Source of the DNA: Natronomonas gomsonensis
Lineage (GTDB): Archaea > Halobacteriota > Halobacteria > Halobacteriales > Haloarculaceae
DNA: 64,000 nucleotides
Reading direction: 5' to 3'
Assembly (NCBI RefSeq): GCF_024300825.1
Contig: NZ_CP101323.1
Span: 2,790,001-2,854,000 of the forward strand
The stretch's first letter is position 1. The number at the start of each line of letters is the position of its first letter. Below are positions 1 through 64,000 of the stretch, one piece after another. Below the pieces are notes generated by a model. It saw nothing but the letters and a program-made list of their open reading frames with translations, made no database searches and was not told the DNA's origin. Both the position numbers and the translations under genes were made by a program.

Positions 1-368
1 AATCCGACCGACCGCTGGTCCGCCGCGACGACGACATCGAGTACGAAGCCGTCTCGGCCGCCGAGGGCCTTTCGAAGGGCGTCCTCGTCGGCCCCGAACA
101 TGGCGCGCCGAACCTCGCGTTGCGGCGCTTCGTCCTCGAAGCCGGCGCCGAGGTGCCGAAACACACCAACGACATCGAACACGAACAGTACGTCCTGAAA
201 GGCGAGTACACCGTCGGACTCGGTGACGAGGAGTACACCGTCTCGGCGGGCGACTCGCTGCACATCCCCGCCGGAACGGTCCACTGGTATCGCAACGAAA
301 GCGACGACCCGGGAGCGTTCATCTGTGCGGTGCCGAACGGCGACGACGCTATCGAACTGCTGGAGTAA
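1..368 (+). CDS. Cupin domain protein (5' partial)
   Basis: The open frame runs in from the left edge (codons in phase with position 3) and stops at TAA 366-368, so the N-terminus is missing. The visible ~122 residues hold the two short cupin motifs: a metal-site-like segment (EVPKHTNDIEHEQYVLKGEY) and a second strand with IPAGTVHWYRN. The His, Glu and His positions are consistent with a small metal-binding beta-barrel. The TTG at 120 lies inside the conserved barrel and is not a start. The family covers isomerases, dioxygenases and sugar- or ligand-binding proteins, so no specific reaction can be assigned. The next gene converges on it. Confidence 0.85.
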   Translation, partial: SDRPLVRRDDDIEYEAVSAAEGLSKGVLVGPEHGAPNLALRRFVLEAGAEVPKHTNDIEHEQYVLKGEYTVGLGDEEYTVSAGDSLHIPAGTVHWYRNESDDPGAFICAVPNGDDAIELLE

Positions 369-401
369 GCGCGTCGACGCACCGAGGCGGTGAGGCTCTC
401 C

Positions 402-698
402 TCACGCCAGTTTCTCGACGACCTCCTCGTCCCACTCGGCTTCGGTGAACGCCGGCAGGGTCTCGACGCTGGTGTTGCCCTCGCCGCGGAACGTGATGGC
501 GGCGCGTGCGGCCGCGCCGTCGTCCGGGTATTCGGCGACGGCGACCACGTCGTACCGGCCGAACGTGTAGTACATCGACAGCAACTCACCGCCGTGGTCG
601 GCGACCATCTCGCGGGCGGCCTGCCGTCTGTCCGGACTCCGCTCCATCGTTTCGAGGCTCTCCTTGCCGAGTTCCATCAGGTGGACGTAGGTTGACAT
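402..698 (-). CDS. GYD domain protein
   Basis: The product has 98 residues and begins MSTYVHLMELGKESLETMER. The GYD-family signature appears as YYTFGRYDVVAVAEYPDD near residue 43, followed by a TLPAFTEAE segment. These small alpha/beta proteins resemble dimeric ferredoxin-like barrels and their biochemical role is not established. The start was chosen at 698 because it carries a good Shine-Dalgarno (GGAGG) about 8 nt upstream; the frame stays open well past it but the extension is low-complexity Arg/Ser. It converges on the cupin gene and diverges from the helicase. Confidence 0.85.
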   Translation of the reverse strand: MSTYVHLMELGKESLETMERSPDRRQAAREMVADHGGELLSMYYTFGRYDVVAVAEYPDDGAAARAAITFRGEGNTSVETLPAFTEAEWDEEVVEKLA

Positions 699-823
699 TG
701 GTTTCCCTCCTCGTCCTCCCGACTCCGAGCGGGAGGACAGTGTGTTAGAGTACCACATGCTCGATATTATAGGTTGGTCGCCCATTCGCCGGTTGCCATC
801 CGTTTGCATCCGTCCCGGACGAC

Positions 824-830
824 TGAAATA
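824..830 (+). promoter_or_regulatory. Probable TATA box of helicase gene
   Basis: TGAAATA is centred about 26 nt before the GTG at 853. This is the spacing of leaderless haloarchaeal transcripts and supports that GTG as the start. Confidence 0.4.
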
Positions 831-852
831 CCCCGATACACTACACTCCCCC

Positions 853-2880
853 GTGTCACAGCAGGTCGCCGAGGTCGACACGCTGTTCCTCCACGAGGCG
901 CGTGACGATTTCACCGTGGTCGCACGCCGCGACGGCGAGCGACTGCTACAGGGTCGCCTCGATTTAAAAGAGACCAGCGCCGGTCCCCGCCCCGGCCGTT
1001 TCCGTGTGAAGGACGGCGACGACGAGATACCGCGCCGTCCCGAGCAGTTCGTCGAGATGGCCCGCCGCGCCGGCCGCATACGTATCTCCCAGCAGACCTC
1101 TCGGGAGGGTCGCCGGGACCTCGAGGCCATGCTGGAGGGGTATCAACTCGACGCCAAACAGGTCCGGACCTGCCGCATCTGTGCGGGCAAGGGCCGGTAC
1201 TCGCCGTTGACCTCCGAGACGGCCATCAAATACGACAACGAACACATCTGTCTCGACTGTGCGAAACGGGAACTCGAACGGGAGGCGAACTACCGGGGCC
1301 TCCGTTCGGGTGCCCGGGACCGTCTCGAAGACCTCCTGTTGGAGGTCGGCGACCTCGAACGCGTCGCGAACCTGCTTTCGGGACAACTCGACCCCGAACT
1401 GACGAAGTTCGACGAAATCTCGGCGACGACCGACGACATCGACCTCGTTCCGACGAGCGACATCGACGTACATCCGGAGTTGAAAACGCGACTCGAGGAG
1501 TTCGACACCCTGCTGCCCGTTCAGAGTCTCGCCGTCGACAACGACCTCTTGGAGGGACGCGACCAGCTCGTCGTGAGCGCCACCGCGACCGGCAAGACGC
1601 TCGTCGGCGAACTCGCCGGCATCGACCGCGCGCTCAAAGGCGAAGGCAAGATGCTGTTTCTCGTTCCCCTCGTCGCGCTCGCAAACCAGAAACACGAGGA
1701 CTTCGAAGACGATTACGGCGACTTACTCGACGTGACGATTCGGGTGGGTGCCTCCCGCATCAGGGATTCGGGGAACCGCTTCGACCCCCAATCCGACGTC
1801 ATCGTCGGTACCTACGAGGGCATCGACCACGCGCTTCGGACCGGCAAGGACCTTGGCGACATCGGCACCGTCGTCATCGACGAGGTCCACACGCTGGGCG
1901 AGGAGGAACGCGGCCACCGTCTCGACGGCCTCATCTCCCGACTCAAACACTACTCGGAAACGAACGACTGCGACACCCAGTACGTCTACCTCTCCGCGAC
2001 GGTCGGCAATCCCGGTGACCTCGCCGGGAAACTCGACGCTCAACTCATCGAGTTCGAGGAACGACCGGTCCCCATCGAGCGCCACGTCACCTTCGCCGAC
2101 GGCGGCGAGAAGTTGGATATCGAGAACAAACTCGTCCGGCGGGCCTTCGACTCGAAGTCCTCGAAGGGGTATCGCGGCCAGACCATCATCTTCACGAACT
2201 CCCGGCGGCGGTGTCACGAGATATCCCGGCAACTCGAGTACGATTCGGCGCCGTACCACGCCGGCCTCGATTACGGTCGCCGCAAGCAGGTCGAACGGCA
2301 GTTCGGCGAGCAGGACCTCGCGGCCGTCGTCACCACGGCGGCGCTCGCGGCGGGGGTCGACTTTCCGGCCTCACAGGTCATCTTCGACTCGCTGGCGATG
2401 GGCATCGAGTGGCTCTCTGTCCAGGAATTCGAACAGATGCTCGGCCGGGCCGGACGCCCCGACTACCACGACAAGGGGACCGTCTACACGCTCGTCGAAC
2501 CCGACTGCTCGTATCACAGTTCCATGGAGATGACCGAAGACGAGGTGGCGTTCAAACTGTTGAAGGGGGAGATGGAGCCGGTCGTCACCCGCTACGACGA
2601 GGCCGCCGCAATCGAGGAGACGCTCGCCAACATCACCGTCGCGGGCAAGCGGGCGAAGGCGCTCAACGACCGCATGGTCGGGGAGGTGCCGACGAAACAC
2701 GCCGTCGGCAAACTCATCGAGTACGAGTTCATCGACGGCTTCCAGCCGACGCCGCTCGGGCGAGCGGTCACCGAACACTTCCTTGCGCCCGACGAGGCCT
2801 TCGTCATGCTCGATGCGATTCGGAAGGGCGCCGAACCCTACGAACTCGTCGCGGAAATCGAACTCCGCGACGAGCACTGA
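853..2880 (+). CDS. Ski2/Hel308-like DEAD/DEAH-box helicase with Cys cluster
   Basis: This 675-residue superfamily-2 helicase has a Walker A-like motif VVSATATGKT, DEVH box (VIDEVHTLG), SAT motif (YLSATVGNPG) and motif VI QMLGRAGRPDY. N-terminal to the motor is a putative zinc site, CRIC at about residue 107 and CLDC about 28 residues later. This fusion is typical of a haloarchaeal helicase family near Hel308/Ski2, which act on forked DNA or on RNA; the true substrate is unknown. The GTG at 853 is preferred over the upstream TTG because conserved protein sequence (QQVAEVDTLFL) starts there and a TATA-like box fits. It stops immediately before the convergent gene. Confidence 0.88.
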   Translation: MSQQVAEVDTLFLHEARDDFTVVARRDGERLLQGRLDLKETSAGPRPGRFRVKDGDDEIPRRPEQFVEMARRAGRIRISQQTSREGRRDLEAMLEGYQLDAKQVRTCRICAGKGRYSPLTSETAIKYDNEHICLDCAKRELEREANYRGLRSGARDRLEDLLLEVGDLERVANLLSGQLDPELTKFDEISATTDDIDLVPTSDIDVHPELKTRLEEFDTLLPVQSLAVDNDLLEGRDQLVVSATATGKTLVGELAGIDRALKGEGKMLFLVPLVALANQKHEDFEDDYGDLLDVTIRVGASRIRDSGNRFDPQSDVIVGTYEGIDHALRTGKDLGDIGTVVIDEVHTLGEEERGHRLDGLISRLKHYSETNDCDTQYVYLSATVGNPGDLAGKLDAQLIEFEERPVPIERHVTFADGGEKLDIENKLVRRAFDSKSSKGYRGQTIIFTNSRRRCHEISRQLEYDSAPYHAGLDYGRRKQVERQFGEQDLAAVVTTAALAAGVDFPASQVIFDSLAMGIEWLSVQEFEQMLGRAGRPDYHDKGTVYTLVEPDCSYHSSMEMTEDEVAFKLLKGEMEPVVTRYDEAAAIEETLANITVAGKRAKALNDRMVGEVPTKHAVGKLIEYEFIDGFQPTPLGRAVTEHFLAPDEAFVMLDAIRKGAEPYELVAEIELRDEH

Positions 2881-3114
2881 TTACTCGGCGGGTGCGATGC
2901 GCCACGTCGTCGCGTTGGTGTAGGACCACTGCTCGATGTCGAGAGTCTCCGCCGAGTCCTGCAGTCGGCCGAGCAGTACGCCGATCTGGGACGCCGAGAG
3001 GTCGAGGTCCTCAGCGAGGAACTTGCTCTTGACGTATATTTCGCCGTCGTCCGCACGACGTTCGAGGTATTCGAGGAGATGTCCGGCGGGGTGGGTCTGT
3101 TGATTCATCGTCAT
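2881..3114 (-). CDS. Small haloarchaeal protein (DUF7123-like)
   Basis: The product has 77 residues and no membrane segment. The pattern HLLEYLERRADDGEIYVKSK followed by LSASQIGVLLGRLQ looks like a compact winged-helix fold and matches my recollection of the haloarchaeal DUF7123 family. The ATG at 3114 overlaps the stop of the upstream gene as ATGA, indicating translational coupling. No function is known. It could be a small nucleic-acid-binding protein, by inference from the fold only. Confidence 0.75.
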   Translation of the reverse strand: MTMNQQTHPAGHLLEYLERRADDGEIYVKSKFLAEDLDLSASQIGVLLGRLQDSAETLDIEQWSYTNATTWRIAPAE

Positions 3115-3347
3115 GACTGTGAGCGGTGTTGATGTCCGACGAGTACCGAGACGGCGTTGAGCGCGACCAACACGACCAGTTCGGTTTCGGAGACGACACC
3201 GGCATCGTACAGCAGGATGGCGGCCACGTACACGAGCGGGAAGACGGCGGCGGCCCAGAACGCCACTCCCTCGACAAGGGAGAGGAGGACTCCGGTAGCC
3301 GCTCGGAGGGGTTCGAACAGTCGGCGAGGCACCGTCGCGTGTCGCAT
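3111..3347 (-). CDS. Small two-helix membrane protein
   Basis: The product has 78 residues: a basic N-terminus (MRHATVPRRLFEPLR), two hydrophobic segments around residues 18-42 and 47-68, and a His-rich tail. I recognise no family. The start at 3347 is supported by a TATA-like box (TTTGATAT on this strand, 3368-3375) about 25 nt upstream, suggesting a leaderless transcript. Its TGA overlaps the ATG of the next gene, so the two form an operon. Confidence 0.7.
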   Translation of the reverse strand: MRHATVPRRLFEPLRAATGVLLSLVEGVAFWAAAVFPLVYVAAILLYDAGVVSETELVVLVALNAVSVLVGHQHRSQS

Positions 3348-3438
3348 ACGAGAGCGAACGGACGGGGATATCAAAGGGGTACGCTAAGCTCAAACAGCCG
3401 TTTGTGCTACTCCATCACGTCCACTGCGAGTCGCCGGC

Positions 3439-3714
3439 TTACACCACAAGTGGTGCTATCGTCCCGACGAAGGCGATGTCGAGATACGCCAACGCGATGA
3501 CGAGTATTGCACCGGGGACGCCGCCGACGGCACAGATGAGTACCGCAACCGCCGTGATTTCGATTGGTACGCCGAGGAAACTCGCGATGAAGAGGATGAT
3601 AACGCCGACGACGGCGTTAACGATGAACGGTTTGACGGCCTTGATGACTCGATAGGCGCCGAACAGCAGCGCCAACACGAGTACGAACAGGCCGATTTCG
3701 ATTGGTGTAACCAT
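3439..3714 (-). CDS. BofA-like small membrane protein
   Basis: The product has 91 residues and starts MVTPIEIGLFVLVLALLFG. It has two to three hydrophobic helices and a conserved Gly/Pro-rich centre (VKPFIVNAVVGVIILFIASF, then GGVPGAI). This resembles the pro-sigma-K processing inhibitor BofA family found widely in haloarchaea, where no sporulation exists and the role is unknown. The start lies just after a V-D-free upstream extension that reads as non-conserved; the first hydrophobic helix follows it directly. It is transcribed away from the tRNA gene. Confidence 0.7.
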   Translation of the reverse strand: MVTPIEIGLFVLVLALLFGAYRVIKAVKPFIVNAVVGVIILFIASFLGVPIEITAVAVLICAVGGVPGAILVIALAYLDIAFVGTIAPLVV

Positions 3715-3799
3715 GTCGACGGGATTCACCGTGTGACGACATAGCCCTTGGGGCCCGGAACGAAACGTTTTCACGGGGTGGCGGTTTAGGGGGATATAC

Positions 3800-3873
3800 G
3801 GGATCGTGGGTTAGCTTGGCTATACTCGCAGCCTTGGGTGCTGTGGACCCCGGTTCGAATCCGGGCGATCCCA
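3800..3873 (+). tRNA. tRNA-Pro (UGG)
   Basis: The cloverleaf can be folded by hand. Acceptor stem GGGATCG/CGATCCC pairs 3800-3806 with 3866-3872, with discriminator A3873. The anticodon arm is GCAGC-CTTGGGT-GCTGT, giving anticodon TGG. The T arm is CCCGG-TTCGAAT-CCGGG, and the D-loop contains AGCTTGGC. No CCA is encoded and there is no intron. Confidence 0.93.
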
Positions 3874-4029
3874 CTCTATCTCCTCCTGCAGATTGGGGCG
3901 GTTCGGCGCGCTCCCTCTGAAACGGGGGTGACCCTTTCCACCTGCTACACACCGTCCTTCGACTGGACATTTTCACTTTCACTACGGGGGTGGGTTGGTA
4001 CTATCTATTCGCCGAATCAGCTCCGAAAT

Positions 4030-4443
4030 ATGGATTCACACAAGAAAGGTGACCTGACGGAAGCAGCAGTGCTTACCGAACTCAAACGGCGAGACGTGCC
4101 GGTCTCGATACCGTTCGGCGACAACGAGCGATACGATTTCGTCGTCGAGACGCCCGACACGCAGTTCTTGCGAGCACAAATAAAAACGGGGTGGTCTCGC
4201 GACGGCGTTATCGAATTCCGAGGGTACAGCAAACACACGAACAGTTCGGGAAACATCCAGAAATCCTACGACGGAGATATCGACTGCTTCCTCGTGTTCT
4301 CACACGAGCACGAACAGCTCTTCTTCGTGTGGGAAGAGGAGGTCGGTGCCAACATGTCGCTCCGAACCGAAGAGCCGAAACAGAATCAACCCTCGATAAA
4401 CTGGGCCGCCGACTACGCCTTCGACGAGCGGTGGCCGCCGTAG
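4030..4443 (+). CDS. PD-(D/E)XK (PDDEXK_5-like) endonuclease-like protein
   Basis: The product has 137 residues. MDSHKKGDLTEAAVLTELKR is followed by IPFGDNERYDFVVE and LRAQIKTG, matching the order E...D...(Q/E)xK of the PD-(D/E)XK fold. The closest family I know is the PDDEXK_5 group seen in group I intron nucleases and in many archaeal proteins. The ATG at 4030 fits the conserved N-terminus, and upstream in-frame codons run back into tRNA-Pro and are rejected. It starts 157 nt after the tRNA. Codon use looks less G+C-rich than its neighbours by eye, hinting at acquisition. Nuclease activity is inferred, not shown. Confidence 0.75.
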   Translation: MDSHKKGDLTEAAVLTELKRRDVPVSIPFGDNERYDFVVETPDTQFLRAQIKTGWSRDGVIEFRGYSKHTNSSGNIQKSYDGDIDCFLVFSHEHEQLFFVWEEEVGANMSLRTEEPKQNQPSINWAADYAFDERWPP

Positions 4444-4578
4444 CCGACCGTTTGATGGAACACCGCCGACGAGAGCACGTGGATCGACTGTCGTTCGACG
4501 ACGAGGAGGGGGTGAGGAGTGATGCTCGGGGTACAATTCGGGCGGTCCCACTTTCTGTCGAGGGTTTCGGCCCAGTGG

Positions 4579-5145
4579 CTACTCCGCCGGCGCCGTCGCC
4601 GTGAGCAGGAACGTTTCCGGTCGAACGGCCTCGTGCGTGACGGTGAACCCCGCCTCCCGGAGGGCGTCGACCGCTTCCTCGGCGGTGAATCGCTCGTCGA
4701 CCGGCGGTCCATAGCGTCCGTCGCCCGAGGCGGCCCAGTCGACGATGGCGAGGGTTCCATCGCTTTTCAGCACGCGAGCGATTTCGGCGAGCGCGTCGTC
4801 GCTGGCGAACTCGTGGTACGTCATCGTCGAAAACGCACCATCGAGACTGTCCGTGGCGAACGGAAGGTCGCCCACGCCGCTGGTGACGAGTTCGACGTTG
4901 TCCGGGACGCCCTTCTCCCGGTAGTAGTCGTGCATCGCCTCCTGAACGTCGACCGCGTGCACCGTGTTCACGTGCGGGGCGACGTCGTCGGTGAAAAACC
5001 CCGTGCCGCTCCCGAAGTCGGCGACGTGGTCGTCGTCGCTCGGCGAGAGTGCCCAGAGCAACTCCTCGGCCGAGAGGAACCGATACCGCTTGCCTGCCTC
5101 TTCGAGTTTGTCGGCGCGGTCGGCGTCGAAGGTGTGAAACCCCAT
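4579..5145 (-). CDS. Class I SAM-dependent methyltransferase
   Basis: The product has 188 residues. Motif I is VADFGSGTGFFTDDVAP at about residue 42, followed by an acidic strand-2 end (VHAVDVQEAM) and the post-motif VELVTSGVGDLPFATDSLDG. This is the UbiE/type-11 methyltransferase layout. The substrate is unknown. The ATG overlaps the TAA of the DUF302 gene by one base (TAATG), so they are co-transcribed and translationally coupled. It converges with the nuclease-like gene across a 135-bp gap with no recognisable element. Confidence 0.87.
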   Translation of the reverse strand: MGFHTFDADRADKLEEAGKRYRFLSAEELLWALSPSDDDHVADFGSGTGFFTDDVAPHVNTVHAVDVQEAMHDYYREKGVPDNVELVTSGVGDLPFATDSLDGAFSTMTYHEFASDDALAEIARVLKSDGTLAIVDWAASGDGRYGPPVDERFTAEEAVDALREAGFTVTHEAVRPETFLLTATAPAE

Positions 5146-5585
5146 TAGAGGTTCTCGAAGGCGTCGTCGACGAGTTCGCCGGTCTCGGCCACGATGTCGG
5201 CCATCTCCTCGTCGTCGGGCGCCATGCCGATGAGTCGGGCGATGCGCATAATCGAGACGTGATAGACGCGCTGGGTGCCGGGACTCTCCTCCCAGATGAC
5301 GACGTTGCAGGGCATCAACGCGCCGAGTTGGTTGTCGGTCACGTTGAGTGCCTTCTCGGCAACCGCCGGATTGCAGGCGCCGAGCACGTAGTAGGGGTCG
5401 CGACCGGCGTCGACTTTCTCGTTGAGCATCTCCGAGGGCGAAAACTCGACGGGGATGCCGAATCCGGCGTCGGTAAACACCTCGCGGACGTGCTCGATGG
5501 CTTCCTCGTGGTCCATCTCCAGGGTCGCTTCGGCTTCACCGAAGTCGTCGGGGCTAATCTGTGACGGGTCGATTGGTAGCGTCAT
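5145..5585 (-). CDS. DUF302 domain protein
   Basis: The product has 146 residues. The DUF302 core is visible as EHVREVFTDAGFGIPVEFSP near the start, YYVLGACNPAVAEKAL in the middle, and GALMPCNVVIWEE. DUF302 proteins are small soluble proteins often found near redox or metal genes and their chemistry is unclear. The MTLPIDPS start at 5585 is preferred because the longer frame adds a basic, non-acidic stretch unlike haloarchaeal protein. It is the first gene of a two-gene unit with the methyltransferase, which may modify a related substrate. Confidence 0.85.
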   Translation of the reverse strand: MTLPIDPSQISPDDFGEAEATLEMDHEEAIEHVREVFTDAGFGIPVEFSPSEMLNEKVDAGRDPYYVLGACNPAVAEKALNVTDNQLGALMPCNVVIWEESPGTQRVYHVSIMRIARLIGMAPDDEEMADIVAETGELVDDAFENL

Positions 5586-5730
5586 CCCTGAGGAGTATTG
5601 GGCTCTCAAAGCAAACCTCTTTCGGGTTCTTCCGATGGATGGAGGCGGGAACGCACTCACTCTTGTGAGTTGCTACCGAATTCGTGTGACCGAAACACCG
5701 ATACCGCTGGATAGTGGTAATTGCACGTGA

Positions 5731-6468
5731 ATGGATAGCAAGAGCAAGATTACGCGCCGGCGAGCGATTGCCGCCGGTGGTGCGACGGTACTGTTCGGCG
5801 GTGGAGTCGCGTACCTCGCATCCGGCTCTGAATCCGACGAACCGGAATACGTCCCAGAGACGTTCCACACCAGCGAGGAGACGACCGGATTCGGTGTCGA
5901 ACTCGCCGGCCGGCCGCTCGTGGGCGACCGTGAAGCGACGGTCGACGTGTACTACTGGACGGACTACCTGTGTCCGTTCTGTAAGAAGTTCGAAACCGAA
6001 ACCCTCCCGACGGTCGGTTCGGAGTACATCGACACCGGAGACGTGCGACTCGTCGTCTTGCCGTATCCGAACATCGGCGAGTACTCGATGCCGGCGGCCG
6101 TCTGGAGTCGCTGCGTGTGGCGAACGGTCGCAAGCACCGACCCCGAAGCCTTCTGGCGCTGGCACGGGACAGCGTTCGACGCCCAACCCGATTCGGGACA
6201 CGACTGGGCCGACGAGGCGACGTTCAGGGAAATCACCGAACGGACCGACGGCGTTACCGTCTCGGCCGTCGACAGTTGTCGGGAGTCCCGCGGCGACGCC
6301 ATCCGTGACGCCATCGAGACGAACCTCGGTGTCGCCAAGTCGGCCGAAATCAGCGGGACGCCCGGGTTCATCCTCTACAACCGCGACGCCGACGCGGCGG
6401 GCAAACTCGTCGGTGCCCACCCCTACGACACCTTCTCTGACGCGCTCGACCGGGTGTTGGAAGCGTGA
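5731..6468 (+). CDS. Exported DsbA-like thiol:disulfide oxidoreductase
   Basis: The product has 245 residues. A twin-arginine-like leader (TRRRAIAAGGATVLFGGG) is followed by an acidic linker and a thioredoxin/DsbA domain. The active site CPFC is at residues 81-84 (WTDYLCPFCKKFE), and the cis-Pro loop is ISGTPGFILYN near residue 215. It probably oxidises or isomerises cysteines in exported proteins on the outer face of the membrane. The following membrane-protein gene overlaps its stop codon by 4 bp, so the two are expected to work together. TlpA-like reductase function is an alternative. Confidence 0.87.
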   Translation: MDSKSKITRRRAIAAGGATVLFGGGVAYLASGSESDEPEYVPETFHTSEETTGFGVELAGRPLVGDREATVDVYYWTDYLCPFCKKFETETLPTVGSEYIDTGDVRLVVLPYPNIGEYSMPAAVWSRCVWRTVASTDPEAFWRWHGTAFDAQPDSGHDWADEATFREITERTDGVTVSAVDSCRESRGDAIRDAIETNLGVAKSAEISGTPGFILYNRDADAAGKLVGAHPYDTFSDALDRVLEA

Positions 6469-7001
6469 GTACCACACGCGATGCGGCTCCGGGGTGGCTC
6501 CGGGGGCTCCCCGACGCACTCGGCTATCCGCTCACCTCCGATGGCCGACTCGTGACTGCCGGCGTCGTGACCGTCCTCGCGTACTCGGTTTTGGTGCTGA
6601 GTGCGTTCCCACAGTTCACGATTCAACTCCTGACGAGGAACCCTGCCGACCTCCTCTATGGGATTGCCGCCCTCACGCGGGAAACGTATCTGAGCGTCGG
6701 GTGGCTCGGTCTCCTCTTGGTCGTGACCTACGCGCTGTTGACTGGAATCGCAGCGACACACGCGATTGCTCTCTTCCGGCGTGCCCGTCGAACGAGCGCG
6801 TCGACGATGCTCGGCGTCGTTCCCGGGTTCCTCGCGGCCGGGTGTGCGAGCTGCGGTGCCGGCGTTCTCGGCGCCCTTGGTTTCGTCGGTGCGATGGCCG
6901 CACTGCCCTTCGAGGGGAACCTCCTCCGACTTGGCGGCATCCTTCTGTTGTTGTTTTTCCTCGGCCGAACGGGTGACCCACAGACGTGTTCGATTACGTA
7001 A
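6465..7001 (+). CDS. Integral membrane protein with GCASCG motif (possible DsbA partner)
   Basis: The product has 178 residues with a GTG start overlapping the DsbA-like stop. About four hydrophobic helices are visible (residues 29-50, 76-100, 110-145 and 148-165). A paired-cysteine motif AAGCASCGAGVLGALGF sits at the membrane edge of the third helix region. Such CxxC pairs in small membrane proteins can relay electrons between quinone and an exported thioredoxin-fold protein, as DsbB, DsbD and VKOR do. The family itself is not one of those by sequence as far as I can tell. The operon position supports a redox-partner role, by inference. Confidence 0.7.
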   Translation: MSTTRDAAPGWLRGLPDALGYPLTSDGRLVTAGVVTVLAYSVLVLSAFPQFTIQLLTRNPADLLYGIAALTRETYLSVGWLGLLLVVTYALLTGIAATHAIALFRRARRTSASTMLGVVPGFLAAGCASCGAGVLGALGFVGAMAALPFEGNLLRLGGILLLLFFLGRTGDPQTCSIT

Positions 7002-7118
7002 CAGTACCACGAGTCGGGGCCGCCACTTCCGAACAGTTCGCACACGACATTCCGGCTTGAGCTCTCGTTTTCCGGGCGAGCCAAACTATTTGTCGTCTGC
7101 CGCTTCAACCGTTAATAT

Positions 7119-8084
7119 ATGCCTTTTTCACGCCGATGCTATCTGGAACGTTGCGGGCGCGTCGGCGGTGCACTCGGCGTGGGTGTTCTGGGTGGCTGTG
7201 CTCGAAACCAGTCGTCCGACGGGAACCAAACGACGGTTCGAATCGGTTCGAAGCCGTTCCCAGAACAGAAGATATTGGGATATCTCGCCTACGAGCGACT
7301 GCAGGACGTCGGGGGGCTCACGGTCGTTGACGAAATCGGGTATGGGAACTCTCTCGCCAACTGGAGGGCGACAGCCAGCGGCGAGAAACACCTGTACTGG
7401 GAATACACGGGCACGGCGTGGACACAACTTCCACCCCGACACGAAACACGAGTATCAGACCCCGACCGACTTTTCGAGCGCGTGAAATCGGATGCCCGGT
7501 CCCAGGGGCTTCGAATGGCCGACCCTGCGTCGTTTTCGAACGAATACGTCATCGTCGTCGACCGTGCGTGGGCCCAACAACTCGGCATCTCGACTATCAC
7601 GGAACTGTTCGAGTACATCTCGGAGACGTCGTCCGAAATCGGAATCGCGCTCAACGAGGAGTTTTACCACCGGGACGATGGATGGGACGGCCTGCTTGAG
7701 TTCTACGGTGTCGACGAGGATGTACGGACCGCACTCGAATCCGGCGAGTTCACTGTCACCTCCGTCGGGTTGACGTACGAACTGCTGAACCGAAACGGTA
7801 TCCAGGTGGCGAGTGGGTTCGCCACTGACCCGCAACTCGACCGCCCCGAACTGCTGGCAGTGGCCGACGACCGCGAGTACTTCCTCTCCTATCAGCCAAC
7901 CCCAACGGCTCACGCACCGCTTATCGAATCTCGGCCCGAGGTCTTCGAGGCTTTGACCCCAGTCGTCGACGCACTTGATGAGACGGTGATACGGACGCTC
8001 AACCGCCGTGTATTTCTCGAAGACCGGCCCCCAAGCATCATCGCAAAGCGATTCCTCAGCGAATCGGGTGTGGCCGATGTCTGA
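7119..8084 (+). CDS. Glycine-betaine/choline-type substrate-binding lipoprotein (OpuAC family)
   Basis: The product has 321 residues. The N-terminus combines a Tat-like motif (SRRCYLERCG) with a lipobox (VLGGC), so it is probably a Tat-exported lipoprotein. The mature part starts VRIGSKPFPEQKILGYLAYE, the usual opening of OpuAC/ProX periplasmic domains, followed by WRATASGEKHLYWEYTGTAW. No permease or ATPase gene is adjacent. The next gene, 60 nt on, is a Cache-domain histidine kinase, so it may present a ligand to that sensor rather than to a transporter (inference). Confidence 0.8.
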   Translation: MPFSRRCYLERCGRVGGALGVGVLGGCARNQSSDGNQTTVRIGSKPFPEQKILGYLAYERLQDVGGLTVVDEIGYGNSLANWRATASGEKHLYWEYTGTAWTQLPPRHETRVSDPDRLFERVKSDARSQGLRMADPASFSNEYVIVVDRAWAQQLGISTITELFEYISETSSEIGIALNEEFYHRDDGWDGLLEFYGVDEDVRTALESGEFTVTSVGLTYELLNRNGIQVASGFATDPQLDRPELLAVADDREYFLSYQPTPTAHAPLIESRPEVFEALTPVVDALDETVIRTLNRRVFLEDRPPSIIAKRFLSESGVADV

Positions 8085-8143
8085 GCCGAACAGCCCGTCG
8101 TCACGTTCATCCTCGGCCTCCATCTGCGGTCCCGAGGTGGTTT

Positions 8144-10009
8144 ATGATGGATAGGTCGGTTCCCGTGTTCGGACGGCTCCGAGATGTGGTCACGGCATCG
8201 TTCCGCCGGAAACTCGCGACCGCTCTTCTCATCGTCTTCCTCGTCGTCAGTCTCGTGACGGTCGGTTTGTACGTTCAAATCGGTGCGTTGCTGGACGAGA
8301 ACGTCGAACAGTCGATGACAGCGGCTGCAAACGCCGAGGCGAACGAATTGAACGAATGGAGTGGTCAGCATCGTCTCTTGGCTCGGGTCCTCTCGGAACA
8401 CCCAGTCTACGACTCGGGTAACGTCTCTGAGATGCGTACGTTCCTCGAGGCCCAGCATTCTGGTCGACAGGAAACCTCAGTCGTTCGAGCGTACGTCGTC
8501 GACCGTCGGAATCAGACTGTCACCGCCAGCTCGGACTCCCGGATTGAAGGTCAGCAAGTTAGCGACCTTCCATGGGAGGAACCGTTCTCGTTCCGGGATT
8601 TCGACGACGTTCAGTTGACGCAGCCCTACGAGGTTGAAAACGGAACCACTGTAGTCGGATTTATCGCACCGATACGACGGTTGCCAGGTAGCTTACTCGT
8701 CGTGGAAATCAACACCGAAAGCGTCTTCGAGCGGTTCGAACACCCCGTCGATGGTGGCTTCACCAGAGTGGTGAACTCGAACGGTACGGTCGTGTTTGCC
8801 GACGACCGCGACGCGGCACTGACACAGTACAGCGAGGGAACACAACGAGCGCCGATAGTTAGCAGAGGTCTCCGGGGTGAATCTGGGTTCACGGACTCAC
8901 CGACGTACATTGGCGGGGCCTCTGGTTCGGAATACATCGCTGCATACGATTCGGTTTCCGGTACCGACTGGGTCGTCGTCGAACACGCACCTGCCGAAGA
9001 AGCGTACGTCATAACTCGGCGCGGGCGAACGTGGATTGGTGGTATCGCCGTTGTCGCGCTGGTCGCACTGTTCGTGGTTGTCGGTGTTCTCGGAGCCGAC
9101 GTGACGACTGCGCTGTCAGGGCTGACCGACCGTGCCAGACGTATCGAAGCGGGAGAGTACGATGTCCCGTTCGAGACGGACCGCCCCGACGAGTTCGGCG
9201 ACCTCAACCGGACGCTTGAATCGACCCGCGACACACTGCAGGCCCGCATTGAGGAACTCCGTGAGACGAAAGCCGACCTCGAGACCTCGAATACGGCGCT
9301 CGAAGAACGGTCAGCAATGGTGAGCGTCCTGAACCGGATTCTCCGACACAACGTCAGAAACGATGTGAACGTCATCACTGGTCGGACGGAACTGGCCGCC
9401 TCCCGTACCGATGACCAGGTCATCCATGAAGACCTCGAAGCCGTCAAGGAGGCCGCTTGGGAACTTGCTGAACTCTCCGACCGCACACAGCGAATCAAGC
9501 AGTTGCTTTCCGAAACGGAGTCTGAGACGAGACCGATGCAACTGGGGGAGAGCCTATCGTCAGCTGTGTCGAACCTGGATAAAGCTGGGTCTGACGCGAC
9601 TATCACGGTCGACGGCGGCGAGGCGACGGTTGTCGAATCCTCACCGATGTTCCCCGTCGCCATTGCTGATGTCGTCGAGCAAATCCTCTCACACAACGAC
9701 GAGTCAGTACGAGTCGATATCACGGTAGCTGAAGACGAAGCCGATGATAGTGTGGTTGTAGTTCACATTGATGACGACTGTGGCGGGCTACCGGAGTTAG
9801 ACGTTCACGCCGTTGGCGCTGGCGAGGAAACGCCGCTCAACCATGGCGAAGGACTGGCGCTTTGGTGTCTGGAGTGGACCGTCTCGAAAGCGGGTGGGGA
9901 ACTCGATGTTGACCCGGTTGATTCGACGCTTGAAATCCGCTTACCACGGAGCGACTCACTCCAAACGGGGGGTCCGAGTAGTCAACGGGGTAATCAAGGC
10001 CTTCAATAA
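8144..10009 (+). CDS. Membrane sensor histidine kinase (Cache-HAMP-DHp-HATPase)
   Basis: The product has 621 residues. TM1 is about residues 23-46, followed by an extracytoplasmic Cache-like region (47-290), TM2 (298-320), HAMP, and a coiled coil (ETKADLETSNTALEERS). The phosphoacceptor region is LNRILRHNVRNDVNVI near residue 405, the haloarchaeal H-box form. The C-terminal ATPase domain has GEGLALW as G2. The N-box position reads VVEQILSHND instead of the usual ENAxxH pattern, and the D-box reads DDCGGLP. A GAGGTGG Shine-Dalgarno precedes the ATG. No response regulator lies next door, and catalytic competence is uncertain. Confidence 0.88.
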   Translation: MMDRSVPVFGRLRDVVTASFRRKLATALLIVFLVVSLVTVGLYVQIGALLDENVEQSMTAAANAEANELNEWSGQHRLLARVLSEHPVYDSGNVSEMRTFLEAQHSGRQETSVVRAYVVDRRNQTVTASSDSRIEGQQVSDLPWEEPFSFRDFDDVQLTQPYEVENGTTVVGFIAPIRRLPGSLLVVEINTESVFERFEHPVDGGFTRVVNSNGTVVFADDRDAALTQYSEGTQRAPIVSRGLRGESGFTDSPTYIGGASGSEYIAAYDSVSGTDWVVVEHAPAEEAYVITRRGRTWIGGIAVVALVALFVVVGVLGADVTTALSGLTDRARRIEAGEYDVPFETDRPDEFGDLNRTLESTRDTLQARIEELRETKADLETSNTALEERSAMVSVLNRILRHNVRNDVNVITGRTELAASRTDDQVIHEDLEAVKEAAWELAELSDRTQRIKQLLSETESETRPMQLGESLSSAVSNLDKAGSDATITVDGGEATVVESSPMFPVAIADVVEQILSHNDESVRVDITVAEDEADDSVVVVHIDDDCGGLPELDVHAVGAGEETPLNHGEGLALWCLEWTVSKAGGELDVDPVDSTLEIRLPRSDSLQTGGPSSQRGNQGLQ

Positions 10010-10035
10010 CCAATGCGCTCTCCGTCATCTGCAGT

Positions 10036-10060
10036 TGTATAGAATTGCAAATTCTATACA
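10036..10060. promoter_or_regulatory. Perfect 11-bp palindromic operator
   Basis: TGTATAGAATT and AATTCTATACA form a perfect inverted repeat around GCA. It overlaps the TATA-like TTCTATAC ahead of the HTH gene, whose start is 43 nt downstream. This is consistent with autoregulation by that gene product. Confidence 0.8.
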
Positions 10061-10102
10061 CAAGTGTTTTGGTTCCGGGGCACGTATTCGAACGTGATAC
10101 CA

Positions 10103-10498
10103 ATGGTCGACTCGATGGCTGAACAACTCCAGCAAGACATGGAGTGTGAGGGGCTCTTGGAGTGCTTTCACGGGCTCAAACGGCTCGACAGGGAGGTCTT
10201 CCAAACGCTCGTTCACACGGACGAACCGCTAACCGTCGACGCGATTGCGGAGACGGTTGACCGCGAGCGCTCGACGGCGTACCGCGCCGTCCAGCGACTG
10301 CTTCAGGCCGGCTTCATCCAGAAAGAGCAGGTCAACTACGACCAGGGCGGCTACTACCACGTGTATAAGCCGGCCTCGAACGTCACCGACGACATGCAGC
10401 GGTTCCTCAACGACTGGTACGCGAAGATGGGCCAACTCATCGACGAGTTCGAGAACAAATACGAACGGAACGACGCCCCAAACTCACTCGAAGGCTAA
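10103..10498 (+). CDS. HTH transcriptional regulator (TrmB/MarR-like)
   Basis: The product has 131 residues. A winged helix-turn-helix occupies residues ~35-90 (LTVDAIAETVDRERSTAYRA, then VQRLLQAGFIQKEQ), with a wing containing GGYYHVYK and a C-terminal helix that could dimerise (MQRFLNDWYAKMGQLIDEFE). The ATG at 10103 is preferred to an upstream TTG because it follows the operator and promoter at a suitable distance. The palindrome 43 nt upstream and the trxA-trxB operon 150 nt downstream suggest it controls itself and perhaps thiol-redox genes. A single Cys near the N-terminus (EC at ~14) and another at ~20 could be a redox switch, which is speculative. Confidence 0.83.
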   Translation: MVDSMAEQLQQDMECEGLLECFHGLKRLDREVFQTLVHTDEPLTVDAIAETVDRERSTAYRAVQRLLQAGFIQKEQVNYDQGGYYHVYKPASNVTDDMQRFLNDWYAKMGQLIDEFENKYERNDAPNSLEG

Positions 10499-10593
10499 GC
10501 CCTCCGGAGTTTCGAACGCCGGCTGTACCGCGTCGAGTCGTGTCTCTCTTCTGCCGTAGGTCACTCTCGACTCGACGGGGCGTTGCCACAGTA

Positions 10594-10608
10594 GTATTGT
10601 AGGAATAC
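10594..10608. promoter_or_regulatory. Imperfect inverted repeat upstream of trxA
   Basis: GTATT-gtagg-AATAC sits just upstream of the AT-rich CTTAATTAC (10618-10626), the likely TATA of trxA. It is a weak relative of the palindrome at 10036 and could be a second regulator site. Confidence 0.3.
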
Positions 10609-10648
10609 CCCATAACTCTTAATTACTGTCGGCCCCTATCGTGAGGTG

Positions 10649-11008
10649 ATGACAGTCGAAACCGCTTCCGACACAGGAACAACCACGCCCGACGAACCAC
10701 GCCCCATCGCCGGCCAGAGCGAACTGGACGAGTTCGTCGCGGACAACGACGTGGTCCTCGCGGACTTCTACGCCGACTGGTGTGGTCCCTGTCAGATGAT
10801 TGCGCCCATCGTCGAGCGACTGGCCGCCGAGACCGACGCCGCGGTCGCGAAAGTCGACGTTGACAGAAACCAACAGCTGGCGGCCGCCTACGGCGTCCGT
10901 GGGGTGCCCACGCTCGTCCTCTTTGCCGACGGCGAGCAGGTCGAGGAAATCGTCGGCGTCCAGGGCGAAGACCAACTCCGCTCGCTGATTCGGGGGTACA
11001 CCGAGTAA
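10649..11008 (+). CDS. trxA: Thioredoxin
   Basis: The product has 119 residues. It is a classic thioredoxin fold with active site WCGPC (residues 44-48) in ADFYADWCGPCQMI and the cis-Pro loop RGVPTLVLFADG. An acidic 20-residue extension precedes the domain, as in many haloarchaeal thioredoxins. The ATG at 10649 has a GAGGTG just upstream, and the GTG at 10646 is an alternative. The stop is followed directly by the ATG of the reductase gene, giving a trxA-trxB operon in which the reductase recycles this protein. Confidence 0.95.
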   Translation: MTVETASDTGTTTPDEPRPIAGQSELDEFVADNDVVLADFYADWCGPCQMIAPIVERLAAETDAAVAKVDVDRNQQLAAAYGVRGVPTLVLFADGEQVEEIVGVQGEDQLRSLIRGYTE

Positions 11009-12028
11009 ATGAGCGGGGATATCCACGATGTCGTCGTCGCGGGCTCGGGCATCGCCGGCCTCTCGGCGGCCGTCTACGCGGCGCGTGCCGACCTCGACCC
11101 GCTCGTCCTCGAGGGCGACGAGCCCGGCGGCCAGCTGACGCTGACCACCGATGTCGAGAACTTCCTCGGGTTCCCCGAGGGCGTCGGCGGCATGGAACTC
11201 GTCCAGCGGGGCAAAGAGCAAGCCGAGCGGTTCGGCGCGACGTTCCAACACGGGAGCGTCGAGTCCGCGACTCTCGACGGGCAGCCGAAAGAACTCACCC
11301 TCTCGACGGGTGAGACGATTCGGACGCGTTCGCTCGTCGTCGCCACCGGCGCCAGCGCCCGCTGGGTCGGCGCCGAAAACGGAGCCGACCTGATGGGCTA
11401 CGGGCTGTCGACGTGTGCGACCTGTGACGGCGCGTTCCACCGCGGGGACGACGTTCTCGTCATCGGCGGCGGCGACAGCGCGATGGAGGAGGCGCTGTTC
11501 CTCACGAAGTTCGCCGAGTCGGTCACAATCGTCCACCGGCGCGAAGAGCTTCGCGCCTCCGAAATCATGGCCGAACGCGCCCGCGAGCACGAGGACATCG
11601 AGTTCAGGTGGAACACGGAACTGCAGACCCTCCACGGCTCACAGGAAGAGGGAGTCACCGGTGCGACGCTCGTCTCTCACCCCGACGGCTATCCGCGGGA
11701 GAAAGCCGAAGCGGGTATCGAGGTCGACACCGAAACGGTCGATGTCGGCGGCGTGTTCTACGGCGTCGGCCACACACCAAACACCGACTTCCTGGAGGGA
11801 ACGGGTGTCGAGCGCGACGACAGCGGTTACATCGTCCCGCAGACCGACGCGGACGGTCGCCCGACCGCTCGGACGACTGTCGATGGCGTCTTCGCCGCCG
11901 GCGACGTTGCGGACCCGAACTACCGGCAGGCGATTACGTCGGCGGGGACCGGGAGCATGGCTGCACTCGACGCCGAGGAGTATCTGGAGACGCTCTCGGA
12001 GCGGAAGCGCCAGCGCATCGAAGCGTAA
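11009..12028 (+). CDS. trxB: Thioredoxin reductase
   Basis: The product has 339 residues. The FAD-binding GSGIAGLSAAVYAARA is at residues 12-27, the redox-active CATC at 136-139 (LSTCATCDGAF), and the NAD(P)-type Rossmann motif VIGGGDSAMEEA follows. The C-terminal FAD motif DGVFAAGDV with RQAITSAGTGS completes the low-Mr reductase fold. The gene begins immediately after trxA. It transfers electrons from NAD(P)H or another donor to thioredoxin; cofactor preference cannot be settled by eye. Confidence 0.95.
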   Translation: MSGDIHDVVVAGSGIAGLSAAVYAARADLDPLVLEGDEPGGQLTLTTDVENFLGFPEGVGGMELVQRGKEQAERFGATFQHGSVESATLDGQPKELTLSTGETIRTRSLVVATGASARWVGAENGADLMGYGLSTCATCDGAFHRGDDVLVIGGGDSAMEEALFLTKFAESVTIVHRREELRASEIMAERAREHEDIEFRWNTELQTLHGSQEEGVTGATLVSHPDGYPREKAEAGIEVDTETVDVGGVFYGVGHTPNTDFLEGTGVERDDSGYIVPQTDADGRPTARTTVDGVFAAGDVADPNYRQAITSAGTGSMAALDAEEYLETLSERKRQRIEA

Positions 12029-12142
12029 GCAGGATAGAATTACGGGCCCCGACTGTCGTTCGAACCGATTTCACGTCCGTTTGGATGGGTTTGTCAGAAC
12101 GTTTTGTAAGGCACTCTTCGACCGACCGGTAGAGCGACCAGC

Positions 12143-14851
12143 ATGTCCGACAATCCGTTCACCGATTCATCCATCTCTCGCCGGCAGTTCGTTCGACTCT
12201 CCGCCGCGACTGGCGGAGCGCTCGCGCTACCCGGACAGGCCAGCGCCGACGCATCTGCGCCGGCGTTCGACGCCGAATACGAGTACCTCCTGAACCACAC
12301 GCCAGATGACTACGCGGTGCCGACGCTCGTGACGTTCGATGACGTGGGGGGTCTGCGAGCGATGGAGGCGCTCGTCTCCGAGACGCGAACGACGGCCGAA
12401 CCGCAACCGGCGGGTTACGCGACGCTGTCGACGACACAGGCCCAGCGAGTCGCCGACCTGCCGACGGCGGAGACGCTTCACTTCTCGCCGGGAGCGAACC
12501 CGTTCTGGCGACTCGGCTACTATCCCCTCGGCGTCTTTCCGGAACCCGAACGGAGCGTCGATTTCCTCGATTACGAGGAGGTGGCCGCCGGACTCGACCA
12601 CCTCGCCGACGTACACGACGACCGGATGCGGGTGCTGTCTGTCGGGGAAAGCGCGGGCAAGTACAACAACATCAGCGACCGCCGGGACCCACGGGACGTA
12701 CTCGTCGTCGAACTCGCCGAGAACGTCGACGACCGCGAAGCCTTCGCGGCGAAGAAGCAGGTGCTGATTAACTGCACCATCCACGGGAACGAGCGGGCCG
12801 GCGGCGAGGCCGCACCGCGGTTCATCGAGGAGGTGCTGACCGGCCGTGAGCGACACATCGAAGCGCTGCTCGAGGAGTACGCCCTCGTGTTCACCTTCAC
12901 GAACCCCGACGGGTGGGCGGCCCGTCGACCGCAGTACGAAAGCAACGGGGTTCCGGGCGCGCCGCTGCACGAACGCGGCAATCTCGGCGGCGACACCAAC
13001 CGCCAATTCCCCAATCCGGGATGGGTGTCCGCAGCCCACACCATCGCCGAACCGCTCGGGCGGACGCTGGACGGCGAGACACGGCCGCCGGACTACGTCG
13101 CGGAGACGACGCCCGATATGCTCGCGTTCGTCGAGCACTGTCGAACGTACGAGAACCTCGTCTGTGGTATCGACCTCCACGGGATGTTGACCTCGAAGGA
13201 TTTCGTGCTCGCCCTCGATGGAGCCTCCCAGTCGTCGACGGACCAACTGCAGAACAGTTTCGACCTCATCGAGATTATCGACGACCACGTCACCGAGGCG
13301 TTGCCGGAGTGGGAGCAGGCCGGCGAGGCGCTGACTCCGCTCACCGACCAGTTCAACCCCAGCGCGGCGGGACTGTCGGCGATTCCCGAACAGGCGTTCA
13401 ACTACGGAACGCCCGTCGAGACCATCGGCTACTCGGGGACAGGTTTCGTCGACGAGTGGATGTCGTTCCCCGAGGAGCTAGGCGGACTCGGCATCCCGAG
13501 TCTGACCATGGAGATGGCGTACTCGAACACCGTCGGTGGGAACGTCTTCGATCCGGTTCGCGTCGGGATGCAGGCCGACGGCTACCGGGCGTCGATTCGC
13601 GGCGCCGTCGAGTTCGCCACCCGCGATGTCGAGGGTCGTTTCGAGGGCGACGGCGACATCGCCTACGTCGAGACGGATTCGCTGACCGCCAGTGCCGAGG
13701 ACTTGCCGCATCCCGCCGACGCACCGGACGGCGACGACGCGAGCGTCTCGACGACGAGCGAGACGACGGTTCCGGCCGGCGGAACGGGGATAGCGACGAC
13801 GACCGTTGGCTCCGAGACGACCGCACTCGCGGTCCATCCCCACGTTCCTCAGTCGGTCGCAAGTGCACGCCTCCGAGCACCCGACGGCGATATCGTTCGC
13901 GAGTTCGATGCGACTGACGGTCGAGCACTCGGTGGGGCCTGCTGTGGGCTGCCGACGTGGGAGGTGTCGACCCCGGCGGCCGGCGAGTGGACGCTCGAAC
14001 TGCGCGACGAACTGGGTGAGGGAAGCGACGCGCGGGCGTCGTTCGTTCAGGCCCGCGGCGCCGGTGAGGCGCCTGACCCCCGCGAGCAACTCGGCTACGA
14101 ACAACGCGACTACGAGGTGACGCCGCTGCGGTACTTCGAGGACTTCGCTGACGACGCCGACGTGGCCGTCGACGGCGTGACCGTCGAGGAGGTCGTCGAA
14201 GCACCGGCGCCCGGAAAGAGTGTCGAGAACGGCAACGCATCCTTCACCGACGGTGTCGACCTTTCGCCGTACGACCATCTCGTCGCAATCCACGACGACG
14301 GCGAGGCCGACGAGGAGTACGTCGAGTCACTCGAGTCGTTCGTCGAAAGCGGTGGAAACCTCGTCGTCACCGACAGCGGCCTGAACCTGCTTTCGGCCTT
14401 CGAGAGCCTCGATATCGTTTCGGCGGATATCTACGAGCAGACCGGCTACGTCGGCCAACTCGATTCGGTGAATGACGGTCACCCACTGGTCACCGACCGC
14501 CGTCCGATTCAGGACCACCTGTGGTACATCGCGCCGGTCGGATACTCCGAGGACGAGGCGCCGGTGTGGAGTATCGACAGCAACACCTTCGAGGAGTCGG
14601 GTGGCACCGTCGCAGGGACCGCCGGCGGTGATGTCGTCGTCGGAACGCTGGAACTCGGAGCGGGAACGATACAGGTCGTCGGGTCGTTGCTGCCCGAGGC
14701 GAACCAATCGAACCTCCACCCGTTTGGCATGTGTGACTACGCGACGACGTACTTCGGCCACCTCGTGATGACGAACGCACTTCGCGGTCAGCAGGTCCGT
14801 GCGGTTGACGGCCGCGAGACGGTTCGGGTCGGTCGCGGGAGCGGCGAGTAA
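12143..14851 (+). CDS. Secreted M14-family zinc carboxypeptidase-like protein
   Basis: The product has 902 residues. The Tat leader is SRRQFVRLSAATGG (residues 12-25). The M14 domain has the zinc pair H214 and E217 (TIHGNERAGGE), a third ligand at about H346 (GIDLHGML), and a catalytic Glu candidate E457 (TMEMAYSNTV). A C-terminal region of about 400 residues contains a beta-rich part and a GATase/ThuA-like segment (LSPYDHLVAIHDDGEADEEY). It probably acts outside the cell on peptides or amide-linked polymers. It is monocistronic in appearance, 114 nt after trxB. Confidence 0.88.
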   Translation: MSDNPFTDSSISRRQFVRLSAATGGALALPGQASADASAPAFDAEYEYLLNHTPDDYAVPTLVTFDDVGGLRAMEALVSETRTTAEPQPAGYATLSTTQAQRVADLPTAETLHFSPGANPFWRLGYYPLGVFPEPERSVDFLDYEEVAAGLDHLADVHDDRMRVLSVGESAGKYNNISDRRDPRDVLVVELAENVDDREAFAAKKQVLINCTIHGNERAGGEAAPRFIEEVLTGRERHIEALLEEYALVFTFTNPDGWAARRPQYESNGVPGAPLHERGNLGGDTNRQFPNPGWVSAAHTIAEPLGRTLDGETRPPDYVAETTPDMLAFVEHCRTYENLVCGIDLHGMLTSKDFVLALDGASQSSTDQLQNSFDLIEIIDDHVTEALPEWEQAGEALTPLTDQFNPSAAGLSAIPEQAFNYGTPVETIGYSGTGFVDEWMSFPEELGGLGIPSLTMEMAYSNTVGGNVFDPVRVGMQADGYRASIRGAVEFATRDVEGRFEGDGDIAYVETDSLTASAEDLPHPADAPDGDDASVSTTSETTVPAGGTGIATTTVGSETTALAVHPHVPQSVASARLRAPDGDIVREFDATDGRALGGACCGLPTWEVSTPAAGEWTLELRDELGEGSDARASFVQARGAGEAPDPREQLGYEQRDYEVTPLRYFEDFADDADVAVDGVTVEEVVEAPAPGKSVENGNASFTDGVDLSPYDHLVAIHDDGEADEEYVESLESFVESGGNLVVTDSGLNLLSAFESLDIVSADIYEQTGYVGQLDSVNDGHPLVTDRRPIQDHLWYIAPVGYSEDEAPVWSIDSNTFEESGGTVAGTAGGDVVVGTLELGAGTIQVVGSLLPEANQSNLHPFGMCDYATTYFGHLVMTNALRGQQVRAVDGRETVRVGRGSGE

Positions 14852-14893
14852 TCGGACGCCAGCCACCGAGGTGTGGACGGCGACCGGCCGAAC

Positions 14894-15358
14894 TCAACCG
14901 AAGATGCCGAAGCCGAGACCGCCGAGGAAGCCGACGATGACCGCGACGGGGTTGTCCTGGGTCTCGATGTCGACGGTGGCGACTTCCTCGCCGTCCTGCA
15001 TGACCGCGAAGGAGTCACCGAACCCACCGCTGTTGCGGTCTTCGAACTCGTTGTACCCCTCGTAGGTCAGCGAGCCGGGTCCGAGGTACAACTCACCGTC
15101 CTTCTCGCAGTAACTGGCCTGTGATTCGCTTTCTACACAGTCGACGCGGGCGTGGCCGCCGGTGACGACGCCGTCGACGACGAGCGTGCTGCCGTCGTCG
15201 GTTTCGAAGGTAATCTCACCGGGAACGCCGTCGCCGCCGAGTTCGATGTCGTTTTCGCCGAGGGGGTCTTCGGCGGACTGGGCCGCCGCGGGCATCGTCG
15301 CGATTCCAACCCCGACCAACAGCGTCAGGAGGGCCACGATTGCAGTACGGGTGTCCAT
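14894..15358 (-). CDS. Secreted/anchored haloarchaeal protein, function unknown
   Basis: The product has 154 residues. A Sec-type signal peptide (MDTRTAIVALLTLLVGVGIA, cleavage near AAAQ) precedes a small beta-rich domain with two cysteines (VDCVESESQASYCEKD) that may form a disulfide. A short C-terminal hydrophobic tail follows (VAVIVGFLGGLGFGIFG). I know no family name. The start at 15358 is supported by the TATA-like TAAATTTATTT (15376-15386) about 24 nt upstream, a leaderless arrangement. Confidence 0.75.
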   Translation of the reverse strand: MDTRTAIVALLTLLVGVGIATMPAAAQSAEDPLGENDIELGGDGVPGEITFETDDGSTLVVDGVVTGGHARVDCVESESQASYCEKDGELYLGPGSLTYEGYNEFEDRNSGGFGDSFAVMQDGEEVATVDIETQDNPVAVIVGFLGGLGFGIFG

Positions 15359-15375
15359 ACCACACCCAAAACAAC

Positions 15376-15386
15376 AAATAAATTTA
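15376..15386 (-). promoter_or_regulatory. TATA box for secreted-protein gene
   Basis: On the minus strand TAAATTTATTT is centred 24 nt from the ATG at 15358. It lies in the A+T-rich divergent region shared with mcm. Confidence 0.5.
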
Positions 15387-15497
15387 GAGTTCTGCCGGCA
15401 AGTCACTGTCTTTTATAAACTGGCGACGAGCGACAGTCTACTTTCACCCCGGTTGGCAAAGTTCTTATTCGGTGCCGCGCCAAGACGTGATACCCTC

Positions 15498-18400
15498 ATG
15501 GCGCGCGCGGAGAACACCGAAGTCATCGACAAGTTCGAGCAGTTCTACCGCGACTACTATCGCAACGAAATCGGTGAACTCGCCCAGAAGTACCCGAACG
15601 AACAGCGCTCGCTGTACGTCGACTGGGACGATCTCTATCGTTTCGACCCCGACCTCGCCGACGACTTTATCGCCCAACCCGAACAGATGCGCGACTACGC
15701 CGAGGAGGCCCTCCGACTGTACGACCTTCCGGTCGACGTGAAACTGGGACAGGCCCACGTTCGAATCCAGAACCTCCAGAAGACGACGGGCATCCGTGAA
15801 ATCCGCGCGCGCCATCGCGGACAGTTGGTCGCCGTCTCCGGCATCATCCGGAAGGCGACCGACGTACGCCCGAAAGTGACCGAGGCCGCCTTCGAGTGTC
15901 AACGCTGTGGCACGCTTACCCGCATCCCCCAGACCTCCGGGGAGTTCTACGAACCCCACGAGTGTCAGGGCTGTGAGCGGCAGGGTCCCTTCGAAATCAA
16001 CTTCGATCAATCGGAGTTCGTCGACGCCCAGAAACTCCGCGTTCAGGAGTCCCCCGAGGGATTGCGCGGCGGGGAGACGCCCCAGAGCATCGACGTGAAC
16101 ATCGAAGACGACATCACCGGGAAGGTGACTCCCGGCGACCACGTTCGGGTCATCGGTATCATCCACCTCGACCAACAGGAGCAAAACCAGAGCAAGACGC
16201 CCATCTTCGACGTGTACATGAGCGGCATCTCCGTCGAAATCGAGGACGAGGAGTTCGAGGAGATGGACATCACCGACGAGGACAAGAAGGAAATCTACGC
16301 GCTCTCCGAACAGCAGGACATCGAACAGCAGTTCATCGATTCGATGGCACCTTCCATCCACGGCTACGAACAGGAGAAACTCGCCATCATCCTGCAGTTG
16401 TTCGCCGGCGTCACGAAGAACCTCCCCAACGACTCCCGAGTGCGTGGGGACATCCACATCCTGCTGATGGGCGACCCCGGGACCGGGAAATCCCAACTGA
16501 TTCAGTACGTCAAGAACATCGCCCCGCGGGCGGTGTCGACTTCCGGGAAGAGCAGCTCTGCGGCCGGGTTGTGTGTCACCGGCGATACGATGATTCACAC
16601 CGACAGCGGATTCCAACCGATTCGCGACCTCGTTACTGGGGAGCTTCCCGAACCGGTTCGCGATGAGACGGCCGCCCCGAAGGCCGTCGGCGTACAGTCG
16701 TTCGACCGGAAAGCTGGCGAGATGACAGAAGCCACCACCTCACACGCGTGGCGAATGCCGGAGAAGCCGTGCCGTCGAATCGAGACGAGCGACGGGAAGG
16801 AACTCGAAGCCTCGGTGAACACGCCCGTGTTGACGTGCGGTTCCGACGGCATTGAGTGGCGGGAGATATCGGAAATCGAGGCCGGCGATTACGTCGCCAT
16901 ACCCCGACACGGGGACCTCGACCGTTCGCCGGTGCCCGTTCGGGAGTTCTTGGAACTGTCGACGGAGAAAATCCAGCTATCGGACGAATCGGTTGCGTTC
17001 CTCCGTGAGGCGCTTCAGGCGGAGTTCGGGACACTCAGAGACGCGGCGGCGGAACTGGACCTCTCGGAGGATTTCATCTACCTCCACCTCAAGAATCGCC
17101 ACGTCCCACTGGAGAAACTGGACCGGATGCTTGGGGCTATCGGAGCGACCCGCGACGACGTTCAGTTCGAGCGGTTGATGCTCAGACACGGCGACAGCAT
17201 CACGCTCCCCGAAACGTTCGACGAGGATCTCATGTACCTATCGGGTCTCGTATTCGGTGACGGCGATATCTCGCTGGACCGACGCGGGGGGAACCGAGGA
17301 CAGGTTCGCATCTCCAACGGCGACGAGACGGTGCTTGAACGGGCGGCCGACATCTTCGAAGCCAAATTCGACAAGCGACCGGACATAGAGCATCAGGACG
17401 ACAGAGTTCCGTCCATTCGGTTCAACAGCGCGACCGTCGCGCGGTTGTTCTCGAATGCGGGAATGGAGACGCCGAAAGCGGACCTCGCGTTGGCTCCGGA
17501 ACTGACTGCCGCAGAGCACGCTGACGCGTTCCTTCGGGGTCTGATGGACGCCGATGGTTCCGTCTCGGCACGCGACAACGGCGGGTCGAGCGTTTTGCTC
17601 TCGACGATTAGTGAGGACCTCGCCCGACAGGTCCAGTTGCTGCTCGAAACGTACGGCGTTCGGGCGTCGGTTCGCGAACGGGACCGGCGAGGGACTTACG
17701 AACTCGCCGATGGGCGGACCATCGAGTCGAAACACGTCCAGTACTTCGTCGAGATGTACGGGGCCGATATCGACCGGTATGCCGAGGCTATCGGCTTCGA
17801 AGTCCCCGAGAAGCAGGAGGCCCTCGAAGGAATAGTCGCCGAGAACCGACAGCAACGCGAGATGCTCCCCGTCGGCTCGGCGCTTGCGACTGTCGATGGG
17901 TCGGCCGGCGAATACTACCAGAACGTCAACCGGGGGGACAACCCCGGACGAGCACGAGCACGTACGATGCTCGAAGACATCGACCTCGGGTCGGCGGAAC
18001 CGAACGTGCGTGAAGCCGTCGAGGCGGACCTCCGCTGGGACGAAGTCGTTGCCGCCGTCGACACCGGCGAAAAAGAAGTGTTCGACCTGACGGTTCCGGA
18101 GACGCACAACTTCGTCGGAAACGGCATCGTGACCCACAACACCGCTGCAGCTGTTAGAGACGACTTCGCCGACGGCCAGCAGTGGACACTCGAGGCCGGC
18201 GCCCTCGTCTTGGCCGACCGCGGCGTCGCTGCCGTCGACGAACTCGACAAGATGGACTCCTCGGACCGCTCGGCGCTCCACGAGGGCCTCGAACAACAGC
18301 AAATCAGCGTCAACAAGGCCGGCATCAACGCGACGCTGAAGAGCCGATGTTCGCTTCTGGCGGCGGCGAACCCGAAGTACGGCCGCTTCGACCAACACGA

Positions 18401-19163
18401 AAAGTACAGCCAGCAAATCGACCTCGAACCGGCGCTGCTGTCGCGGTTCGACATCATGTTCATCATCACGGACGTGCCGGACCAAGAGAAGGACAAGGAA
18501 CTGGCCGAACACATTGTCCAGACGAACTACGCCGGCGAGGTGTACACCCACCAACAGCAGAACCCCACTTCGAACTTCTCGGAGGACGAAGTCGAGAAAG
18601 CCACCGAGGACGTCCAGTCGGCCATCGACCCCGAGTTGATGCGGAAGTACATCGCCTTCGCCAAGCGGAACGTGTTCCCGACGATGACCGAGGAAGCCAA
18701 GACGGTCATCGAGGACTTCTACGTCGACCTCCGCTCGAAGGGGCTCGACGAGGGCTCGGCAGTTCCGGTGACGGCACGGAAACTGGAGGCGCTGGTTCGG
18801 CTCTCGGAGGCCAGCGCCCGGATGCGATTGGGCGACCACGTCGAGAAACGCGACGCCGAGAAGGCCGTCGACATCGTCATGTCCTCGCTGAAAGACGTCG
18901 GCGTCGACCCCGAGACCGGCGAGTTCGACGCCGACATCGTCGAGACGGGCACCTCCAAGAGCCAACGCGACCGCATCAAGAACATCAAGGCTCTCATCAG
19001 CGAAATCCAAGAGGAGTACGAAGAGGGCGCCCCCATTGAGGAGGTACTCGACCGCGCCGAAGAGATGGGCACCGAGCGATCGACGGCCGAACACGAAATC
19101 GAGAAACTCCGACAGAAGGGCGAGGTGTACGAACCGCAGGGTGGACACCTGCGGTCGGTGTGA
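15498..19163 (+). CDS. mcm: MCM replicative helicase with in-frame intein
   Basis: The product has 1221 residues before splicing and 698 after removal of the intein, the usual size of haloarchaeal MCM. The N-domain has a zinc-binding site (FECQRCGTL at ~C134, then HECQGCERQ). The AAA+ core has Walker A GDPGTGKSQL at 325-334, Walker B GVAAVDELDKM, and arginine-finger region LLSRFDIMF. A winged-helix-like C-terminus ends STAEHEIEKLRQKGEVYEPQ. It is the hexameric DNA helicase of replication forks. The ATG at 15498 begins the conserved MARAENTEVIDKFEQFYRDY; the frame stays open 336 nt upstream but that region belongs to the divergent gene. Confidence 0.96.
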   Translation: MARAENTEVIDKFEQFYRDYYRNEIGELAQKYPNEQRSLYVDWDDLYRFDPDLADDFIAQPEQMRDYAEEALRLYDLPVDVKLGQAHVRIQNLQKTTGIREIRARHRGQLVAVSGIIRKATDVRPKVTEAAFECQRCGTLTRIPQTSGEFYEPHECQGCERQGPFEINFDQSEFVDAQKLRVQESPEGLRGGETPQSIDVNIEDDITGKVTPGDHVRVIGIIHLDQQEQNQSKTPIFDVYMSGISVEIEDEEFEEMDITDEDKKEIYALSEQQDIEQQFIDSMAPSIHGYEQEKLAIILQLFAGVTKNLPNDSRVRGDIHILLMGDPGTGKSQLIQYVKNIAPRAVSTSGKSSSAAGLCVTGDTMIHTDSGFQPIRDLVTGELPEPVRDETAAPKAVGVQSFDRKAGEMTEATTSHAWRMPEKPCRRIETSDGKELEASVNTPVLTCGSDGIEWREISEIEAGDYVAIPRHGDLDRSPVPVREFLELSTEKIQLSDESVAFLREALQAEFGTLRDAAAELDLSEDFIYLHLKNRHVPLEKLDRMLGAIGATRDDVQFERLMLRHGDSITLPETFDEDLMYLSGLVFGDGDISLDRRGGNRGQVRISNGDETVLERAADIFEAKFDKRPDIEHQDDRVPSIRFNSATVARLFSNAGMETPKADLALAPELTAAEHADAFLRGLMDADGSVSARDNGGSSVLLSTISEDLARQVQLLLETYGVRASVRERDRRGTYELADGRTIESKHVQYFVEMYGADIDRYAEAIGFEVPEKQEALEGIVAENRQQREMLPVGSALATVDGSAGEYYQNVNRGDNPGRARARTMLEDIDLGSAEPNVREAVEADLRWDEVVAAVDTGEKEVFDLTVPETHNFVGNGIVTHNTAAAVRDDFADGQQWTLEAGALVLADRGVAAVDELDKMDSSDRSALHEGLEQQQISVNKAGINATLKSRCSLLAAANPKYGRFDQHEKYSQQIDLEPALLSRFDIMFIITDVPDQEKDKELAEHIVQTNYAGEVYTHQQQNPTSNFSEDEVEKATEDVQSAIDPELMRKYIAFAKRNVFPTMTEEAKTVIEDFYVDLRSKGLDEGSAVPVTARKLEALVRLSEASARMRLGDHVEKRDAEKAVDIVMSSLKDVGVDPETGEFDADIVETGTSKSQRDRIKNIKALISEIQEEYEEGAPIEEVLDRAEEMGTERSTAEHEIEKLRQKGEVYEPQGGHLRSV
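16572..18140 (+). other. Intein with LAGLIDADG endonuclease inside mcm
   Basis: The insertion interrupts the MCM sequence between GKSSSAAGL and TAAAVRDDF. The first residue is Cys (CVTGDTMIHTDSG, block A), the last residues are VTHN (block G), and the +1 extein residue is Thr. Two LAGLIDADG motifs, LSGLVFGDGD (intein residue ~224) and LRGLMDADGS (~321), keep their acidic residues, so the homing endonuclease could be active. At block B the expected TxxH appears as SVNT in LEASVNTPVLT, so the usual His is absent. Length is 523 residues. The coding frame continues across both junctions. Confidence 0.95.
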
Positions 19164-19266
19164 ATGGACCGGATCGCACGCTGTTGAATCGATTGTAGCG
19201 GTCCATTGAGCGTATTTCGTACAGTGTTACAGATTAGGATTTGTTGGATAGACACGCTGTACAACC

Positions 19267-19808
19267 GGTGTACGCGGGTGTACACTCATTAAGCAGTCCG
19301 CAGTGTGAATGCCGTGAGGAGGTGCGAGGGGTGAATTCCAAACCAAGCAGATACGACAGGGAACTGGGGAGACTGAAGCCAGCGAAATACATCAAAGAGG
19401 GCCTAACAAGACAATATACCCCAAAGAGCTGAAACGCGGGCGACTAGAATATCCGTATCTCAGAATTGAAAATCAGCCGATACACCCCCATACTTTCGGG
19501 GGTGTACGCGGGTTTCAGCGATACGAGGGGTGGCGCATTCCGAACGTCCACCTGGCGTATCCCTTCGGGTGAGCGATGGCCGTACAGCGTTCGATATCGC
19601 CGACTGATATGGGTGTTCAACCTGAAGCAGGGGTTTCTCGGGTACTACGACAGGTCGCCTCTCCTCTACGGGTCCCGACAACCAGTCAACCAACCGGGGC
19701 ACAGCACCACAAAACAGTCCACACTGCGGGCATTCGAATGAGTGTACACTCTCGATAAGAGTGAGTACACCGGGTGTACAGGCTGATTCACGACTTCTAA
19801 GGGTGTAC
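19267..19808. repeat. Cluster of six GGTGTAC motifs
   Basis: GGTGTAC is at 19267, 19277, 19501, 19773 and 19802 on the plus strand, and at 19765-19771 on the minus strand. The first two are exactly 10 bp apart (one helical turn). A 13-bp direct copy, GGTGTACGCGGGT, recurs at 19267-19279 and 19501-19513. GTACACC-g-GGTGTAC at 19765-19779 is a palindrome. Confidence 0.8.
19278..19749. repeat. Composite inverted repeat bounding a 472-bp segment
   Basis: Outer arms GTGTACACTCATT (19278-19290) and its exact complement (19737-19749) are 13 bp. Inner arms CCGCAGTGTG (19298-19307) and its exact complement (19720-19729) are 10 bp. Both sides have a 7-nt spacer between inner and outer arm, so the architecture is symmetrical. 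No transposase lies inside. Confidence 0.8.
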
Positions 19809-20105
19809 GACACGCGAAGCAGAACGATATCGTCTCGATGTATTATTGAACGGGAAAATGGTGAACCCTCAGTACTCGATGTGAATAGCGTGCTGCATAC
19901 AGCGGATAAGTTCAGTACGGCGGCTTCGTTTGTTTCAGATTGAAGACGACGAACCAGCCGTTAGGTAGATATGCTTAATGACTGCCCGTTTATCTGTCAG
20001 ATACTAAGAATGTTGAAAACAATCTACTGTATACAGGGCGCATATCCTTCACTACTTTTTGTGGGAACTTAGTTTGAAACCCGGTGGAGTATCAGTCCAC
20101 GCTAG

Positions 20106-20768
20106 CTACTCCCTAATATCTCTCGTCGTATCCTCAGATTTCGCTAAGAGGTAGCCACCAAACGCGAGCAGCCAGAGGATGAGCGGGTAGACGACCCACC
20201 GCTCGATTCCGCCGCCCCCGAGGAATTCAAGCGGATGGGGGCCACCGACAACCAATCCGAAGAAGAAAACACTGACGAGAGTAAGAAACGAGACTCCGCC
20301 ATAGAATCCACAAAGGAAGGAAAACGGTCGAGAAACAACTCGGGTGGAGAGCAGGACCGTGATCCCGCCCGTGAAAAACGTGAGGAGCGCGAATAGTCCA
20401 TGCCACGGCGTCACGTTCCCCGGAAACACACCGACGCCAAACGCGCCGAATCCAAAGACGGCTAGTGTAATCGGGAACCCGCGACGATCCATTACCCGGT
20501 AAAGGAGGTACGCCGAGAGGATTACGATCGCTCCTGTCAGGAGCATCGTAGAATTGAAAATTGTCGCCGAGGGTTCGTGTATCACTGGATTCGGTGGGCG
20601 TGTTGACCCCAGGTCGCTGATATCCTGTCGGGTCGAATAGTTCGGATAGAGGACCTCAGCTGTCATGATCCCCATGAAGCCAATGAAGCCCGACATGGTG
20701 AGACCGAACCCCGCTATTGACCGTTTTGAGAGCCCGAGTCGGGACTGGAGAGAGTCAGTTTGGGTCAT
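20106..20768 (-). CDS. DUF998 family membrane protein
   Basis: The product has 220 residues with six or so hydrophobic helices. The family hallmark ISDLGSTRPPN follows the first helix, and NSTMLLTGAIVILSAYLLYR and VGVFPGNVTPWHGLFALLTF are further DUF998-like signatures. DUF998 proteins are integral membrane proteins of unknown function. The ATG at 20768 has an AGGAG about 2-6 nt upstream, and a TATA-like AGTTATTT lies farther back. It is the first intact gene in the island and diverges from the broken DUF3267 gene. Confidence 0.85.
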   Translation of the reverse strand: MTQTDSLQSRLGLSKRSIAGFGLTMSGFIGFMGIMTAEVLYPNYSTRQDISDLGSTRPPNPVIHEPSATIFNSTMLLTGAIVILSAYLLYRVMDRRGFPITLAVFGFGAFGVGVFPGNVTPWHGLFALLTFFTGGITVLLSTRVVSRPFSFLCGFYGGVSFLTLVSVFFFGLVVGGPHPLEFLGGGGIERWVVYPLILWLLAFGGYLLAKSEDTTRDIRE

Positions 20769-21010
20769 CTCCTGATTGTTCGTGCGAAAAGAAGAAATAA
20801 CTATCTGCTTGACAGATTGTGTTTCTGCTACATACGCTCCTCTATCCAGCAGCACTCCAAGCGCATCAACGCGATATGGTAATGGCTACAGCGGTAGGTG
20901 GCCTGTCTTCGCCGAACAGCAGTGTCGCACGAGAATATGTCCGAAGAATAGGGTCTCGATGGCTCCACACGCATAAAAAGTAATTATCGATTCGCTGGAA
21001 AGTGTCATAG

Positions 21011-21663
21011 ATGGCTGACAAAGGACCGATTGCGTCGGCTGAAGCGAAGGCCGAGGGCGTTTCCCCCCCACCGACTCCAGAGGAATACAGCGACCCTTAC
21101 CAGTTCGAGTACCCCAAACTGCTCCTTGTCGTGGCTGGAATTGCACTGACGGTCGTCTTCACTGTCGTCTATGGGATAATTTTGGTTCAGATACAGGGCC
21201 CGAATGTTTACCCGTCGTATTCGAGACCGGCGCAGAGGGCGAAATAACAGTTTTGTTGCAACTCAGTCAGGTAGCGATTCCGATGGTGTTCGCGTTTCTG
21301 ACCGTCGCTGTCTTCCACGAACTACTCCACGGATTGGTCTTCCAGCGATACGGCTACGACGTGAACTACGGCGTCTACTGGCGGTTTGGGGCGGTATATG
21401 CAGCGGTTTTTCACCAGTTTCACTCCCGCGAGCATAACCTTCGGGTCGGCATCGCACCGTTAGCGATTATTACCGTTATTTTTCTACCCTTGCTTGCGGT
21501 GCCTCACCCAGTCGTTGCCGCGGTGGCGTTTTTTGTTCTCGTGTTGAATACCGCCGGCTCGGTTGGGGACATTTACGCTCTCTGGCGGTTCTATCGGATG
21601 CCGCAGGGCACGGTCTTTTACGATATCAACATGGACAATATGTACGTGTTTGAACCGAAATGA
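21011..21663 (+). pseudogene. DUF3267 zinc metalloprotease gene, frameshifted
   Basis: Two adjacent frames make one family member. The 5' part (21011-21247) has an acidic N-terminus, PYQFEYPKLLLVVAGIALTV as first helix, then PNVYPS before stopping early. The 3' part is in the +1-related frame from about 21214 (VVFETGAEGEITVLLQLSQV) and contains the HExxH zinc motif FHELLHGLVFQRYG, later helices and NMDNMYVFEPK. A single-base indel near 21200-21225 explains the split. The alternative is a sequencing error. DUF3267 proteins are multi-pass membrane proteases-like. An AT-rich CATAAAAAGT lies about 35 nt upstream of the start. Confidence 0.8.
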
Positions 21664-22006
21664 AGACCCAATTCAGCTGATTGTCTCCGATATCTTTGTG
21701 TTGACGTTGCTCGCTTTGCCCACTGTATTCAGCAGTCTGTTTCTAATAGTTTCAGAGATATTCTGCTTAACGTGATGCATCTTTGGCCTTCAATGTCCAA
21801 TCGACTGATCTTGACAGATGACGCTCAGCTCGCGAGTCTCTACCTGTAAAATATTATCCGATTGCTAATATCTGCAATAAACTAAATATCTCAAAACCTG
21901 ATTGGATGGAAACCGGCGTTCAGTACAGCGATACCTCACCAGTGCGAACCCGGTGATTTTTATCAGCCGCGACGGGTGGCGGCTGCCAGCAGTCGCCGGA
22001 AAGTTA
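21664..22006. other. 343-bp A+T-rich intergenic region before recombinase pair
   Basis: No gene is supported. The last 60 nt hold a TATA-like TTTTTATC (21957-21964) suited to transcription of the recombinase operon, and AACTAAATATCT (21881-21892) is another candidate. The rest shows nothing I can name. Confidence 0.5.
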
Positions 22007-22495
22007 ATGACGAGAACAAAATCACCGAACCCGAAGCGTCGAATGGGCGTGTACAAGCGATTTGACTCCGTTCCTACAAAGCACCGTCTTGACCGATACG
22101 ATGTGGAATATGAAGGTCGAGACGTCTGGGCGGAGTTCGAACGAACGCGCAACGATGAATTTGACTCTCAGGCATACCGGAACACGCTGAAAAAGACCGA
22201 ACGGACGTGGAAGGCACACATGTCAAGTCGTGGCCGGCATCACGCGCTCGCGAGACCGCGAGATGTTGAGACGTGGTGCGCGGATCTCGCTACTGACCGG
22301 AAACTGGAGACCGTGTACAAGGAGTACTGGATTCGGCTCGAAGAGTTTTATTCGTGGCTTCAGACCCACATTGACCATCCACATGTGTATCAACCCGTCC
22401 TCATGGCTGCCGCGAGTCATGAGATAGCGCGCGCTGTTTGGTGGGCGAAAATGGACCATAACAAAGCAGCTCTAGACGGGGTGAACGATGACTAA
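22007..22495 (+). CDS. Recombinase core-binding-domain protein lacking catalytic domain
   Basis: The product has 162 residues. After a basic start (MTRTKSPNPKRRMGVYKRF) comes a helical domain, AYRNTLKKTERTWKAHMSSR with LEEFYSWLQTHIDHPHVYQP, that parallels the N-terminal SAM-like domain of the next gene (AYRRLFEQWRNHMQSEGRH and FEYWQSDTVFPHPQDFNP). No Arg/His/Tyr catalytic region follows. The stop overlaps the next start by 8 bp. I infer an accessory DNA-binding subunit or a remnant of a duplicated integrase. The frame is open upstream to 21902, so the start (22007 or a GTG at 21952) is uncertain. Confidence 0.65.
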   Translation: MTRTKSPNPKRRMGVYKRFDSVPTKHRLDRYDVEYEGRDVWAEFERTRNDEFDSQAYRNTLKKTERTWKAHMSSRGRHHALARPRDVETWCADLATDRKLETVYKEYWIRLEEFYSWLQTHIDHPHVYQPVLMAAASHEIARAVWWAKMDHNKAALDGVNDD

Positions 22496-23618
22496 TCAGG
22501 CTGACCGCAGCCGAGAAATACTGGCCGACGCGTTCGACCGAGAGACGGACCCGCTCAAACGATATGAGCCGACATTCTCGCAAATCGATGTTGATCCCTT
22601 TGAGATGTTTTACTCCGAGATTTTAGAAGCGAATAACAACGCAGAGGGAACGAAGACTGCCTATCGGCGGCTATTCGAGCAATGGCGAAACCATATGCAA
22701 AGCGAAGGGAGACATCCAGCGTGCCCCAACGAACAGCATGTTCGGTTATTCGCAGAACACTGTCTAGAGCATCGAAATAATCAACCGGATACTGTTCGGA
22801 CGAAGCTCCGTCGACTGTCTGGTGTTTTCGAGTACTGGCAATCCGACACCGTGTTTCCTCACCCACAGGATTTCAACCCATTTGAGCAGGTTACTTCCAA
22901 GATGGACCTGCGACGACCAGCACAGAAAGAGCCACCGCGTATTCCAGTCCCCACCCTCCGAGAAATACTCGAAGCAGTTACACACATTCGAGACTGGTTA
23001 GTTATCGGCTCACAGTTGAAACTCGGGCTCCGGGCCTCGGAGTTGTGTAATCTCCAACTCCAAGACATCAATCTGGATCATGACGAACTCAACCGATTCT
23101 ATCCGGACTTGGGGACACATCCCGAAGTCTCGGACCGACCAAACGCAGTTTACGTTGCTACGCGTGAGGAACGGGACAAAAACAAATCGCGAAATCCACG
23201 TGTACTCCCTCTTGATGAAGAACTTCAGTCGGCCGTCACACGCTACTTGCTAACTCGACCTGATTCTGGTGCTCCCTGGGTAATCCTTTCACACACGACT
23301 CACAGCCAGGTTTCGCAAGAGTATGTAAATTCTACGTGGAGAGACGTATTCCGCCCCGAATACGATGAAACAGCGGAGCATCGAGCTGTGACAAGTCACT
23401 TCGGCCGACATCGGTTCACGACGTACTGGCGTGTCGAACAGGATCTGAACAGAGAACTCGTGAAATACATGCGCGGCGATACACCACAAGACGCCTCGAA
23501 CGGTGGTCGAGACGCTATCGATGAATACCTTCACACGTACTACGAGGATATCGAGTCAATCTATCGGGAGCGGATATTCTCACTCGGTTTGAACGATCCG
23601 ACTACTCCCGGATATTGA
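22488..23618 (+). CDS. Tyrosine recombinase/integrase (XerC/D-like)
   Basis: The product has 376 residues. The N-terminal core-binding domain is at ~35-135. The catalytic domain has the first Arg in LKLGLRASELCNLQ, a basic beta-hairpin (REERDKNKSRNPRVLPL), the H-x-x-R box SHFGRHRFTTYW and the nucleophile region DEYLHTYYEDI. The usual LGH box reads YMRGDT, a form common in haloarchaeal integrases. It cuts and joins DNA at specific sites, for element integration or resolution. It overlaps the preceding core-binding gene and closes the A+T-richer island. No tRNA attachment site is evident next to it. Confidence 0.9.
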   Translation: MTNQADRSREILADAFDRETDPLKRYEPTFSQIDVDPFEMFYSEILEANNNAEGTKTAYRRLFEQWRNHMQSEGRHPACPNEQHVRLFAEHCLEHRNNQPDTVRTKLRRLSGVFEYWQSDTVFPHPQDFNPFEQVTSKMDLRRPAQKEPPRIPVPTLREILEAVTHIRDWLVIGSQLKLGLRASELCNLQLQDINLDHDELNRFYPDLGTHPEVSDRPNAVYVATREERDKNKSRNPRVLPLDEELQSAVTRYLLTRPDSGAPWVILSHTTHSQVSQEYVNSTWRDVFRPEYDETAEHRAVTSHFGRHRFTTYWRVEQDLNRELVKYMRGDTPQDASNGGRDAIDEYLHTYYEDIESIYRERIFSLGLNDPTTPGY

Positions 23619-23683
23619 GCGAAGGAACAGCTTATCCGTCCGCCAACGTTCTGGAATCACCGCCGTAGAAAACAGCCGTTCGT

Positions 23684-24532
23684 TCACCGCCCGCCGACCG
23701 GCGGGACGAGCAAGACGTTACAGTTCGCTCGGGCGGTCACGGATTCGGATGTGCTCCCCAACAGCAGCCGTCGGATGCGGCTTCGGCCCCGAGAGCCCAT
23801 GAGAACGGTCGTTGGCTGGACTTCCGCTTCGGCGGCGAGGATTTCCTCGACGGCTTCGCCTTCGCGAACCATCGTCGTCACCTCGATGCCCTTCTCACGC
23901 AGTCGCTCGGCCAGTGCTTCGAGTTTCTCTTCGGCGTCTTCGACGCCCGGAGAGCCGCTTCGGCGCTCTGGTGGGCGGACGTGTAGCAGCGTCGCCTCTT
24001 GGGTCGGGGTGTCGAGGTACCGGAACTGCTCGAAGGCGTGTTCGGCGTTCTCCGAGAAGTCCGTCGCATAGAGCACGCGCTGGAAGAGGTGCTCGTTGAC
24101 GACTTCGTGGTGGTCGTCTTCCTCGGCGATGCGCTGGACCAAAAGCGGCCGGCTTGCCGTCCGGGCGACGTTGCGGGTCGTCCCGCCGATGAAGCGCTCT
24201 CGGAGGGGACTCTTTCCGCGAGAGCCGACGATAATCAGGTCGGCCTTGATTTTGTCGGCCAACCCGTTGATGCGTCGGTGTGGCGTCCCGCGGACGACGT
24301 TGGTTTCGACGTCGAATCCCTCCTCTTCGAGCAGTCGGCGCTGCCGTTCGAGGGCGGCTTTTGTCTGCTCGCCGATGTCGCTTCCCGGCATGCCCGTCGT
24401 CACGTTCGGACTGGTGACGTTGAGGAGGTGGACTTCGGTTATCCCGTAGCGGCCCAAACACTCGAGGCAGATTCGGGAACTCATCGCCGTCTCGATGGAA
24501 TCGGAGAGGTCGGTTGCGTATACGGCTCGCAT
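23684..24532 (-). CDS. Tandem universal stress protein (UspA, two domains)
   Basis: The product has 282 residues with two Usp domains in a row (1-140 and 148-282). The nucleotide-loop signature G-x2-G-x9-G(S/T) appears as VGSRGKSPLRERFIGGT in the first and MGSRGRSRIRRLLLGSTSES in the second. Domain starts are MRAVYATDLSDS and RVLYATDFSENA. The proteins bind ATP or sense stress and the target is unknown. The start is supported by the TATA-like AATATTATATC at 24555-24565, 27 nt upstream (leaderless). It is divergent from another tandem Usp gene. Confidence 0.92.
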   Translation of the reverse strand: MRAVYATDLSDSIETAMSSRICLECLGRYGITEVHLLNVTSPNVTTGMPGSDIGEQTKAALERQRRLLEEEGFDVETNVVRGTPHRRINGLADKIKADLIIVGSRGKSPLRERFIGGTTRNVARTASRPLLVQRIAEEDDHHEVVNEHLFQRVLYATDFSENAEHAFEQFRYLDTPTQEATLLHVRPPERRSGSPGVEDAEEKLEALAERLREKGIEVTTMVREGEAVEEILAAEAEVQPTTVLMGSRGRSRIRRLLLGSTSESVTARANCNVLLVPPVGGR

Positions 24533-24554
24533 AGTAGGTGGTTAGGACGGTAGC

Positions 24555-24565
24555 GATATAATATT
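24555..24565 (-). promoter_or_regulatory. TATA box of the minus-strand usp gene
   Basis: AATATTATATC on the minus strand lies about 27 nt from the ATG at 24532, fitting a leaderless transcript. The 126-bp region is shared with the divergent usp gene. Confidence 0.55.
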
Positions 24566-24658
24566 GTCCCATGTTCCCAATATTCTGGACAAGCCGAACA
24601 CCGACGACTATCAGGGGCGGCCCCCTCTGTTTTGGTCCCCGGCCACGATAGCCGACGT

Positions 24659-25546
24659 ATGTACGACCAAATCCTCTTTCCGACCGACGGAAGCGACGGG
24701 GAGAATCGCGCGCTCGACCACGTTCTCGACATCGCGTCGTCACACGGGTCGACGGTACACATCCTCAACGTAGCGGACACGACGCGGGATAGCCTCACGC
24801 GAATTCAGGGCGAGGTCGTCGACGTGCTCGAACGAGAAGGGGAGGACCTCCTCGAAGAGGTGGCTGAACGCGCCCAAGAGCGCGGTGTCGAGACAGTGTC
24901 GACCGTCGTTCAGGGTGAACCGTATCGCACCATCGTCGAATACGCCGACGAGTACGACATCGACCTCATCGTCATGCCGACGCACGGTCGCAGCGGCCTC
25001 CAGCGGTTGCTACTCGGGAGCACAACCGAACGCGTCGTCAGGCGTGCCGAGGTTCCCGTGCTCACGATTCGACCCGATGCCGCGGCCGAACCCCACTACC
25101 CGTATCGAGACGTGTTGGTTTCCACCGACGGCAGCGAGGGGGCGACCGAAGCGCTCTCGGTTGCGGCCGACGTGGCGACCGAGGCCGAGGCCGCCCTGTA
25201 CGTCCTGTCGGCCATCACCTACCAGTCACTCGGTATCGACGTCCGAAGCGACATTCAGACCGCAATGCTGGAGGAAAGCGCCGAGGACATCGTCGAGGAG
25301 GCGACGGCACTCGCGGAACGCGCGGGCGTCGAGGAGGTACACGGCGCCGTCGAGTACGGGTCGTCGGTCCACAAGGCCATCCTCTCGTTTCTCGAAGAAC
25401 GGGAGGTCGACCTCGTCGTTGTCGGCACCCACGGCCGGACCGGTTTCGACCGATATCTCCTCGGAAGCGTCGCCGAGGCGCTGGTCCGAACGTCGCCAGT
25501 GCCCGTGTTGACGGTTCGCCCACCAGCGGCCGAAGACGACGAGTGA
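24659..25546 (+). CDS. Tandem universal stress protein (UspA, two domains)
   Basis: The product has 295 residues. Domain 1 opens MYDQILFPTDGSDGENRALD and ends with MPTHGRSGLQRLLLGSTTER. Domain 2 opens RDVLVSTDGSEGATEALSVA and ends with GTHGRTGFDRYLLGSVAEAL. Both have the complete ATP-binding G-x2-G-x9-G(S/T) loop. The ATG at 24659 is chosen because the family always starts right at the first beta strand; the longer frame adds nine unrelated residues. The AMP phosphorylase gene follows after 63 nt on the same strand. Confidence 0.93.
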   Translation: MYDQILFPTDGSDGENRALDHVLDIASSHGSTVHILNVADTTRDSLTRIQGEVVDVLEREGEDLLEEVAERAQERGVETVSTVVQGEPYRTIVEYADEYDIDLIVMPTHGRSGLQRLLLGSTTERVVRRAEVPVLTIRPDAAAEPHYPYRDVLVSTDGSEGATEALSVAADVATEAEAALYVLSAITYQSLGIDVRSDIQTAMLEESAEDIVEEATALAERAGVEEVHGAVEYGSSVHKAILSFLEEREVDLVVVGTHGRTGFDRYLLGSVAEALVRTSPVPVLTVRPPAAEDDE

Positions 25547-25609
25547 GCGCCGGCGTCGGCGCCCTCCGGCGAGGCTGACCTTCTTTGTCGTCGGCGACGT
25601 TGCCGAAGC

Positions 25610-27088
25610 ATGGAACTGGAGACGGAGCCGTTCGACCTCGATACGTCGACGCCGACGGTCGTCATTCACCGCGAGGACGCCGAGGCGCTGGGCGTCCACG
25701 CGATGGAGCGTGTCGAGTTATCCGACGACACGGGAACCACGGTCGGCGTCGTGAAGGTGACCACCGACCTGATAGAACCCGGAACTATCGGCATGACGCG
25801 ACCGCTGATGCATCTTGAGGGGTCGGTCGACGTTCGCCTGTCGCCCACTCCGCAGTCGACGCGGTACGTCCGGCGAAAACTCGAAGATATCGAACTCGAC
25901 CACACCGAAATCCGGAGTATCGTTCAGGACATCTACCATGACCGCCTGACCGACATCGAGTTGACGGCCTACGTCTGTGGCCTCCAGGCCAACGGCCTCT
26001 CGCTCGAGGAGACGACCTCACTGACCGAGTGCATGGCGGACGTGGGCAGTCGAATCACGTGGGATGACGCGGTCATCGCGGACAAACACTGCATCGGCGG
26101 CGTTCCCGGCAACCGGACGACGCCCATCGTCGTTGCCATCGTCGCGGCTGCCGGCGTGAAGATTCCGAAGACCTCCTCGCGGGCGATTACCTCGCCGGCA
26201 GGGACGGCCGACACGATGGAGGTGTTCTGTAACGTCGAGTTGGGCCAGTCGGAAATCGAGGCCGTCGTTCGGAAAGTCAACGGCTGTATCGCGTGGGGTG
26301 GTGCGGTCGACCTCTCGCCGGTCGACGACCGCATCATCGAAGTCGAGACGCCGCTGTCGCTGGACCCCGAGGGGCAGGTCATCGCATCGGTGCTCTCGAA
26401 GAAACGCAGCGCCGGCTCGACCCACGTCGTCGTCGACATCCCCTACGGCGAGAGCGCGAAGGTGGCGAGTCTCGCGGAGGCCCGTCGACTCTCCCGTGGG
26501 TTCAAACGGGTCGGCGAACACCTCGACGTTCGCGTCGAGTGTGCCATCACGCGGGGCGACGGTCCCATCGGCCGGGGCATCGGCCCTGCCCTTGAGGCCC
26601 GCGACGTGCTCGCGGTTCTCGAAGGCGACGGCCCCTCCGACCTCCGCTCGAAGAGCGTCGAGTTGGCGTCGATACTGCTGGAGCGCTGTGGAGTCGACGC
26701 CGACGCCGAGGCGTTGCTCGAATCCGGTCGCGCCCTCGAAACGTTCCGCGACATCATCGAGGCACAGGGAGGCGACCGGGGCGTGACTCGCGAGGACATC
26801 GAAATCGGGTCGCTGACCGAGACCATCGTCGCCGAACGGGACGGCGTCGTGACGAACGCCGACAACGGTGTGTTGGCCGAACTCGGCCGCCGGGCCGGGG
26901 CGCCGAAGGACAAGGCTGCGGGCGTGGTGTTGCACGTCGCCACCGGCGAGGCGGTCGACCTGGGGGACCCGCTGTTGACGATTCACGCCGAATCGGCGGC
27001 GAAACGCGACGATGCGGCGGCGCTGGAGGCTCGCGCTGACGTCTTTCGGATTCGCCGCCCCGAGGAGATGGTCATCGACCGGGTGTGA
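25610..27088 (+). CDS. deoA: AMP phosphorylase
   Basis: The product has 492 residues, close to the ~500 of archaeal enzymes. The characteristic N-terminal domain (~1-85) precedes the nucleoside-phosphorylase core: DIELTAYVCGLQANGLSLEE, DKHCIGGVPGNRTTPIVVAI, phosphate-site KTSSRAITSPAGTADTMEV and GCIAWGGAVDLSPVDD. It converts AMP and phosphate to adenine and ribose-1,5-bisphosphate in the archaeal nucleotide-salvage pathway that feeds RuBisCO where present. Thymidine phosphorylase is the paralogue; the N-terminal extension and GGVPGN favour AMP phosphorylase. Confidence 0.93.
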   Translation: MELETEPFDLDTSTPTVVIHREDAEALGVHAMERVELSDDTGTTVGVVKVTTDLIEPGTIGMTRPLMHLEGSVDVRLSPTPQSTRYVRRKLEDIELDHTEIRSIVQDIYHDRLTDIELTAYVCGLQANGLSLEETTSLTECMADVGSRITWDDAVIADKHCIGGVPGNRTTPIVVAIVAAAGVKIPKTSSRAITSPAGTADTMEVFCNVELGQSEIEAVVRKVNGCIAWGGAVDLSPVDDRIIEVETPLSLDPEGQVIASVLSKKRSAGSTHVVVDIPYGESAKVASLAEARRLSRGFKRVGEHLDVRVECAITRGDGPIGRGIGPALEARDVLAVLEGDGPSDLRSKSVELASILLERCGVDADAEALLESGRALETFRDIIEAQGGDRGVTREDIEIGSLTETIVAERDGVVTNADNGVLAELGRRAGAPKDKAAGVVLHVATGEAVDLGDPLLTIHAESAAKRDDAAALEARADVFRIRRPEEMVIDRV

Positions 27089-27130
27089 CGTTGGCAACCC
27101 GAGCCGTCGAAAGACCGGTCGGTTGTCGGC

Positions 27131-27559
27131 CTACTCCGCGCTGTCGCCGATGTCGGCGGCGATGGCGTCTAACTCCTCGTCGGAGAGTTCCGGCAGGGTC
27201 CGGACGATGGAGTGGACGGCGCCGCCGCCGTCGCCGTCGAAGCGGGGAACGAGGTGGCCGTGGACGTGGGGGACCTCCTGTCCGGCGGCGTCGCCGTCGT
27301 TCATTCCCACCGTGACGCCGTCGGCGTCGACGGCCGCCTCGACGGCGGAGGTGAGCCGTCCGAGCGTCTCGAAGACGGCGTCCCTGTCGGCCGCCGGCAA
27401 ATCGGAGACGCGCTCGTGGTGGTTCTTGGGGATGACGAGCGTGTGGCCGCGAGCGAGCGGGTTGGCGTCGAGAAACGCCAGCACGTCGTCGTCTTCGTAG
27501 ACGGTTCGCGCCGGGATTTCGCCATCGATGATGCGACAGAACACACAGTCGTCGGTCAT
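27131..27559 (-). CDS. HIT family hydrolase
   Basis: The product has 142 residues. It opens with the CVFC pair (MTDDCVFCRIIDGEIPARTV) that with downstream His can bind zinc. The histidine triad is HVHGHLVPRF near residue 108, and the substrate loop GVTVGMNDGDAAGQ precedes it. HIT proteins hydrolyse nucleoside phosphoramidates or dinucleoside polyphosphates. The start at 27559 places the family-typical TDDCVFC at the N-terminus; the longer frame adds ten residues. It converges with AMP phosphorylase. Confidence 0.92.
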   Translation of the reverse strand: MTDDCVFCRIIDGEIPARTVYEDDDVLAFLDANPLARGHTLVIPKNHHERVSDLPAADRDAVFETLGRLTSAVEAAVDADGVTVGMNDGDAAGQEVPHVHGHLVPRFDGDGGGAVHSIVRTLPELSDEELDAIAADIGDSAE

Positions 27560-27612
27560 ATCACCGTTTTCTCCGAGGAGCGCCATCAATCTTGGCTCCA
27601 GGAGTTTTAGTA

Positions 27613-27642
27613 CTTTTATACGGGCATATTAGGGTGTTTATA
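27613..27642 (+). promoter_or_regulatory. Two TATA-like boxes of the ABC/catabolic operon
   Basis: CTTTTATAC (27613-27621) and GTTTATA (27636-27642) precede the binding-protein ATG at 27691. The second would give a leader of roughly 20-25 nt, unlike the leaderless genes elsewhere in the window. Confidence 0.45.
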
Positions 27643-27690
27643 GGGGTAAAGAATAAACCGCATTCCTACGAACGGTTGTTTCGTAGCGCC

Positions 27691-28947
27691 ATGGGACACG
27701 ATTACAACACGCACAATCGGCGGACGTTCATGAAGGCGACGGCTGGCACGATGGCGGTCGGCGCCTTTGCCGGTTGTCTCGGCGGCAACGGTAACGGCAA
27801 CGGAAACGGCGGCGGTGAGGACAGCATCACCGTCCCGGGTCTGTACGACGAAAGCGGCGGAACCTCCGACGTAGGACGGCCGACCGCGATCGGGTCGCGG
27901 GACGCCATCGCGTACTTCAACGAGAACGACCTCATTCCGCAGGAAATCAACCACCCGAACAACGACTACGCCTACGAGGTGCCGCAGGCCCAGCAGTACT
28001 ACGACGAGTACACCTCGGGATCGGAACCACCGATGATTATCGGCTGGGGGACTGCCGACACCGAGGCGCTGTCGGGAACGGTTGCCGAAGACGAAATCGT
28101 CTACGTCTCGGCGTCGTACTCGGCGAACCTCCTGACCGAGGAAGCCCCCTACAACTTCTTCGGCAACCTCGACTACACGAGTCAAGCACGGGCCCATCTC
28201 AAGTGGATTGCCGACAACGACGCGGAGGCGACCGTCGCCTTCATCTTCTCGAACAACCCGTTCGGCAAGGCCCCCGTCGAGGGCGGCAAGCAGTACGCCG
28301 AGGAACTCGGATTGAACGTCGCCTCGGACATCAACCTCCCGCTGGACGCCAACTCCGCGACGACGCAACTGCGGCAGGCGCGGGACGCCGACGTGGACTA
28401 CCTCATCCACCAGAACACGGCCGCGCCGATGCAGGTGTTGCTCTCCGACAGGGAAGACATCTACCCCGACGTGACCGTCTGTGGACTGACCTACACCGTC
28501 GACGAACCACGCATCCAGGAGTCCCCGGAGAACTTCGAGGGCGTCCGCTACGTCAGTGCCTTCCGGACCTTCCAGGGGGCACTCGATTCGGGCGGCGACG
28601 GCACGTCCATGATCGAGGAGAACTTCGAACGCGAGGGGCGGGACATGGACGACCCGTCGGTCGCGAACCTCAACTACGTCCGCGGCTGCATCCACGGTCT
28701 GCTCGTGTTGAAGGGCCTGCAGAACGCCATCGACGCCGACCGCGACCCCACGAGCGGGTCGGACGTCCGCCAGTCGATGTTCGACATCGAGGACGACACC
28801 ATGTGGGACCTCGCCGAGCCGTTCACCTACGCGGAGGACGACCGTCGGCCGACGATGACCGGCCGTCTGTTCGAGGTTTCCGACGGTTCCTTCGAGTTCG
28901 ACACGACGGTCGAACTGCCACGGCGTGACGACTGGATTGGACTCTGA
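27691..28947 (+). CDS. Branched-chain-type ABC transporter substrate-binding lipoprotein
   Basis: The product has 418 residues. The N-terminus has a Tat motif (NRRTFMKATAG) and lipobox FAGC, followed by a Gly/Asn-rich tether. The rest is a LivJ-like type I periplasmic-binding fold: SITVPGLYDESGGTSDVGRP, ARAHLKWIADNDAEATVAFI and later lobe residues. It captures an amino-acid-like or carboxylic-acid ligand outside the membrane. It is the first gene of a co-directional run (livF, livG, CoA ligase, livH, livM, thioesterase, amidohydrolase). The presence of a CoA ligase suggests an organic acid ligand rather than leucine. Confidence 0.9.
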   Translation: MGHDYNTHNRRTFMKATAGTMAVGAFAGCLGGNGNGNGNGGGEDSITVPGLYDESGGTSDVGRPTAIGSRDAIAYFNENDLIPQEINHPNNDYAYEVPQAQQYYDEYTSGSEPPMIIGWGTADTEALSGTVAEDEIVYVSASYSANLLTEEAPYNFFGNLDYTSQARAHLKWIADNDAEATVAFIFSNNPFGKAPVEGGKQYAEELGLNVASDINLPLDANSATTQLRQARDADVDYLIHQNTAAPMQVLLSDREDIYPDVTVCGLTYTVDEPRIQESPENFEGVRYVSAFRTFQGALDSGGDGTSMIEENFEREGRDMDDPSVANLNYVRGCIHGLLVLKGLQNAIDADRDPTSGSDVRQSMFDIEDDTMWDLAEPFTYAEDDRRPTMTGRLFEVSDGSFEFDTTVELPRRDDWIGL

Positions 28948-29798
28948 TGACCGCAAGCGAACGCGAGGCGGTTTCGGCGGACGCCAGCGCCGAGGACGAG
29001 GAGACGCCGGTCGTCGAACTCGACAACGTCGAAATCGTCTACGACCGCCACTTCCTGGCGGTACAGGGCGTCTCGATGGCCGCCGAGGAGGGCGACATCG
29101 TCGCGCTGTTGGGACCGAACGGCGCCGGGAAGTCGACCATCCTCAAGATGATAAGCGGTATCGGCCGCACCGAGCGTGGCGAAGTCTCACGTGGGCGCGT
29201 GTTCTACGACGGCGAGGACGTGACCAACAACGGGGCCAACGAGATGGTCGACCGCGGGGTTACCCACATCCTCGAAGGCCGTCGGGTCTTCGAGGACCTC
29301 ACCGTCGAGGAGAACCTCCGCTGTGGGTTGTACCGCGGGGGCCGACGCTTCCGGTTCGAGGAGGACGACTACGAAATCGCCTTCGAGTACTTCCCGCAAC
29401 TGGAGGAAATCCTCGATTTGAAAGCCGGGTACGCCAGCGGCGGCCAACAGCAGATGCTCGTCATCGCGCGGGCGCTCATCCACCGGCCGCGACTGCTGCT
29501 GTTGGACGAACCCTCGTTGGGACTGGCGCCGAAACTCGTCGAGGACATCTTCGAGACGCTCGTCGAAATCAACCGACAGGAAGACATCACGATGATTATT
29601 GCCGACCAGAACGCCCAGCGAACGCTCGACATCGCCGACTACGGCTACGTGATGGAGAACGGCCAAATCGAGCTGAACGACCCGGCCGACGTGTTGTTGA
29701 ACCGCGAGGAAATCAAGGAGTTCTACCTCGGCACCTCCGGTGAAGGCTCCCGGTACACCGACATCCGTCACTACAAGATACGCAAGAGGTGGACCTGA
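28947..29798 (+). CDS. livF: ABC transporter ATP-binding protein (LivF type)
   Basis: The product has 283 residues. Walker A LLGPNGAGKSTIL, signature YASGGQQQMLVIARAL, Walker B RLLLLDEPSLGLAP and the H-loop region are present. The H-loop His is replaced: IIADQNAQRTL has Gln where LivF proteins usually read VEQN, which is normal for this subfamily. The ATG overlaps the preceding TGA (ATGA). It forms the ATPase pair with the next gene. Confidence 0.92.
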   Translation: MTASEREAVSADASAEDEETPVVELDNVEIVYDRHFLAVQGVSMAAEEGDIVALLGPNGAGKSTILKMISGIGRTERGEVSRGRVFYDGEDVTNNGANEMVDRGVTHILEGRRVFEDLTVEENLRCGLYRGGRRFRFEEDDYEIAFEYFPQLEEILDLKAGYASGGQQQMLVIARALIHRPRLLLLDEPSLGLAPKLVEDIFETLVEINRQEDITMIIADQNAQRTLDIADYGYVMENGQIELNDPADVLLNREEIKEFYLGTSGEGSRYTDIRHYKIRKRWT

Positions 29799-29823
29799 TG
29801 TCTCGGATTTGGAGGTGGACACG

Positions 29824-30672
29824 GTGAGCGTCGACGACGCTAATGTGGGGTCCGATGCCGATGCCGCCGCGGCGTCGCTCCGAGAGGGCCCGGCGATACC
29901 CCCTGAGGAGGCGGTCATCGGCTGTCGGGACGTGACCAAGACGTTCGGCACCGTCACCGCAGTCGACGACGTGAGTATCGGCATCGAACCCGGCGAGTGG
30001 GTGTCGATTGTTGGTCCCAACGGGGCCGGCAAGACGACGCTTCTGAACATCCTCAACGGGTTCTACACGCCCGACCCGGGCGGAACGGTGTACCTCTCCG
30101 GGGAGGACGTGACCGGCACGCCCGAACACTACCGCGCCCGACACGGATTGGGACGGACCTTCCAGGGACTGGAACTGTTCGAAGACGAGGACGTCATCGA
30201 GAACGTGATGACGGTTCGGGCGGTCAAGAACCGACCGAACCTGCTGTCGGCGATGCTGTTCTACGGCGCCGGCCGGAAGTCCGAAGCCGAGAACATGCGC
30301 CGTGTCGAGGAGATACTCGACTACCTCGAGTTGTGGGAACACCGCCACTCGAAAATCGCGACGCTGCCGCTCGGCGTCCGCCGTCGCGTCGATTTGGCGC
30401 GGTCGCTGGCGCTGGAACCCGATGTCCTCCTGTTGGACGAGGCGATGAGCGGCCTCACCTTCGACGAGAAGTACGACATGATTCGGTTCCTGACCGACCT
30501 CCACGAACAGGAGGACCTCGCACTCGTCATGATAGAACACGACCTCGAAGTCGTTACCTCCGTCTCCGACCGGATGATTGTGATGCAGAAAGGGGGCGTC
30601 ATCGCGCGAGGCCCACCCGAGGTCGTCACCGAGGACCCCGAAGTCGCCCGCGTGTACACGGGGGTGGACTGA
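29824..30672 (+). CDS. livG: ABC transporter ATP-binding protein (LivG type)
   Basis: The product has 282 residues from the GTG at 29824, chosen because GGAGGT (29811-29816) lies 7 nt before it and because no ATG precedes the domain. Walker A is SIVGPNGAGKTTLLNILNG and Walker B is DVLLLDEAMSGLTF. The region GLGRTFQGLELFEDEDV is the LivG Q-loop context. The ABC signature position reads LPLGVRRRVDLARSLAL rather than the canonical LSGGQQ, as in several LivG-like proteins. It is followed by the CoA-ligase gene with 1 nt between them. Confidence 0.9.
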   Translation: MSVDDANVGSDADAAAASLREGPAIPPEEAVIGCRDVTKTFGTVTAVDDVSIGIEPGEWVSIVGPNGAGKTTLLNILNGFYTPDPGGTVYLSGEDVTGTPEHYRARHGLGRTFQGLELFEDEDVIENVMTVRAVKNRPNLLSAMLFYGAGRKSEAENMRRVEEILDYLELWEHRHSKIATLPLGVRRRVDLARSLALEPDVLLLDEAMSGLTFDEKYDMIRFLTDLHEQEDLALVMIEHDLEVVTSVSDRMIVMQKGGVIARGPPEVVTEDPEVARVYTGVD

Positions 30673-30673
30673 G

Positions 30674-32725
30674 ATGGCAACCGAAGACGGAAACGTCTCC
30701 GACGTCGGCGACACCCTCGCAGTCGACCAGGTGCTGTCCGCCCCCGAGGGGGAGGACGTGCCCATCGTCTCCGATCAGGCACTGCCGGAAATCCTCTTCG
30801 ACCACGTCGAGGAACACGGCGACGACATCGCCTTGCGGTGGAAGCGATACGGCATCTGGCAGGAGTTCACCTGGGAGGAGTACTACGAGCGCGTCGAGCA
30901 CTTCGCGCTCGGCCTCGAAACGTACGGCTTCGAGGCCGGAGACGTCCTCTTCACCATCGGCTACAACCGCCCCCACCAACTGTGGGCGTGGATGGCCGCC
31001 CAGTCGCTGGGCGGAATGGCCGCGCCGAACTACGAGGACATGCTCCCCGACGACATCCGCAAACAGCTCCAACTGCTGGAGCCGTCGGTCGTCTACGCCG
31101 AAGACCAAGAGATGGTCGACAAACTGCTGTTGGTGGCCGACGACGTGCCGTCGCTGGACACCATCATCTACCGCGACGAGAAGGGGATGTTCCGCTATGA
31201 CGACCACGAAGACCCCGAAATCGTCTCGTATGAACACGTCGAGGAACTGGGCGCCGAGCGGCTCGAAACCGGTGAGGTGGCCGATGATTACCTCCACGAG
31301 CGCGTGAAAGCCATCGACCCCGACACCCCGGCAATGTTGCCGCCGACCTCCGGGACGACCGGGATGCCAAAGCGGGTGAAGTTGAGCCACTTCAACTTCC
31401 TGAACCTCGCGAACGCGGCCATCGAAATCGACCCGCTGCCGAAGGAGTCCGATTACTTCTCGTATCTCCCGATGGCGTGGGTCGGCGAGCAGATGATACT
31501 CATCGCGGCGGCGTTCGTCGGCGGTTGGACCGCCAACTTCCCCGAACAGCCCGAAACGGAGGCAGAAGACCTCAGGGAAATCGGCCCGGAAATCATCTTC
31601 TCGTCGCCGAACCGCTATGAGGCGTGGGTCGCCGACATCAAGGCGAAAATCGAGAACACCACGCGATTGAAGCGGTTCGTCTACGAGAAGGCGATGTCCA
31701 TCGGCCGGAAGTACGCCGAGTACATCAGCGGCGACAAAAGCGACGAAGAGCCGCCGGCGACCCTTCGGGCCGCCCACTGGCTGTCGTACTGGGTCGCCTA
31801 CCGGCCCATCCTCGACAAGATTGGGCTGAAGCGCGCGAAGAACGTCTACACGGGCGGTGGCCCCCTCGGAGAGGACCACTTCTCGTACTATCACGCCCTC
31901 GGTGTACCCCTGAAGCAGATTTGGGGACAATCCGAGGTGTGTGGGTTCGTGACGATGCACCGCGACGACGACATCCAGGTCGACACCGTCGGCGAGGTGT
32001 TCCCCAACGTCGAGGTCGGCATCACTCCCGGCGGGGAGTTGCTCGTCCGCGGTCCGGTCGTCACCTCGGGGTACTACGGCATGCCCGAGAAGACCGAATC
32101 CGCGATGGAGGACGGCTGGCTCCACACCGACGACTTCGGGGCGCTCACCGACGACGGTCAGGTCAAAATCTTCGACCGGATGGACGACGTCTTGGAGTTG
32201 AACGACGGCACTGCGGTCGCGCCCATCAGCGTCGAGACGAAACTGAAGTTCAACCCCTACGTGAAGGAAGCGCTGGTCGTCGGCGACGGCCGAGACTCGC
32301 TCGCTGCGGTGTTGAACCTACGGTTCGACAACGTCGCCGAGTGGGCCGACCAACGCGACATCCAGTACGCCGGCTACAAGGACCTGACCCAGAAGCCGCC
32401 GGTGTTGGAGTTGATGCGACAGGTCGTCGCCGAAACCAACGAGGACCTCGAACACCCCATCGAGCGGTTCCTCATCCTGTTCAAGGAGTTCGACGCCGAC
32501 GACGGCGAACTCACCCGGACGGGGAAGATACGCCGGGAGGTCGTCGTCGACCGCTACGGGAAACTCGTCGACGGACTGTACAGTGACCAAGAGGAAGTCG
32601 AGATGGACATAACGATAACGTACCAGGACGGACGCGAATCGCAGGAACACGGCACGATGGCTATCGTCGATGTCGAGGAACCGGTCGAGGCCGACGACGG
32701 CGAGGAGGTGATACTCGATGGTTAG
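30674..32725 (+). CDS. AMP-dependent acyl-CoA synthetase embedded in ABC operon
   Basis: The product has 683 residues. The adenylate-forming motif is MLPPTSGTTGMPKRVKLSH and the second core motif IWGQSEVCGF. The hinge region DGWLHTDDFGALTDDGQ is followed by IFDRMDDVLELNDGTAVAPI and the C-terminal Lys loop TRTGKIRREVV. It resembles long-chain-type acyl-CoA synthetases. Sitting between the ATPase and permease genes it likely activates the imported acid on entry (vectorial acylation, inference). Its last ~35 residues form an extra acidic beta segment. It overlaps livH by 8 bp. Confidence 0.93.
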   Translation: MATEDGNVSDVGDTLAVDQVLSAPEGEDVPIVSDQALPEILFDHVEEHGDDIALRWKRYGIWQEFTWEEYYERVEHFALGLETYGFEAGDVLFTIGYNRPHQLWAWMAAQSLGGMAAPNYEDMLPDDIRKQLQLLEPSVVYAEDQEMVDKLLLVADDVPSLDTIIYRDEKGMFRYDDHEDPEIVSYEHVEELGAERLETGEVADDYLHERVKAIDPDTPAMLPPTSGTTGMPKRVKLSHFNFLNLANAAIEIDPLPKESDYFSYLPMAWVGEQMILIAAAFVGGWTANFPEQPETEAEDLREIGPEIIFSSPNRYEAWVADIKAKIENTTRLKRFVYEKAMSIGRKYAEYISGDKSDEEPPATLRAAHWLSYWVAYRPILDKIGLKRAKNVYTGGGPLGEDHFSYYHALGVPLKQIWGQSEVCGFVTMHRDDDIQVDTVGEVFPNVEVGITPGGELLVRGPVVTSGYYGMPEKTESAMEDGWLHTDDFGALTDDGQVKIFDRMDDVLELNDGTAVAPISVETKLKFNPYVKEALVVGDGRDSLAAVLNLRFDNVAEWADQRDIQYAGYKDLTQKPPVLELMRQVVAETNEDLEHPIERFLILFKEFDADDGELTRTGKIRREVVVDRYGKLVDGLYSDQEEVEMDITITYQDGRESQEHGTMAIVDVEEPVEADDGEEVILDG

Positions 32726-33677
32726 CGCCGACGTCGTCAACTTCCTCGACATCACCATCTCGGGGATCGGTCTCGGGGCGCTGTACGCCCTGGTCGCGAT
32801 GGGCTTTGCGCTCATCTACAAGGTCACGGGCGTGTTGAACTTCGCTCAGGGCGAACTCGCCTTGGTCGGCGCCTACGGCGTCGTCATCCTCGGCACGTCG
32901 TCGCTGATTTCGACGCCGTTGCCGGCGGTGGCAGCCGTCGGCGCGACGATTCTGTTCGGCATCATTCTCGGGATTTTGCTCGAACGGGTCATCTTCCGGC
33001 AGTTCATCGGCGAACCGGTGCTGTCGGTCATCATCGTCACGCTGGCGCTCGGTGGCATCTTCAGCGGGTTCATCCGATTCCTGCTCGGGCCGAACTACCG
33101 GTCGTACCCCGAGGCGCTGACGTTCGGATTCAGCATCGACCTCCCGCTGGGTACGTCCATCTCGGCGGCGTACGCGCTGGCGGTGTCGCTGGCGCTCGTC
33201 GTCGTCATCGCGCTGATGTTGTTCTTCCGGTACACCGTCACCGGCAGCATCCTGCGGGCGGCCGCCAGCGACGAACAGGCGGCGATGGTACTCGGCGTGA
33301 GCATCGAACGCACCATCGCACTCGCGTGGGCGCTCTCCATCGGCATCACCGCCATCGGTGGGGTGCTGTTGGCGATGTCCTCCGGGGGTGCCGGCTTCTC
33401 CATCGTGGCGACCGGCATCATCATCTTCGCCGCCGTCGTCTTCGGCGGCCTCGACTCCATCCCCGGGGCGTTCATCGGGGCCATCATCGTCGGCCTGTTA
33501 CAGGAACTGGGGTCGTTCTACCTGGAAGGTGGGTCGGCGATTACCGCCCCCATCATCGACGTGAAACTGAACTTCGGCGCCGGCTTCGGCGAGATACTGC
33601 CGCTGATATTCCTGCTCGTCGTCATCGTCGTGAAACCGTACGGCCTGTTCGGCACCGAACGCATCGAGAGGCTCTAA
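32718..33677 (+). CDS. livH: Branched-chain-type ABC permease (LivH)
   Basis: The product has 319 residues with about eight hydrophobic helices. The family opening GIGLGALYALVAMGFALIYK and VLNFAQGELALVGAYG are clear, as is the permease EAA-like loop around AASDEQAAMVLGVSIERTIA. It forms the inner-membrane channel with LivM. It overlaps the CoA-ligase gene by 8 bp, so ligase and transporter synthesis are coupled. A tiny ORF separates it from livM. Confidence 0.92.
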   Translation: MVSADVVNFLDITISGIGLGALYALVAMGFALIYKVTGVLNFAQGELALVGAYGVVILGTSSLISTPLPAVAAVGATILFGIILGILLERVIFRQFIGEPVLSVIIVTLALGGIFSGFIRFLLGPNYRSYPEALTFGFSIDLPLGTSISAAYALAVSLALVVVIALMLFFRYTVTGSILRAAASDEQAAMVLGVSIERTIALAWALSIGITAIGGVLLAMSSGGAGFSIVATGIIIFAAVVFGGLDSIPGAFIGAIIVGLLQELGSFYLEGGSAITAPIIDVKLNFGAGFGEILPLIFLLVVIVVKPYGLFGTERIERL

Positions 33678-33678
33678 C

Positions 33679-33771
33679 ATGTTCGAGACACACACCTGCG
33701 AGAGACGATTCGACTGTGTGCAGTCGGCCACGGTGGCCGCGAGTGACCGACCGACCGTGGAGGTGCTGTAG
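33679..33771 (+). CDS. Possible 30-residue small protein between livH and livM
   Basis: ATG at 33679 starts 1 nt after the livH stop and ends at TAG 33769-33771. The translated peptide begins MFETHTCERRFDCVQSATVA and contains a C-x6-C spacing. A GGAGGT (33759-33764) that would serve as Shine-Dalgarno for livM lies inside its last codons. It could be a real microprotein or a translational-coupling leader for livM. No homology is recognisable. Confidence 0.35.
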   Translation: MFETHTCERRFDCVQSATVAASDRPTVEVL

Positions 33772-33773
33772 CC

Positions 33774-34820
33774 GTGCCCTGCGGTGAGTACTTCACGAGC
33801 TACGAGTCCCGGATGGGGCTGTTCCGCTGGCGCATCCAGCGGGTCGCACTCGTCCTCGCGTTACCGATTCCGTTCATCCTCCCGATGCTGGGGTTGGGCG
33901 GCGGGAACATCTCGCTGCTGTCGCAGATGTTCATCTTCGCCATCGCGGTACTCGGATTGAACGTCATCCTGGGGTACGCCGGCGAAATCGTCCTCGCACA
34001 GGGGGCGTTCATGGCCATCGGCGCGTACGCGACGAGTCGGATGCTCACGACTGGCGTCGGCCTGCTGCCATCGATGGTCGTCGGCGGCCTGATGGCAGCG
34101 CTCGTCGCCGTCGCCTTCGGCCTGCCGTCGTTCCGCGTCAAGGGGTTCTACATCGCAATCTCGACGCTGGCGCTGCAGTTCATCTCCGAGTGGTTCTTCA
34201 ACAACAGCCGCGCCGAGTGGATTCACGGTGGCTCCCAACAGCAGATATCGTCAGATATCGGCCTCATCGGGCCGCTCGGTGACTTGGGCGGCGACCTGAC
34301 CATCTACTACCTCGCGCTCGTAGCGATGTTGCTCTTCGCGATGCTATCGCTGAACCTCTCGCGGACCGGCATCGGCCGGACGTTCCGTGCGGTCCACGAG
34401 AACGACCTCGCGGCGGCGGTGCTCGGGGTCAACGTCTTCAAGAACAAACTGCTGGCGTTCGCCATCGGTGGGTTCATGATTGGATTCTCGGGTGGACTGT
34501 ACGCCTTCTACATCGGCTTTATTAGTCCCGATTACTTCACGCTCGCGCTCACCCTCGAACACTACGTGATGTTGCTGTTCGGCGGACTCGGCCGAGTGTG
34601 GGGTGCGCTCATCGGCGTCGGCGTCGTCACGATACTGCAGGACATCCTACAGAGCATCCTGCAGTCGGTCTCGGCGGCCACCGGACTGAACGCAACGTCG
34701 CTGGTCTCGGTGTTCTTCGGCATGATTATCATCATCGTGCTGGCCGTCGAACCCAAGGGCGTCCTCGCCGCGCTCGGACAACTCAAGGAGTACCTGCGGA
34801 AGTGGCCCTACGCCTACTGA
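33774..34820 (+). CDS. livM: Branched-chain-type ABC permease (LivM)
   Basis: The product has 348 residues. About eight to nine membrane helices are visible, including the family motif GLNVILGYAGEIVLAQGAFM and GIGRTFRAVHENDLAAAVLG, the cytoplasmic loop that contacts the ATPase. The GTG at 33774 has a GGAGGT 9 nt upstream, inside the small ORF; ATG at about 33813 (MGLFRW) is an alternative. It ends overlapping the thioesterase start (ATGA). Confidence 0.9.
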   Translation: MPCGEYFTSYESRMGLFRWRIQRVALVLALPIPFILPMLGLGGGNISLLSQMFIFAIAVLGLNVILGYAGEIVLAQGAFMAIGAYATSRMLTTGVGLLPSMVVGGLMAALVAVAFGLPSFRVKGFYIAISTLALQFISEWFFNNSRAEWIHGGSQQQISSDIGLIGPLGDLGGDLTIYYLALVAMLLFAMLSLNLSRTGIGRTFRAVHENDLAAAVLGVNVFKNKLLAFAIGGFMIGFSGGLYAFYIGFISPDYFTLALTLEHYVMLLFGGLGRVWGALIGVGVVTILQDILQSILQSVSAATGLNATSLVSVFFGMIIIIVLAVEPKGVLAALGQLKEYLRKWPYAY

Positions 34821-35218
34821 TGGCCGACGCCACCGAGACCGCACGGGAGTTGCTCGACCTCCCGTTTCACCGCGCCAACGGCATCGAAATCGTCTCGGCA
34901 TCCGCCGAGGGTGCCCACACGCGGTGGCCCTTCGATGAGTCGCTACTCGGCAACCCCGAGGTACCGGCGATTCACGGCGGCGTCATCTCGGCGCTTGCGG
35001 ACCTCACCGGCGCCGCGCCGTTCGTCGGCGAGTTGGGCCGGTACACGCCAACCGTCGACCTCCGGGTCGACTACCTGACCCATGCGGGGGAGGCCGACCT
35101 CGAAGGCCACGCCGATGTGCGGCGGCACGGTGACACCGTCGGCGTCGCCGACGTGGTCGTCGAGTCGGGCGGGGACCGATGTGCGGAAGCCCGTGGGGTG
35201 TACAAGTTGGGACGATGA
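34820..35218 (+). CDS. Hotdog-fold thioesterase (PaaI type)
   Basis: The product has 132 residues. The PaaI/4HBT signature is VPAIHGGVISALADLTGAAP and the second strand TPTVDLRVDYLTHAGEADLE. It hydrolyses acyl-CoA thioesters, perhaps to rescue CoA from stalled ring intermediates, as PaaI does in phenylacetate degradation. ATGA overlaps with both livM and the amidohydrolase show tight translational coupling, so its expression tracks the transporter. Confidence 0.9.
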   Translation: MADATETARELLDLPFHRANGIEIVSASAEGAHTRWPFDESLLGNPEVPAIHGGVISALADLTGAAPFVGELGRYTPTVDLRVDYLTHAGEADLEGHADVRRHGDTVGVADVVVESGGDRCAEARGVYKLGR

Positions 35219-36057
35219 CCGACGAGACGCTTTCAGGCGCGACGGACGTGCACGTCCATCTCATGCCCGACCGACTGATGGCCGCGATACGCGGCGCGCT
35301 CAACGAGGACGCCGGCTGGGAGTTTCCCCATCCGACCGACCGCGAGGGTATCGAAGCGGAACTCCGGGCAAACGGCGTCGAACGCTACTGTGCGCTGCCG
35401 TACGCCCACAAGCCCGACATCGCCGCCGACCTCAACGAGTGGGTGCTGGAACGCGCCGCCGAATCCGAGATGTGCGTTCCCTTCGCGACGGTCCATGGTG
35501 ATGACGACGTTCGACCCATCGTCCGGGAAGCGTTCGAGGCGGGCGCACGCGGATTGAAGTTCCAGTGTCCCGTCCAGCGAGTCGGCCCCGACGACCCGCG
35601 TCTCGACCCGGCCTTCGAGTTGGCCGCGGAGTACGACCGGCCGATTCTGTTCCACGCCGGCACCGCGCCGATGTTCCGCGATTCGCCGCACGTCGGGGTC
35701 GAATCGTTCCGGTCGTTCCTCCAGTCGTATCCGGAGGTCCGGGCCTGTGCGGCCCACATGGGCGCCTTCGAGACGGCGGAGTTCATCGAGACGGCACGAA
35801 ACCACGACAACGCGTTCCTCGACACCTGTTTCGCGATGTCGACGGCCGTCGGGGAGTACATGGATTTCGACCCCAGCGAAATCGACGATTCGGTGTTCGA
35901 GGAACTGTCGGGGCGAGTCATGTACGGCTCGGATTACCCCAACATCCCACACCCGTATCGAGCGGAGTACGAGGGATTGCTACAGCGGGACCTCTCGGAT
36001 GCGGCCTTCGAGGCGCTGTTTTCTGGGGCGGTGGAGCGATTCCTCGGAGAGCGGTAG
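35215..36057 (+). CDS. Amidohydrolase family protein (TIM barrel, amidohydrolase_2)
   Basis: The product has 280 residues. The metal-site HxH is at TDVHVHLMP near residue 9. Later ligands appear in ILFHAGTAPMF, CAAHMGAF and YGSDYPNIPHPYRAEY, which is the amidohydrolase_2 layout. These enzymes hydrolyse cyclic amides or lactones or decarboxylate 2-hydroxy aromatic acids. Its operon position suggests it acts on an intermediate of the imported acid, perhaps hydrolysis or decarboxylation. Start at 35215 overlaps the thioesterase stop (ATGA). Confidence 0.88.
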   Translation: MTDETLSGATDVHVHLMPDRLMAAIRGALNEDAGWEFPHPTDREGIEAELRANGVERYCALPYAHKPDIAADLNEWVLERAAESEMCVPFATVHGDDDVRPIVREAFEAGARGLKFQCPVQRVGPDDPRLDPAFELAAEYDRPILFHAGTAPMFRDSPHVGVESFRSFLQSYPEVRACAAHMGAFETAEFIETARNHDNAFLDTCFAMSTAVGEYMDFDPSEIDDSVFEELSGRVMYGSDYPNIPHPYRAEYEGLLQRDLSDAAFEALFSGAVERFLGER

Positions 36058-36882
36058 TTACTCCACGTCCTCGGGGTCCCGGGGCCGCGTCCCGTGGAAC
36101 GGCCGGGGCTCCTGTTCTTCACGTGCGAGGAACGCCTCGGCGCGCTCCTGGAACTCCGGGGAGTCCCACACCCGGGCGGTGAGGTCTCGGGCCATCTCTT
36201 GACCGGTCAACCCGAGGTTCGTCCACTGCTTCATCACGGCCTTGATGGTGCGGTAGGCCTGTGGGCTCTTCTCGTCGGCGATGGTCGTGAGAATCTCCGC
36301 GGCCTTCGCCTCGGCGTCGCCGTCGTCGACGACGCGGTTGATGAGACCGATGGCTTTCGCCTCCTCGGCCTCCAGCAGTCGGCCGGTCAAAAGCAGGTCC
36401 CGGGCGCGTTTCTCGCCAATCATCAACGGAAGGAGTTGGACGCCGCCGCCGGCGGCCGTCGAGCCGACGCCGACCTCCGGTTGGCCGAAGCGGGTCGACT
36501 CGCCGGCGACGATGAGGTCACACGCCGAGGCGAGTTCGTTGCCGCCTGCGACGCAGGTCCCCTCGGCAGCGGCGACGACCGGCTTGCCGGTATCGCGCAA
36601 CAAATCCAGCGTCTCGAAGTACGCCGTCATCCAGCGGGCGCCCTCCTCCCACTGTAGTTCGGTCAACTCCGCGAGCGAGGCCCCCGAACAGAAGGGCGGT
36701 TCGGTCGACCCGAGGAGGATGCCGCGGACGTCGTCGTCGCGATCGGCGTCGGTAATCGCGACGGTCAACTCGTCGAGGACTCGGGAATCAAGGACGTTGT
36801 TGCGGTCGGCTCGGTCGAACCGAATCCGTGCGATACGGTCGTCCTCGGGGTGGCGGTCGACAGCGATGGTTTCGTACGTCAT
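36058..36882 (-). CDS. Enoyl-CoA hydratase/isomerase family, BadI-like
   Basis: The product has 274 residues. It is a crotonase fold with oxyanion-hole segments PPFCSGASLAELT and CVAGGNELASACDLIVAGES. The GGN and FGQPEVGVGS stretch is reminiscent of 2-ketocyclohexanecarboxyl-CoA hydrolase (BadI), which opens the six-membered ring. An ordinary hydratase remains possible. Of two start candidates (36897 and 36882), 36882 lies ~27 nt from the TATA box at 36906-36913 and suits a leaderless transcript. It is divergent from the BadH-like SDR and convergent with the amidohydrolase. Confidence 0.88.
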   Translation of the reverse strand: MTYETIAVDRHPEDDRIARIRFDRADRNNVLDSRVLDELTVAITDADRDDDVRGILLGSTEPPFCSGASLAELTELQWEEGARWMTAYFETLDLLRDTGKPVVAAAEGTCVAGGNELASACDLIVAGESTRFGQPEVGVGSTAAGGGVQLLPLMIGEKRARDLLLTGRLLEAEEAKAIGLINRVVDDGDAEAKAAEILTTIADEKSPQAYRTIKAVMKQWTNLGLTGQEMARDLTARVWDSPEFQERAEAFLAREEQEPRPFHGTRPRDPEDVE

Positions 36883-36905
36883 GTGTCGTGTGGTCATCCC
36901 ACAGG

Positions 36906-36913
36906 GATATAAC
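36906..36913. promoter_or_regulatory. Shared bidirectional TATA box
   Basis: GATATAAC reads GTTATATC on the other strand. Its centre is 27.5 nt from the minus start at 36882 and 26.5 nt from the plus start at 36936. One TATA core could therefore serve both leaderless genes. Confidence 0.6.
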
Positions 36914-36935
36914 ACCGGGGGACGACGGGTCGAAT

Positions 36936-37703
36936 ATGCGTGGATTGGAAACGAAGACGGCACTGGTGACAGGTGCGGGCGGCGGCATCGGCAGCGCCAT
37001 CGCGGGGCGGTTGGCCGAGGAAGGTGCGACCGTCGCGGTCAACGACATCGACGAGGAACGGGCCGAAGCGACCGTCGAGGCAATCGAGGAAGCCGGCGGT
37101 GAGGCCTTCCCCGTCGTCGCGGACGTGACCGACCTCGGTTCGGTTCGAGAGATGGTCGAAACGGTCGTCGACCGCGCCGGACTCGATGTGCTCGTAAACA
37201 ACGCCGGCTGGGACCGAATCGAGTGGTTCCTCGAACAGGACCCCGACCGCTGGGACCGCATCATCGACGTGAACCTCCGCGGGCAAATCAACTGTGCGCG
37301 GGCGGCCGGCGAGGTCTTCGCCGACCGGGAAAACGGTGGCACCGTCGTTGCCATCGCTTCGGACGCCGGCCGAGTCGGTTCGTCGGGTGAGGCGGTGTAC
37401 GCCGGCACGAAGGGCGGCGTTATCGCCTTCACGAAGACGCTCGCTCGGGAACTGGCTCGCGACGGCGTCACCTGCAACGTCGTCTGCCCCGGCCCCGCCG
37501 ACACGCCGCTCACGCAGGCGATACGTGAGGAGTCGGAATTAGCCGAACACATCCTCGGGAGTATCGAATCCCAGACACCGCTCGGTCGGATGACCGAACC
37601 CGACGACGTGGCCGGTGCGGTCGCCTACCTCGCCAGCGACGACGCCGCCTTCGTCACGGGCCAAGTGCTCAGCGTCTCCGGCGGCCTGACGATGGTCGGG
37701 TGA
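36936..37703 (+). CDS. SDR dehydrogenase, BadH-like
   Basis: The product has 255 residues. The cofactor motif is TGAGGGIGSAIAGRLAEEG, then LVNNAGWD, catalytic Tyr/Lys in GEAVYAGTKGGVIAFTK, and the tail TGQVLSVSGGLTM. The stretch IASDAGRVGSSGEAVYA and the ending closely resemble my memory of BadH (2-hydroxycyclohexanecarboxyl-CoA dehydrogenase) of Rhodopseudomonas. It would oxidise a beta-hydroxy alicyclic acyl-CoA to the ketone that the adjacent BadI-like protein opens. The start at 36936 fits the shared TATA box. Confidence 0.92.
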   Translation: MRGLETKTALVTGAGGGIGSAIAGRLAEEGATVAVNDIDEERAEATVEAIEEAGGEAFPVVADVTDLGSVREMVETVVDRAGLDVLVNNAGWDRIEWFLEQDPDRWDRIIDVNLRGQINCARAAGEVFADRENGGTVVAIASDAGRVGSSGEAVYAGTKGGVIAFTKTLARELARDGVTCNVVCPGPADTPLTQAIREESELAEHILGSIESQTPLGRMTEPDDVAGAVAYLASDDAAFVTGQVLSVSGGLTMVG

Positions 37704-37715
37704 AAAGCGAGTCGC

Positions 37716-38855
37716 TCAGTACCGCTCGTCGACGACGCCCGTGTCGTCGATGTCGTCGACCAACTCGACCTCGTTGGGCGCGACGAGCAGGCGGTCTTTG
37801 ACCGCCGCCGCGAGTTCTTCGATGTCGGCATTGCCCTCGACGACCAGCCGTATCTGGTCGGTCGACTCCGGCCGTGAGACCTCCAGTCGGAACTCGCCGG
37901 TCAGTTCCTCGAAGCCGGCCAGTACGGTGCCGAGCGATTCGGGGTACAGTTTGACGCCCTTGACTTTGAGGCGGCCGTCGGTGCGACCGATGACGCCGTC
38001 GGGAAGGACCACCTCGCCGTCGCGTTGCTCCCACTCGGCGAGGTCGCCGGTGCGATAGCGGACGAGCGGACAGCCCTCCTTCTTGAGGTGGGTGACGACG
38101 AGTTCTCCGCGTTCGCCGAACGGGAGCAACTCGCCGGTGTCGGGGTCGACGACCTCGATGAGGGCGTAGTCGTCGAGGAGGTAGAGGCCGTCCTCGTTTT
38201 CGGTCTCGGCGGCGACCGGGAGTATCTGTCTGGTCCCGAAGTAGTCGACGGCGGTGTCGGCGTCGAGGGCGTCTTTGACCTGCTCGCGCATGCCCGGGAT
38301 TGAGGTGAACGGTTCGCCGGCGCCGACGAAGGTGTCGACGCTGGCGCCTGCCTCACCGACCTTCAGTGCGAAGGAGGGATTGCCAACGAGGGCGTCGACG
38401 TCGAATTGTGAGATGGTTCCGGCGGCCTGTTCGGACTCGCCCGGTCCGGCGGGGATGACCTCAGCGCCGAGGGCTTCGAGGCCGCGCTGGACGATGATAC
38501 CTGTCCCGAAGGTGTGGTATCCGAAGGTGTTGAGCACGCGGTCGCCCGCTTCGATGCCGGCGCGCTCGAAGGCGCGAGCGTTGGCCTCGGCCTGCCATTC
38601 GAGGTCCGCCGTCGTGTCGAAGACGGGCGCGAGGTCGTCGCCGAGCGGCGTGAAACACATCATCGCCGCGCCGTCGTACAGCGACCCCTCGGGGGCGTGG
38701 TCGTCGTAGTCGGCCTTCAGGTCCTTCCCCGTGAGAAACGGCAACTCGCGGAACGCCTCCCAGTAGTCGACTGGGCCGAGGTCGTCGTACAGTTCGTAGT
38801 CACCGACGCGTTCGAGTTGTTCGTTGACCGCAGCGAGGGTCTCCTCGTCGTCCAT
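37716..38855 (-). CDS. PaaK-like aryl-CoA ligase family protein with degenerate P-loop
   Basis: The product has 379 residues, shorter than the ~430 of phenylacetate-CoA ligase. PaaK-like parts: YWEAFRELPFLTGKDLKADY, VLNTFGYHTFGTGIIVQRGL, GAEVIPAGPGESEQAAGTIS, LVRYRTGDLAEW and IGRTDGRLKVKGVKLYP. The position of the SSGTTGKP phosphate-binding loop reads CFTPLGDDLAPVF, so the canonical motif is lost. It may adenylate by an altered mechanism or have another role. It converges with the BadH-like gene. The start at 38855 opens MDDEETLAAVNEQL. Confidence 0.85.
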   Translation of the reverse strand: MDDEETLAAVNEQLERVGDYELYDDLGPVDYWEAFRELPFLTGKDLKADYDDHAPEGSLYDGAAMMCFTPLGDDLAPVFDTTADLEWQAEANARAFERAGIEAGDRVLNTFGYHTFGTGIIVQRGLEALGAEVIPAGPGESEQAAGTISQFDVDALVGNPSFALKVGEAGASVDTFVGAGEPFTSIPGMREQVKDALDADTAVDYFGTRQILPVAAETENEDGLYLLDDYALIEVVDPDTGELLPFGERGELVVTHLKKEGCPLVRYRTGDLAEWEQRDGEVVLPDGVIGRTDGRLKVKGVKLYPESLGTVLAGFEELTGEFRLEVSRPESTDQIRLVVEGNADIEELAAAVKDRLLVAPNEVELVDDIDDTGVVDERY

Positions 38856-38912
38856 GCTTCGAGAGTCCGGCGGAAACGACAAAAAACCGTAGGCCGGTTG
38901 ACCACCGCTCGG

Positions 38913-39563
38913 TCACCGGGGGCCGGCGCCGACGCGTTCCAGCGCCGTCGAGATGGCCGATTCGTACTCCTCGGGCTCGTAGCCGAGTCGCGGAACCCAG
39001 ATATTCTCATAGGAGGGGTGTAGTATTGGGACCAACGGCGGGAAGGCGTCGGTTTCGATAGTCGTCAGGACGGTTTCGAGGAAGCCATCGAGGCTCCGGT
39101 CGGCGGCGGCCAGCAGCGATTCCGTGGCGTGGCGGCCGGTCGGAACGACACACGCCGGTTCGATGTCGACCAGTTCCGAACGCAGGTACGGTCGGCAGTT
39201 GGCACGCTCTTCGGCCGTCGGTTCGCGGTTCGACGAATCGGGGTCCTCGGGTTTTTCGGCGGGAAAACACTTCACGGCGTTCGTAAAGTACAGTTCCTCC
39301 TCGTCGTAGCCGAGCGATTCGAAGCGTTCGCGGATGCGGCGGCCGCTGTGGCGTGCCGTGTAGGCCATCCCGGTGTGGTTGCCGCCCCGCCAGCGGTCGG
39401 CGTCGGGGTCGCCGGCACCTGGAGCCTCGCCGACGACGACGAGCGTCGCATCACGCGAGCCGACGCCCCAGGAGATGCAGTTCCGGCTCTCGACGAGTCG
39501 GGGACAGCGCCGGCAGTCCGCCGAGAGGGAGTTTCGGGTCTCGGGGTCGGGAAACGTCGCCAT
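38913..39563 (-). CDS. Uracil-DNA glycosylase (family 4/5, iron-sulfur)
   Basis: The product has 216 residues. Cysteines C17 and C20 (ADCRRC), a third in NAVKCFP and a fourth in RANCRPYLR fit the 4Fe-4S site of family 4/5 glycosylases. The catalytic region GEAPGAGDPDADR and the DNA-contact motif LHPSY are present. It removes uracil from DNA, important in G+C-rich genomes. It follows the PaaK-like gene at 57 nt on the same strand and is probably an independent housekeeping gene. Confidence 0.93.
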   Translation of the reverse strand: MATFPDPETRNSLSADCRRCPRLVESRNCISWGVGSRDATLVVVGEAPGAGDPDADRWRGGNHTGMAYTARHSGRRIRERFESLGYDEEELYFTNAVKCFPAEKPEDPDSSNREPTAEERANCRPYLRSELVDIEPACVVPTGRHATESLLAAADRSLDGFLETVLTTIETDAFPPLVPILHPSYENIWVPRLGYEPEEYESAISTALERVGAGPR

Positions 39564-39695
39564 CAGCCGTCGGTACGTGTGGACGGACGGTCAAGGGTTT
39601 CGCCATCCGATATTAAGGACATAATACAGCATATAAGTATGAATTCGATATCGACAGAACGCTTAACACCGTCTACCGCTTCCGCTCGCTTGCGA

Positions 39696-39881
39696 ATGAG
39701 TGACACACCCTCCGACTCGGACGAGTTGCCCGAACCGATGACCGAAGCACCGCCACACTCCGCTCGCGACGACGAGCGGTACGCACACCTCTCGCTCGGC
39801 GACGGGGAAGTCGTCATCTACGACCGGGAGGACCCCGAAACGTGGCTCCAGTCGGATTTCGCCGTCGAAATCGGCGCGTGA
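39696..39881 (+). CDS. Small acidic haloarchaeal protein (DUF7331-like)
   Basis: The product has 61 residues: an acidic, Pro-rich N-terminus followed by YAHLSLGDGEVVIYDREDPE and TWLQSD. The pattern matches my memory of haloarchaeal DUF7331, function unknown. An AT-rich CATATAAGT (39629-39637) upstream may be its TATA box, leaving a leader of roughly 35 nt. An upstream in-frame ATG at 39639 sits on that TATA box and is rejected. It converges back-to-back with the next gene. Confidence 0.7.
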   Translation: MSDTPSDSDELPEPMTEAPPHSARDDERYAHLSLGDGEVVIYDREDPETWLQSDFAVEIGA

Positions 39882-40118
39882 CTACTCGATTAGCGGGAGC
39901 ACTGCGCCGAAGACGATCGGCGTAACGAGGCCGATGACCACGCCGAGTGTTTCCATGCCGAAAAAGACCGTATCCAGCGTCGCCGGTACCGTCGAGAGGA
40001 CGGCGTGCCCGCCGATTTCACCGACGGCACCGACGGCGAAGAGGCCGACGCCGACCAGAAATCCCAGTTTTGCCAACCGCGCGTGGTCGAGGCTTCGCCC
40101 CCCTGTTTGATGGCTCAT
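39882..40118 (-). CDS. Small membrane protein, unknown
   Basis: The product has 78 residues. Two hydrophobic segments (GFLVGVGLFAVGAVGEIGG and ETLGVVIGLVTPIVFGAVL) with small residues follow a short basic N-terminus (MSHQTGGRSLDHARLAK). I recognise no family. Start at 40118 avoids a Lys/Arg-rich extension of the open frame. Its TAG abuts the TGA of the convergent DUF7331-like gene. It is divergent from another small membrane protein, across an 88-bp gap. Confidence 0.65.
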   Translation of the reverse strand: MSHQTGGRSLDHARLAKLGFLVGVGLFAVGAVGEIGGHAVLSTVPATLDTVFFGMETLGVVIGLVTPIVFGAVLPLIE

Positions 40119-40176
40119 GGTTGCCGTTTTCGACTCGTCAGCGAAAGCGTTTCGATTCATCCGTTCAGTCGAAAAG

Positions 40177-40184
40177 CCTATTTT
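40177..40184 (+). promoter_or_regulatory. TATA-like box of small membrane protein gene
   Basis: CCTATTTT is centred about 26 nt before the ATG at 40207, consistent with a leaderless transcript. Confidence 0.45.
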
Positions 40185-40206
40185 CCGCACTCGCCGAGTA
40201 GGGCCA

Positions 40207-40434
40207 ATGCGAGAACTCCTCGTCGCCGGAATCGAGTCCGTCGCCTACCTCATCGGGACCGCCGCCCTCGCTGGGGCCGGCGTCTTCGCCGAACTGACCA
40301 GTCTGTCGTATCTCGACGCTGGAAACACCATGTTCGCAGCCTGGCTCGCGGTGATGGGGTTCGTCGCCCTGTACGGTGCGTTCTCGCTCGGTAACGACCA
40401 CCTTCTGCCGCGACTCCGCGAGCGACGCGCGTAG
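40207..40434 (+). CDS. Small membrane protein, unknown
   Basis: The product has 75 residues. Two hydrophobic helices (ESVAYLIGTAALAGAGVFAE and MFAAWLAVMGFVALYGAFSL) separated by a short loop end in a basic tail (LRERRA), predicting both termini inside. The family is not recognised. The ATG at 40207 is 26 nt after a TATA-like box. It precedes ileS by 53 nt on the same strand but the two are probably independent. Confidence 0.65.
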   Translation: MRELLVAGIESVAYLIGTAALAGAGVFAELTSLSYLDAGNTMFAAWLAVMGFVALYGAFSLGNDHLLPRLRERRA

Positions 40435-40487
40435 AGCCCTTCGCACGGTACCGATTCTCCTTTAACAGCGGGGCCGGATTAGGACAT

Positions 40488-43400
40488 ATGAGCAGGTTCG
40501 CCGAGGTCGACGACCAGTACGACCCCGACGCGGTCGAAGAGCGGGTGTTCGACCACTGGGACGCCGTCGACGCCTACGAGCAGACCAAGGAGCGCTTCGC
40601 GGACGAAGAACCGCTGTTCTTCGTCGACGGGCCGCCGTACACCTCCGGGGCCGCCCACATGGGGACGACGTGGAACAAGACGCTGAAGGACGCCTACATC
40701 CGCCACCTTCGGATGCGGGGCCACAACGTCACCGACCGCCCCGGCTACGACATGCACGGCCTCCCAATCGAGACGAAAGTCGAGGAGAAACTCGGCTTCG
40801 ACAACAAGAAGGACATCGAGGAGTTCGGCATGGAGAACTTCATCGAGGAGTGTAAGACCTTCGCCGACTCCCAACTCGAAGGGCTCCAGAACGACTTCAA
40901 GTCCTTCGGCGTCTGGATGGACTGGGACAACCCCTACAAAACCGTCTCACCGGAGTACATGGAGGCGGCGTGGTGGGGCTTCGAGCAGGCCCACGAGCGC
41001 GGCCTCGTCACGCAGGGGAAACGGTCCATCACGCAGTGTCCTCGCTGTGAAACGGCCATCGCGAAGAACGAAGTCGAGTACCACACCGCCGAGGCGCCCT
41101 CCATCTACGTGAAGTTCCCCCTTCGGAATCGTGAGGGTAACCTCGTCATCTGGACGACGACGCCGTGGACCATCCCCGCAAACACCTTCGTCGCCGTCGA
41201 CGAGGACGTGATCTACGCGGAGGTCGAGTACGACGATGAGATTCTGTATCTTGCCAGCGACGTGGTCGACGACGTGATGGAGCGGGTCGGCGCCGAACCC
41301 GAAGACTACACCGTTCTCGAGGAACTCCCCGGTTCGGACCTCATCGGCTGGGAGTACGACCACCCGCTGGCCGAGGAGGTCCCCGACCACGCCCAAGCCG
41401 AGGGCTCCCAGCAGGTGTATCACGCTGACTACGTCGAGGTCGACCGCACCGGGATGGTTCACTCCGCCCCCGGCCACGGTGAGGAGGACTTCGAGCGCGG
41501 CCAGGAACTGGACCTCGAAATCTTCTGTCCGGTCGCCTCCGACGGCGTCTACACCGCCGAAGCCGGTAACTACGAGGGCGAGTTCGTCCGCGACGCCAAC
41601 GACGACATCATCGCCGACCTCCGTGCGAACGGCCACCTCATGCTTTCGGAGTCCGGCCACGTCATTGACGAGGGGCAGTGTTGGCGCTGTGATACGGACA
41701 TCGTCCGCATCGTCACCGACCAGTGGTTCATCACGGTCACCGACATCAAAGACGAACTCCTCTCGAACATCGAGGATTCGGAGTGGCACCCACAGGAGGC
41801 CCGTGAGGGCCGCTTCCGGAAGTTCGTCGAGAACTCCCCGGACTGGAACGTCTCCCGACAGCGCTACTGGGGCATCCCCATCCCCATCTGGACGCCACAG
41901 GACTGGGACGGCCACATGGGCGACGCCATCGTCGTCGGCACCCGCGAGAAACTCGCCGACCTCGCAGACCAGGACATCGACCCCGAGGAGATAGACCTCC
42001 ACCGACCGACCGTCGACGACATCACCATCACCGACGGCGACACCACCTACACCCGCGTTCCGGACGTCTTCGACGTGTGGCTGGATTCGTCGGTCGCCTC
42101 GTGGGGGACGCTCGATTTCCCGTCGAACGAAGACGACTTCGAGGAGTTGTGGCCCGCCGACCTCATCATGGAGGCTCACGACCAGACCCGCGGGTGGTTC
42201 TGGTCGCAACTCGGGATGGGAACCGCCGCCCTCGGTGAAGTGCCGTACAACGACGTACTGATGCACGGATGGGCGCTGGCCGAGGACGGCCGGAAGATGT
42301 CGAAATCCATCGGCAACATCGTCGCCCCACAGGAGGCCATCGACCGCCACGGCGCCGACCCGATGCGGCTGTTCCTGCTGAGTCAGAACCCACAGGGCGA
42401 CGACATGCGCTTCTCGTGGGACGAGATGGGCAACCGCCAGCGGGACCTCAACATCCTCTGGAACGTGTTCCGCTTCCCGCTGCCGTACATGCGGATGGAC
42501 GACTTCGAACCCGGCTCGGTGTCCCTTGAGGACGCCGCCCTCGAGACGGTTGACGAGTGGGTGCTCTCCCGTCTCCAGTCGGTCACCGCCGAGATGACCG
42601 AACAGTGGGACGACTACCGACAGGACAAGGCACTGGACGCGCTGCTGGAGTTCATCGTCGAGGACGTCTCGCGGTTCTACATCCAGGTCGTCCGCGAGCG
42701 GATGTGGGAGGAAGAGCAATCGGAAAGCAAGCAGGCCGCCTACGCGACGCTGTATCACGTGCTCGTCGAGACGACGAAACTGCTGGCGCCCTATGCGCCG
42801 TTCGTCGCCGACGACATCTACGGAACGCTCACCGACGAGGACGGTTTCGACACCGTCCACATGTGTGAGTGGCCCGAGGTCGAGGAGTTCTTCCACGACA
42901 CGCAACTGGAATCGGATGTCGAAATCGTCGCAGCCGTCGAGGAGGCGGGGTCGAACGCTCGCCAGCAGGCCGAGCGGAAACTGCGCTGGCCCGTCACGCG
43001 TGTGGTCGTTGCCGCCGACGACGCCGAGGCCGCCGAGGCCGTCGACCGGCACCGAGATTTGCTCCGTGACCGACTGAATGCTCGCGAAATCGAACTCGTC
43101 GAACCTGGCGCCGACTGGGAGGAACTGCAGTACAGCGCTCGCGCCGACATGTCGGTGCTCGGCCCCGCATTCGGCGACGAGGCCGGCGAGGTGATGAACG
43201 CGCTCAACGCCGTCACCGTCACCGAACAGTCCCTCGATGTGCTGTCGAGTGCCGTCGCCGAGGAACTCGGCCGCGAGGTCGAATTGACCGAGGAGATGGT
43301 GTCGTTCAACACCGACACGCCCGAGGGCGTCGAGGGAACCGCCTTCGACATCGACGGCGACGACCGGGGCGTCGTCTACGTCGACACGACGCTCACCGAA

Positions 43401-43661
43401 GACATCGAGTCGGAGGGGTACGCCCGCGAGGTCATCCGCCGGATTCAGGAGATGCGTAAGGACCTCGACCTCGAAATCGACGCCGAGATTCGCGTCGCCC
43501 TCGACATCGCCGACGACCGCATCGCGGGACTCGTCCGCGAACACGAGGACCTCATCGCCGGCGAGGTCCGTGCGAGTGGCTTCGGCGGCATCGACGACGG
43601 CTACGAGCAGGAGTGGACCGTCGAAGGTACCGACATGCGGATAACTATCGAGGCTGTATAG
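40488..43661 (+). CDS. ileS: Isoleucyl-tRNA synthetase
   Basis: The product has 1057 residues, the archaeal/eukaryotic-type length. The class I HIGH motif appears as AAHMGTTWNKTLKD near residue 54, KMSKS at 603-607 (GRKMSKSIGNIVAP), and the WTTTPWTIPANTF editing-domain entry at ~220. The IleRS-specific QCPRCETAIAKNEVEY and DMHGLPIETKVEEKLGF are present. The C-terminal anticodon-binding and junction domains are intact. It charges tRNA-Ile in the cytoplasm. A TTTAA box lies upstream of the ATG. Confidence 0.97.
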   Translation: MSRFAEVDDQYDPDAVEERVFDHWDAVDAYEQTKERFADEEPLFFVDGPPYTSGAAHMGTTWNKTLKDAYIRHLRMRGHNVTDRPGYDMHGLPIETKVEEKLGFDNKKDIEEFGMENFIEECKTFADSQLEGLQNDFKSFGVWMDWDNPYKTVSPEYMEAAWWGFEQAHERGLVTQGKRSITQCPRCETAIAKNEVEYHTAEAPSIYVKFPLRNREGNLVIWTTTPWTIPANTFVAVDEDVIYAEVEYDDEILYLASDVVDDVMERVGAEPEDYTVLEELPGSDLIGWEYDHPLAEEVPDHAQAEGSQQVYHADYVEVDRTGMVHSAPGHGEEDFERGQELDLEIFCPVASDGVYTAEAGNYEGEFVRDANDDIIADLRANGHLMLSESGHVIDEGQCWRCDTDIVRIVTDQWFITVTDIKDELLSNIEDSEWHPQEAREGRFRKFVENSPDWNVSRQRYWGIPIPIWTPQDWDGHMGDAIVVGTREKLADLADQDIDPEEIDLHRPTVDDITITDGDTTYTRVPDVFDVWLDSSVASWGTLDFPSNEDDFEELWPADLIMEAHDQTRGWFWSQLGMGTAALGEVPYNDVLMHGWALAEDGRKMSKSIGNIVAPQEAIDRHGADPMRLFLLSQNPQGDDMRFSWDEMGNRQRDLNILWNVFRFPLPYMRMDDFEPGSVSLEDAALETVDEWVLSRLQSVTAEMTEQWDDYRQDKALDALLEFIVEDVSRFYIQVVRERMWEEEQSESKQAAYATLYHVLVETTKLLAPYAPFVADDIYGTLTDEDGFDTVHMCEWPEVEEFFHDTQLESDVEIVAAVEEAGSNARQQAERKLRWPVTRVVVAADDAEAAEAVDRHRDLLRDRLNAREIELVEPGADWEELQYSARADMSVLGPAFGDEAGEVMNALNAVTVTEQSLDVLSSAVAEELGREVELTEEMVSFNTDTPEGVEGTAFDIDGDDRGVVYVDTTLTEDIESEGYAREVIRRIQEMRKDLDLEIDAEIRVALDIADDRIAGLVREHEDLIAGEVRASGFGGIDDGYEQEWTVEGTDMRITIEAV

Positions 43662-43669
43662 CGGCGTAG

Positions 43670-45646
43670 ATGTCACGGCCACGGGCGCGGGCGGTTTCGC
43701 TTTCGGTGCTGTTGACGTGTTGGCTGCTCGCGGGCAGCGTCGCGTTCGCGATGCCCGCGGCGGCGGCGACCATCGAGGTCGACAACACGCTCGCCCAGAC
43801 CGACACGAAAGGCGAGGTGGACGTGAAAACGCAGGTGATAATCCCGGACGGAGCGACATCGGTGGAGATAACGATTCCCGAAGACACCGATGTCTACGAG
43901 ACAGAGGGGTTCAGACAGTCGGGAACCGACGGCCGAACCTACGAGTGGACCGGCGGGACCGACCGACCGTTCGTCCGGTACGATTTGGCCGGCAACCGGA
44001 CTATCGACCGAGGCAGTGGCGAGCAGTTCCTCTATGCCGTCACCGACGAGTGGGCAGTCGTCCGGTCGCCGAGCATCAGCGTTCGGGCGACGGGCATCGA
44101 CTTGCGCATCAATCGCTCGAACCACGTCGACGGCGAGGGTGTCGCCGGGCGACACATCACCTACCTCGGCGGCTACGAGGAACACACCCGACAGGCGGCC
44201 GGCCAGCGCTTCCGACTCATCGAATCCGAACACGGCGACATGCACGAAAACCCCGAGGACGTACTCGACTCGCTGGCCCACGCCGCAAACCACTTCGAAA
44301 CGGGCGCCCGCGACGACAGCGTCCTCATCATCGCCGTCCCATCGAACGTCGACTGGGCAGCAACGGGCGTCCAGCGCGGTGACTCCGACATGTGGGTCCG
44401 CGACGACGAACGCCTCGACACCGCTCGGAACACGTGGATTCACGAGTACGTCCACACCAGACAGGACTACGACCGGACCGAGGCGACCCGTTGGACCATC
44501 GAGGGGATGGCCGACTACTACGCCGCGTTGCTCACTTACGAACAGGGACGAATCGACTTCGAGACGTTCCAATCCCAGATGGATGACGGGGCGCGCGACC
44601 GATACAGCGACGTACAGCTCTCCGACCCCGCGACGTGGGAGAACGGTCGTGGAAACTACGAGAAGGGCGCGCTCGTCTTCGGCCACCTCGACCGACGGCT
44701 CCGAGCGGACGCCGACACGACGCTTGCGGCCGCAATCGCCGAGTTCAACGACCCCGGGACGGAGTTGACACAACAGCGGTTCCTCGACGCCGTCGAAACC
44801 ACTGGGAGCACTGCCATCCGCGACGATGCCGAACGGTACACCGAGACGACCGAGACGCCGGAGGTCTGGAGCCGCCAACAGCACCTCGATGCCTTCGGCG
44901 GCGCCGACATCCGATACGAGTTCGAGGGGTTCGCGGTGTCGGGTCCGTACCGTGAGGCCACAATCGATTCCCCGCGTGTCGTCACCGACGAGACGCTTGA
45001 ACCGACCGTCCGGATCCGCAACGTCGGCACCGAGTCCGGCGAGTACACCGCCGAGTTACGCGTCGACGGCGAAACGGTCGCAGAGCGAACCGGCACCCTC
45101 GACGCCGACGCGGAGACGACGGTGACGTTCCAGCGACGCTTCGACGCCGCCGGCGAGTACGACCTTTCGGTCGGTACGACCACCACCACGGCTGTCGTCG
45201 AGGAACCGGCCGACGTGGCGGTCACCGACCTCACCGCAGACCCGGCAACGGCGGCGCTCGGCGAGTCGGTGACGCTGCGGGCGACCGTCGCGTCGTCGGC
45301 GGACCGACCGGCCGACGGCGACGTGACCTTCGCCGTCGGCGGCAAGTCGGTCGCAACCGAGCGGGTTCAACTGAACGACGGGCCGGTGACCGTCGAGGCG
45401 ACGACGACCTTCGGGGAGTCCGGCGAGTACACCGTCACCGCTGGCGACCGTTCGACGACGGTGTCGGTCAAGGAGGTAACGGCGACGCCCGGCGGAACGG
45501 AATCGGCGATGCCGCAGTCGACGGAACAACCGGCTGACGGCTCCGACCGTCCCACGACGCCGACGGAGGGTGCCGGCTCCGGGTTCGGCGTCGGTACCGC
45601 GGCCCTCGCGACTCTCGCGGCGGCCGTGCTGTTCGGCCGTCGATAG
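43670..45646 (+). CDS. Secreted gluzincin metallopeptidase-like surface protein with PGF-CTERM-like tail
   Basis: The product has 658 residues. Signal peptide 1-33; zinc motif HEYVH with H258, E259 and H262, and E278 in EGMADYYAALL as a plausible third ligand, an M1/M61-like arrangement. Two Ig/CARDB-like beta repeats follow (TVRIRNVGTESGEYTAELRV and DVAVTDLTADPATAALGESV), then a Thr/Pro linker. The tail GSGFGVGTAALATLAAAVLF ends GRR, like PGF-CTERM but with SGF instead of PGF. It probably is anchored to the cell surface by archaeosortase processing. It starts 8 nt after ileS. Confidence 0.85.
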   Translation: MSRPRARAVSLSVLLTCWLLAGSVAFAMPAAAATIEVDNTLAQTDTKGEVDVKTQVIIPDGATSVEITIPEDTDVYETEGFRQSGTDGRTYEWTGGTDRPFVRYDLAGNRTIDRGSGEQFLYAVTDEWAVVRSPSISVRATGIDLRINRSNHVDGEGVAGRHITYLGGYEEHTRQAAGQRFRLIESEHGDMHENPEDVLDSLAHAANHFETGARDDSVLIIAVPSNVDWAATGVQRGDSDMWVRDDERLDTARNTWIHEYVHTRQDYDRTEATRWTIEGMADYYAALLTYEQGRIDFETFQSQMDDGARDRYSDVQLSDPATWENGRGNYEKGALVFGHLDRRLRADADTTLAAAIAEFNDPGTELTQQRFLDAVETTGSTAIRDDAERYTETTETPEVWSRQQHLDAFGGADIRYEFEGFAVSGPYREATIDSPRVVTDETLEPTVRIRNVGTESGEYTAELRVDGETVAERTGTLDADAETTVTFQRRFDAAGEYDLSVGTTTTTAVVEEPADVAVTDLTADPATAALGESVTLRATVASSADRPADGDVTFAVGGKSVATERVQLNDGPVTVEATTTFGESGEYTVTAGDRSTTVSVKEVTATPGGTESAMPQSTEQPADGSDRPTTPTEGAGSGFGVGTAALATLAAAVLFGRR

Positions 45647-45661
45647 TCGACGCGCCGCTAC

Positions 45662-46495
45662 TTAGAGGTGTTCTGCGAGTGCGGGTGCGACGCTGACCGT
45701 CGATACCGCCCGCTCGATGGTGTCCGTTCCGAACACGCCGTCGACGCCGACGCGAGCCAGTTTCGTCCGGGCGCTGGCGGCGAGCATCGGGTGGACGCAG
45801 GTCACGAACACGCGGTCGGGATCATCCAATTGCGCGATGGCTGTGCTCATCGTCGACCCCGTGGCGACGATGTCGTCGACCAACACCACGTCGCGACCGG
45901 CCGTGTCGGCGTCGCTCGGTTGCATCTCGACCTCCGTATCCGAGAGGCGGTGTTTCTCGAAGTAATCCACCTCGCCGTCGCCCGCAGTGTCTCGAACGGT
46001 CTTCGCGAGGTCGATGGCACCCTCGTCCGGCGAGAGGAAAAGCGGGTCCGAAAGTGCCGGCAGGGTGTCGGCGAGCAATCCGGCGGCGTCGACGGCCCGA
46101 CACGGCACATCGAAGAAGTCACACACCGCATTCTCGTGGGGGTTGACTGTCAGTACGCGGTCGGTTCCCGTCGAGATGGCTCGGGCCATCGCACGCGCGG
46201 AGACGGGTTCGCCCTCGGCGAAGGCCTCGTCCTGTCGTGCATACCCCATGTACGGGAGGACGGTGACGACCTCCTCGGCCTGCTGGCGGGCGGCGTCCTG
46301 CAACTGGAGCAACTCGACGTGGGCGCCGTCGGAGACCGTCGAGGCGACGACGACCGCGCGGTCATCGGTGTCCGGAACGCGGACGACCCGTTCCCCGTCG
46401 GCGAACTGTTCGTACTCGACGGCCGCAAGCGACTCTCCCAACGCCGCCGAGAGTGTGGCCGCGAGGTCCTGTGAGGCGGAGCCCGGAACTATCAT
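45662..46495 (-). CDS. prs: Ribose-phosphate diphosphokinase (PRPP synthetase)
   Basis: The product has 277 residues. ATP-binding flexible loop region PYMGYARQDEAFAEGEPVSA and the PRPP-binding signature DVVLVDDIVATGSTMSTAI are intact. It makes phosphoribosyl diphosphate for nucleotide and histidine synthesis. The length is slightly below the usual 280-315 and is typical of archaeal class. The intergenic region upstream carries three hairpins. It converges with the surface-protein gene (15 nt between stops). Confidence 0.94.
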   Translation of the reverse strand: MIVPGSASQDLAATLSAALGESLAAVEYEQFADGERVVRVPDTDDRAVVVASTVSDGAHVELLQLQDAARQQAEEVVTVLPYMGYARQDEAFAEGEPVSARAMARAISTGTDRVLTVNPHENAVCDFFDVPCRAVDAAGLLADTLPALSDPLFLSPDEGAIDLAKTVRDTAGDGEVDYFEKHRLSDTEVEMQPSDADTAGRDVVLVDDIVATGSTMSTAIAQLDDPDRVFVTCVHPMLAASARTKLARVGVDGVFGTDTIERAVSTVSVAPALAEHL

Positions 46496-46573
46496 GCGCG
46501 AGGCTCCGCGTTCCGGGGGTAAACGCGTTTTCCTTCGACCTTTTTTTGGCTCGGGTGTGCCGAAGGCGCACCG

Positions 46574-46682
46574 CGTGGCGGCTTCGCCGCCACGACATGC
46601 GGTTGCGGGACACAGGCCCGCAACCCACTCGCGGCAAAAACGTCGATGAAAAAGGCGCGAACGCGCCGACGGCGCGTTCGCG
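46574..46682. repeat. Three consecutive perfect G+C-rich hairpins
   Basis: Hairpin 1 is CGTGGCGGC-TTC-GCCGCCACG (46574-46594). Hairpin 2 is GGTTGCGGG-n7-CCCGCAACC (46601-46625). Hairpin 3 is CGCGAACGCGCC-GAC-GGCGCGTTCGCG (46656-46682, 12 bp). They lie between the stop of the prenyltransferase gene and the start of prs, both transcribed leftward, so they could terminate or attenuate transcription. No Shine-Dalgarno or ORF occupies them. Confidence 0.7.
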
Positions 46683-46733
46683 TGAACCGCGCTCGCTGCG
46701 CTCGCGCGGATGCTGGACTAATTACAACACAAG

Positions 46734-47609
46734 TTACCGCTCTCGAACCACGACGAACTCCGCGAGGTCTTCGAGATACCCGACTGCCTCCGAGCCGACG
46801 GAGTCGGCGGCTTCCAGTGCGGCGAGGGCTGCATCGGATTCCTCGCGGGCGCGCTGGTTCGCCTCTTCGGGCGTCATCTCCGTAATCTGGACCAGCGACG
46901 GCCGGGCCATCTCCTCGTCTTGGCCGGTCGGCTTGCCGAGTTCCTCGGCGTCGGCCGTCGCGTCGAGGACGTCGTCGCGAATCTGGAATGCAATACCGAC
47001 CCGCTCGGCGTACTGGCCGAAGGCCTCGACGGTGTAGGCGTCGGCGTCGGCGGCGACCGCGCCCAACTCGGCGGCGGCCCGGAACAGCGCGCCGGTCTTC
47101 CGGCGGGCGAGTTCCATGTACTCGTCTTCGTCGGTCGGCTGGGCGACGAGCTCGGTCGCCTCGCCCTCACCGAGTTCGACCATCGACTCGCTGACGACCT
47201 GCATGGCGCGCTCGTCGGCCGAAAACAGCGCGAACGCTTCCCCGAGCAAGCCGTCGCTGGCGACGATGGCCGACCCGTGGCCGAAGGCCGCCCACGCGCT
47301 GTCGACACTCCGGCGCAGTTCGGACTCGTCGATGATGTCATCGACGACCAACGAGGCGTTGTGGACCAACTCGATGCCGACCGCGAAGTCGACGGCGTTT
47401 CGGGACGGCTCAGAGCCGCGGCCGTCGTCGCCGGACAGTTCGCCGCCGGCGGCCTCGAAGGCCAGAAGCGTCACCGTCGGGCGGACGCGTTTGCCCCCCG
47501 ACAGCGAGACGTGTTCGAGGCGGTCGGTCATCGCCTCGGGGTCGGTCGAATCGAGGACGGCTTCGAGCCGGTCCTCGACGAACGACCGACGCCGCTCCAG
47601 ATACTCCAT
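46734..47609 (-). CDS. idsA: Polyprenyl diphosphate synthase (GGPP/FPP synthase type)
   Basis: The product has 291 residues. The first Asp-rich motif is SLVVDDIIDESELRR with the second in AFQIRDDVLDATADAEE, and substrate-binding GGKRVRPTVTLLAFEAAG. It extends isoprenoid chains, supplying geranylgeranyl diphosphate for archaeal ether lipids. The residues ahead of the first Asp motif (GIELVHNASLV) lack bulky aromatic residues right before DDIID, which usually goes with C20 products, though chain length cannot be fixed by eye. Start at 47609. Confidence 0.92.
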   Translation of the reverse strand: MEYLERRRSFVEDRLEAVLDSTDPEAMTDRLEHVSLSGGKRVRPTVTLLAFEAAGGELSGDDGRGSEPSRNAVDFAVGIELVHNASLVVDDIIDESELRRSVDSAWAAFGHGSAIVASDGLLGEAFALFSADERAMQVVSESMVELGEGEATELVAQPTDEDEYMELARRKTGALFRAAAELGAVAADADAYTVEAFGQYAERVGIAFQIRDDVLDATADAEELGKPTGQDEEMARPSLVQITEMTPEEANQRAREESDAALAALEAADSVGSEAVGYLEDLAEFVVVRER

Positions 47610-47687
47610 AAAAGTGGTAGGTTCGTTCCTCGGAAGTACGTGTCGGATACGGACGAAAAATGTGGATATCGAGGGTCGAAAACCGGC

Positions 47688-48656
47688 CTACAGGTCGGGC
47701 GCTTCGCCGCCGAACTCCTCGATGAGTTCGGGAACGACATCGAAGAGGTCGTCGACGATGCCGTAGTCGGCGATGTCGTAGATAGGCGCGTTCGGGTCGG
47801 TGTTGATGGCGACGATGGTGTCGGCGCCTTTCATTCCAGCGACGTGCTGGACGGCCCCGGAGATGCCGATGGCGATGTACACGTCGGGGGTGACGACCTT
47901 CCCGGACTGGCCGACCTGTCGGTTCTTCGGCAGCCAGCCGTTGTCGACGATGGGTCGCGACGAGGACAGCGTCGCGCCGAGGGTGTCGGCGAGTTCCTCG
48001 ACGAGCGGGAGGTTCTCCTCCTCGTCGATACCGCGGCCGATGGAGACGAGCACGTCCGCCTCGGTGATGTCGACGTCGCCGCCGCCGACTTCCTCGAAGC
48101 CGTTGACGGTCGTCCCGAGGGCGCTTTCGTCGATGTCAGCGTCGAAGGCCTCGATTGCGGCGTCGCCGGCCGCTTCGGCCTTCGGCCACTCCGCCGGCCG
48201 GATGGTCAGCGCGTAGTCGTCGGCGTCGATGTCGTAGGTCGTCTCGACCTTGCCACCGTACTGTTCGCGGGTGACTTCGAGGTTGCCGTTCGTCTCGAAG
48301 TCGACGACGTCGGTGACGAGCGGCAGGTCGAGTCCCTCGGCGACCGCCGGTGCGTAGTCGAGGCCGTTGACCGAGTTCGGCATCAGAAGCGCCGTCGGCT
48401 CGACCTCTGTGGCCAACTGCTCGATGGCTTGGGTGTAGACGCCGTGGTTGAACTCCTCGCCCTCGTCGACGGTGTAGATGGTGTCGACGCCGTCGCGGTT
48501 TACGTCGTCGGCGAAGCCCTCGACGTCGCCGCCGATGACGGCGAGTTCGAGGTCGGTGCCGAGGTCGTCGGCCAGTTCGCGGCCGGCCGTGACGAGTTCG
48601 TAGGACACGTCACGAACATCGCCGCGGCGGTGTTCGGTGATTGCGAGAACGGTCAT
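47688..48656 (-). CDS. etfA: Electron transfer flavoprotein alpha subunit
   Basis: The product has 322 residues. The C-terminal FAD-binding signature is IAIGISGAVQHVAGMKGADT and IVAINTDPNAPIYDIADYG. It has an N-terminal ETF domain. With EtfB it accepts electrons from acyl-CoA dehydrogenases such as those coded at 50416 and 61993. ATG at 48656 overlaps the etfB stop (ATGA). Orientation is etfB then etfA. Confidence 0.95.
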   Translation of the reverse strand: MTVLAITEHRRGDVRDVSYELVTAGRELADDLGTDLELAVIGGDVEGFADDVNRDGVDTIYTVDEGEEFNHGVYTQAIEQLATEVEPTALLMPNSVNGLDYAPAVAEGLDLPLVTDVVDFETNGNLEVTREQYGGKVETTYDIDADDYALTIRPAEWPKAEAAGDAAIEAFDADIDESALGTTVNGFEEVGGGDVDITEADVLVSIGRGIDEEENLPLVEELADTLGATLSSSRPIVDNGWLPKNRQVGQSGKVVTPDVYIAIGISGAVQHVAGMKGADTIVAINTDPNAPIYDIADYGIVDDLFDVVPELIEEFGGEAPDL

Positions 48657-49441
48657 CCTTCAACAACCCCCTTGTCGCGGAGGAACGTAGCCAGTTCTCC
48701 TGCGGTCTCCTCTGCACTACCCTCCCAGAGCGTGGCGTCGCCCTCGGATTCGGGCTCGTACATCGACGTGCGCTCGACCGGCGACTCGACGACGCTGTCG
48801 TCGAGGCCGAGGTCATCGAGCGTGTGAACGTCCAGCGGCTTGCGCTGTGCTTGTCGGATGCCACGGAGGCTCGCGTAGCGCGGTTCGTTGATACCGGTCT
48901 GGATGGTCAACACGGACGGGAGTTCGACGTCGGTGAGTTCCTCGATACCGCCTTCGAGTTCGCGGTGGACGGAGGCGACGCCTGCCTCGATGTCGAGGGC
49001 GTTGACGACGGCGGCCCACTCGAAGCCGATGCGGTCGGCCAGTGCGACGCCGGTTGCGCCGTTTGCGTCGTCGCCGGCCTGAACGCCGGTGAGGACGAAG
49101 TCGGGGTCCTCCTCTTCGACGACGGCGGCGAGGATGTCGGCTTTCGACTCGACGTCGAGGAACTGGGCGTTCTCGAGGGAGTCGTCCCACACGCGGAGCG
49201 CGCGGTCTGCGCCCTTCGCCAGCGCCATCCGAACGGTCTCCTCGGCGCGTTCGGGGCCGATGGTGACGGTGACGACCTCCACGTCGTCGTTCTCCTCCGA
49301 AATCTGTACGGCTTCCTCAACGGCGTAGTCGTCCCACTCGTTGAGATCATACTCGAGGGAGCCCTCGTCGATGTCGAGTCCCGAAATCTGGAACTCGTCG
49401 TCGACCTCGGCCACCTCTTTGACGGTGACGAGTATTTTCAT
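48653..49441 (-). CDS. etfB: Electron transfer flavoprotein beta subunit
   Basis: The product has 262 residues: MKILVTVKEVAEVDDEFQIS, then NEWDDYAVEEAVQISEENDD and a mononucleotide-binding region (LTGVQAGDDANGATGVALAD). The signature RQAQRKPLDVHTLDDL at ~190-205 is an EtfB feature. It forms the heterodimer with EtfA and binds AMP and FAD. A short gap separates it from the divergent SDR that opens the second catabolic cluster. Confidence 0.95.
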   Translation of the reverse strand: MKILVTVKEVAEVDDEFQISGLDIDEGSLEYDLNEWDDYAVEEAVQISEENDDVEVVTVTIGPERAEETVRMALAKGADRALRVWDDSLENAQFLDVESKADILAAVVEEEDPDFVLTGVQAGDDANGATGVALADRIGFEWAAVVNALDIEAGVASVHRELEGGIEELTDVELPSVLTIQTGINEPRYASLRGIRQAQRKPLDVHTLDDLGLDDSVVESPVERTSMYEPESEGDATLWEGSAEETAGELATFLRDKGVVEG

Positions 49442-49576
49442 GCGTTCCGATCGGTTCTAGCGAACTACGAAATCCAGATAAGTGTTTCCACTCGGCGCAC
49501 TGGCTACGTTCAGTATCCGTCTCGGGCCCCCGCCGAAAGTTACATGCACGCACCGACAGTCACTCGATTCAATACA

Positions 49577-50335
49577 ATGGATTCAGTACAGTCACTCGAC
49601 GGACAGACGGCACTCGTGACCGGTGCGAGTCGCGGCATCGGGCGAGCAACGGCGGTTACACTGGCAGCGCATGGCGCAGACGTGGCACTAGCTGCCCGGA
49701 GTAGGGACGCACTATCGGCGGCGGCAGACGAGATTACGGACGAACATGACGTCAGTACGGTGGCCGTGCCGACCGACGTCACTGACGAGAATGCAGTAGA
49801 GTCGATGTTCGAGACAACGGTTGACACCTTCGATGGACTGGATATCGTCGTGAGCAACGCCGGGAGGGCCCACGAACGCCGACTTGGAGACCTCTCGACA
49901 GAAGAGTACCGAAGGCTGATGGCCGTGAACGTGGACGGGACGTTCTTCACCGCACGGAGCGCCGACCCGTACCTCCGAGCATCAAGCGGCCACCTCGTTT
50001 TCGTCGGGAGCATAGCCGCGAAGTACCCTGCCCCGAAGTTCCCGGTCTACGCTGCGAGCAAGTGGTGGATTCGTGGGTTTGCACTGAGTATTGCGGGCGA
50101 CTTGGGGACCGACGACGTGGCGACGACTGTCGTACACCCGACATCGGTCCGTACAGATATCGGCGTGGAAGCCCGTCCAGAATCGCTCAAAGAGACCTAT
50201 GCCCCCGGCGAGGTACCCGAACCGGAGGACATCGCGAGCGCAGTTGTCTTCTCGGTCACTCGCCGGTCTCCGAACACGGTTAGCGAACTCGACCTGTTCT
50301 GCCGTGACCAGTTCACTGGCTTTCTCGGTGGGTAA
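49577..50335 (+). CDS. Short-chain dehydrogenase/reductase
   Basis: The product has 252 residues. The cofactor motif is TGASRGIGRATAVTLAAHGA, then VSNAGRAHER, catalytic Tyr/Lys in PVYAASKWWIRGFALS and the C-terminal substrate loop. It probably oxidises a hydroxyacyl-CoA or alcohol with NAD(P). The ATG at 49577 is chosen because the open frame extends ~900 nt upstream through antisense etfBA sequence and is not coding there. It is divergent from etfB and starts a run of acyl-CoA genes. Confidence 0.88.
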   Translation: MDSVQSLDGQTALVTGASRGIGRATAVTLAAHGADVALAARSRDALSAAADEITDEHDVSTVAVPTDVTDENAVESMFETTVDTFDGLDIVVSNAGRAHERRLGDLSTEEYRRLMAVNVDGTFFTARSADPYLRASSGHLVFVGSIAAKYPAPKFPVYAASKWWIRGFALSIAGDLGTDDVATTVVHPTSVRTDIGVEARPESLKETYAPGEVPEPEDIASAVVFSVTRRSPNTVSELDLFCRDQFTGFLGG

Positions 50336-50385
50336 ACCGTCGGAATCGGCCGCGGGACGAGCGACTACGTCCGTGAGGACGTAAA

Positions 50386-50392
50386 GTATAAG
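50386..50392 (+). promoter_or_regulatory. TATA box of acyl-CoA dehydrogenase gene
   Basis: GTATAAG is centred about 28 nt before the ATG at 50416, consistent with a leaderless transcript. Confidence 0.6.
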
Positions 50393-50415
50393 CGTATGAT
50401 GGTGATTGACTAGGT

Positions 50416-51555
50416 ATGTTAAATCTCGACGACGAGCAGCGGATGGTCGTACAGATGCTGTCGGAACTCGCGGAGAACGAGTTCGCTGACCGCGCGTTCC
50501 AGTGGGACGGCGAGTTCCCATGGGAAAATATCGAGTTGCTGGCCGACCAGGGGTTCATGGGAATCAACCTCCCTGAAGAGTACGGCGGCGGCGGCATGAC
50601 GGAGTTCGAGGCTATCCTCGCGCTCGAGACCATCGGCCGGGTCTGTCCCGACACGGCCAACGCGCTCTACGGGCAGTCGATGGTGACGCCACGCGCGGTC
50701 GACATGTTTGGCACTGAGGCGGCCAAAGAGAAGTACATCCCACCGGTCTGTGCCGGTGAGTCCGCACTCGCTATCGCAATCAGCGAACCGCACGCCGGGA
50801 GTGACGCTGGCGCGATGGATACCCGCCTCGAGGAGAAGGACGGCGACTACTACCTCTCCGGCGAGAAAATCTGGGTTAGCTACGTCAAGGAATCCGATGC
50901 GGCCGTCGTCTGGGCGCGGTTCCCCGACGGCAACCTAGGTACCGTCATTATGGACTTCGACGCGCCCGGCATCGAAATCGGTGAACACTACGAGAATATG
51001 GCCGGCCACGTCCAGACTCATTTCTTTATGGAGGATGTCCCAATCCCCGAGGAGAACATCCTCGTTCAGGGGAAGGAAGCACTCAAAGAGCAACTGAAGG
51101 CCCTCAACTGGGAGCGCTGTGGGAGTTCGGCGTATGCCAACGCCATCGCTCGGTGTGCGTACGACCACGCGCTGGCGTACGCGAAGGAGCGCGAGCAGTT
51201 CGACCAGCCCATCGGTGAATTCCAGGGGATGCGCTGGAAGTTCGCGGACATGGCGAAGGAACTCGAAGCGTCCCGGTCGCTCACCTACCGCGCCGCGCTG
51301 AACGCGGAGGCGCAGGGGAGAGTGCCCGACCGGCTGGAGACCAGTATCGCGAAACTCTACTCTGGCGAGATGGTTGAGTACGTCGTCAGCGAAGCACTCC
51401 AAGCGTTCGGATCTACTGGGTACCAGCAGGATCACCCGTTAGAGTACCTGTACCGCCTCCAGCGCAGTCGCCGCATCGCCGCCGGGACCGATGAGATTAT
51501 GAAGAACAACGTGGCCGACGAGGTCTTCGGGAACGGCCTCCCCGACCTAACCTGA
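50416..51555 (+). CDS. Acyl-CoA dehydrogenase
   Basis: The product has 379 residues. Family motifs: LPEEYGGGGMTEFEAILALE, AIAISEPHAGSDAGAMDTRL, and C-terminal RSRRIAAGTDEIMKNNVADE. It is a flavoprotein that desaturates acyl-CoA and passes electrons to ETF, encoded just to the left. The catalytic base region differs slightly from bacterial ACADs and substrate length cannot be read. A TATA box 28 nt upstream supports the start. A thiolase-fold gene follows. Confidence 0.93.
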   Translation: MLNLDDEQRMVVQMLSELAENEFADRAFQWDGEFPWENIELLADQGFMGINLPEEYGGGGMTEFEAILALETIGRVCPDTANALYGQSMVTPRAVDMFGTEAAKEKYIPPVCAGESALAIAISEPHAGSDAGAMDTRLEEKDGDYYLSGEKIWVSYVKESDAAVVWARFPDGNLGTVIMDFDAPGIEIGEHYENMAGHVQTHFFMEDVPIPEENILVQGKEALKEQLKALNWERCGSSAYANAIARCAYDHALAYAKEREQFDQPIGEFQGMRWKFADMAKELEASRSLTYRAALNAEAQGRVPDRLETSIAKLYSGEMVEYVVSEALQAFGSTGYQQDHPLEYLYRLQRSRRIAAGTDEIMKNNVADEVFGNGLPDLT

Positions 51556-51687
51556 CCGCGGCCCGTCGTCTAGGCGCGCTCGCTCCCTCCGTAGCCACAC
51601 CTCTCTCACCGTCGACACAGAAGTACTGTGCGACTGCACCTGAATCAAGGCAAAGACTTACACTGGTATGAGAAGTAGGTGGCAGTA

Positions 51688-52863
51688 ATGGCAGCGAACG
51701 AACCGGTGTACATAGCAGGTGCCTTCGAACATCCGACCCGGGAAGCACCCGACAAGTCGGAGATGCAACTACACGCCGAGGTGGCGAAGGGCGCGCTTGA
51801 TGACGCCGGCCTGCCGAAGGCCGATGTTGACGCGTTCTTTACCGCCGGTGTCCCCGAGTATGAGTTCGCTCTCTCGCCGCTCGTGGTCGCCGATTACCTC
51901 GGCCTCGACGTGTCGTATGCTGACACGACCGATTACGGCGGTTCGTCGTACATCGCGCACGTCGGCCACGCAGCGAGCGCGATTCGAGATGGGAAGTGCG
52001 ACGTCGCGCTCGTCACGCTCGCCGGCCGACCTCGATCACGCGGGCAAGCGACAGGGTCTGGTGCTCGTGAACTCCGGACCATGCAGGACAGTTTCGAGCG
52101 CATCTACGGCGCCACCAATATTTCGATGTACGGGATGGCTGCACGCCGGCACATGCACGAGTACGGAACGACACCGGAGCAACTCGCGGAGGTCCGCGTC
52201 GCCGCGTCCCAGCACGCTCAGTACAACGACCAGGCGATGTATCAGGACCCGGTGACTGTTGAGGATGTAGTTGAGTCCAAGGTCGTCGCCGACCCCCTCC
52301 ACCTGCTCGACTGCTGTGTCATCTCTGACGGTGGCGGCGCGCTTGTAATCGTCTCCGAGGACGCTCGCGCCGAACTCAACCGCAAGTGTGTCGAGGTGCT
52401 CGGCCATGGCGAGTCACCGAGTCATCACGATGCCGGCCGCATCGACCTCACGACGACTGGTGCGGTCCAGTCCGGTCGTCGTGCCTTTGAGGAGGCTGGG
52501 CTTGCCCCCGAGCACGTCGACTATGCCTCCATCTACGACTCATTCACCATCACCGTCCTCGAAGCCATCGAAGACCTCGGGTTCTGTGCGAAAGGTGAGG
52601 GGGGGGAGTTCATCGAAGGGGGGACACTTCAAGCACCCGACGGTGACCTCCCTTTCAATACTGACGGTGGTGGGCTCTGCTCGAATCATCCCGCCAACCG
52701 GGGTGGTATGACAAAGGTCGTTGAGGCCGTCCGGCAACTTCGGGGCGAAGCCAATCCGGAGGTACAGGTAGACGCGGACGTCGCCATCGCACACGGCACA
52801 GGTGGGAGCATCGCGACGCGACACGGTGCTGCTACGGTGGTTCTCGGAGGTGAAGACCGATGA
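51688..52863 (+). CDS. Thiolase-fold (SCP-x/Ltp2-like) protein lacking active-site Cys
   Basis: The product has 391 residues. It has the overall thiolase fold (SNHPANRGGMTKVVEAVRQL, THE end DVAIAHGTGGSIATRHGAAT). The nucleophile Cys position reads DYGGSSYIAHVGHAA and the C-terminal CxG reads HGTGG, so both thiolase cysteines are missing. This matches the Ltp2-type subfamily, where Tyr residues and a DUF35 partner carry out retro-aldol cleavage. Its stop overlaps the DUF35 gene (ATGA). Start at ATG 51688; the codon at 51679 is an alternative. Plain thiolase activity is unlikely. Confidence 0.85.
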   Translation: MAANEPVYIAGAFEHPTREAPDKSEMQLHAEVAKGALDDAGLPKADVDAFFTAGVPEYEFALSPLVVADYLGLDVSYADTTDYGGSSYIAHVGHAASAIRDGKCDVALVTLAGRPRSRGQATGSGARELRTMQDSFERIYGATNISMYGMAARRHMHEYGTTPEQLAEVRVAASQHAQYNDQAMYQDPVTVEDVVESKVVADPLHLLDCCVISDGGGALVIVSEDARAELNRKCVEVLGHGESPSHHDAGRIDLTTTGAVQSGRRAFEEAGLAPEHVDYASIYDSFTITVLEAIEDLGFCAKGEGGEFIEGGTLQAPDGDLPFNTDGGGLCSNHPANRGGMTKVVEAVRQLRGEANPEVQVDADVAIAHGTGGSIATRHGAATVVLGGEDR

Positions 52864-53276
52864 CGTGGGAGCCACGTCCCGTGCCCGACGTGACACCGGA
52901 GACTGAACCCTTCTGGAAGGGCGCGTCTGAGGGCCGCCTGCTCCTGAGCGAGTGCCAAGACTGCGGACTCGTATATCACTACCCCCGGGTGCTCTGTCCC
53001 GACTGTTTCAGCGAGGATGTAGAGTGGCTCGAAGCCGACGGTGAGGGCGAGGTGTATTCCTACTCGGTCACGCGCACGATGAGTGGTTGGCCTAAGGAGG
53101 ACCTCCCGCTAGTTGTCGCTTACGTCGAACTCGACGAGGGGCCGCGACTGATGACGAACATCCAGGCCGACCAGGACGTGGTCGATGTCGGTACGCGCGT
53201 TACAGTCCGGTTCAAGGAAACTGAGACAAACGACATCGCCATCCCGGTTTTCGTCCCCATCTCGGCAGAGAGGTGA
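52860..53276 (+). CDS. Zn-ribbon OB-fold (DUF35) acyl-CoA-binding partner protein
   Basis: The product has 138 residues. A rubredoxin-like zinc site is formed by CQDCGLVYHYPRVLCPDCF at ~37-55, followed by an OB fold (EVYSYSVTRTMSGWPKEDLP). DUF35 proteins bind CoA esters and form complexes with thiolase-fold or MaoC enzymes. The ATGA overlap with the thiolase-fold gene says they are made together, consistent with a heteromeric aldolase. Metal and CoA binding are inferred from family. Confidence 0.92.
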   Translation: MTWEPRPVPDVTPETEPFWKGASEGRLLLSECQDCGLVYHYPRVLCPDCFSEDVEWLEADGEGEVYSYSVTRTMSGWPKEDLPLVVAYVELDEGPRLMTNIQADQDVVDVGTRVTVRFKETETNDIAIPVFVPISAER

Positions 53277-53280
53277 GACT

Positions 53281-54273
53281 ATGCACCGAATATGCCTAGG
53301 AAATACAGTCTTCGAGGGGCTGAACAACGCGTACCTGTTTCCCTACGAGCAGACGACGCTCATCGACACAGGAGTCGACACACCCGCCGTACGCACCGAG
53401 CTTCGGGCGGCCCTCGACGAAGTGGGGTATTCCCTCGCCGACATCGACCGAGTGCTGCTGACTCACTACCATCCCGACCACTCGGGACTGGCAGCCGCGA
53501 TTCAGGACGCTGGTGGTGCGTCAGTCCACGTCCACGAGGCTGACGCTCCGATGGTTCGCAAAGACGAGGCCGCGTGGGCGAGCTTCGAAGAACGCCAGCA
53601 AACCTGCTATGATGAGTGGGATATCCCGACGGACAAGCGAACAGAACTCCGGGCCGAGATGGCCAGCTCAATGGATCTCTACGGTCCGCCAGTGAGGGTA
53701 ACGCCGTTCGTCGATGGCGATCGATTCAAGCTCGGTATCTATTCGCTCGAGGTTGTTCACACGCCTGGTCATACGGCGGGACAGTGCTGTTTCGTTGACC
53801 GCGAGCGGGGAACCGTCTTCAGCGGTGACACACTCCTTCCCCACTACACGCCGAACGTCGGCGGCGCGGATGTCCGGATGGATGAGTCGCTCGAACAGTA
53901 CCTAACGAGCCTCGATCGCCTGATAGAGGGTAAGTTCGATCATGCGTTGCCTGGCCATCGCGAGGCCATCGTTGACCCAGCGGCATGCGCCCGTGACATC
54001 GTCCGCCATCACGAGGAGCGAGCGTACAGAATCGTTGCGTATCTCGACGAGGCTGGTCCAGCGACGACGTGGGAGGTCAGCGACCATTTGTTCGGCGACC
54101 TCGAGAGCATCCACATCCTGCACGGCCCGGGCGAAGCTCACGCCCATCTGGAACATCTGTGCATGGCAGATGACATCGAGAAGACGGACGGCGGTTACAC
54201 CCTGGCCCCCGAGACAGCGACGCGACTCCGTGACGACGAGGGAGACCGCTGGCCGCTCCGAGTCTCTTCCTGA
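53281..54273 (+). CDS. Metallo-beta-lactamase fold hydrolase
   Basis: The product has 330 residues. The binuclear metal motif is LLTHYHPDHSGLAAAI (HxHxDH near residue 62), with further His in VHTPGHTAGQCCF and Asp in GTVFSGDTLLPHYTP. A C-terminal winged-helix-like region (ATTWEVSDHLFGDL) resembles LACTB2-type hydrolases. It may hydrolyse an acyl-thioester or lactone in the pathway. It starts 4 nt after the DUF35 stop. Confidence 0.88.
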   Translation: MHRICLGNTVFEGLNNAYLFPYEQTTLIDTGVDTPAVRTELRAALDEVGYSLADIDRVLLTHYHPDHSGLAAAIQDAGGASVHVHEADAPMVRKDEAAWASFEERQQTCYDEWDIPTDKRTELRAEMASSMDLYGPPVRVTPFVDGDRFKLGIYSLEVVHTPGHTAGQCCFVDRERGTVFSGDTLLPHYTPNVGGADVRMDESLEQYLTSLDRLIEGKFDHALPGHREAIVDPAACARDIVRHHEERAYRIVAYLDEAGPATTWEVSDHLFGDLESIHILHGPGEAHAHLEHLCMADDIEKTDGGYTLAPETATRLRDDEGDRWPLRVSS

Positions 54274-54317
54274 GCGCGTCGTGAACATTTAACCCGGTCG
54301 CCGACGGGATGGGGCGT

Positions 54318-55937
54318 ATGCTGGAATGGCCGGAGGCCACAATCTACCAGGGCCTCACCTCTGTCGCCGCGTCTGCACCGTCCAGTCTCGCCCTCATCTT
54401 TGAGGACGAGACGACCACCTACGGCGAACTCGTCGCCGAGAGTCGTCGCCTCGCCCGCGCGCTTGCCGCCCTTGACGTCGGCGTGGGCGACACTATCGCC
54501 ATCTGGCTTCGCAACCGACCTGCTTGGATCGAAGCACAACTCGCCGCCTCGTATCTCGGCGCATCAGTGGTTGCCGTGAACACGCGCTGTGGGTCCCGAG
54601 ACCTCGACCATGTCCTTAACGATGCGGGCGTCGGGGTCGTCCTTACCGAGCCGGGGAGCAGTGACCCCACGCATCTCGAGATGCTCGCGTCGCTCGCCCC
54701 GGGAATTGTCGACGCCGACCTGGATGCCTTCTCGCCGGATCGCTATCCGGACCTGTCTCACGTCGTGACGACGACAGCGGCGCCGGGCTACGACGCCGTT
54801 AGGTCGCTCCAGGAAATGAAGGACATGGCAACGGCGGCCCCGACACCAGACCCGGTTGATACGCCTGCGGCCTCAGCGTGCGTCTTCTACACCAGCGGGA
54901 CTACAGGCGATTCGAAGGGGTGCCCGCAGTCGAACCGGTCGCTTCTGAATCACTCCTACCAGGTTGGCGAACACTTCGACCTCTCGTCCGACGACGTGGC
55001 TCTCGGTGCCCTCCCATTCTGTGGTATTATGGGTCACAATACGTTTCTGAGCGCGCTGGCTCACGGCATCCCGCTGGTACTCCAGCCGGAGTTCGACGCG
55101 GCGGCGGCGATTGACCTGATCGAGACCCATGAGGTGACCTACTTCTCGGCTATCGGGTCAATGTACGAACGGATGGTTGTGACTGAGGAATTCACGTCCG
55201 AGCGGGTCACTACTCTTTCGAAAGGTGCCGTGGCGTTTGTCAGTGGGACCGATCGAGAGACGTTCGAGCGTGTCGAGGGCGCAGTCGGGTTCCCGCTAGT
55301 ACGGCCCTACGGCCTCTCGGAGGCCAACAGCCAGGTGTTTGTCGGCGACCCGGACGCCACGGTCGAAGAACGCTTCCGCACTGGCGGCCCCCCGGTCCAT
55401 CCTGACGAGGAAGCGGCACGGGTCGTCGACCCCGAAACGGGCGACCCGCTCCCGACTGACGAACAAGGGGAACTCTGCCTCCGGGGGTACAACGTCATCG
55501 ATAGCTATCTGGGACGGCCGGAGGCGACGGCGGCGGCCGTCGACGAGGACGGTTGGTTCCATACCGGCGACCTTGCAGAGCGCGGTCCAGACGGGGTCTA
55601 TTACCACGCCCGGATGGACGACGCTCTCCGTGTCCGGGGTTTCCTGGTCGCGCCGCGAGCGGTCGAACGGGCAGTCGAGTCCCACCCTGCAGTCGACGCT
55701 GCGCAGGTGGTCGGGGCACCTCACCCCCGCCATGGGCAGGTCCCCGTGGCGTTCGTCACGGGCGAGGACGCGGACGAGACTGCCGTCCGCGAGTTCCTTG
55801 TGGACCGCCTCGCGGACTACAAGGTCCCCGAGCGGGTGTTCGCCGTCGCGTCATTCCCTCGTACCGACGGTCCCCACGGGCGGAAGATACAGAAACACGA
55901 ACTCCGCGACCGGGTCGAGACGCTATTTGAGGGGTGA
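54318..55937 (+). CDS. Acyl-CoA synthetase (AMP-forming)
   Basis: The product has 539 residues from ATG 54318, or 542 from ATG 54309. The P-loop is SACVFYTSGTTGDSKGCPQS. Later motifs are YGLSEANSQVF, DGWFHTGDLAERGPDG and the catalytic Lys in GPHGRKIQKHEL. It activates a carboxylic acid to its CoA ester. The start at 54318 places the TATA-like CATTTA (centre ~54289) at ~29 nt and is slightly favoured. It follows the MBL gene and heads the ligase-HAD group. Confidence 0.92.
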   Translation: MLEWPEATIYQGLTSVAASAPSSLALIFEDETTTYGELVAESRRLARALAALDVGVGDTIAIWLRNRPAWIEAQLAASYLGASVVAVNTRCGSRDLDHVLNDAGVGVVLTEPGSSDPTHLEMLASLAPGIVDADLDAFSPDRYPDLSHVVTTTAAPGYDAVRSLQEMKDMATAAPTPDPVDTPAASACVFYTSGTTGDSKGCPQSNRSLLNHSYQVGEHFDLSSDDVALGALPFCGIMGHNTFLSALAHGIPLVLQPEFDAAAAIDLIETHEVTYFSAIGSMYERMVVTEEFTSERVTTLSKGAVAFVSGTDRETFERVEGAVGFPLVRPYGLSEANSQVFVGDPDATVEERFRTGGPPVHPDEEAARVVDPETGDPLPTDEQGELCLRGYNVIDSYLGRPEATAAAVDEDGWFHTGDLAERGPDGVYYHARMDDALRVRGFLVAPRAVERAVESHPAVDAAQVVGAPHPRHGQVPVAFVTGEDADETAVREFLVDRLADYKVPERVFAVASFPRTDGPHGRKIQKHELRDRVETLFEG

Positions 55938-55983
55938 GTGTCGTCGTCGTTGCGGCCGATCTAACGATGGGCACGCCGCAACG

Positions 55984-55991
55984 TTTTATAT
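55984..55991 (+). promoter_or_regulatory. TATA box of 3-hydroxyacyl-CoA dehydrogenase gene
   Basis: TTTTATAT is centred 29 nt before the ATG at 56017, fitting a leaderless transcript and confirming the start. Confidence 0.65.
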
Positions 55992-56016
55992 CGGTGGCTG
56001 GGGAAGTCACCTGTAC

Positions 56017-57216
56017 ATGTCCATCGAGACAGTTGCGGACATTCAGCAAGTGACAGTCATCGGCGCCGGTGAGATGGGACGCGGTATCGCCGCCGTCGCG
56101 GCCCTAGCGGGCTACGATACGATACTCCAAGATATCGACGAGGACCAGCTCAATGACGCGATTGAGCAGGTAAAGTGGAGTTACGGCAAGATTGTAGACG
56201 ATGAGGATGTCACGGAGGCGGATGTTGAGGCAGCACTCGACCGGATTACATCCACTACGTCGCTTGAGGAGGCTGTCGCCAATACCGACATCGTGACTGA
56301 AGCCGCCGTTGAGAAACAGGCCGTCAAGGAGGACATCTTCGAGTCCGTCGACAACCTAGCTCCCGACGAGGCCATCCTGACGACGAACACGTCCGGACTC
56401 AACATCACCCGGCTGGCAGAAGTGACCGATCGACCTTCACAGGTCGCCGGTACTCACTGGTTCAATCCACCGATGCTGATGGATCTCGTGGAGATTATCG
56501 AGACCGAACACGTCGACTCACAAGTCGTTGACGTGGTAGAAGACCTCATCAAGGACTTCGAGAAGACGCCTATCCGTTGTCGCCGCGACGTGCCAATGTT
56601 CATCGTCAACCGCTGTATGCGACCTTACGGCGAGGCGGCGGCGTGGCTAGTTTACTATGACAAAGCGGAAATTGAGGAAGTCGACTCGGCGATGAAGTAC
56701 CGTGAGGGCTTCCCAATGGGTCCCTTCGAGCTGGCTGATTTCACGGGCGGCATCCAAGTGCGCGTCGAAAGCGAGGAGGATCACCTCAACGACCCTCGCC
56801 CGCTCAACTACGATACCCGATACTGCCCGCTTCTACATGAGCGGTACGAGAAGGGTCACTACGGCCGGAAGTCTGGAAAGGGCTTCTACGACTATTCCGA
56901 TCAGGACGAACCCGGTATCGATCCTGAGGCGGGCAAGGATGTCGACGTCCTGAAGATTTGGGCGCCGGTCATCAACGAGGCTGCGAAGATGGTCCAACAT
57001 GACGTAGCGACGGTCGAGGACGTCGACACGGGGATGAAACTCGGTGGGAACTGGCCGGTTGGGCCGTTCGAGAAGGCCGACGAGGTGGGTGCGGAGACGG
57101 TCGTCCGGACCTGCGTCGAACTGGCTAACATGCACGAGCGTGTTGAGAACCTCGCCGAGACCCTCCCCTGTGACCTGCTCGTCGAGAAAGCGAAGGGAGA
57201 CGAGACGTTCTACTGA
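56017..57216 (+). CDS. 3-hydroxyacyl-CoA dehydrogenase
   Basis: The product has 399 residues. The Rossmann motif is TVIGAGEMGRGIAAVAALAG at ~13. The active-site region is GTHWFNPPMLMDLVEIIET. There are two C-terminal dimerisation domains (VNRCMRPYGEAAAWLVYYDK and KLGGNWPVGPFEKADEVGAE). It oxidises the 3-hydroxyacyl-CoA with NAD. The long open frame before 56017 is out-of-frame overlap with the ligase gene. A clear TATA box supports the start. MaoC genes follow after 58 nt. Confidence 0.95.
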   Translation: MSIETVADIQQVTVIGAGEMGRGIAAVAALAGYDTILQDIDEDQLNDAIEQVKWSYGKIVDDEDVTEADVEAALDRITSTTSLEEAVANTDIVTEAAVEKQAVKEDIFESVDNLAPDEAILTTNTSGLNITRLAEVTDRPSQVAGTHWFNPPMLMDLVEIIETEHVDSQVVDVVEDLIKDFEKTPIRCRRDVPMFIVNRCMRPYGEAAAWLVYYDKAEIEEVDSAMKYREGFPMGPFELADFTGGIQVRVESEEDHLNDPRPLNYDTRYCPLLHERYEKGHYGRKSGKGFYDYSDQDEPGIDPEAGKDVDVLKIWAPVINEAAKMVQHDVATVEDVDTGMKLGGNWPVGPFEKADEVGAETVVRTCVELANMHERVENLAETLPCDLLVEKAKGDETFY

Positions 57217-57274
57217 CGACCCACGCACCGGTTCTTATAAGACGATGGCCGCCATTACTTCTCAATGACCCGAC

Positions 57275-57781
57275 GTGACAACTAATAGTGTCCCTCTCGA
57301 CGAGGCCGAGTACCGGCCCGTCGGGAACTGCTACGAGGATTTCGAGGTGGGACGGACGTTCGAACACCATTGGGGTCGGACCGTGACCGACGGCGACAAC
57401 GCACGGTTCACGACTCTCCGCATCAACCGGAATCCGCTGTATTTCAACGAGGAGTACGCGGCCACTTACGGGCACGAAAACGTGGTTATCGATCCACTGC
57501 TCGTGTTCAACACCATCCTCGGTCTCACGGTCGAGGACCTCAGCGAACGTGGTGGGCTCTTCCTTGGTGTGGACGACTGCACCTTCCATAAGCAACTGAC
57601 GGTCGGCGCTACGCTAACCGCAGAGAGTGAGGTGCTAGACCGTCGACAGAGTGACTCGCGCCCAGACTTCGGGATCGTCACTTGGCGGACCCGCGGCTAT
57701 GACGGCGAAGGCGACCTAGTCATTGAATACGATCGGACGAACATGGTGCCAAAGCGGTCCGATGAGGAGGGTGACGCATGA
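57275..57781 (+). CDS. Single-hotdog MaoC-like hydratase, subunit 1
   Basis: The product has 168 residues and starts with GTG. The MaoC hydratase core reads TTLRINRNPLYFNEEYAATY, where the consensus is GDxNPxH. The Asp is replaced by Asn and the His by Tyr. Such replacement suggests a non-catalytic partner. The following gene is another single MaoC domain and overlaps it (ATGA), and a CitE-like lyase comes next. Mesaconyl-CoA hydratase (usually one 340-residue double hotdog) is a possible parallel. A TATA-like CTTATAAG lies ~38 nt upstream. Confidence 0.85.
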   Translation: MTTNSVPLDEAEYRPVGNCYEDFEVGRTFEHHWGRTVTDGDNARFTTLRINRNPLYFNEEYAATYGHENVVIDPLLVFNTILGLTVEDLSERGGLFLGVDDCTFHKQLTVGATLTAESEVLDRRQSDSRPDFGIVTWRTRGYDGEGDLVIEYDRTNMVPKRSDEEGDA

Positions 57782-58272
57782 CGGGCGAGCGCGATCCCGA
57801 ATCGATGACGAGCGACGACACGTACTTCGAGGACTTCACCGCCGGCGACGTCTACGAACACGCTCGCGGGAAGACCCTCTCGGAAGATGAGATGCATGGC
57901 GTCGCTCATATGACGATGAACACTGCCGAGGCGCACTTCAACGCAGATGAGATGCGTGACTCTGAGCACGGCGAGCGTATCAACTACGGTGGAACAACGA
58001 TGAGCATCGTCCTTGGACTGGCGAGTTCTGACACAACCGAGAACGTCGTCCAGACGACGGGTCTCGATGGCATTCGCTTCCACGCGCCTGTGCAGGCTGG
58101 AGACACGCTCTACGCAGTGACGAAGGTGCTTGAGACCGACGCCGACGCGACCGACAACCCGGATACCGGGTTCGTCCGTTTTGAGCACTATGGTCTGAAC
58201 GAGGACGAGGACCACATATTTACCGGCGTCCAAGAGTGCGTCGTGAAGTGCCGACCCGGAGATGAGCGATGA
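57778..58272 (+). CDS. Single-hotdog MaoC-like hydratase, subunit 2
   Basis: The product has 164 residues. The hydratase motif region is HMTMNTAEAHFNADEMRDSE: the His is kept and the Asp position is Asn, as I recall for mesaconyl-/methylmalyl-CoA hydratases. It continues YGGTTMSIVLGLASSDTTEN. The pair with the preceding gene sums to 332 residues, close to one double-hotdog enzyme. ATGA overlaps on both sides imply fixed stoichiometry. It hydrates an unsaturated acyl-CoA, probably as a heterodimer (inference). Confidence 0.87.
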   Translation: MTGERDPESMTSDDTYFEDFTAGDVYEHARGKTLSEDEMHGVAHMTMNTAEAHFNADEMRDSEHGERINYGGTTMSIVLGLASSDTTENVVQTTGLDGIRFHAPVQAGDTLYAVTKVLETDADATDNPDTGFVRFEHYGLNEDEDHIFTGVQECVVKCRPGDER

Positions 58273-59312
58273 CTCGCCTCTGTCGAACCTTCCAGACGGC
58301 GCCGGCTGGCGTCGCGAAGGACAACACCGCCAAGTACCTCGAGTCGGCGTTTAACGCGACCGGCTTCCAAGTGCCAGACTGGCTCGTGCCGGACATCGAG
58401 GACGGCACGGCGCCGAGCATGAAAGAGACGGCGCTCGAGAATACCGTTGAACTAAGCGCCGAGTACGGCCCGGAGTTCGCCGGCGAAATTTGGCCGCGTG
58501 TGCAGTGGGCGTTCGACGACGAGTCGCTCCGAGAAGCCGGTACTCACGAAATCGAGACGCTGGTCCGGGAGGCGGGCGACCACATCGATGGCGTGGTCGT
58601 TCCCAAGGTTGGCCGCCTCGACGATGTTGAACGCGCGGCGTCGGCCGTCGCCAACGCAGAGGCGAACTCCGGCTACGACGCTGGAAGTATCGGCCTCAGC
58701 GTAATCGTGGAGACGGCACAGGCTAAATCTGACCTCAGGGAGATTGCGTCGTTCGGCACAGACAGTCGCCTCACTGGTCTCGTGTTCGGGCCAGTGGATT
58801 ACACGGCGGAACTTGGTGCTCGAGAAATCGCCGGTGAGCGGCCGTCTTGGCCGGGAATGGTAGAGGATCTCTCGAACGAGGCGAGCGCAAACGACCTCGT
58901 CAGTATCGGCGGGCCGTTCGACCGCCTATTCCACACTCGGGCCGGCGTGACCGTCTACAACGCCGACGGCTACGCCGACCAGGTTGAGCGTGAGGCCCGT
59001 GTTGGATTTGACGGGAGCTGGTCGCTGCACCCAAAACAGACCGAGCAGGCCAATCGGATCCACATGCCTGACAGAGAAACGATCTCGCGGGCGGTGCGGA
59101 GCATCGAGGATTTCTCGGCGGCCAAGGCCGCTGGGTCCGGTGCTGTCACCATTGACGGTCAGATGATCGATGAGGCGACGCTGAAGAACTACGCCAACAC
59201 CGTTGACACCGTCGTCTCCATCCACAAGGCCAGCGAACAACAGACCTCAAATGCGTACGATGACGATCTCCTCGAACGTGCGCTGTCGACGGACACGGAT
59301 ACCCGGACCTGA
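58269..59312 (+). CDS. CitE-like HpcH/HpaI lyase (malyl-/methylmalyl-CoA lyase type)
   Basis: The product has 347 residues. The TIM-barrel motif is WLVPDIEDGTAPSMKETALE, then VVVPKVGRLDDVERA, VIVETAQAKSDLREIASFG and GLVFGPVDYTAELG. Arg/Glu/Asp for metal-CoA binding are conserved in place. It resembles haloarchaeal beta-methylmalyl-CoA lyase of the methylaspartate cycle and citrate lyase beta relatives. With the two MaoC proteins it could hydrate and then cleave a dicarboxyl-CoA. No glutamate-mutase genes lie near, so the standard methylaspartate locus is absent. Confidence 0.9.
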   Translation: MTRLCRTFQTAPAGVAKDNTAKYLESAFNATGFQVPDWLVPDIEDGTAPSMKETALENTVELSAEYGPEFAGEIWPRVQWAFDDESLREAGTHEIETLVREAGDHIDGVVVPKVGRLDDVERAASAVANAEANSGYDAGSIGLSVIVETAQAKSDLREIASFGTDSRLTGLVFGPVDYTAELGAREIAGERPSWPGMVEDLSNEASANDLVSIGGPFDRLFHTRAGVTVYNADGYADQVEREARVGFDGSWSLHPKQTEQANRIHMPDRETISRAVRSIEDFSAAKAAGSGAVTIDGQMIDEATLKNYANTVDTVVSIHKASEQQTSNAYDDDLLERALSTDTDTRT

Positions 59313-59430
59313 GCACAAAACTCATGTGCAAGATCTTCAGGACTTCCGCTGGCACGCGCATCTTTTCTCCATCTGTGTAGTCTAGCGACAGGTACAGCAG
59401 TTTCCGCGTGGCCGTAACGGGGTACCCGTA

Positions 59431-59439
59431 CTTTTATAC
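59431..59439 (+). promoter_or_regulatory. TATA box of SDR gene
   Basis: CTTTTATAC is centred ~27 nt before the ATG at 59462, leaderless arrangement. Confidence 0.6.
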
Positions 59440-59461
59440 TAGCTACCCACCACTTGCGACC

Positions 59462-60286
59462 ATGGATCGAAGTCTCAAACAGCTATCTCCGAGCGACGTG
59501 CGTGACGTAGCCGACCGATTCAGTCTCGACGACGAGTGTGCGCTGGTGACCGGTGCCGGAAACGGCATGGGTCGGGTGGTCGCATTCACCTTTGCTGCGG
59601 CGGGCGCCGATCTTGCTATCTCCGACCGCCTCACCGAGGACCTAACGGACACGGCCGCCGACCTACGTGACGCGTTTGACGTGACGATAACTGAAGTGGA
59701 AGCCGACGTGTCAGACCCTGACGCCGTCGCCGGGATGGTCGAGACAGCCACCGCGGACCTCGGTGACCTCGATGTCCTTCTGAACGTGGCTGGCGTCTCC
59801 ACCTATGAGGACTCAGAAGACCTTGAGGTCAAGACTTGGGATCTCGTCCAAGACGTCAATCTCCGCAGCGTGTTCGTCGCCGCCCGCGAGGCCTTTCCTC
59901 ATCTCAAGGGTGGTGGTCGAATCGTAAATATATCGTCTATTGCGGGTCTCTATGGCGCTTCCAGTATGAGTCACTACGGGGCTGCAAAAGCCGGCGTCCG
60001 GAACCTCACGCAGTCGCTTGCTGCTGAGTGGGCCGCGGATAACGTTCGCGTCAACGCGGTGGCACCTGGTCCCATCCTGACGCCGGGGGTTTCAGAGATG
60101 CTCGACGAGGCGGATGAGGACGCCTACGACCGATCTTCGGTCGATCGGCCAGTCGGGTCACCCGCTGAGATTGCCGATACGATGCTATTCCTCGCCAGCC
60201 CCTTGTCCAGTTTTGTCACCGGTGAGACGGTCCGTGTCGGCGGTGTCCCCCCGACGCAGGAAGACATCTCGATTACGCCGTACTGA
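59462..60286 (+). CDS. Short-chain dehydrogenase/reductase
   Basis: The product has 274 residues. The cofactor motif is TGAGNGMGRVVAFTFAAAGA, then VLLNVAGVSTYED, catalytic Tyr/Lys MSHYGAAKAGVRNLTQSLAA and the end FVTGETVRVGGVPPT. It is a classical SDR oxidoreductase acting probably on a hydroxyl of an acyl-CoA or steroid-like ring. It starts 150 nt after the CitE-like gene and has its own TATA box. The region 59313-59461 between them shows nothing else. Confidence 0.92.
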   Translation: MDRSLKQLSPSDVRDVADRFSLDDECALVTGAGNGMGRVVAFTFAAAGADLAISDRLTEDLTDTAADLRDAFDVTITEVEADVSDPDAVAGMVETATADLGDLDVLLNVAGVSTYEDSEDLEVKTWDLVQDVNLRSVFVAAREAFPHLKGGGRIVNISSIAGLYGASSMSHYGAAKAGVRNLTQSLAAEWAADNVRVNAVAPGPILTPGVSEMLDEADEDAYDRSSVDRPVGSPAEIADTMLFLASPLSSFVTGETVRVGGVPPTQEDISITPY

Positions 60287-60319
60287 CCGTCAGAGACGTC
60301 GCTTTCACTGTCCGTCGCG

Positions 60320-61108
60320 TCAGTGACCCTCGAATTCGGGGTCGCGGCCCTCCTCAAAGGCCGCCATCGCCTCCACGTGGTCGTAGCTCTCGTAAGCGGT
60401 TTGCCGAAGGTCGGCGGCCCACTCGCGCTCTGCCGGCGTGAGCGCGGTCTTGTCGAGGAAAGCCCGGATGGTCCGCTTCATGCCGGCCAGCGCCAGTGGG
60501 GCGTTTTCGGCCACGCTCTCAGCCAGTTCGTACGTTCGCGCCTCTACCTCGTCCGACGGGACCACGTCGTTGACCAGCCCCATCTCGCGGGCACGCTCCG
60601 CGTCGACTGGGTCGCCAGTGTAGAGCAGCTCGCTTGCATCGGCCGGTCCGAGGAGGTGCAGATATCGCTGGATGCCACGTGCGGGGTAGACAATACCTAG
60701 TTTTGCGGGTGGGAGACCGAAACCTGCGTCAGTGCTCGCTACTTGGAGGTCACAGGTCGCCGCGAGTTCGACGCCACCACCCCACGTGATACCGTCAATC
60801 ATGGCGACGACCGGGATGTTGACCGACCGCAATCGTCGCGCGAACCCGTCGAATGCGGCCGCCGACTCGTCAGCTCCCGCGTCGTCATCGAACGCCGAGA
60901 GGTCGAAACCGGCGCAAAAATTCCCTTCCTCAAGACTGCTCCGGATGACCACCACCCGCACGTCGTTGTCAGCTTCGGCGTCGTCGAGGGCCGTCTGGAG
61001 AGCGTCCAGCATTGACGGCGAGAGAGCGTTGCGCTTTCCTGGGTTCTCGAACTCGACAGTACAGATGTTGTTCTCGGTCTCGGTTGAAACACTGCCGGCC
61101 ATGTCCAT
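60320..61108 (-). CDS. Enoyl-CoA hydratase/isomerase family
   Basis: The product has 262 residues. Oxyanion-hole motifs: EEGNFCAGFDLSAFDDD and GITWGGGVELAATCDLQVAS, then FGLPPAKLGIVYPARGIQRY. The catalytic Glu usual at the second motif is not clearly placed, so hydratase or isomerase cannot be separated. The start is 61108 or ATG 61102, which lies closer to the expected distance from a TATA-like CTTTAGG (61125-61131). It is convergent with the SDR gene and divergent from another crotonase-fold gene. Confidence 0.9.
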   Translation of the reverse strand: MDMAGSVSTETENNICTVEFENPGKRNALSPSMLDALQTALDDAEADNDVRVVVIRSSLEEGNFCAGFDLSAFDDDAGADESAAAFDGFARRLRSVNIPVVAMIDGITWGGGVELAATCDLQVASTDAGFGLPPAKLGIVYPARGIQRYLHLLGPADASELLYTGDPVDAERAREMGLVNDVVPSDEVEARTYELAESVAENAPLALAGMKRTIRAFLDKTALTPAEREWAADLRQTAYESYDHVEAMAAFEEGRDPEFEGH

Positions 61109-61172
61109 AAGTCACCTTGCGTGACCCTAAAGCTGCCGCCGGGATAGCGGATGATGGGAGCGGTGGCCGAAG

Positions 61173-61182
61173 CTTTATAATC
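61173..61182 (+). promoter_or_regulatory. TATA box of enoyl-CoA hydratase gene
   Basis: CTTTATAATC is centred 30 nt before the ATG at 61208. Confidence 0.6.
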
Positions 61183-61207
61183 CGGACTGGAGCATACTCG
61201 ACTCGTC

Positions 61208-61996
61208 ATGTCCGACCGACCAGTCATACTAGAGTACACCCACGACGGTCGCGCCGCCCGTCTTACGCTGAACCGGCCCAACAAAAACAATGCCATCGAC
61301 CGGGCACTGCTGGAGACGCTAACGGCTCAAATCGAGGACATTGAGAGGGCAAACGACGTTCGCGTCGTTACTGTCCGAGGTGCGGGCGGGACTTTCTCTG
61401 CCGGTGCTGACTTGGCGGAGTTGAAAGGTACTATCGAGGACGGCGATCGCGCCGGGGCGGCGGCATTCCTTGACCTGATACACGAGACGCTCGACAGGCT
61501 TGCGGCTGTCACCGTCCCAACAGTCGCCATCGTCGAAGGATTCGCGCTCGCGGGTGGCCTCGAGACTATGCTTGCCTGTGATCTCACGATTTGCAGTCGC
61601 GACGCAACACTCGGCGACCAACATGCGAACTTCGGGCTCGTCGCCGGGGGCGGCGGGACCCAGCGGCTCCCGCGCATCGTCGGGCCCCGCCGTGCGAAGG
61701 AACTAATCTTCACTGGCCGCCGGCTGTCGCCTGTCGAGGCGAAGGAGTGGGGTCTGGTCAACCGTGTCGCCGATCCGGATGACCTTGATGACGCTATCGA
61801 GGATTTAGTCGATATACTGGCCGAAAAGAGCGGAAGAGCTGCTGGCGTTGCGAAATACCTTGTCGACCGCGGAGCCGACCTCGACATGGAGACAGGACTG
61901 GAACTCGAACGCGAGCAGGTCTGCTCGTATATGTTTGAGGACGACGCGAAAGAGGGGTTGAGGGCCTTCGCAGATGGGCGTGCTCCCGAGTTCTAG
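61208..61996 (+). CDS. Enoyl-CoA hydratase/isomerase family
   Basis: The product has 262 residues. Crotonase motifs: GGTFSAGADLAELKGTIED and GFALAGGLETMLACDLTICS, with GLVAGGGGTQRLPRIVGPRR (catalytic glycine loop). The AGADLAELKG pattern is close to ordinary enoyl-CoA hydratases. It hydrates trans-2-enoyl-CoA. The stop overlaps the stop of the convergent acyl-CoA dehydrogenase by 4 bp. A clear TATA box is upstream. Confidence 0.93.
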   Translation: MSDRPVILEYTHDGRAARLTLNRPNKNNAIDRALLETLTAQIEDIERANDVRVVTVRGAGGTFSAGADLAELKGTIEDGDRAGAAAFLDLIHETLDRLAAVTVPTVAIVEGFALAGGLETMLACDLTICSRDATLGDQHANFGLVAGGGGTQRLPRIVGPRRAKELIFTGRRLSPVEAKEWGLVNRVADPDDLDDAIEDLVDILAEKSGRAAGVAKYLVDRGADLDMETGLELEREQVCSYMFEDDAKEGLRAFADGRAPEF

Positions 61997-63168
61997 TAGC
62001 TCCGGGGCAGGTCAAGCAGGTTCTCACCGACGTAGTTAAGCACCATCTCGTTATTCACCGGCGCGATGCGGAGGAACCGTGTCCAGTCTCTGAGCGCGGC
62101 CAGCGGGTAGTCGTGACTGAACGCGTTTCCACCGAGCGCCTGTACGGCCGCGTCCATGGCCTTGTCTGCGGCCTCCGAGGCGGCGTACTTCGCGACGTTC
62201 GCGGCAGCCGCGGCGTTTCGCTGTCCCGCTTCGTGTGCAGCTGCGGCCGTCTGGAGCGTGAGCGCGGCCTGTTCGACAGCAACCTTCGCGCCGGCTAGCG
62301 GGTGCTGAACGCCTTGATAACTGCCGGTCGGGGCATCGAATATCTCTCGATCGTTCGCGTAGTCGGCGCCCTTTTCTATGACGAACCGACCGAGCCCGAC
62401 CGCGAGCGCCGCGGTGACGACGCGTTCGGGGTTGAGTGCCGAGAACACATGCGAAAACCCGGCGTCTTCCCTCCCAATGCGGTTGTTGACCGGCACCCGG
62501 ACATCGTCGAAGTGGACCGTGTACTGGCCGCTGGGTTCGGGGATGGACACGTCGAGCGGAGATGTCTCGATGCCATCTGCGTCCGTATCCACCACTAGCA
62601 ACGTGCCACCGTGGTAGGGATTTTCGTTGGCGACGTCCTCGTAGGGGGTGGTACGGGTCACGAGTTGGATGTAATCAGCGCCGGCCGCGTCGGTGATGTA
62701 GGTCTTCTCGCCGTTCACGACGTACTCGTCGCCATCGCGTGTGGCGGAGGTTCGTATCCGGGAGGCGTTCGTCCCGCTGTGGGGCTCTGTGATGGCGAAC
62801 GCAAATCGAAGGTCACCGCTGGCGATTCCCGGCAGAAACCGATTTTTTAGGTTGTCGCTCCCGTACTCAATGATGGGGAGCGGCGCCATCGTCGTCGTCG
62901 ACAGGAACGCGAGCAACGGGACGCCGTGGGCGGCGAACGTCTCTATGAGCGTCGCGAGCGCTGGGATTCCCATCTCTTCGCCGCCATACTTCTCGGGAAC
63001 GGCGATACCGAGGAACCCGAGCTCGCCGAGTTCCGCCCAGAGTTCGTCGACGAAGTGTCCCTCCCTACAGCAGGTCTGCCAGTAGTCGTGGTCGTATTCT
63101 GCGGTGAGATCGGCCACTGCGTCGGCTATCATCGACTGTTCGTCGGTCAGGGTGACGAGTGTGTTCAT
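61993..63168 (-). CDS. Acyl-CoA dehydrogenase
   Basis: The product has 391 residues. Motifs: AVPEKYGGEEMGIPALATLI, AFAITEPHSGTNASRIRTS, GEKTYITDAAGADYIQLVTR and AVQALGGNAFSHDYPLAALR. It has the flavin-dependent desaturation fold. It follows the acyl-CoA synthetase gene on the minus strand by 17 nt, so synthetase and dehydrogenase form an operon. ETF for it is encoded at 47.7-49.4 kb. Confidence 0.94.
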   Translation of the reverse strand: MNTLVTLTDEQSMIADAVADLTAEYDHDYWQTCCREGHFVDELWAELGELGFLGIAVPEKYGGEEMGIPALATLIETFAAHGVPLLAFLSTTTMAPLPIIEYGSDNLKNRFLPGIASGDLRFAFAITEPHSGTNASRIRTSATRDGDEYVVNGEKTYITDAAGADYIQLVTRTTPYEDVANENPYHGGTLLVVDTDADGIETSPLDVSIPEPSGQYTVHFDDVRVPVNNRIGREDAGFSHVFSALNPERVVTAALAVGLGRFVIEKGADYANDREIFDAPTGSYQGVQHPLAGAKVAVEQAALTLQTAAAAHEAGQRNAAAAANVAKYAASEAADKAMDAAVQALGGNAFSHDYPLAALRDWTRFLRIAPVNNEMVLNYVGENLLDLPRSY

Positions 63169-63185
63169 AGGAGCGTTTAATCAAT

Positions 63186-64000
63186 TCACTCCGAGATGAG
63201 CACGTCTTCGTACTGATCGCGGAGCGTCTTCTTGTCGTATTTGCCGACAGATGTCTGAGGTATCTCGTCTACGACAATCATCTCATCTGGAATCCACCAC
63301 TTCTCGATCTCGCCGCTCTCGACGTACTGCATGAGGTGATTCTCTAGATCGACATTCGCCTTGTCAACGCTATCTTCGAGCACTACGATGGCGAGGGGTC
63401 GTTCGACCCACTCCTCGTGGTTGACAGCGACAGTCACGGCGTCACTGATGTCTGGGTGTTCGGCAATGTGGTCTTCGAGGACTGGTGATGGTATCCATTC
63501 GCCACCGCTCTTAATCACATCTTTGATGCGATCGAGTACCTCCACGTTCCCCCACTCGTCGATGCGGACGAGATCACCCATCCTGAGATATCCGTCTTCG
63601 GTCGTCGCTTCCTCAGTCTTCTCGGGCATTCCCCAGTACCCGCCAGTTCCCCAGGGTGCTCGGTAAGCAATTTCGCCCTCGGACTTGCCGTCCCACGGGA
63701 GTGTCTCGCCGGTGTCCGGGTCGATTACCTTCGCCTCGGCACCGGTCACGAAGTAGCCGGCGACGTCGGCCTTGTACTGGAACAGTTCTTCTTCATCCAT
63801 CGCCAACTCTCTGTCGCGGAGGTGATTCTGGATGTTGTAACAGAACTGAGGACCGGCCTCGGTGTATCCGTACACCTGCGAGGTATCTGCGCCGAGGTCC
63901 TCGAGGTCACGTAGTAGGGGCGTCGGCGGCGACTGTCCGCCGAACACGATTTCGAGGCCGTCAAGGGTGATGTCCTCTCCGTCCGTGCGGCGGTCCTCAA
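63186..64000 (-). CDS. Acyl-CoA synthetase (AMP-forming), 5' end beyond window
   Basis: The open frame continues past position 64000, so the N-terminal part with the P-loop is missing. The visible ~271 residues hold the second core motif QVYGYTEAGPQFCYNI, the hinge DGYLRMGDLVRIDEWG, DRIKDVIKSGGEWIPSPVLE and the Lys loop QTSVGKYDKKTLRDQ. This is the fatty-acyl/medium-chain CoA ligase style. It is the first visible gene of the minus-strand operon with the acyl-CoA dehydrogenase. Confidence 0.93.
   Translation of the reverse strand, partial: EDRRTDGEDITLDGLEIVFGGQSPPTPLLRDLEDLGADTSQVYGYTEAGPQFCYNIQNHLRDRELAMDEEELFQYKADVAGYFVTGAEAKVIDPDTGETLPWDGKSEGEIAYRAPWGTGGYWGMPEKTEEATTEDGYLRMGDLVRIDEWGNVEVLDRIKDVIKSGGEWIPSPVLEDHIAEHPDISDAVTVAVNHEEWVERPLAIVVLEDSVDKANVDLENHLMQYVESGEIEKWWIPDEMIVVDEIPQTSVGKYDKKTLRDQYEDVLISE

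Follow-up and report, generated by a model that had tools for sequence, protein, structure and literature searches.

What does a composite inverted repeat do in the DNA that follows the mcm gene of Natronomonas gomsonensis? We studied this locus within a window of 64,000 nucleotides (the whole stretch of DNA that was analyzed) and compared it with related loci; G000 denotes the genome of the window, other G numbers the genomes compared, and L numbers the loci read. The original prediction described exactly inverted outer (13-bp) and inner (10-bp) arms with equal 7-nt spacers, and this description proved accurate. The left arm (positions 19278 to 19307) is GTGTACACTCATT-AAGCAGT-CCGCAGTGTG, and the right arm (19720 to 19749) is CACACTGCGG-GCATTCG-AATGAGTGTACAC. 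The outer arms (19278 to 19290 on the plus strand and 19737 to 19749 on the minus strand) are inverted at 13 of 13 positions and the inner boxes (19298 to 19307, plus; 19720 to 19729, minus) at 10 of 10, giving 24 of 30 matches in total with a 7-nt spacer on each side. A chance origin had been considered unlikely, and we agree: no other inverted pair in the surrounding 10 kb had 23 or more of 30 matches, and none of eight first-order Markov shuffles of the same 10 kb reached that value (best, 22). The symmetry extends outward through a 17-nt pair (19257 to 19273 and 19765 to 19781; 94%). The whole symmetric element measures about 0.55 kb (19257 to 19808) and is read on the minus strand, the orientation used for the other copies.

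The symmetry is centered roughly on a segment bearing a palindrome (19481 to 19506; TACACCCCC-ATACTTTC-GGGGGTGTA, with 9-bp arms and an 8-nt spacer), which was absent from the original prediction. The inner boxes follow the pattern CCGCARTGTG and lie about 230 and 190 bp from this palindrome. A second repeat, GTGTAC, is concentrated in the outer parts of the element: 9 of the 44 GTGTAC/GTACAC sites of the window fall within it, and any other 560 bp holds at most two. On the mcm side (19268 to 19285), these repeats occupy 19268 to 19273 (plus), 19278 to 19283 (plus), and 19280 to 19285 (minus); on the distal side (19742 to 19808), they occupy 19742 to 19747 (plus), 19744 to 19749 (minus), 19765 to 19770 (minus), 19774 to 19779 (plus), and 19803 to 19808 (plus). 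The GC content of the element is 0.53, compared to about 0.62 in mcm. Two mechanical open reading frames cross the segment (19466 to 19741, plus; 19460 to 19813, minus). Neither had a Pfam match and the segment had no Rfam match, so we rejected both a coding sequence and a hidden RNA gene and retained the earlier description of the segment as gene free. No nearby tRNA that could serve as an att site was found.

The element lies in a low-GC island (19178 to 23668) that looks foreign and has replaced a host operon after mcm. Colinearity with G001 and G015, the nearest relatives (95% identical over the last part of mcm), runs up to position 19177 of the window and resumes at 23668. In these two genomes the interval is filled by host genes spanning 4.18 kb (DUF7854, DUF7855, DUF7856, DUF7857, TFB, and a MinD/ParA-like gene), and this operon follows mcm, whole or partial, in every other genome of the genus that was read except G002. 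When sought elsewhere in G000, the operon genes were not found as such, and only partial, paralogue-like matches were seen. The G000 island is 4.49 kb long, with a GC content mostly between 0.43 and 0.56 against 0.58 to 0.66 on the flanks. It contains the element, DUF998, DUF3267, a gene for a 197-aa protein (21902 to 22495, plus strand), and the tyrosine recombinase gene (Phage_integrase, Pfam PF00589; 22488 to 23618, plus strand), which, as the original prediction had it, begins 2.7 kb past the end of the right arm. The 197-aa protein, the partner of the recombinase, has no family match and may be a detached DNA-binding subunit; its counterparts stand beside recombinases in G002 (L015 and L016). 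At mcm in G002 we found the identical order of element, truncated gene for a viral-type primase-polymerase (PrimPol; 209 aa), cargo, and recombinase pair, with the host operon likewise replaced. The upstream mcm gene (15162 to 19163) contains an intein, according to NCBIfam matches to the N- and C-terminal intein parts.

The original prediction was to be given up if the arms recurred nowhere and were not conserved in close relatives; further copies and conserved boxes were both found. A DNA search of the genome itself (3.65 Mb in two contigs) gave two more complete copies, at 1.710 and 3.497 Mb, making three with that of the window, and a later search added a relic at 1.274 Mb (L375, around 1414 to 1700) that has kept its right-hand side and core flanks and lost the palindrome. 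Congeners carry copies in G002 (two), G008, G010, G016, G018 (two complete and one decayed), and, weakly, G003. Copies can be aligned in blocks only, namely, a core of about 68 bp, the CCGCARTGTG/CACACTGCGG boxes, the GTGTAC repeats, and a site resembling an origin recognition box (ORB). The core is the most conserved part (19454 to 19521, minus strand; 91 to 92% identity in BLAST matches to the 1.710- and 3.497-Mb copies). From the left box to the palindrome center, six of the eight copies measure 231.5, 231.5, 231.5, 230.5, 228.5, and 226.5 bp, respectively, and the remaining two 206 and 192 bp; this spacing is kept although the intervening DNA is unalignable. Repeats inside one element vary together, being GTGTAC in most copies and GTGTGA in G018. 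Over a 70-bp core, the window copy shows 81 to 89% identity with the other complete copies in its own genome, at 1.710 and 3.497 Mb, and only 76% with the one that occupies the corresponding place after mcm in G002. Because the window core is closer to its own-genome copies than to its positional counterpart, the comparison suggests that the two mcm copies either arrived independently or underwent concerted change within a genome.

We next considered the palindrome. Among 14 palindromes, the CACCCC/GGGGTG core is invariant, and both partners vary at three outer pairs. The covariation score was 0.174; shuffles averaged 0.049 (none of 500 was as high), and slid versions did not exceed 0.066. Sequences entered the alignment for having a palindrome, which biases the percentage of pairing; the weight rests on the compensatory changes. 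A conserved palindrome with such changes is what would be expected of the origin of a PrimPol replicon of the pRN1 kind. The exact palindrome pattern was matched in Natronomonas only across 392 genomes of the order. Of 73 PrimPol loci taken from named genomes, five, all in Halorubrum, show a CCGCA box, a central palindrome, and a TGCGG box upstream of the gene, with the boxes 459 to 480 bp apart and the palindrome between them; L143 and L159 were recognized by eye. A scan of 3.0 Mb for the box-palindrome-box arrangement gave nine distinct matches, seven of which were element copies, and none in the reversed sequence; the other two, L133 and L210, look like chance. The layout is present in at least two haloarchaeal genera, Natronomonas and Halorubrum.

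Most copies of the element have a PrimPol gene next to them. A PrimPol of the NrS-1 family adjoins the element in six loci of the genus (G000 at 1.71 Mb, G002 at 2.02 Mb, G008, G010, G018 at 2.97 Mb, and, weakly, G003), so the adjacency known from pRN1 holds for the family, though not for the window copy. The protein is about 375 aa long and carries the NrS-1 polymerase HBD domain (PF22763); Prim/Pol and HBD were recognized, and no SF3 helicase or winged-helix domain was. The family profile matched, over residues 13 to 303, "Primase" structure entries, which we take to be the NrS-1 primase (E value of about 1e-53). The Prim/Pol and HBD parts of the NrS-1 enzyme are described as responsible for polymerization and de novo priming (PMC7102993). 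The element usually lies upstream of the PrimPol gene; in G010 it lies on the 3′ side, and it is therefore not simply the PrimPol promoter. No PrimPol was present in the stretches read around the copies in the window, at 3.497 Mb, in G016, and at 2.83 Mb in G018, and a search of the window for PrimPol or ATPase remnants gave no significant match. PrimPol loci of Natrinema, Haloferax, and others have different repeat arrays upstream, with similar spacing. A 9-mer occurred at least three times within 600 bp at 23 of 70 PrimPol loci (33%), compared to 23 of 412 control stretches (5.6%), related loci in this count not being independent. In the 600 bp upstream of PrimPol in L120, L125, L134, L152, L167, and L181, the spacing is about 30 and 42 to 44 bp in several, and the repeat sequences are very different.

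The ORB-like (Orc1/Cdc6 box-like) site of the window copy occupies positions 19614 to 19636 on the minus strand (AAACCCCTGCTTCAGGTTGAACA). Scored against the consensus of the ORBs of the genome's own oriC1, the best site occurs at the same place and on the same strand in all nine copies. It reaches 19 of 21 in two copies and a weak 16 of 21 in the window (2% of shuffles were as good); the score was equaled by at most 2% of shuffles in six of the nine copies and was no better than shuffles in two. When an element profile was run over about 5.4 Mb of DNA (both strands counted), it matched nothing outside the element family except, weakly (E value of about 0.2), the pair of oriC1 ORBs that flank the start of the orc1 gene in the same genome. 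The agreement is suggestive of an Orc1-type box. GC skew was also considered and was dropped as a test of origin activity because the positive control, oriC1, gave no signal. The window copy is 59 kb from a local minimum, and the G002, G018, and window copies coincide with no minimum, oriC1 likewise showing none. In a 400-kb stretch, a minimum lies at about position 1,712,600 of G000 C1 (L296), 2.7 kb from the 1.71-Mb PrimPol copy, again with no minimum at the oriC1 control.

Known origins resemble the element in different respects. Iteron origins, as in plasmids and satellite phage P4, consist of short repeated sites whose sequence varies between replicons while the layout is constant. The repeats of the element likewise differ in sequence while the layout stays; in contrast to iterons, they flank a central palindrome and occur in either orientation, and no iteron-binding initiator was recognized. 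Haloarchaeal oriC, which adjoins orc1/cdc6 and carries ORBs with a G-string, shares the inverted symmetric layout, and the ORB-like site resembles the ORBs of oriC1. However, about 106 kb separate the window copy from the nearest orc1/cdc6 gene (Cdc6_C match), each element has a single ORB-like site rather than two inverted ORBs with a G-string, and other repeats dominate (compare PMC3528665). Replication of pRN1, a PrimPol-family plasmid of Sulfolobus, needs a noncoding stem-loop beside the PrimPol gene; this stem-loop could be placed elsewhere with respect to the gene (PMC4234260). Both the pRN1 origin and the element are noncoding, lie beside a PrimPol gene, and contain a stem-loop or palindrome, the integrity of which matters in pRN1 (PMC4234260). 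The pRN1 stem-loop is about 100 bp long and has no iterons, whereas the element is about 0.55 kb long and has repeats, boxes, and a short palindrome; the pRN1 Rep protein has helicase and DNA-binding domains, and the PrimPol here has no recognized helicase domain.

We think that the segment is probably the replication-origin module of a mobile haloarchaeal replicon that uses an NrS-1-type PrimPol and that the window holds an orphan copy of it, beside the host mcm and without a PrimPol. We infer origin activity from sequence comparison, as the simplest common account of a PrimPol gene on either side, the repeats, the fixed box spacing, the compensatory changes in the palindrome, the ORB-like site, and the pRN1 precedent. 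Several observations count against this reading: the window copy is far from any orc1/cdc6 gene, the ORB-like site is single and in two copies scores no better than shuffles, AT richness in the window copy peaks at a modest 0.68 over 40 bp (compared to 0.73 in oriC1), some close PrimPol genes (in G015 and at 2.91 Mb in G002) have no such element alongside, and a DNA similarity search of plasmid and phage records did not find the element. The element profile also gave no match among viral loci. Under the proposed mechanism, an initiator would bind on both sides, at the GTGTAC repeats and at the CCGCARTGTG boxes, perhaps assisted by host Orc1/Cdc6 at the ORB-like box. The bound initiator would draw the arms together and open or extrude the central palindrome, where PrimPol (Prim/Pol plus HBD, lacking a recognized helicase domain) would prime, and host MCM and the replisome would extend from that primer. 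A bolder version has the mcm-side orphan as a captured, working chromosomal origin that is unlinked to orc1/cdc6 and is activated in trans by a PrimPol from another part of the genome, such that one chromosome would have several dispersed PrimPol-type origins; we regard this as rather unlikely. The window orphan has kept its palindrome, and another orphan of the same genome, the 1.274-Mb relic, has lost its own.

Other functions were weighed against the origin reading. There is a small chance that the segment serves the same mobile elements in partition (as a parS-like site) or in transfer (as an oriT-like site), with the symmetric repeats loading a segregation protein or a VirD4/HerA-like ATPase. 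A gene for a TrwB/VirD4/HerA-like ATPase of about 1150 aa does accompany PrimPol near the element in several loci (G000 at 1.71 Mb, G002 at 2.02 Mb, G008, and G018), and a palindrome with flanking repeats would fit either type of site. However, the closest gene encodes PrimPol rather than the ATPase, the neighbors scanned included no recognizable relaxase or ParA/ParB, and the ORB-like site would be left without a role.

The original prediction had also proposed a recognition array for a recombinase or regulator. In general terms this idea stood, given the iterated GTGTAC sites, palindrome, and boxes; a recombinase is a less likely user than replication proteins because most complete copies adjoin PrimPol and several have no recombinase in the 16 to 17 kb read around them. 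It is quite improbable that the element is an array of att or resolution sites for the tyrosine recombinase pair. In the window, 2.1 kb separate the pair from the element, and such a pair is also close to both G002 copies, but no homologous recombinase was found in the 16 to 17 kb around L013, L014, L017, L018, L019, and L041. Integration by a tyrosine recombinase would leave one copy of a core sequence at each end of the integrated element, and we rejected att repeats at the island ends since no direct repeat links them. The chance is similarly slim that the element is a transcriptional control region, an operator array for the neighboring genes. Iterated sites do look like operators, and the usual place of the element is directly upstream of PrimPol; against this stand the downstream position in G010, the persistence of the PrimPol-free copies (window, 3.497 Mb, G016, and G018 at 2.83 Mb) with no common neighbor gene, and a length of 0.55 kb with fixed inner spacing, which is large for an operator. 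A miniature inverted-repeat element or other nonautonomous transposon, as first proposed, is barely credible: copies are dispersed and the arms are inverted, but the copies share short internal blocks and no end-to-end similarity, near-identical full-length copies were not seen, neither a target duplication (at the element or island ends) nor a clean empty site was found, and the arms sit inside a longer conserved layout.

In the open-access literature on haloarchaeal iteron, PrimPol, and orc-independent origins, we found no description of this family; subscription papers were mostly outside the scope of the search, and novelty is thus provisional. The family is apparently undescribed so far, and PrimPol-plasmid origins as a kind are already known. 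Origins of PrimPol replicons have been characterized for very few archaeal plasmids. A layout recognizable in at least two genera would provide a test set for how replication starts with a PrimPol that lacks its own helicase and a means of finding hidden integrated replicons. It would also offer a case in which to ask whether archaeal chromosomes acquire orc1-independent origins from integrated elements.

Some copies have further genes nearby. A RAMP-like gene (weak TIGR03986 match) is found near copies in G008 and G018 (L019, 11835 to 12701; L367, 134 to 1051) and is possibly CRISPR-related cargo. Beside the 3.497-Mb copy, L014 encodes a 1376-aa STAND-type NTPase with TPR repeats (8125 to 12255).
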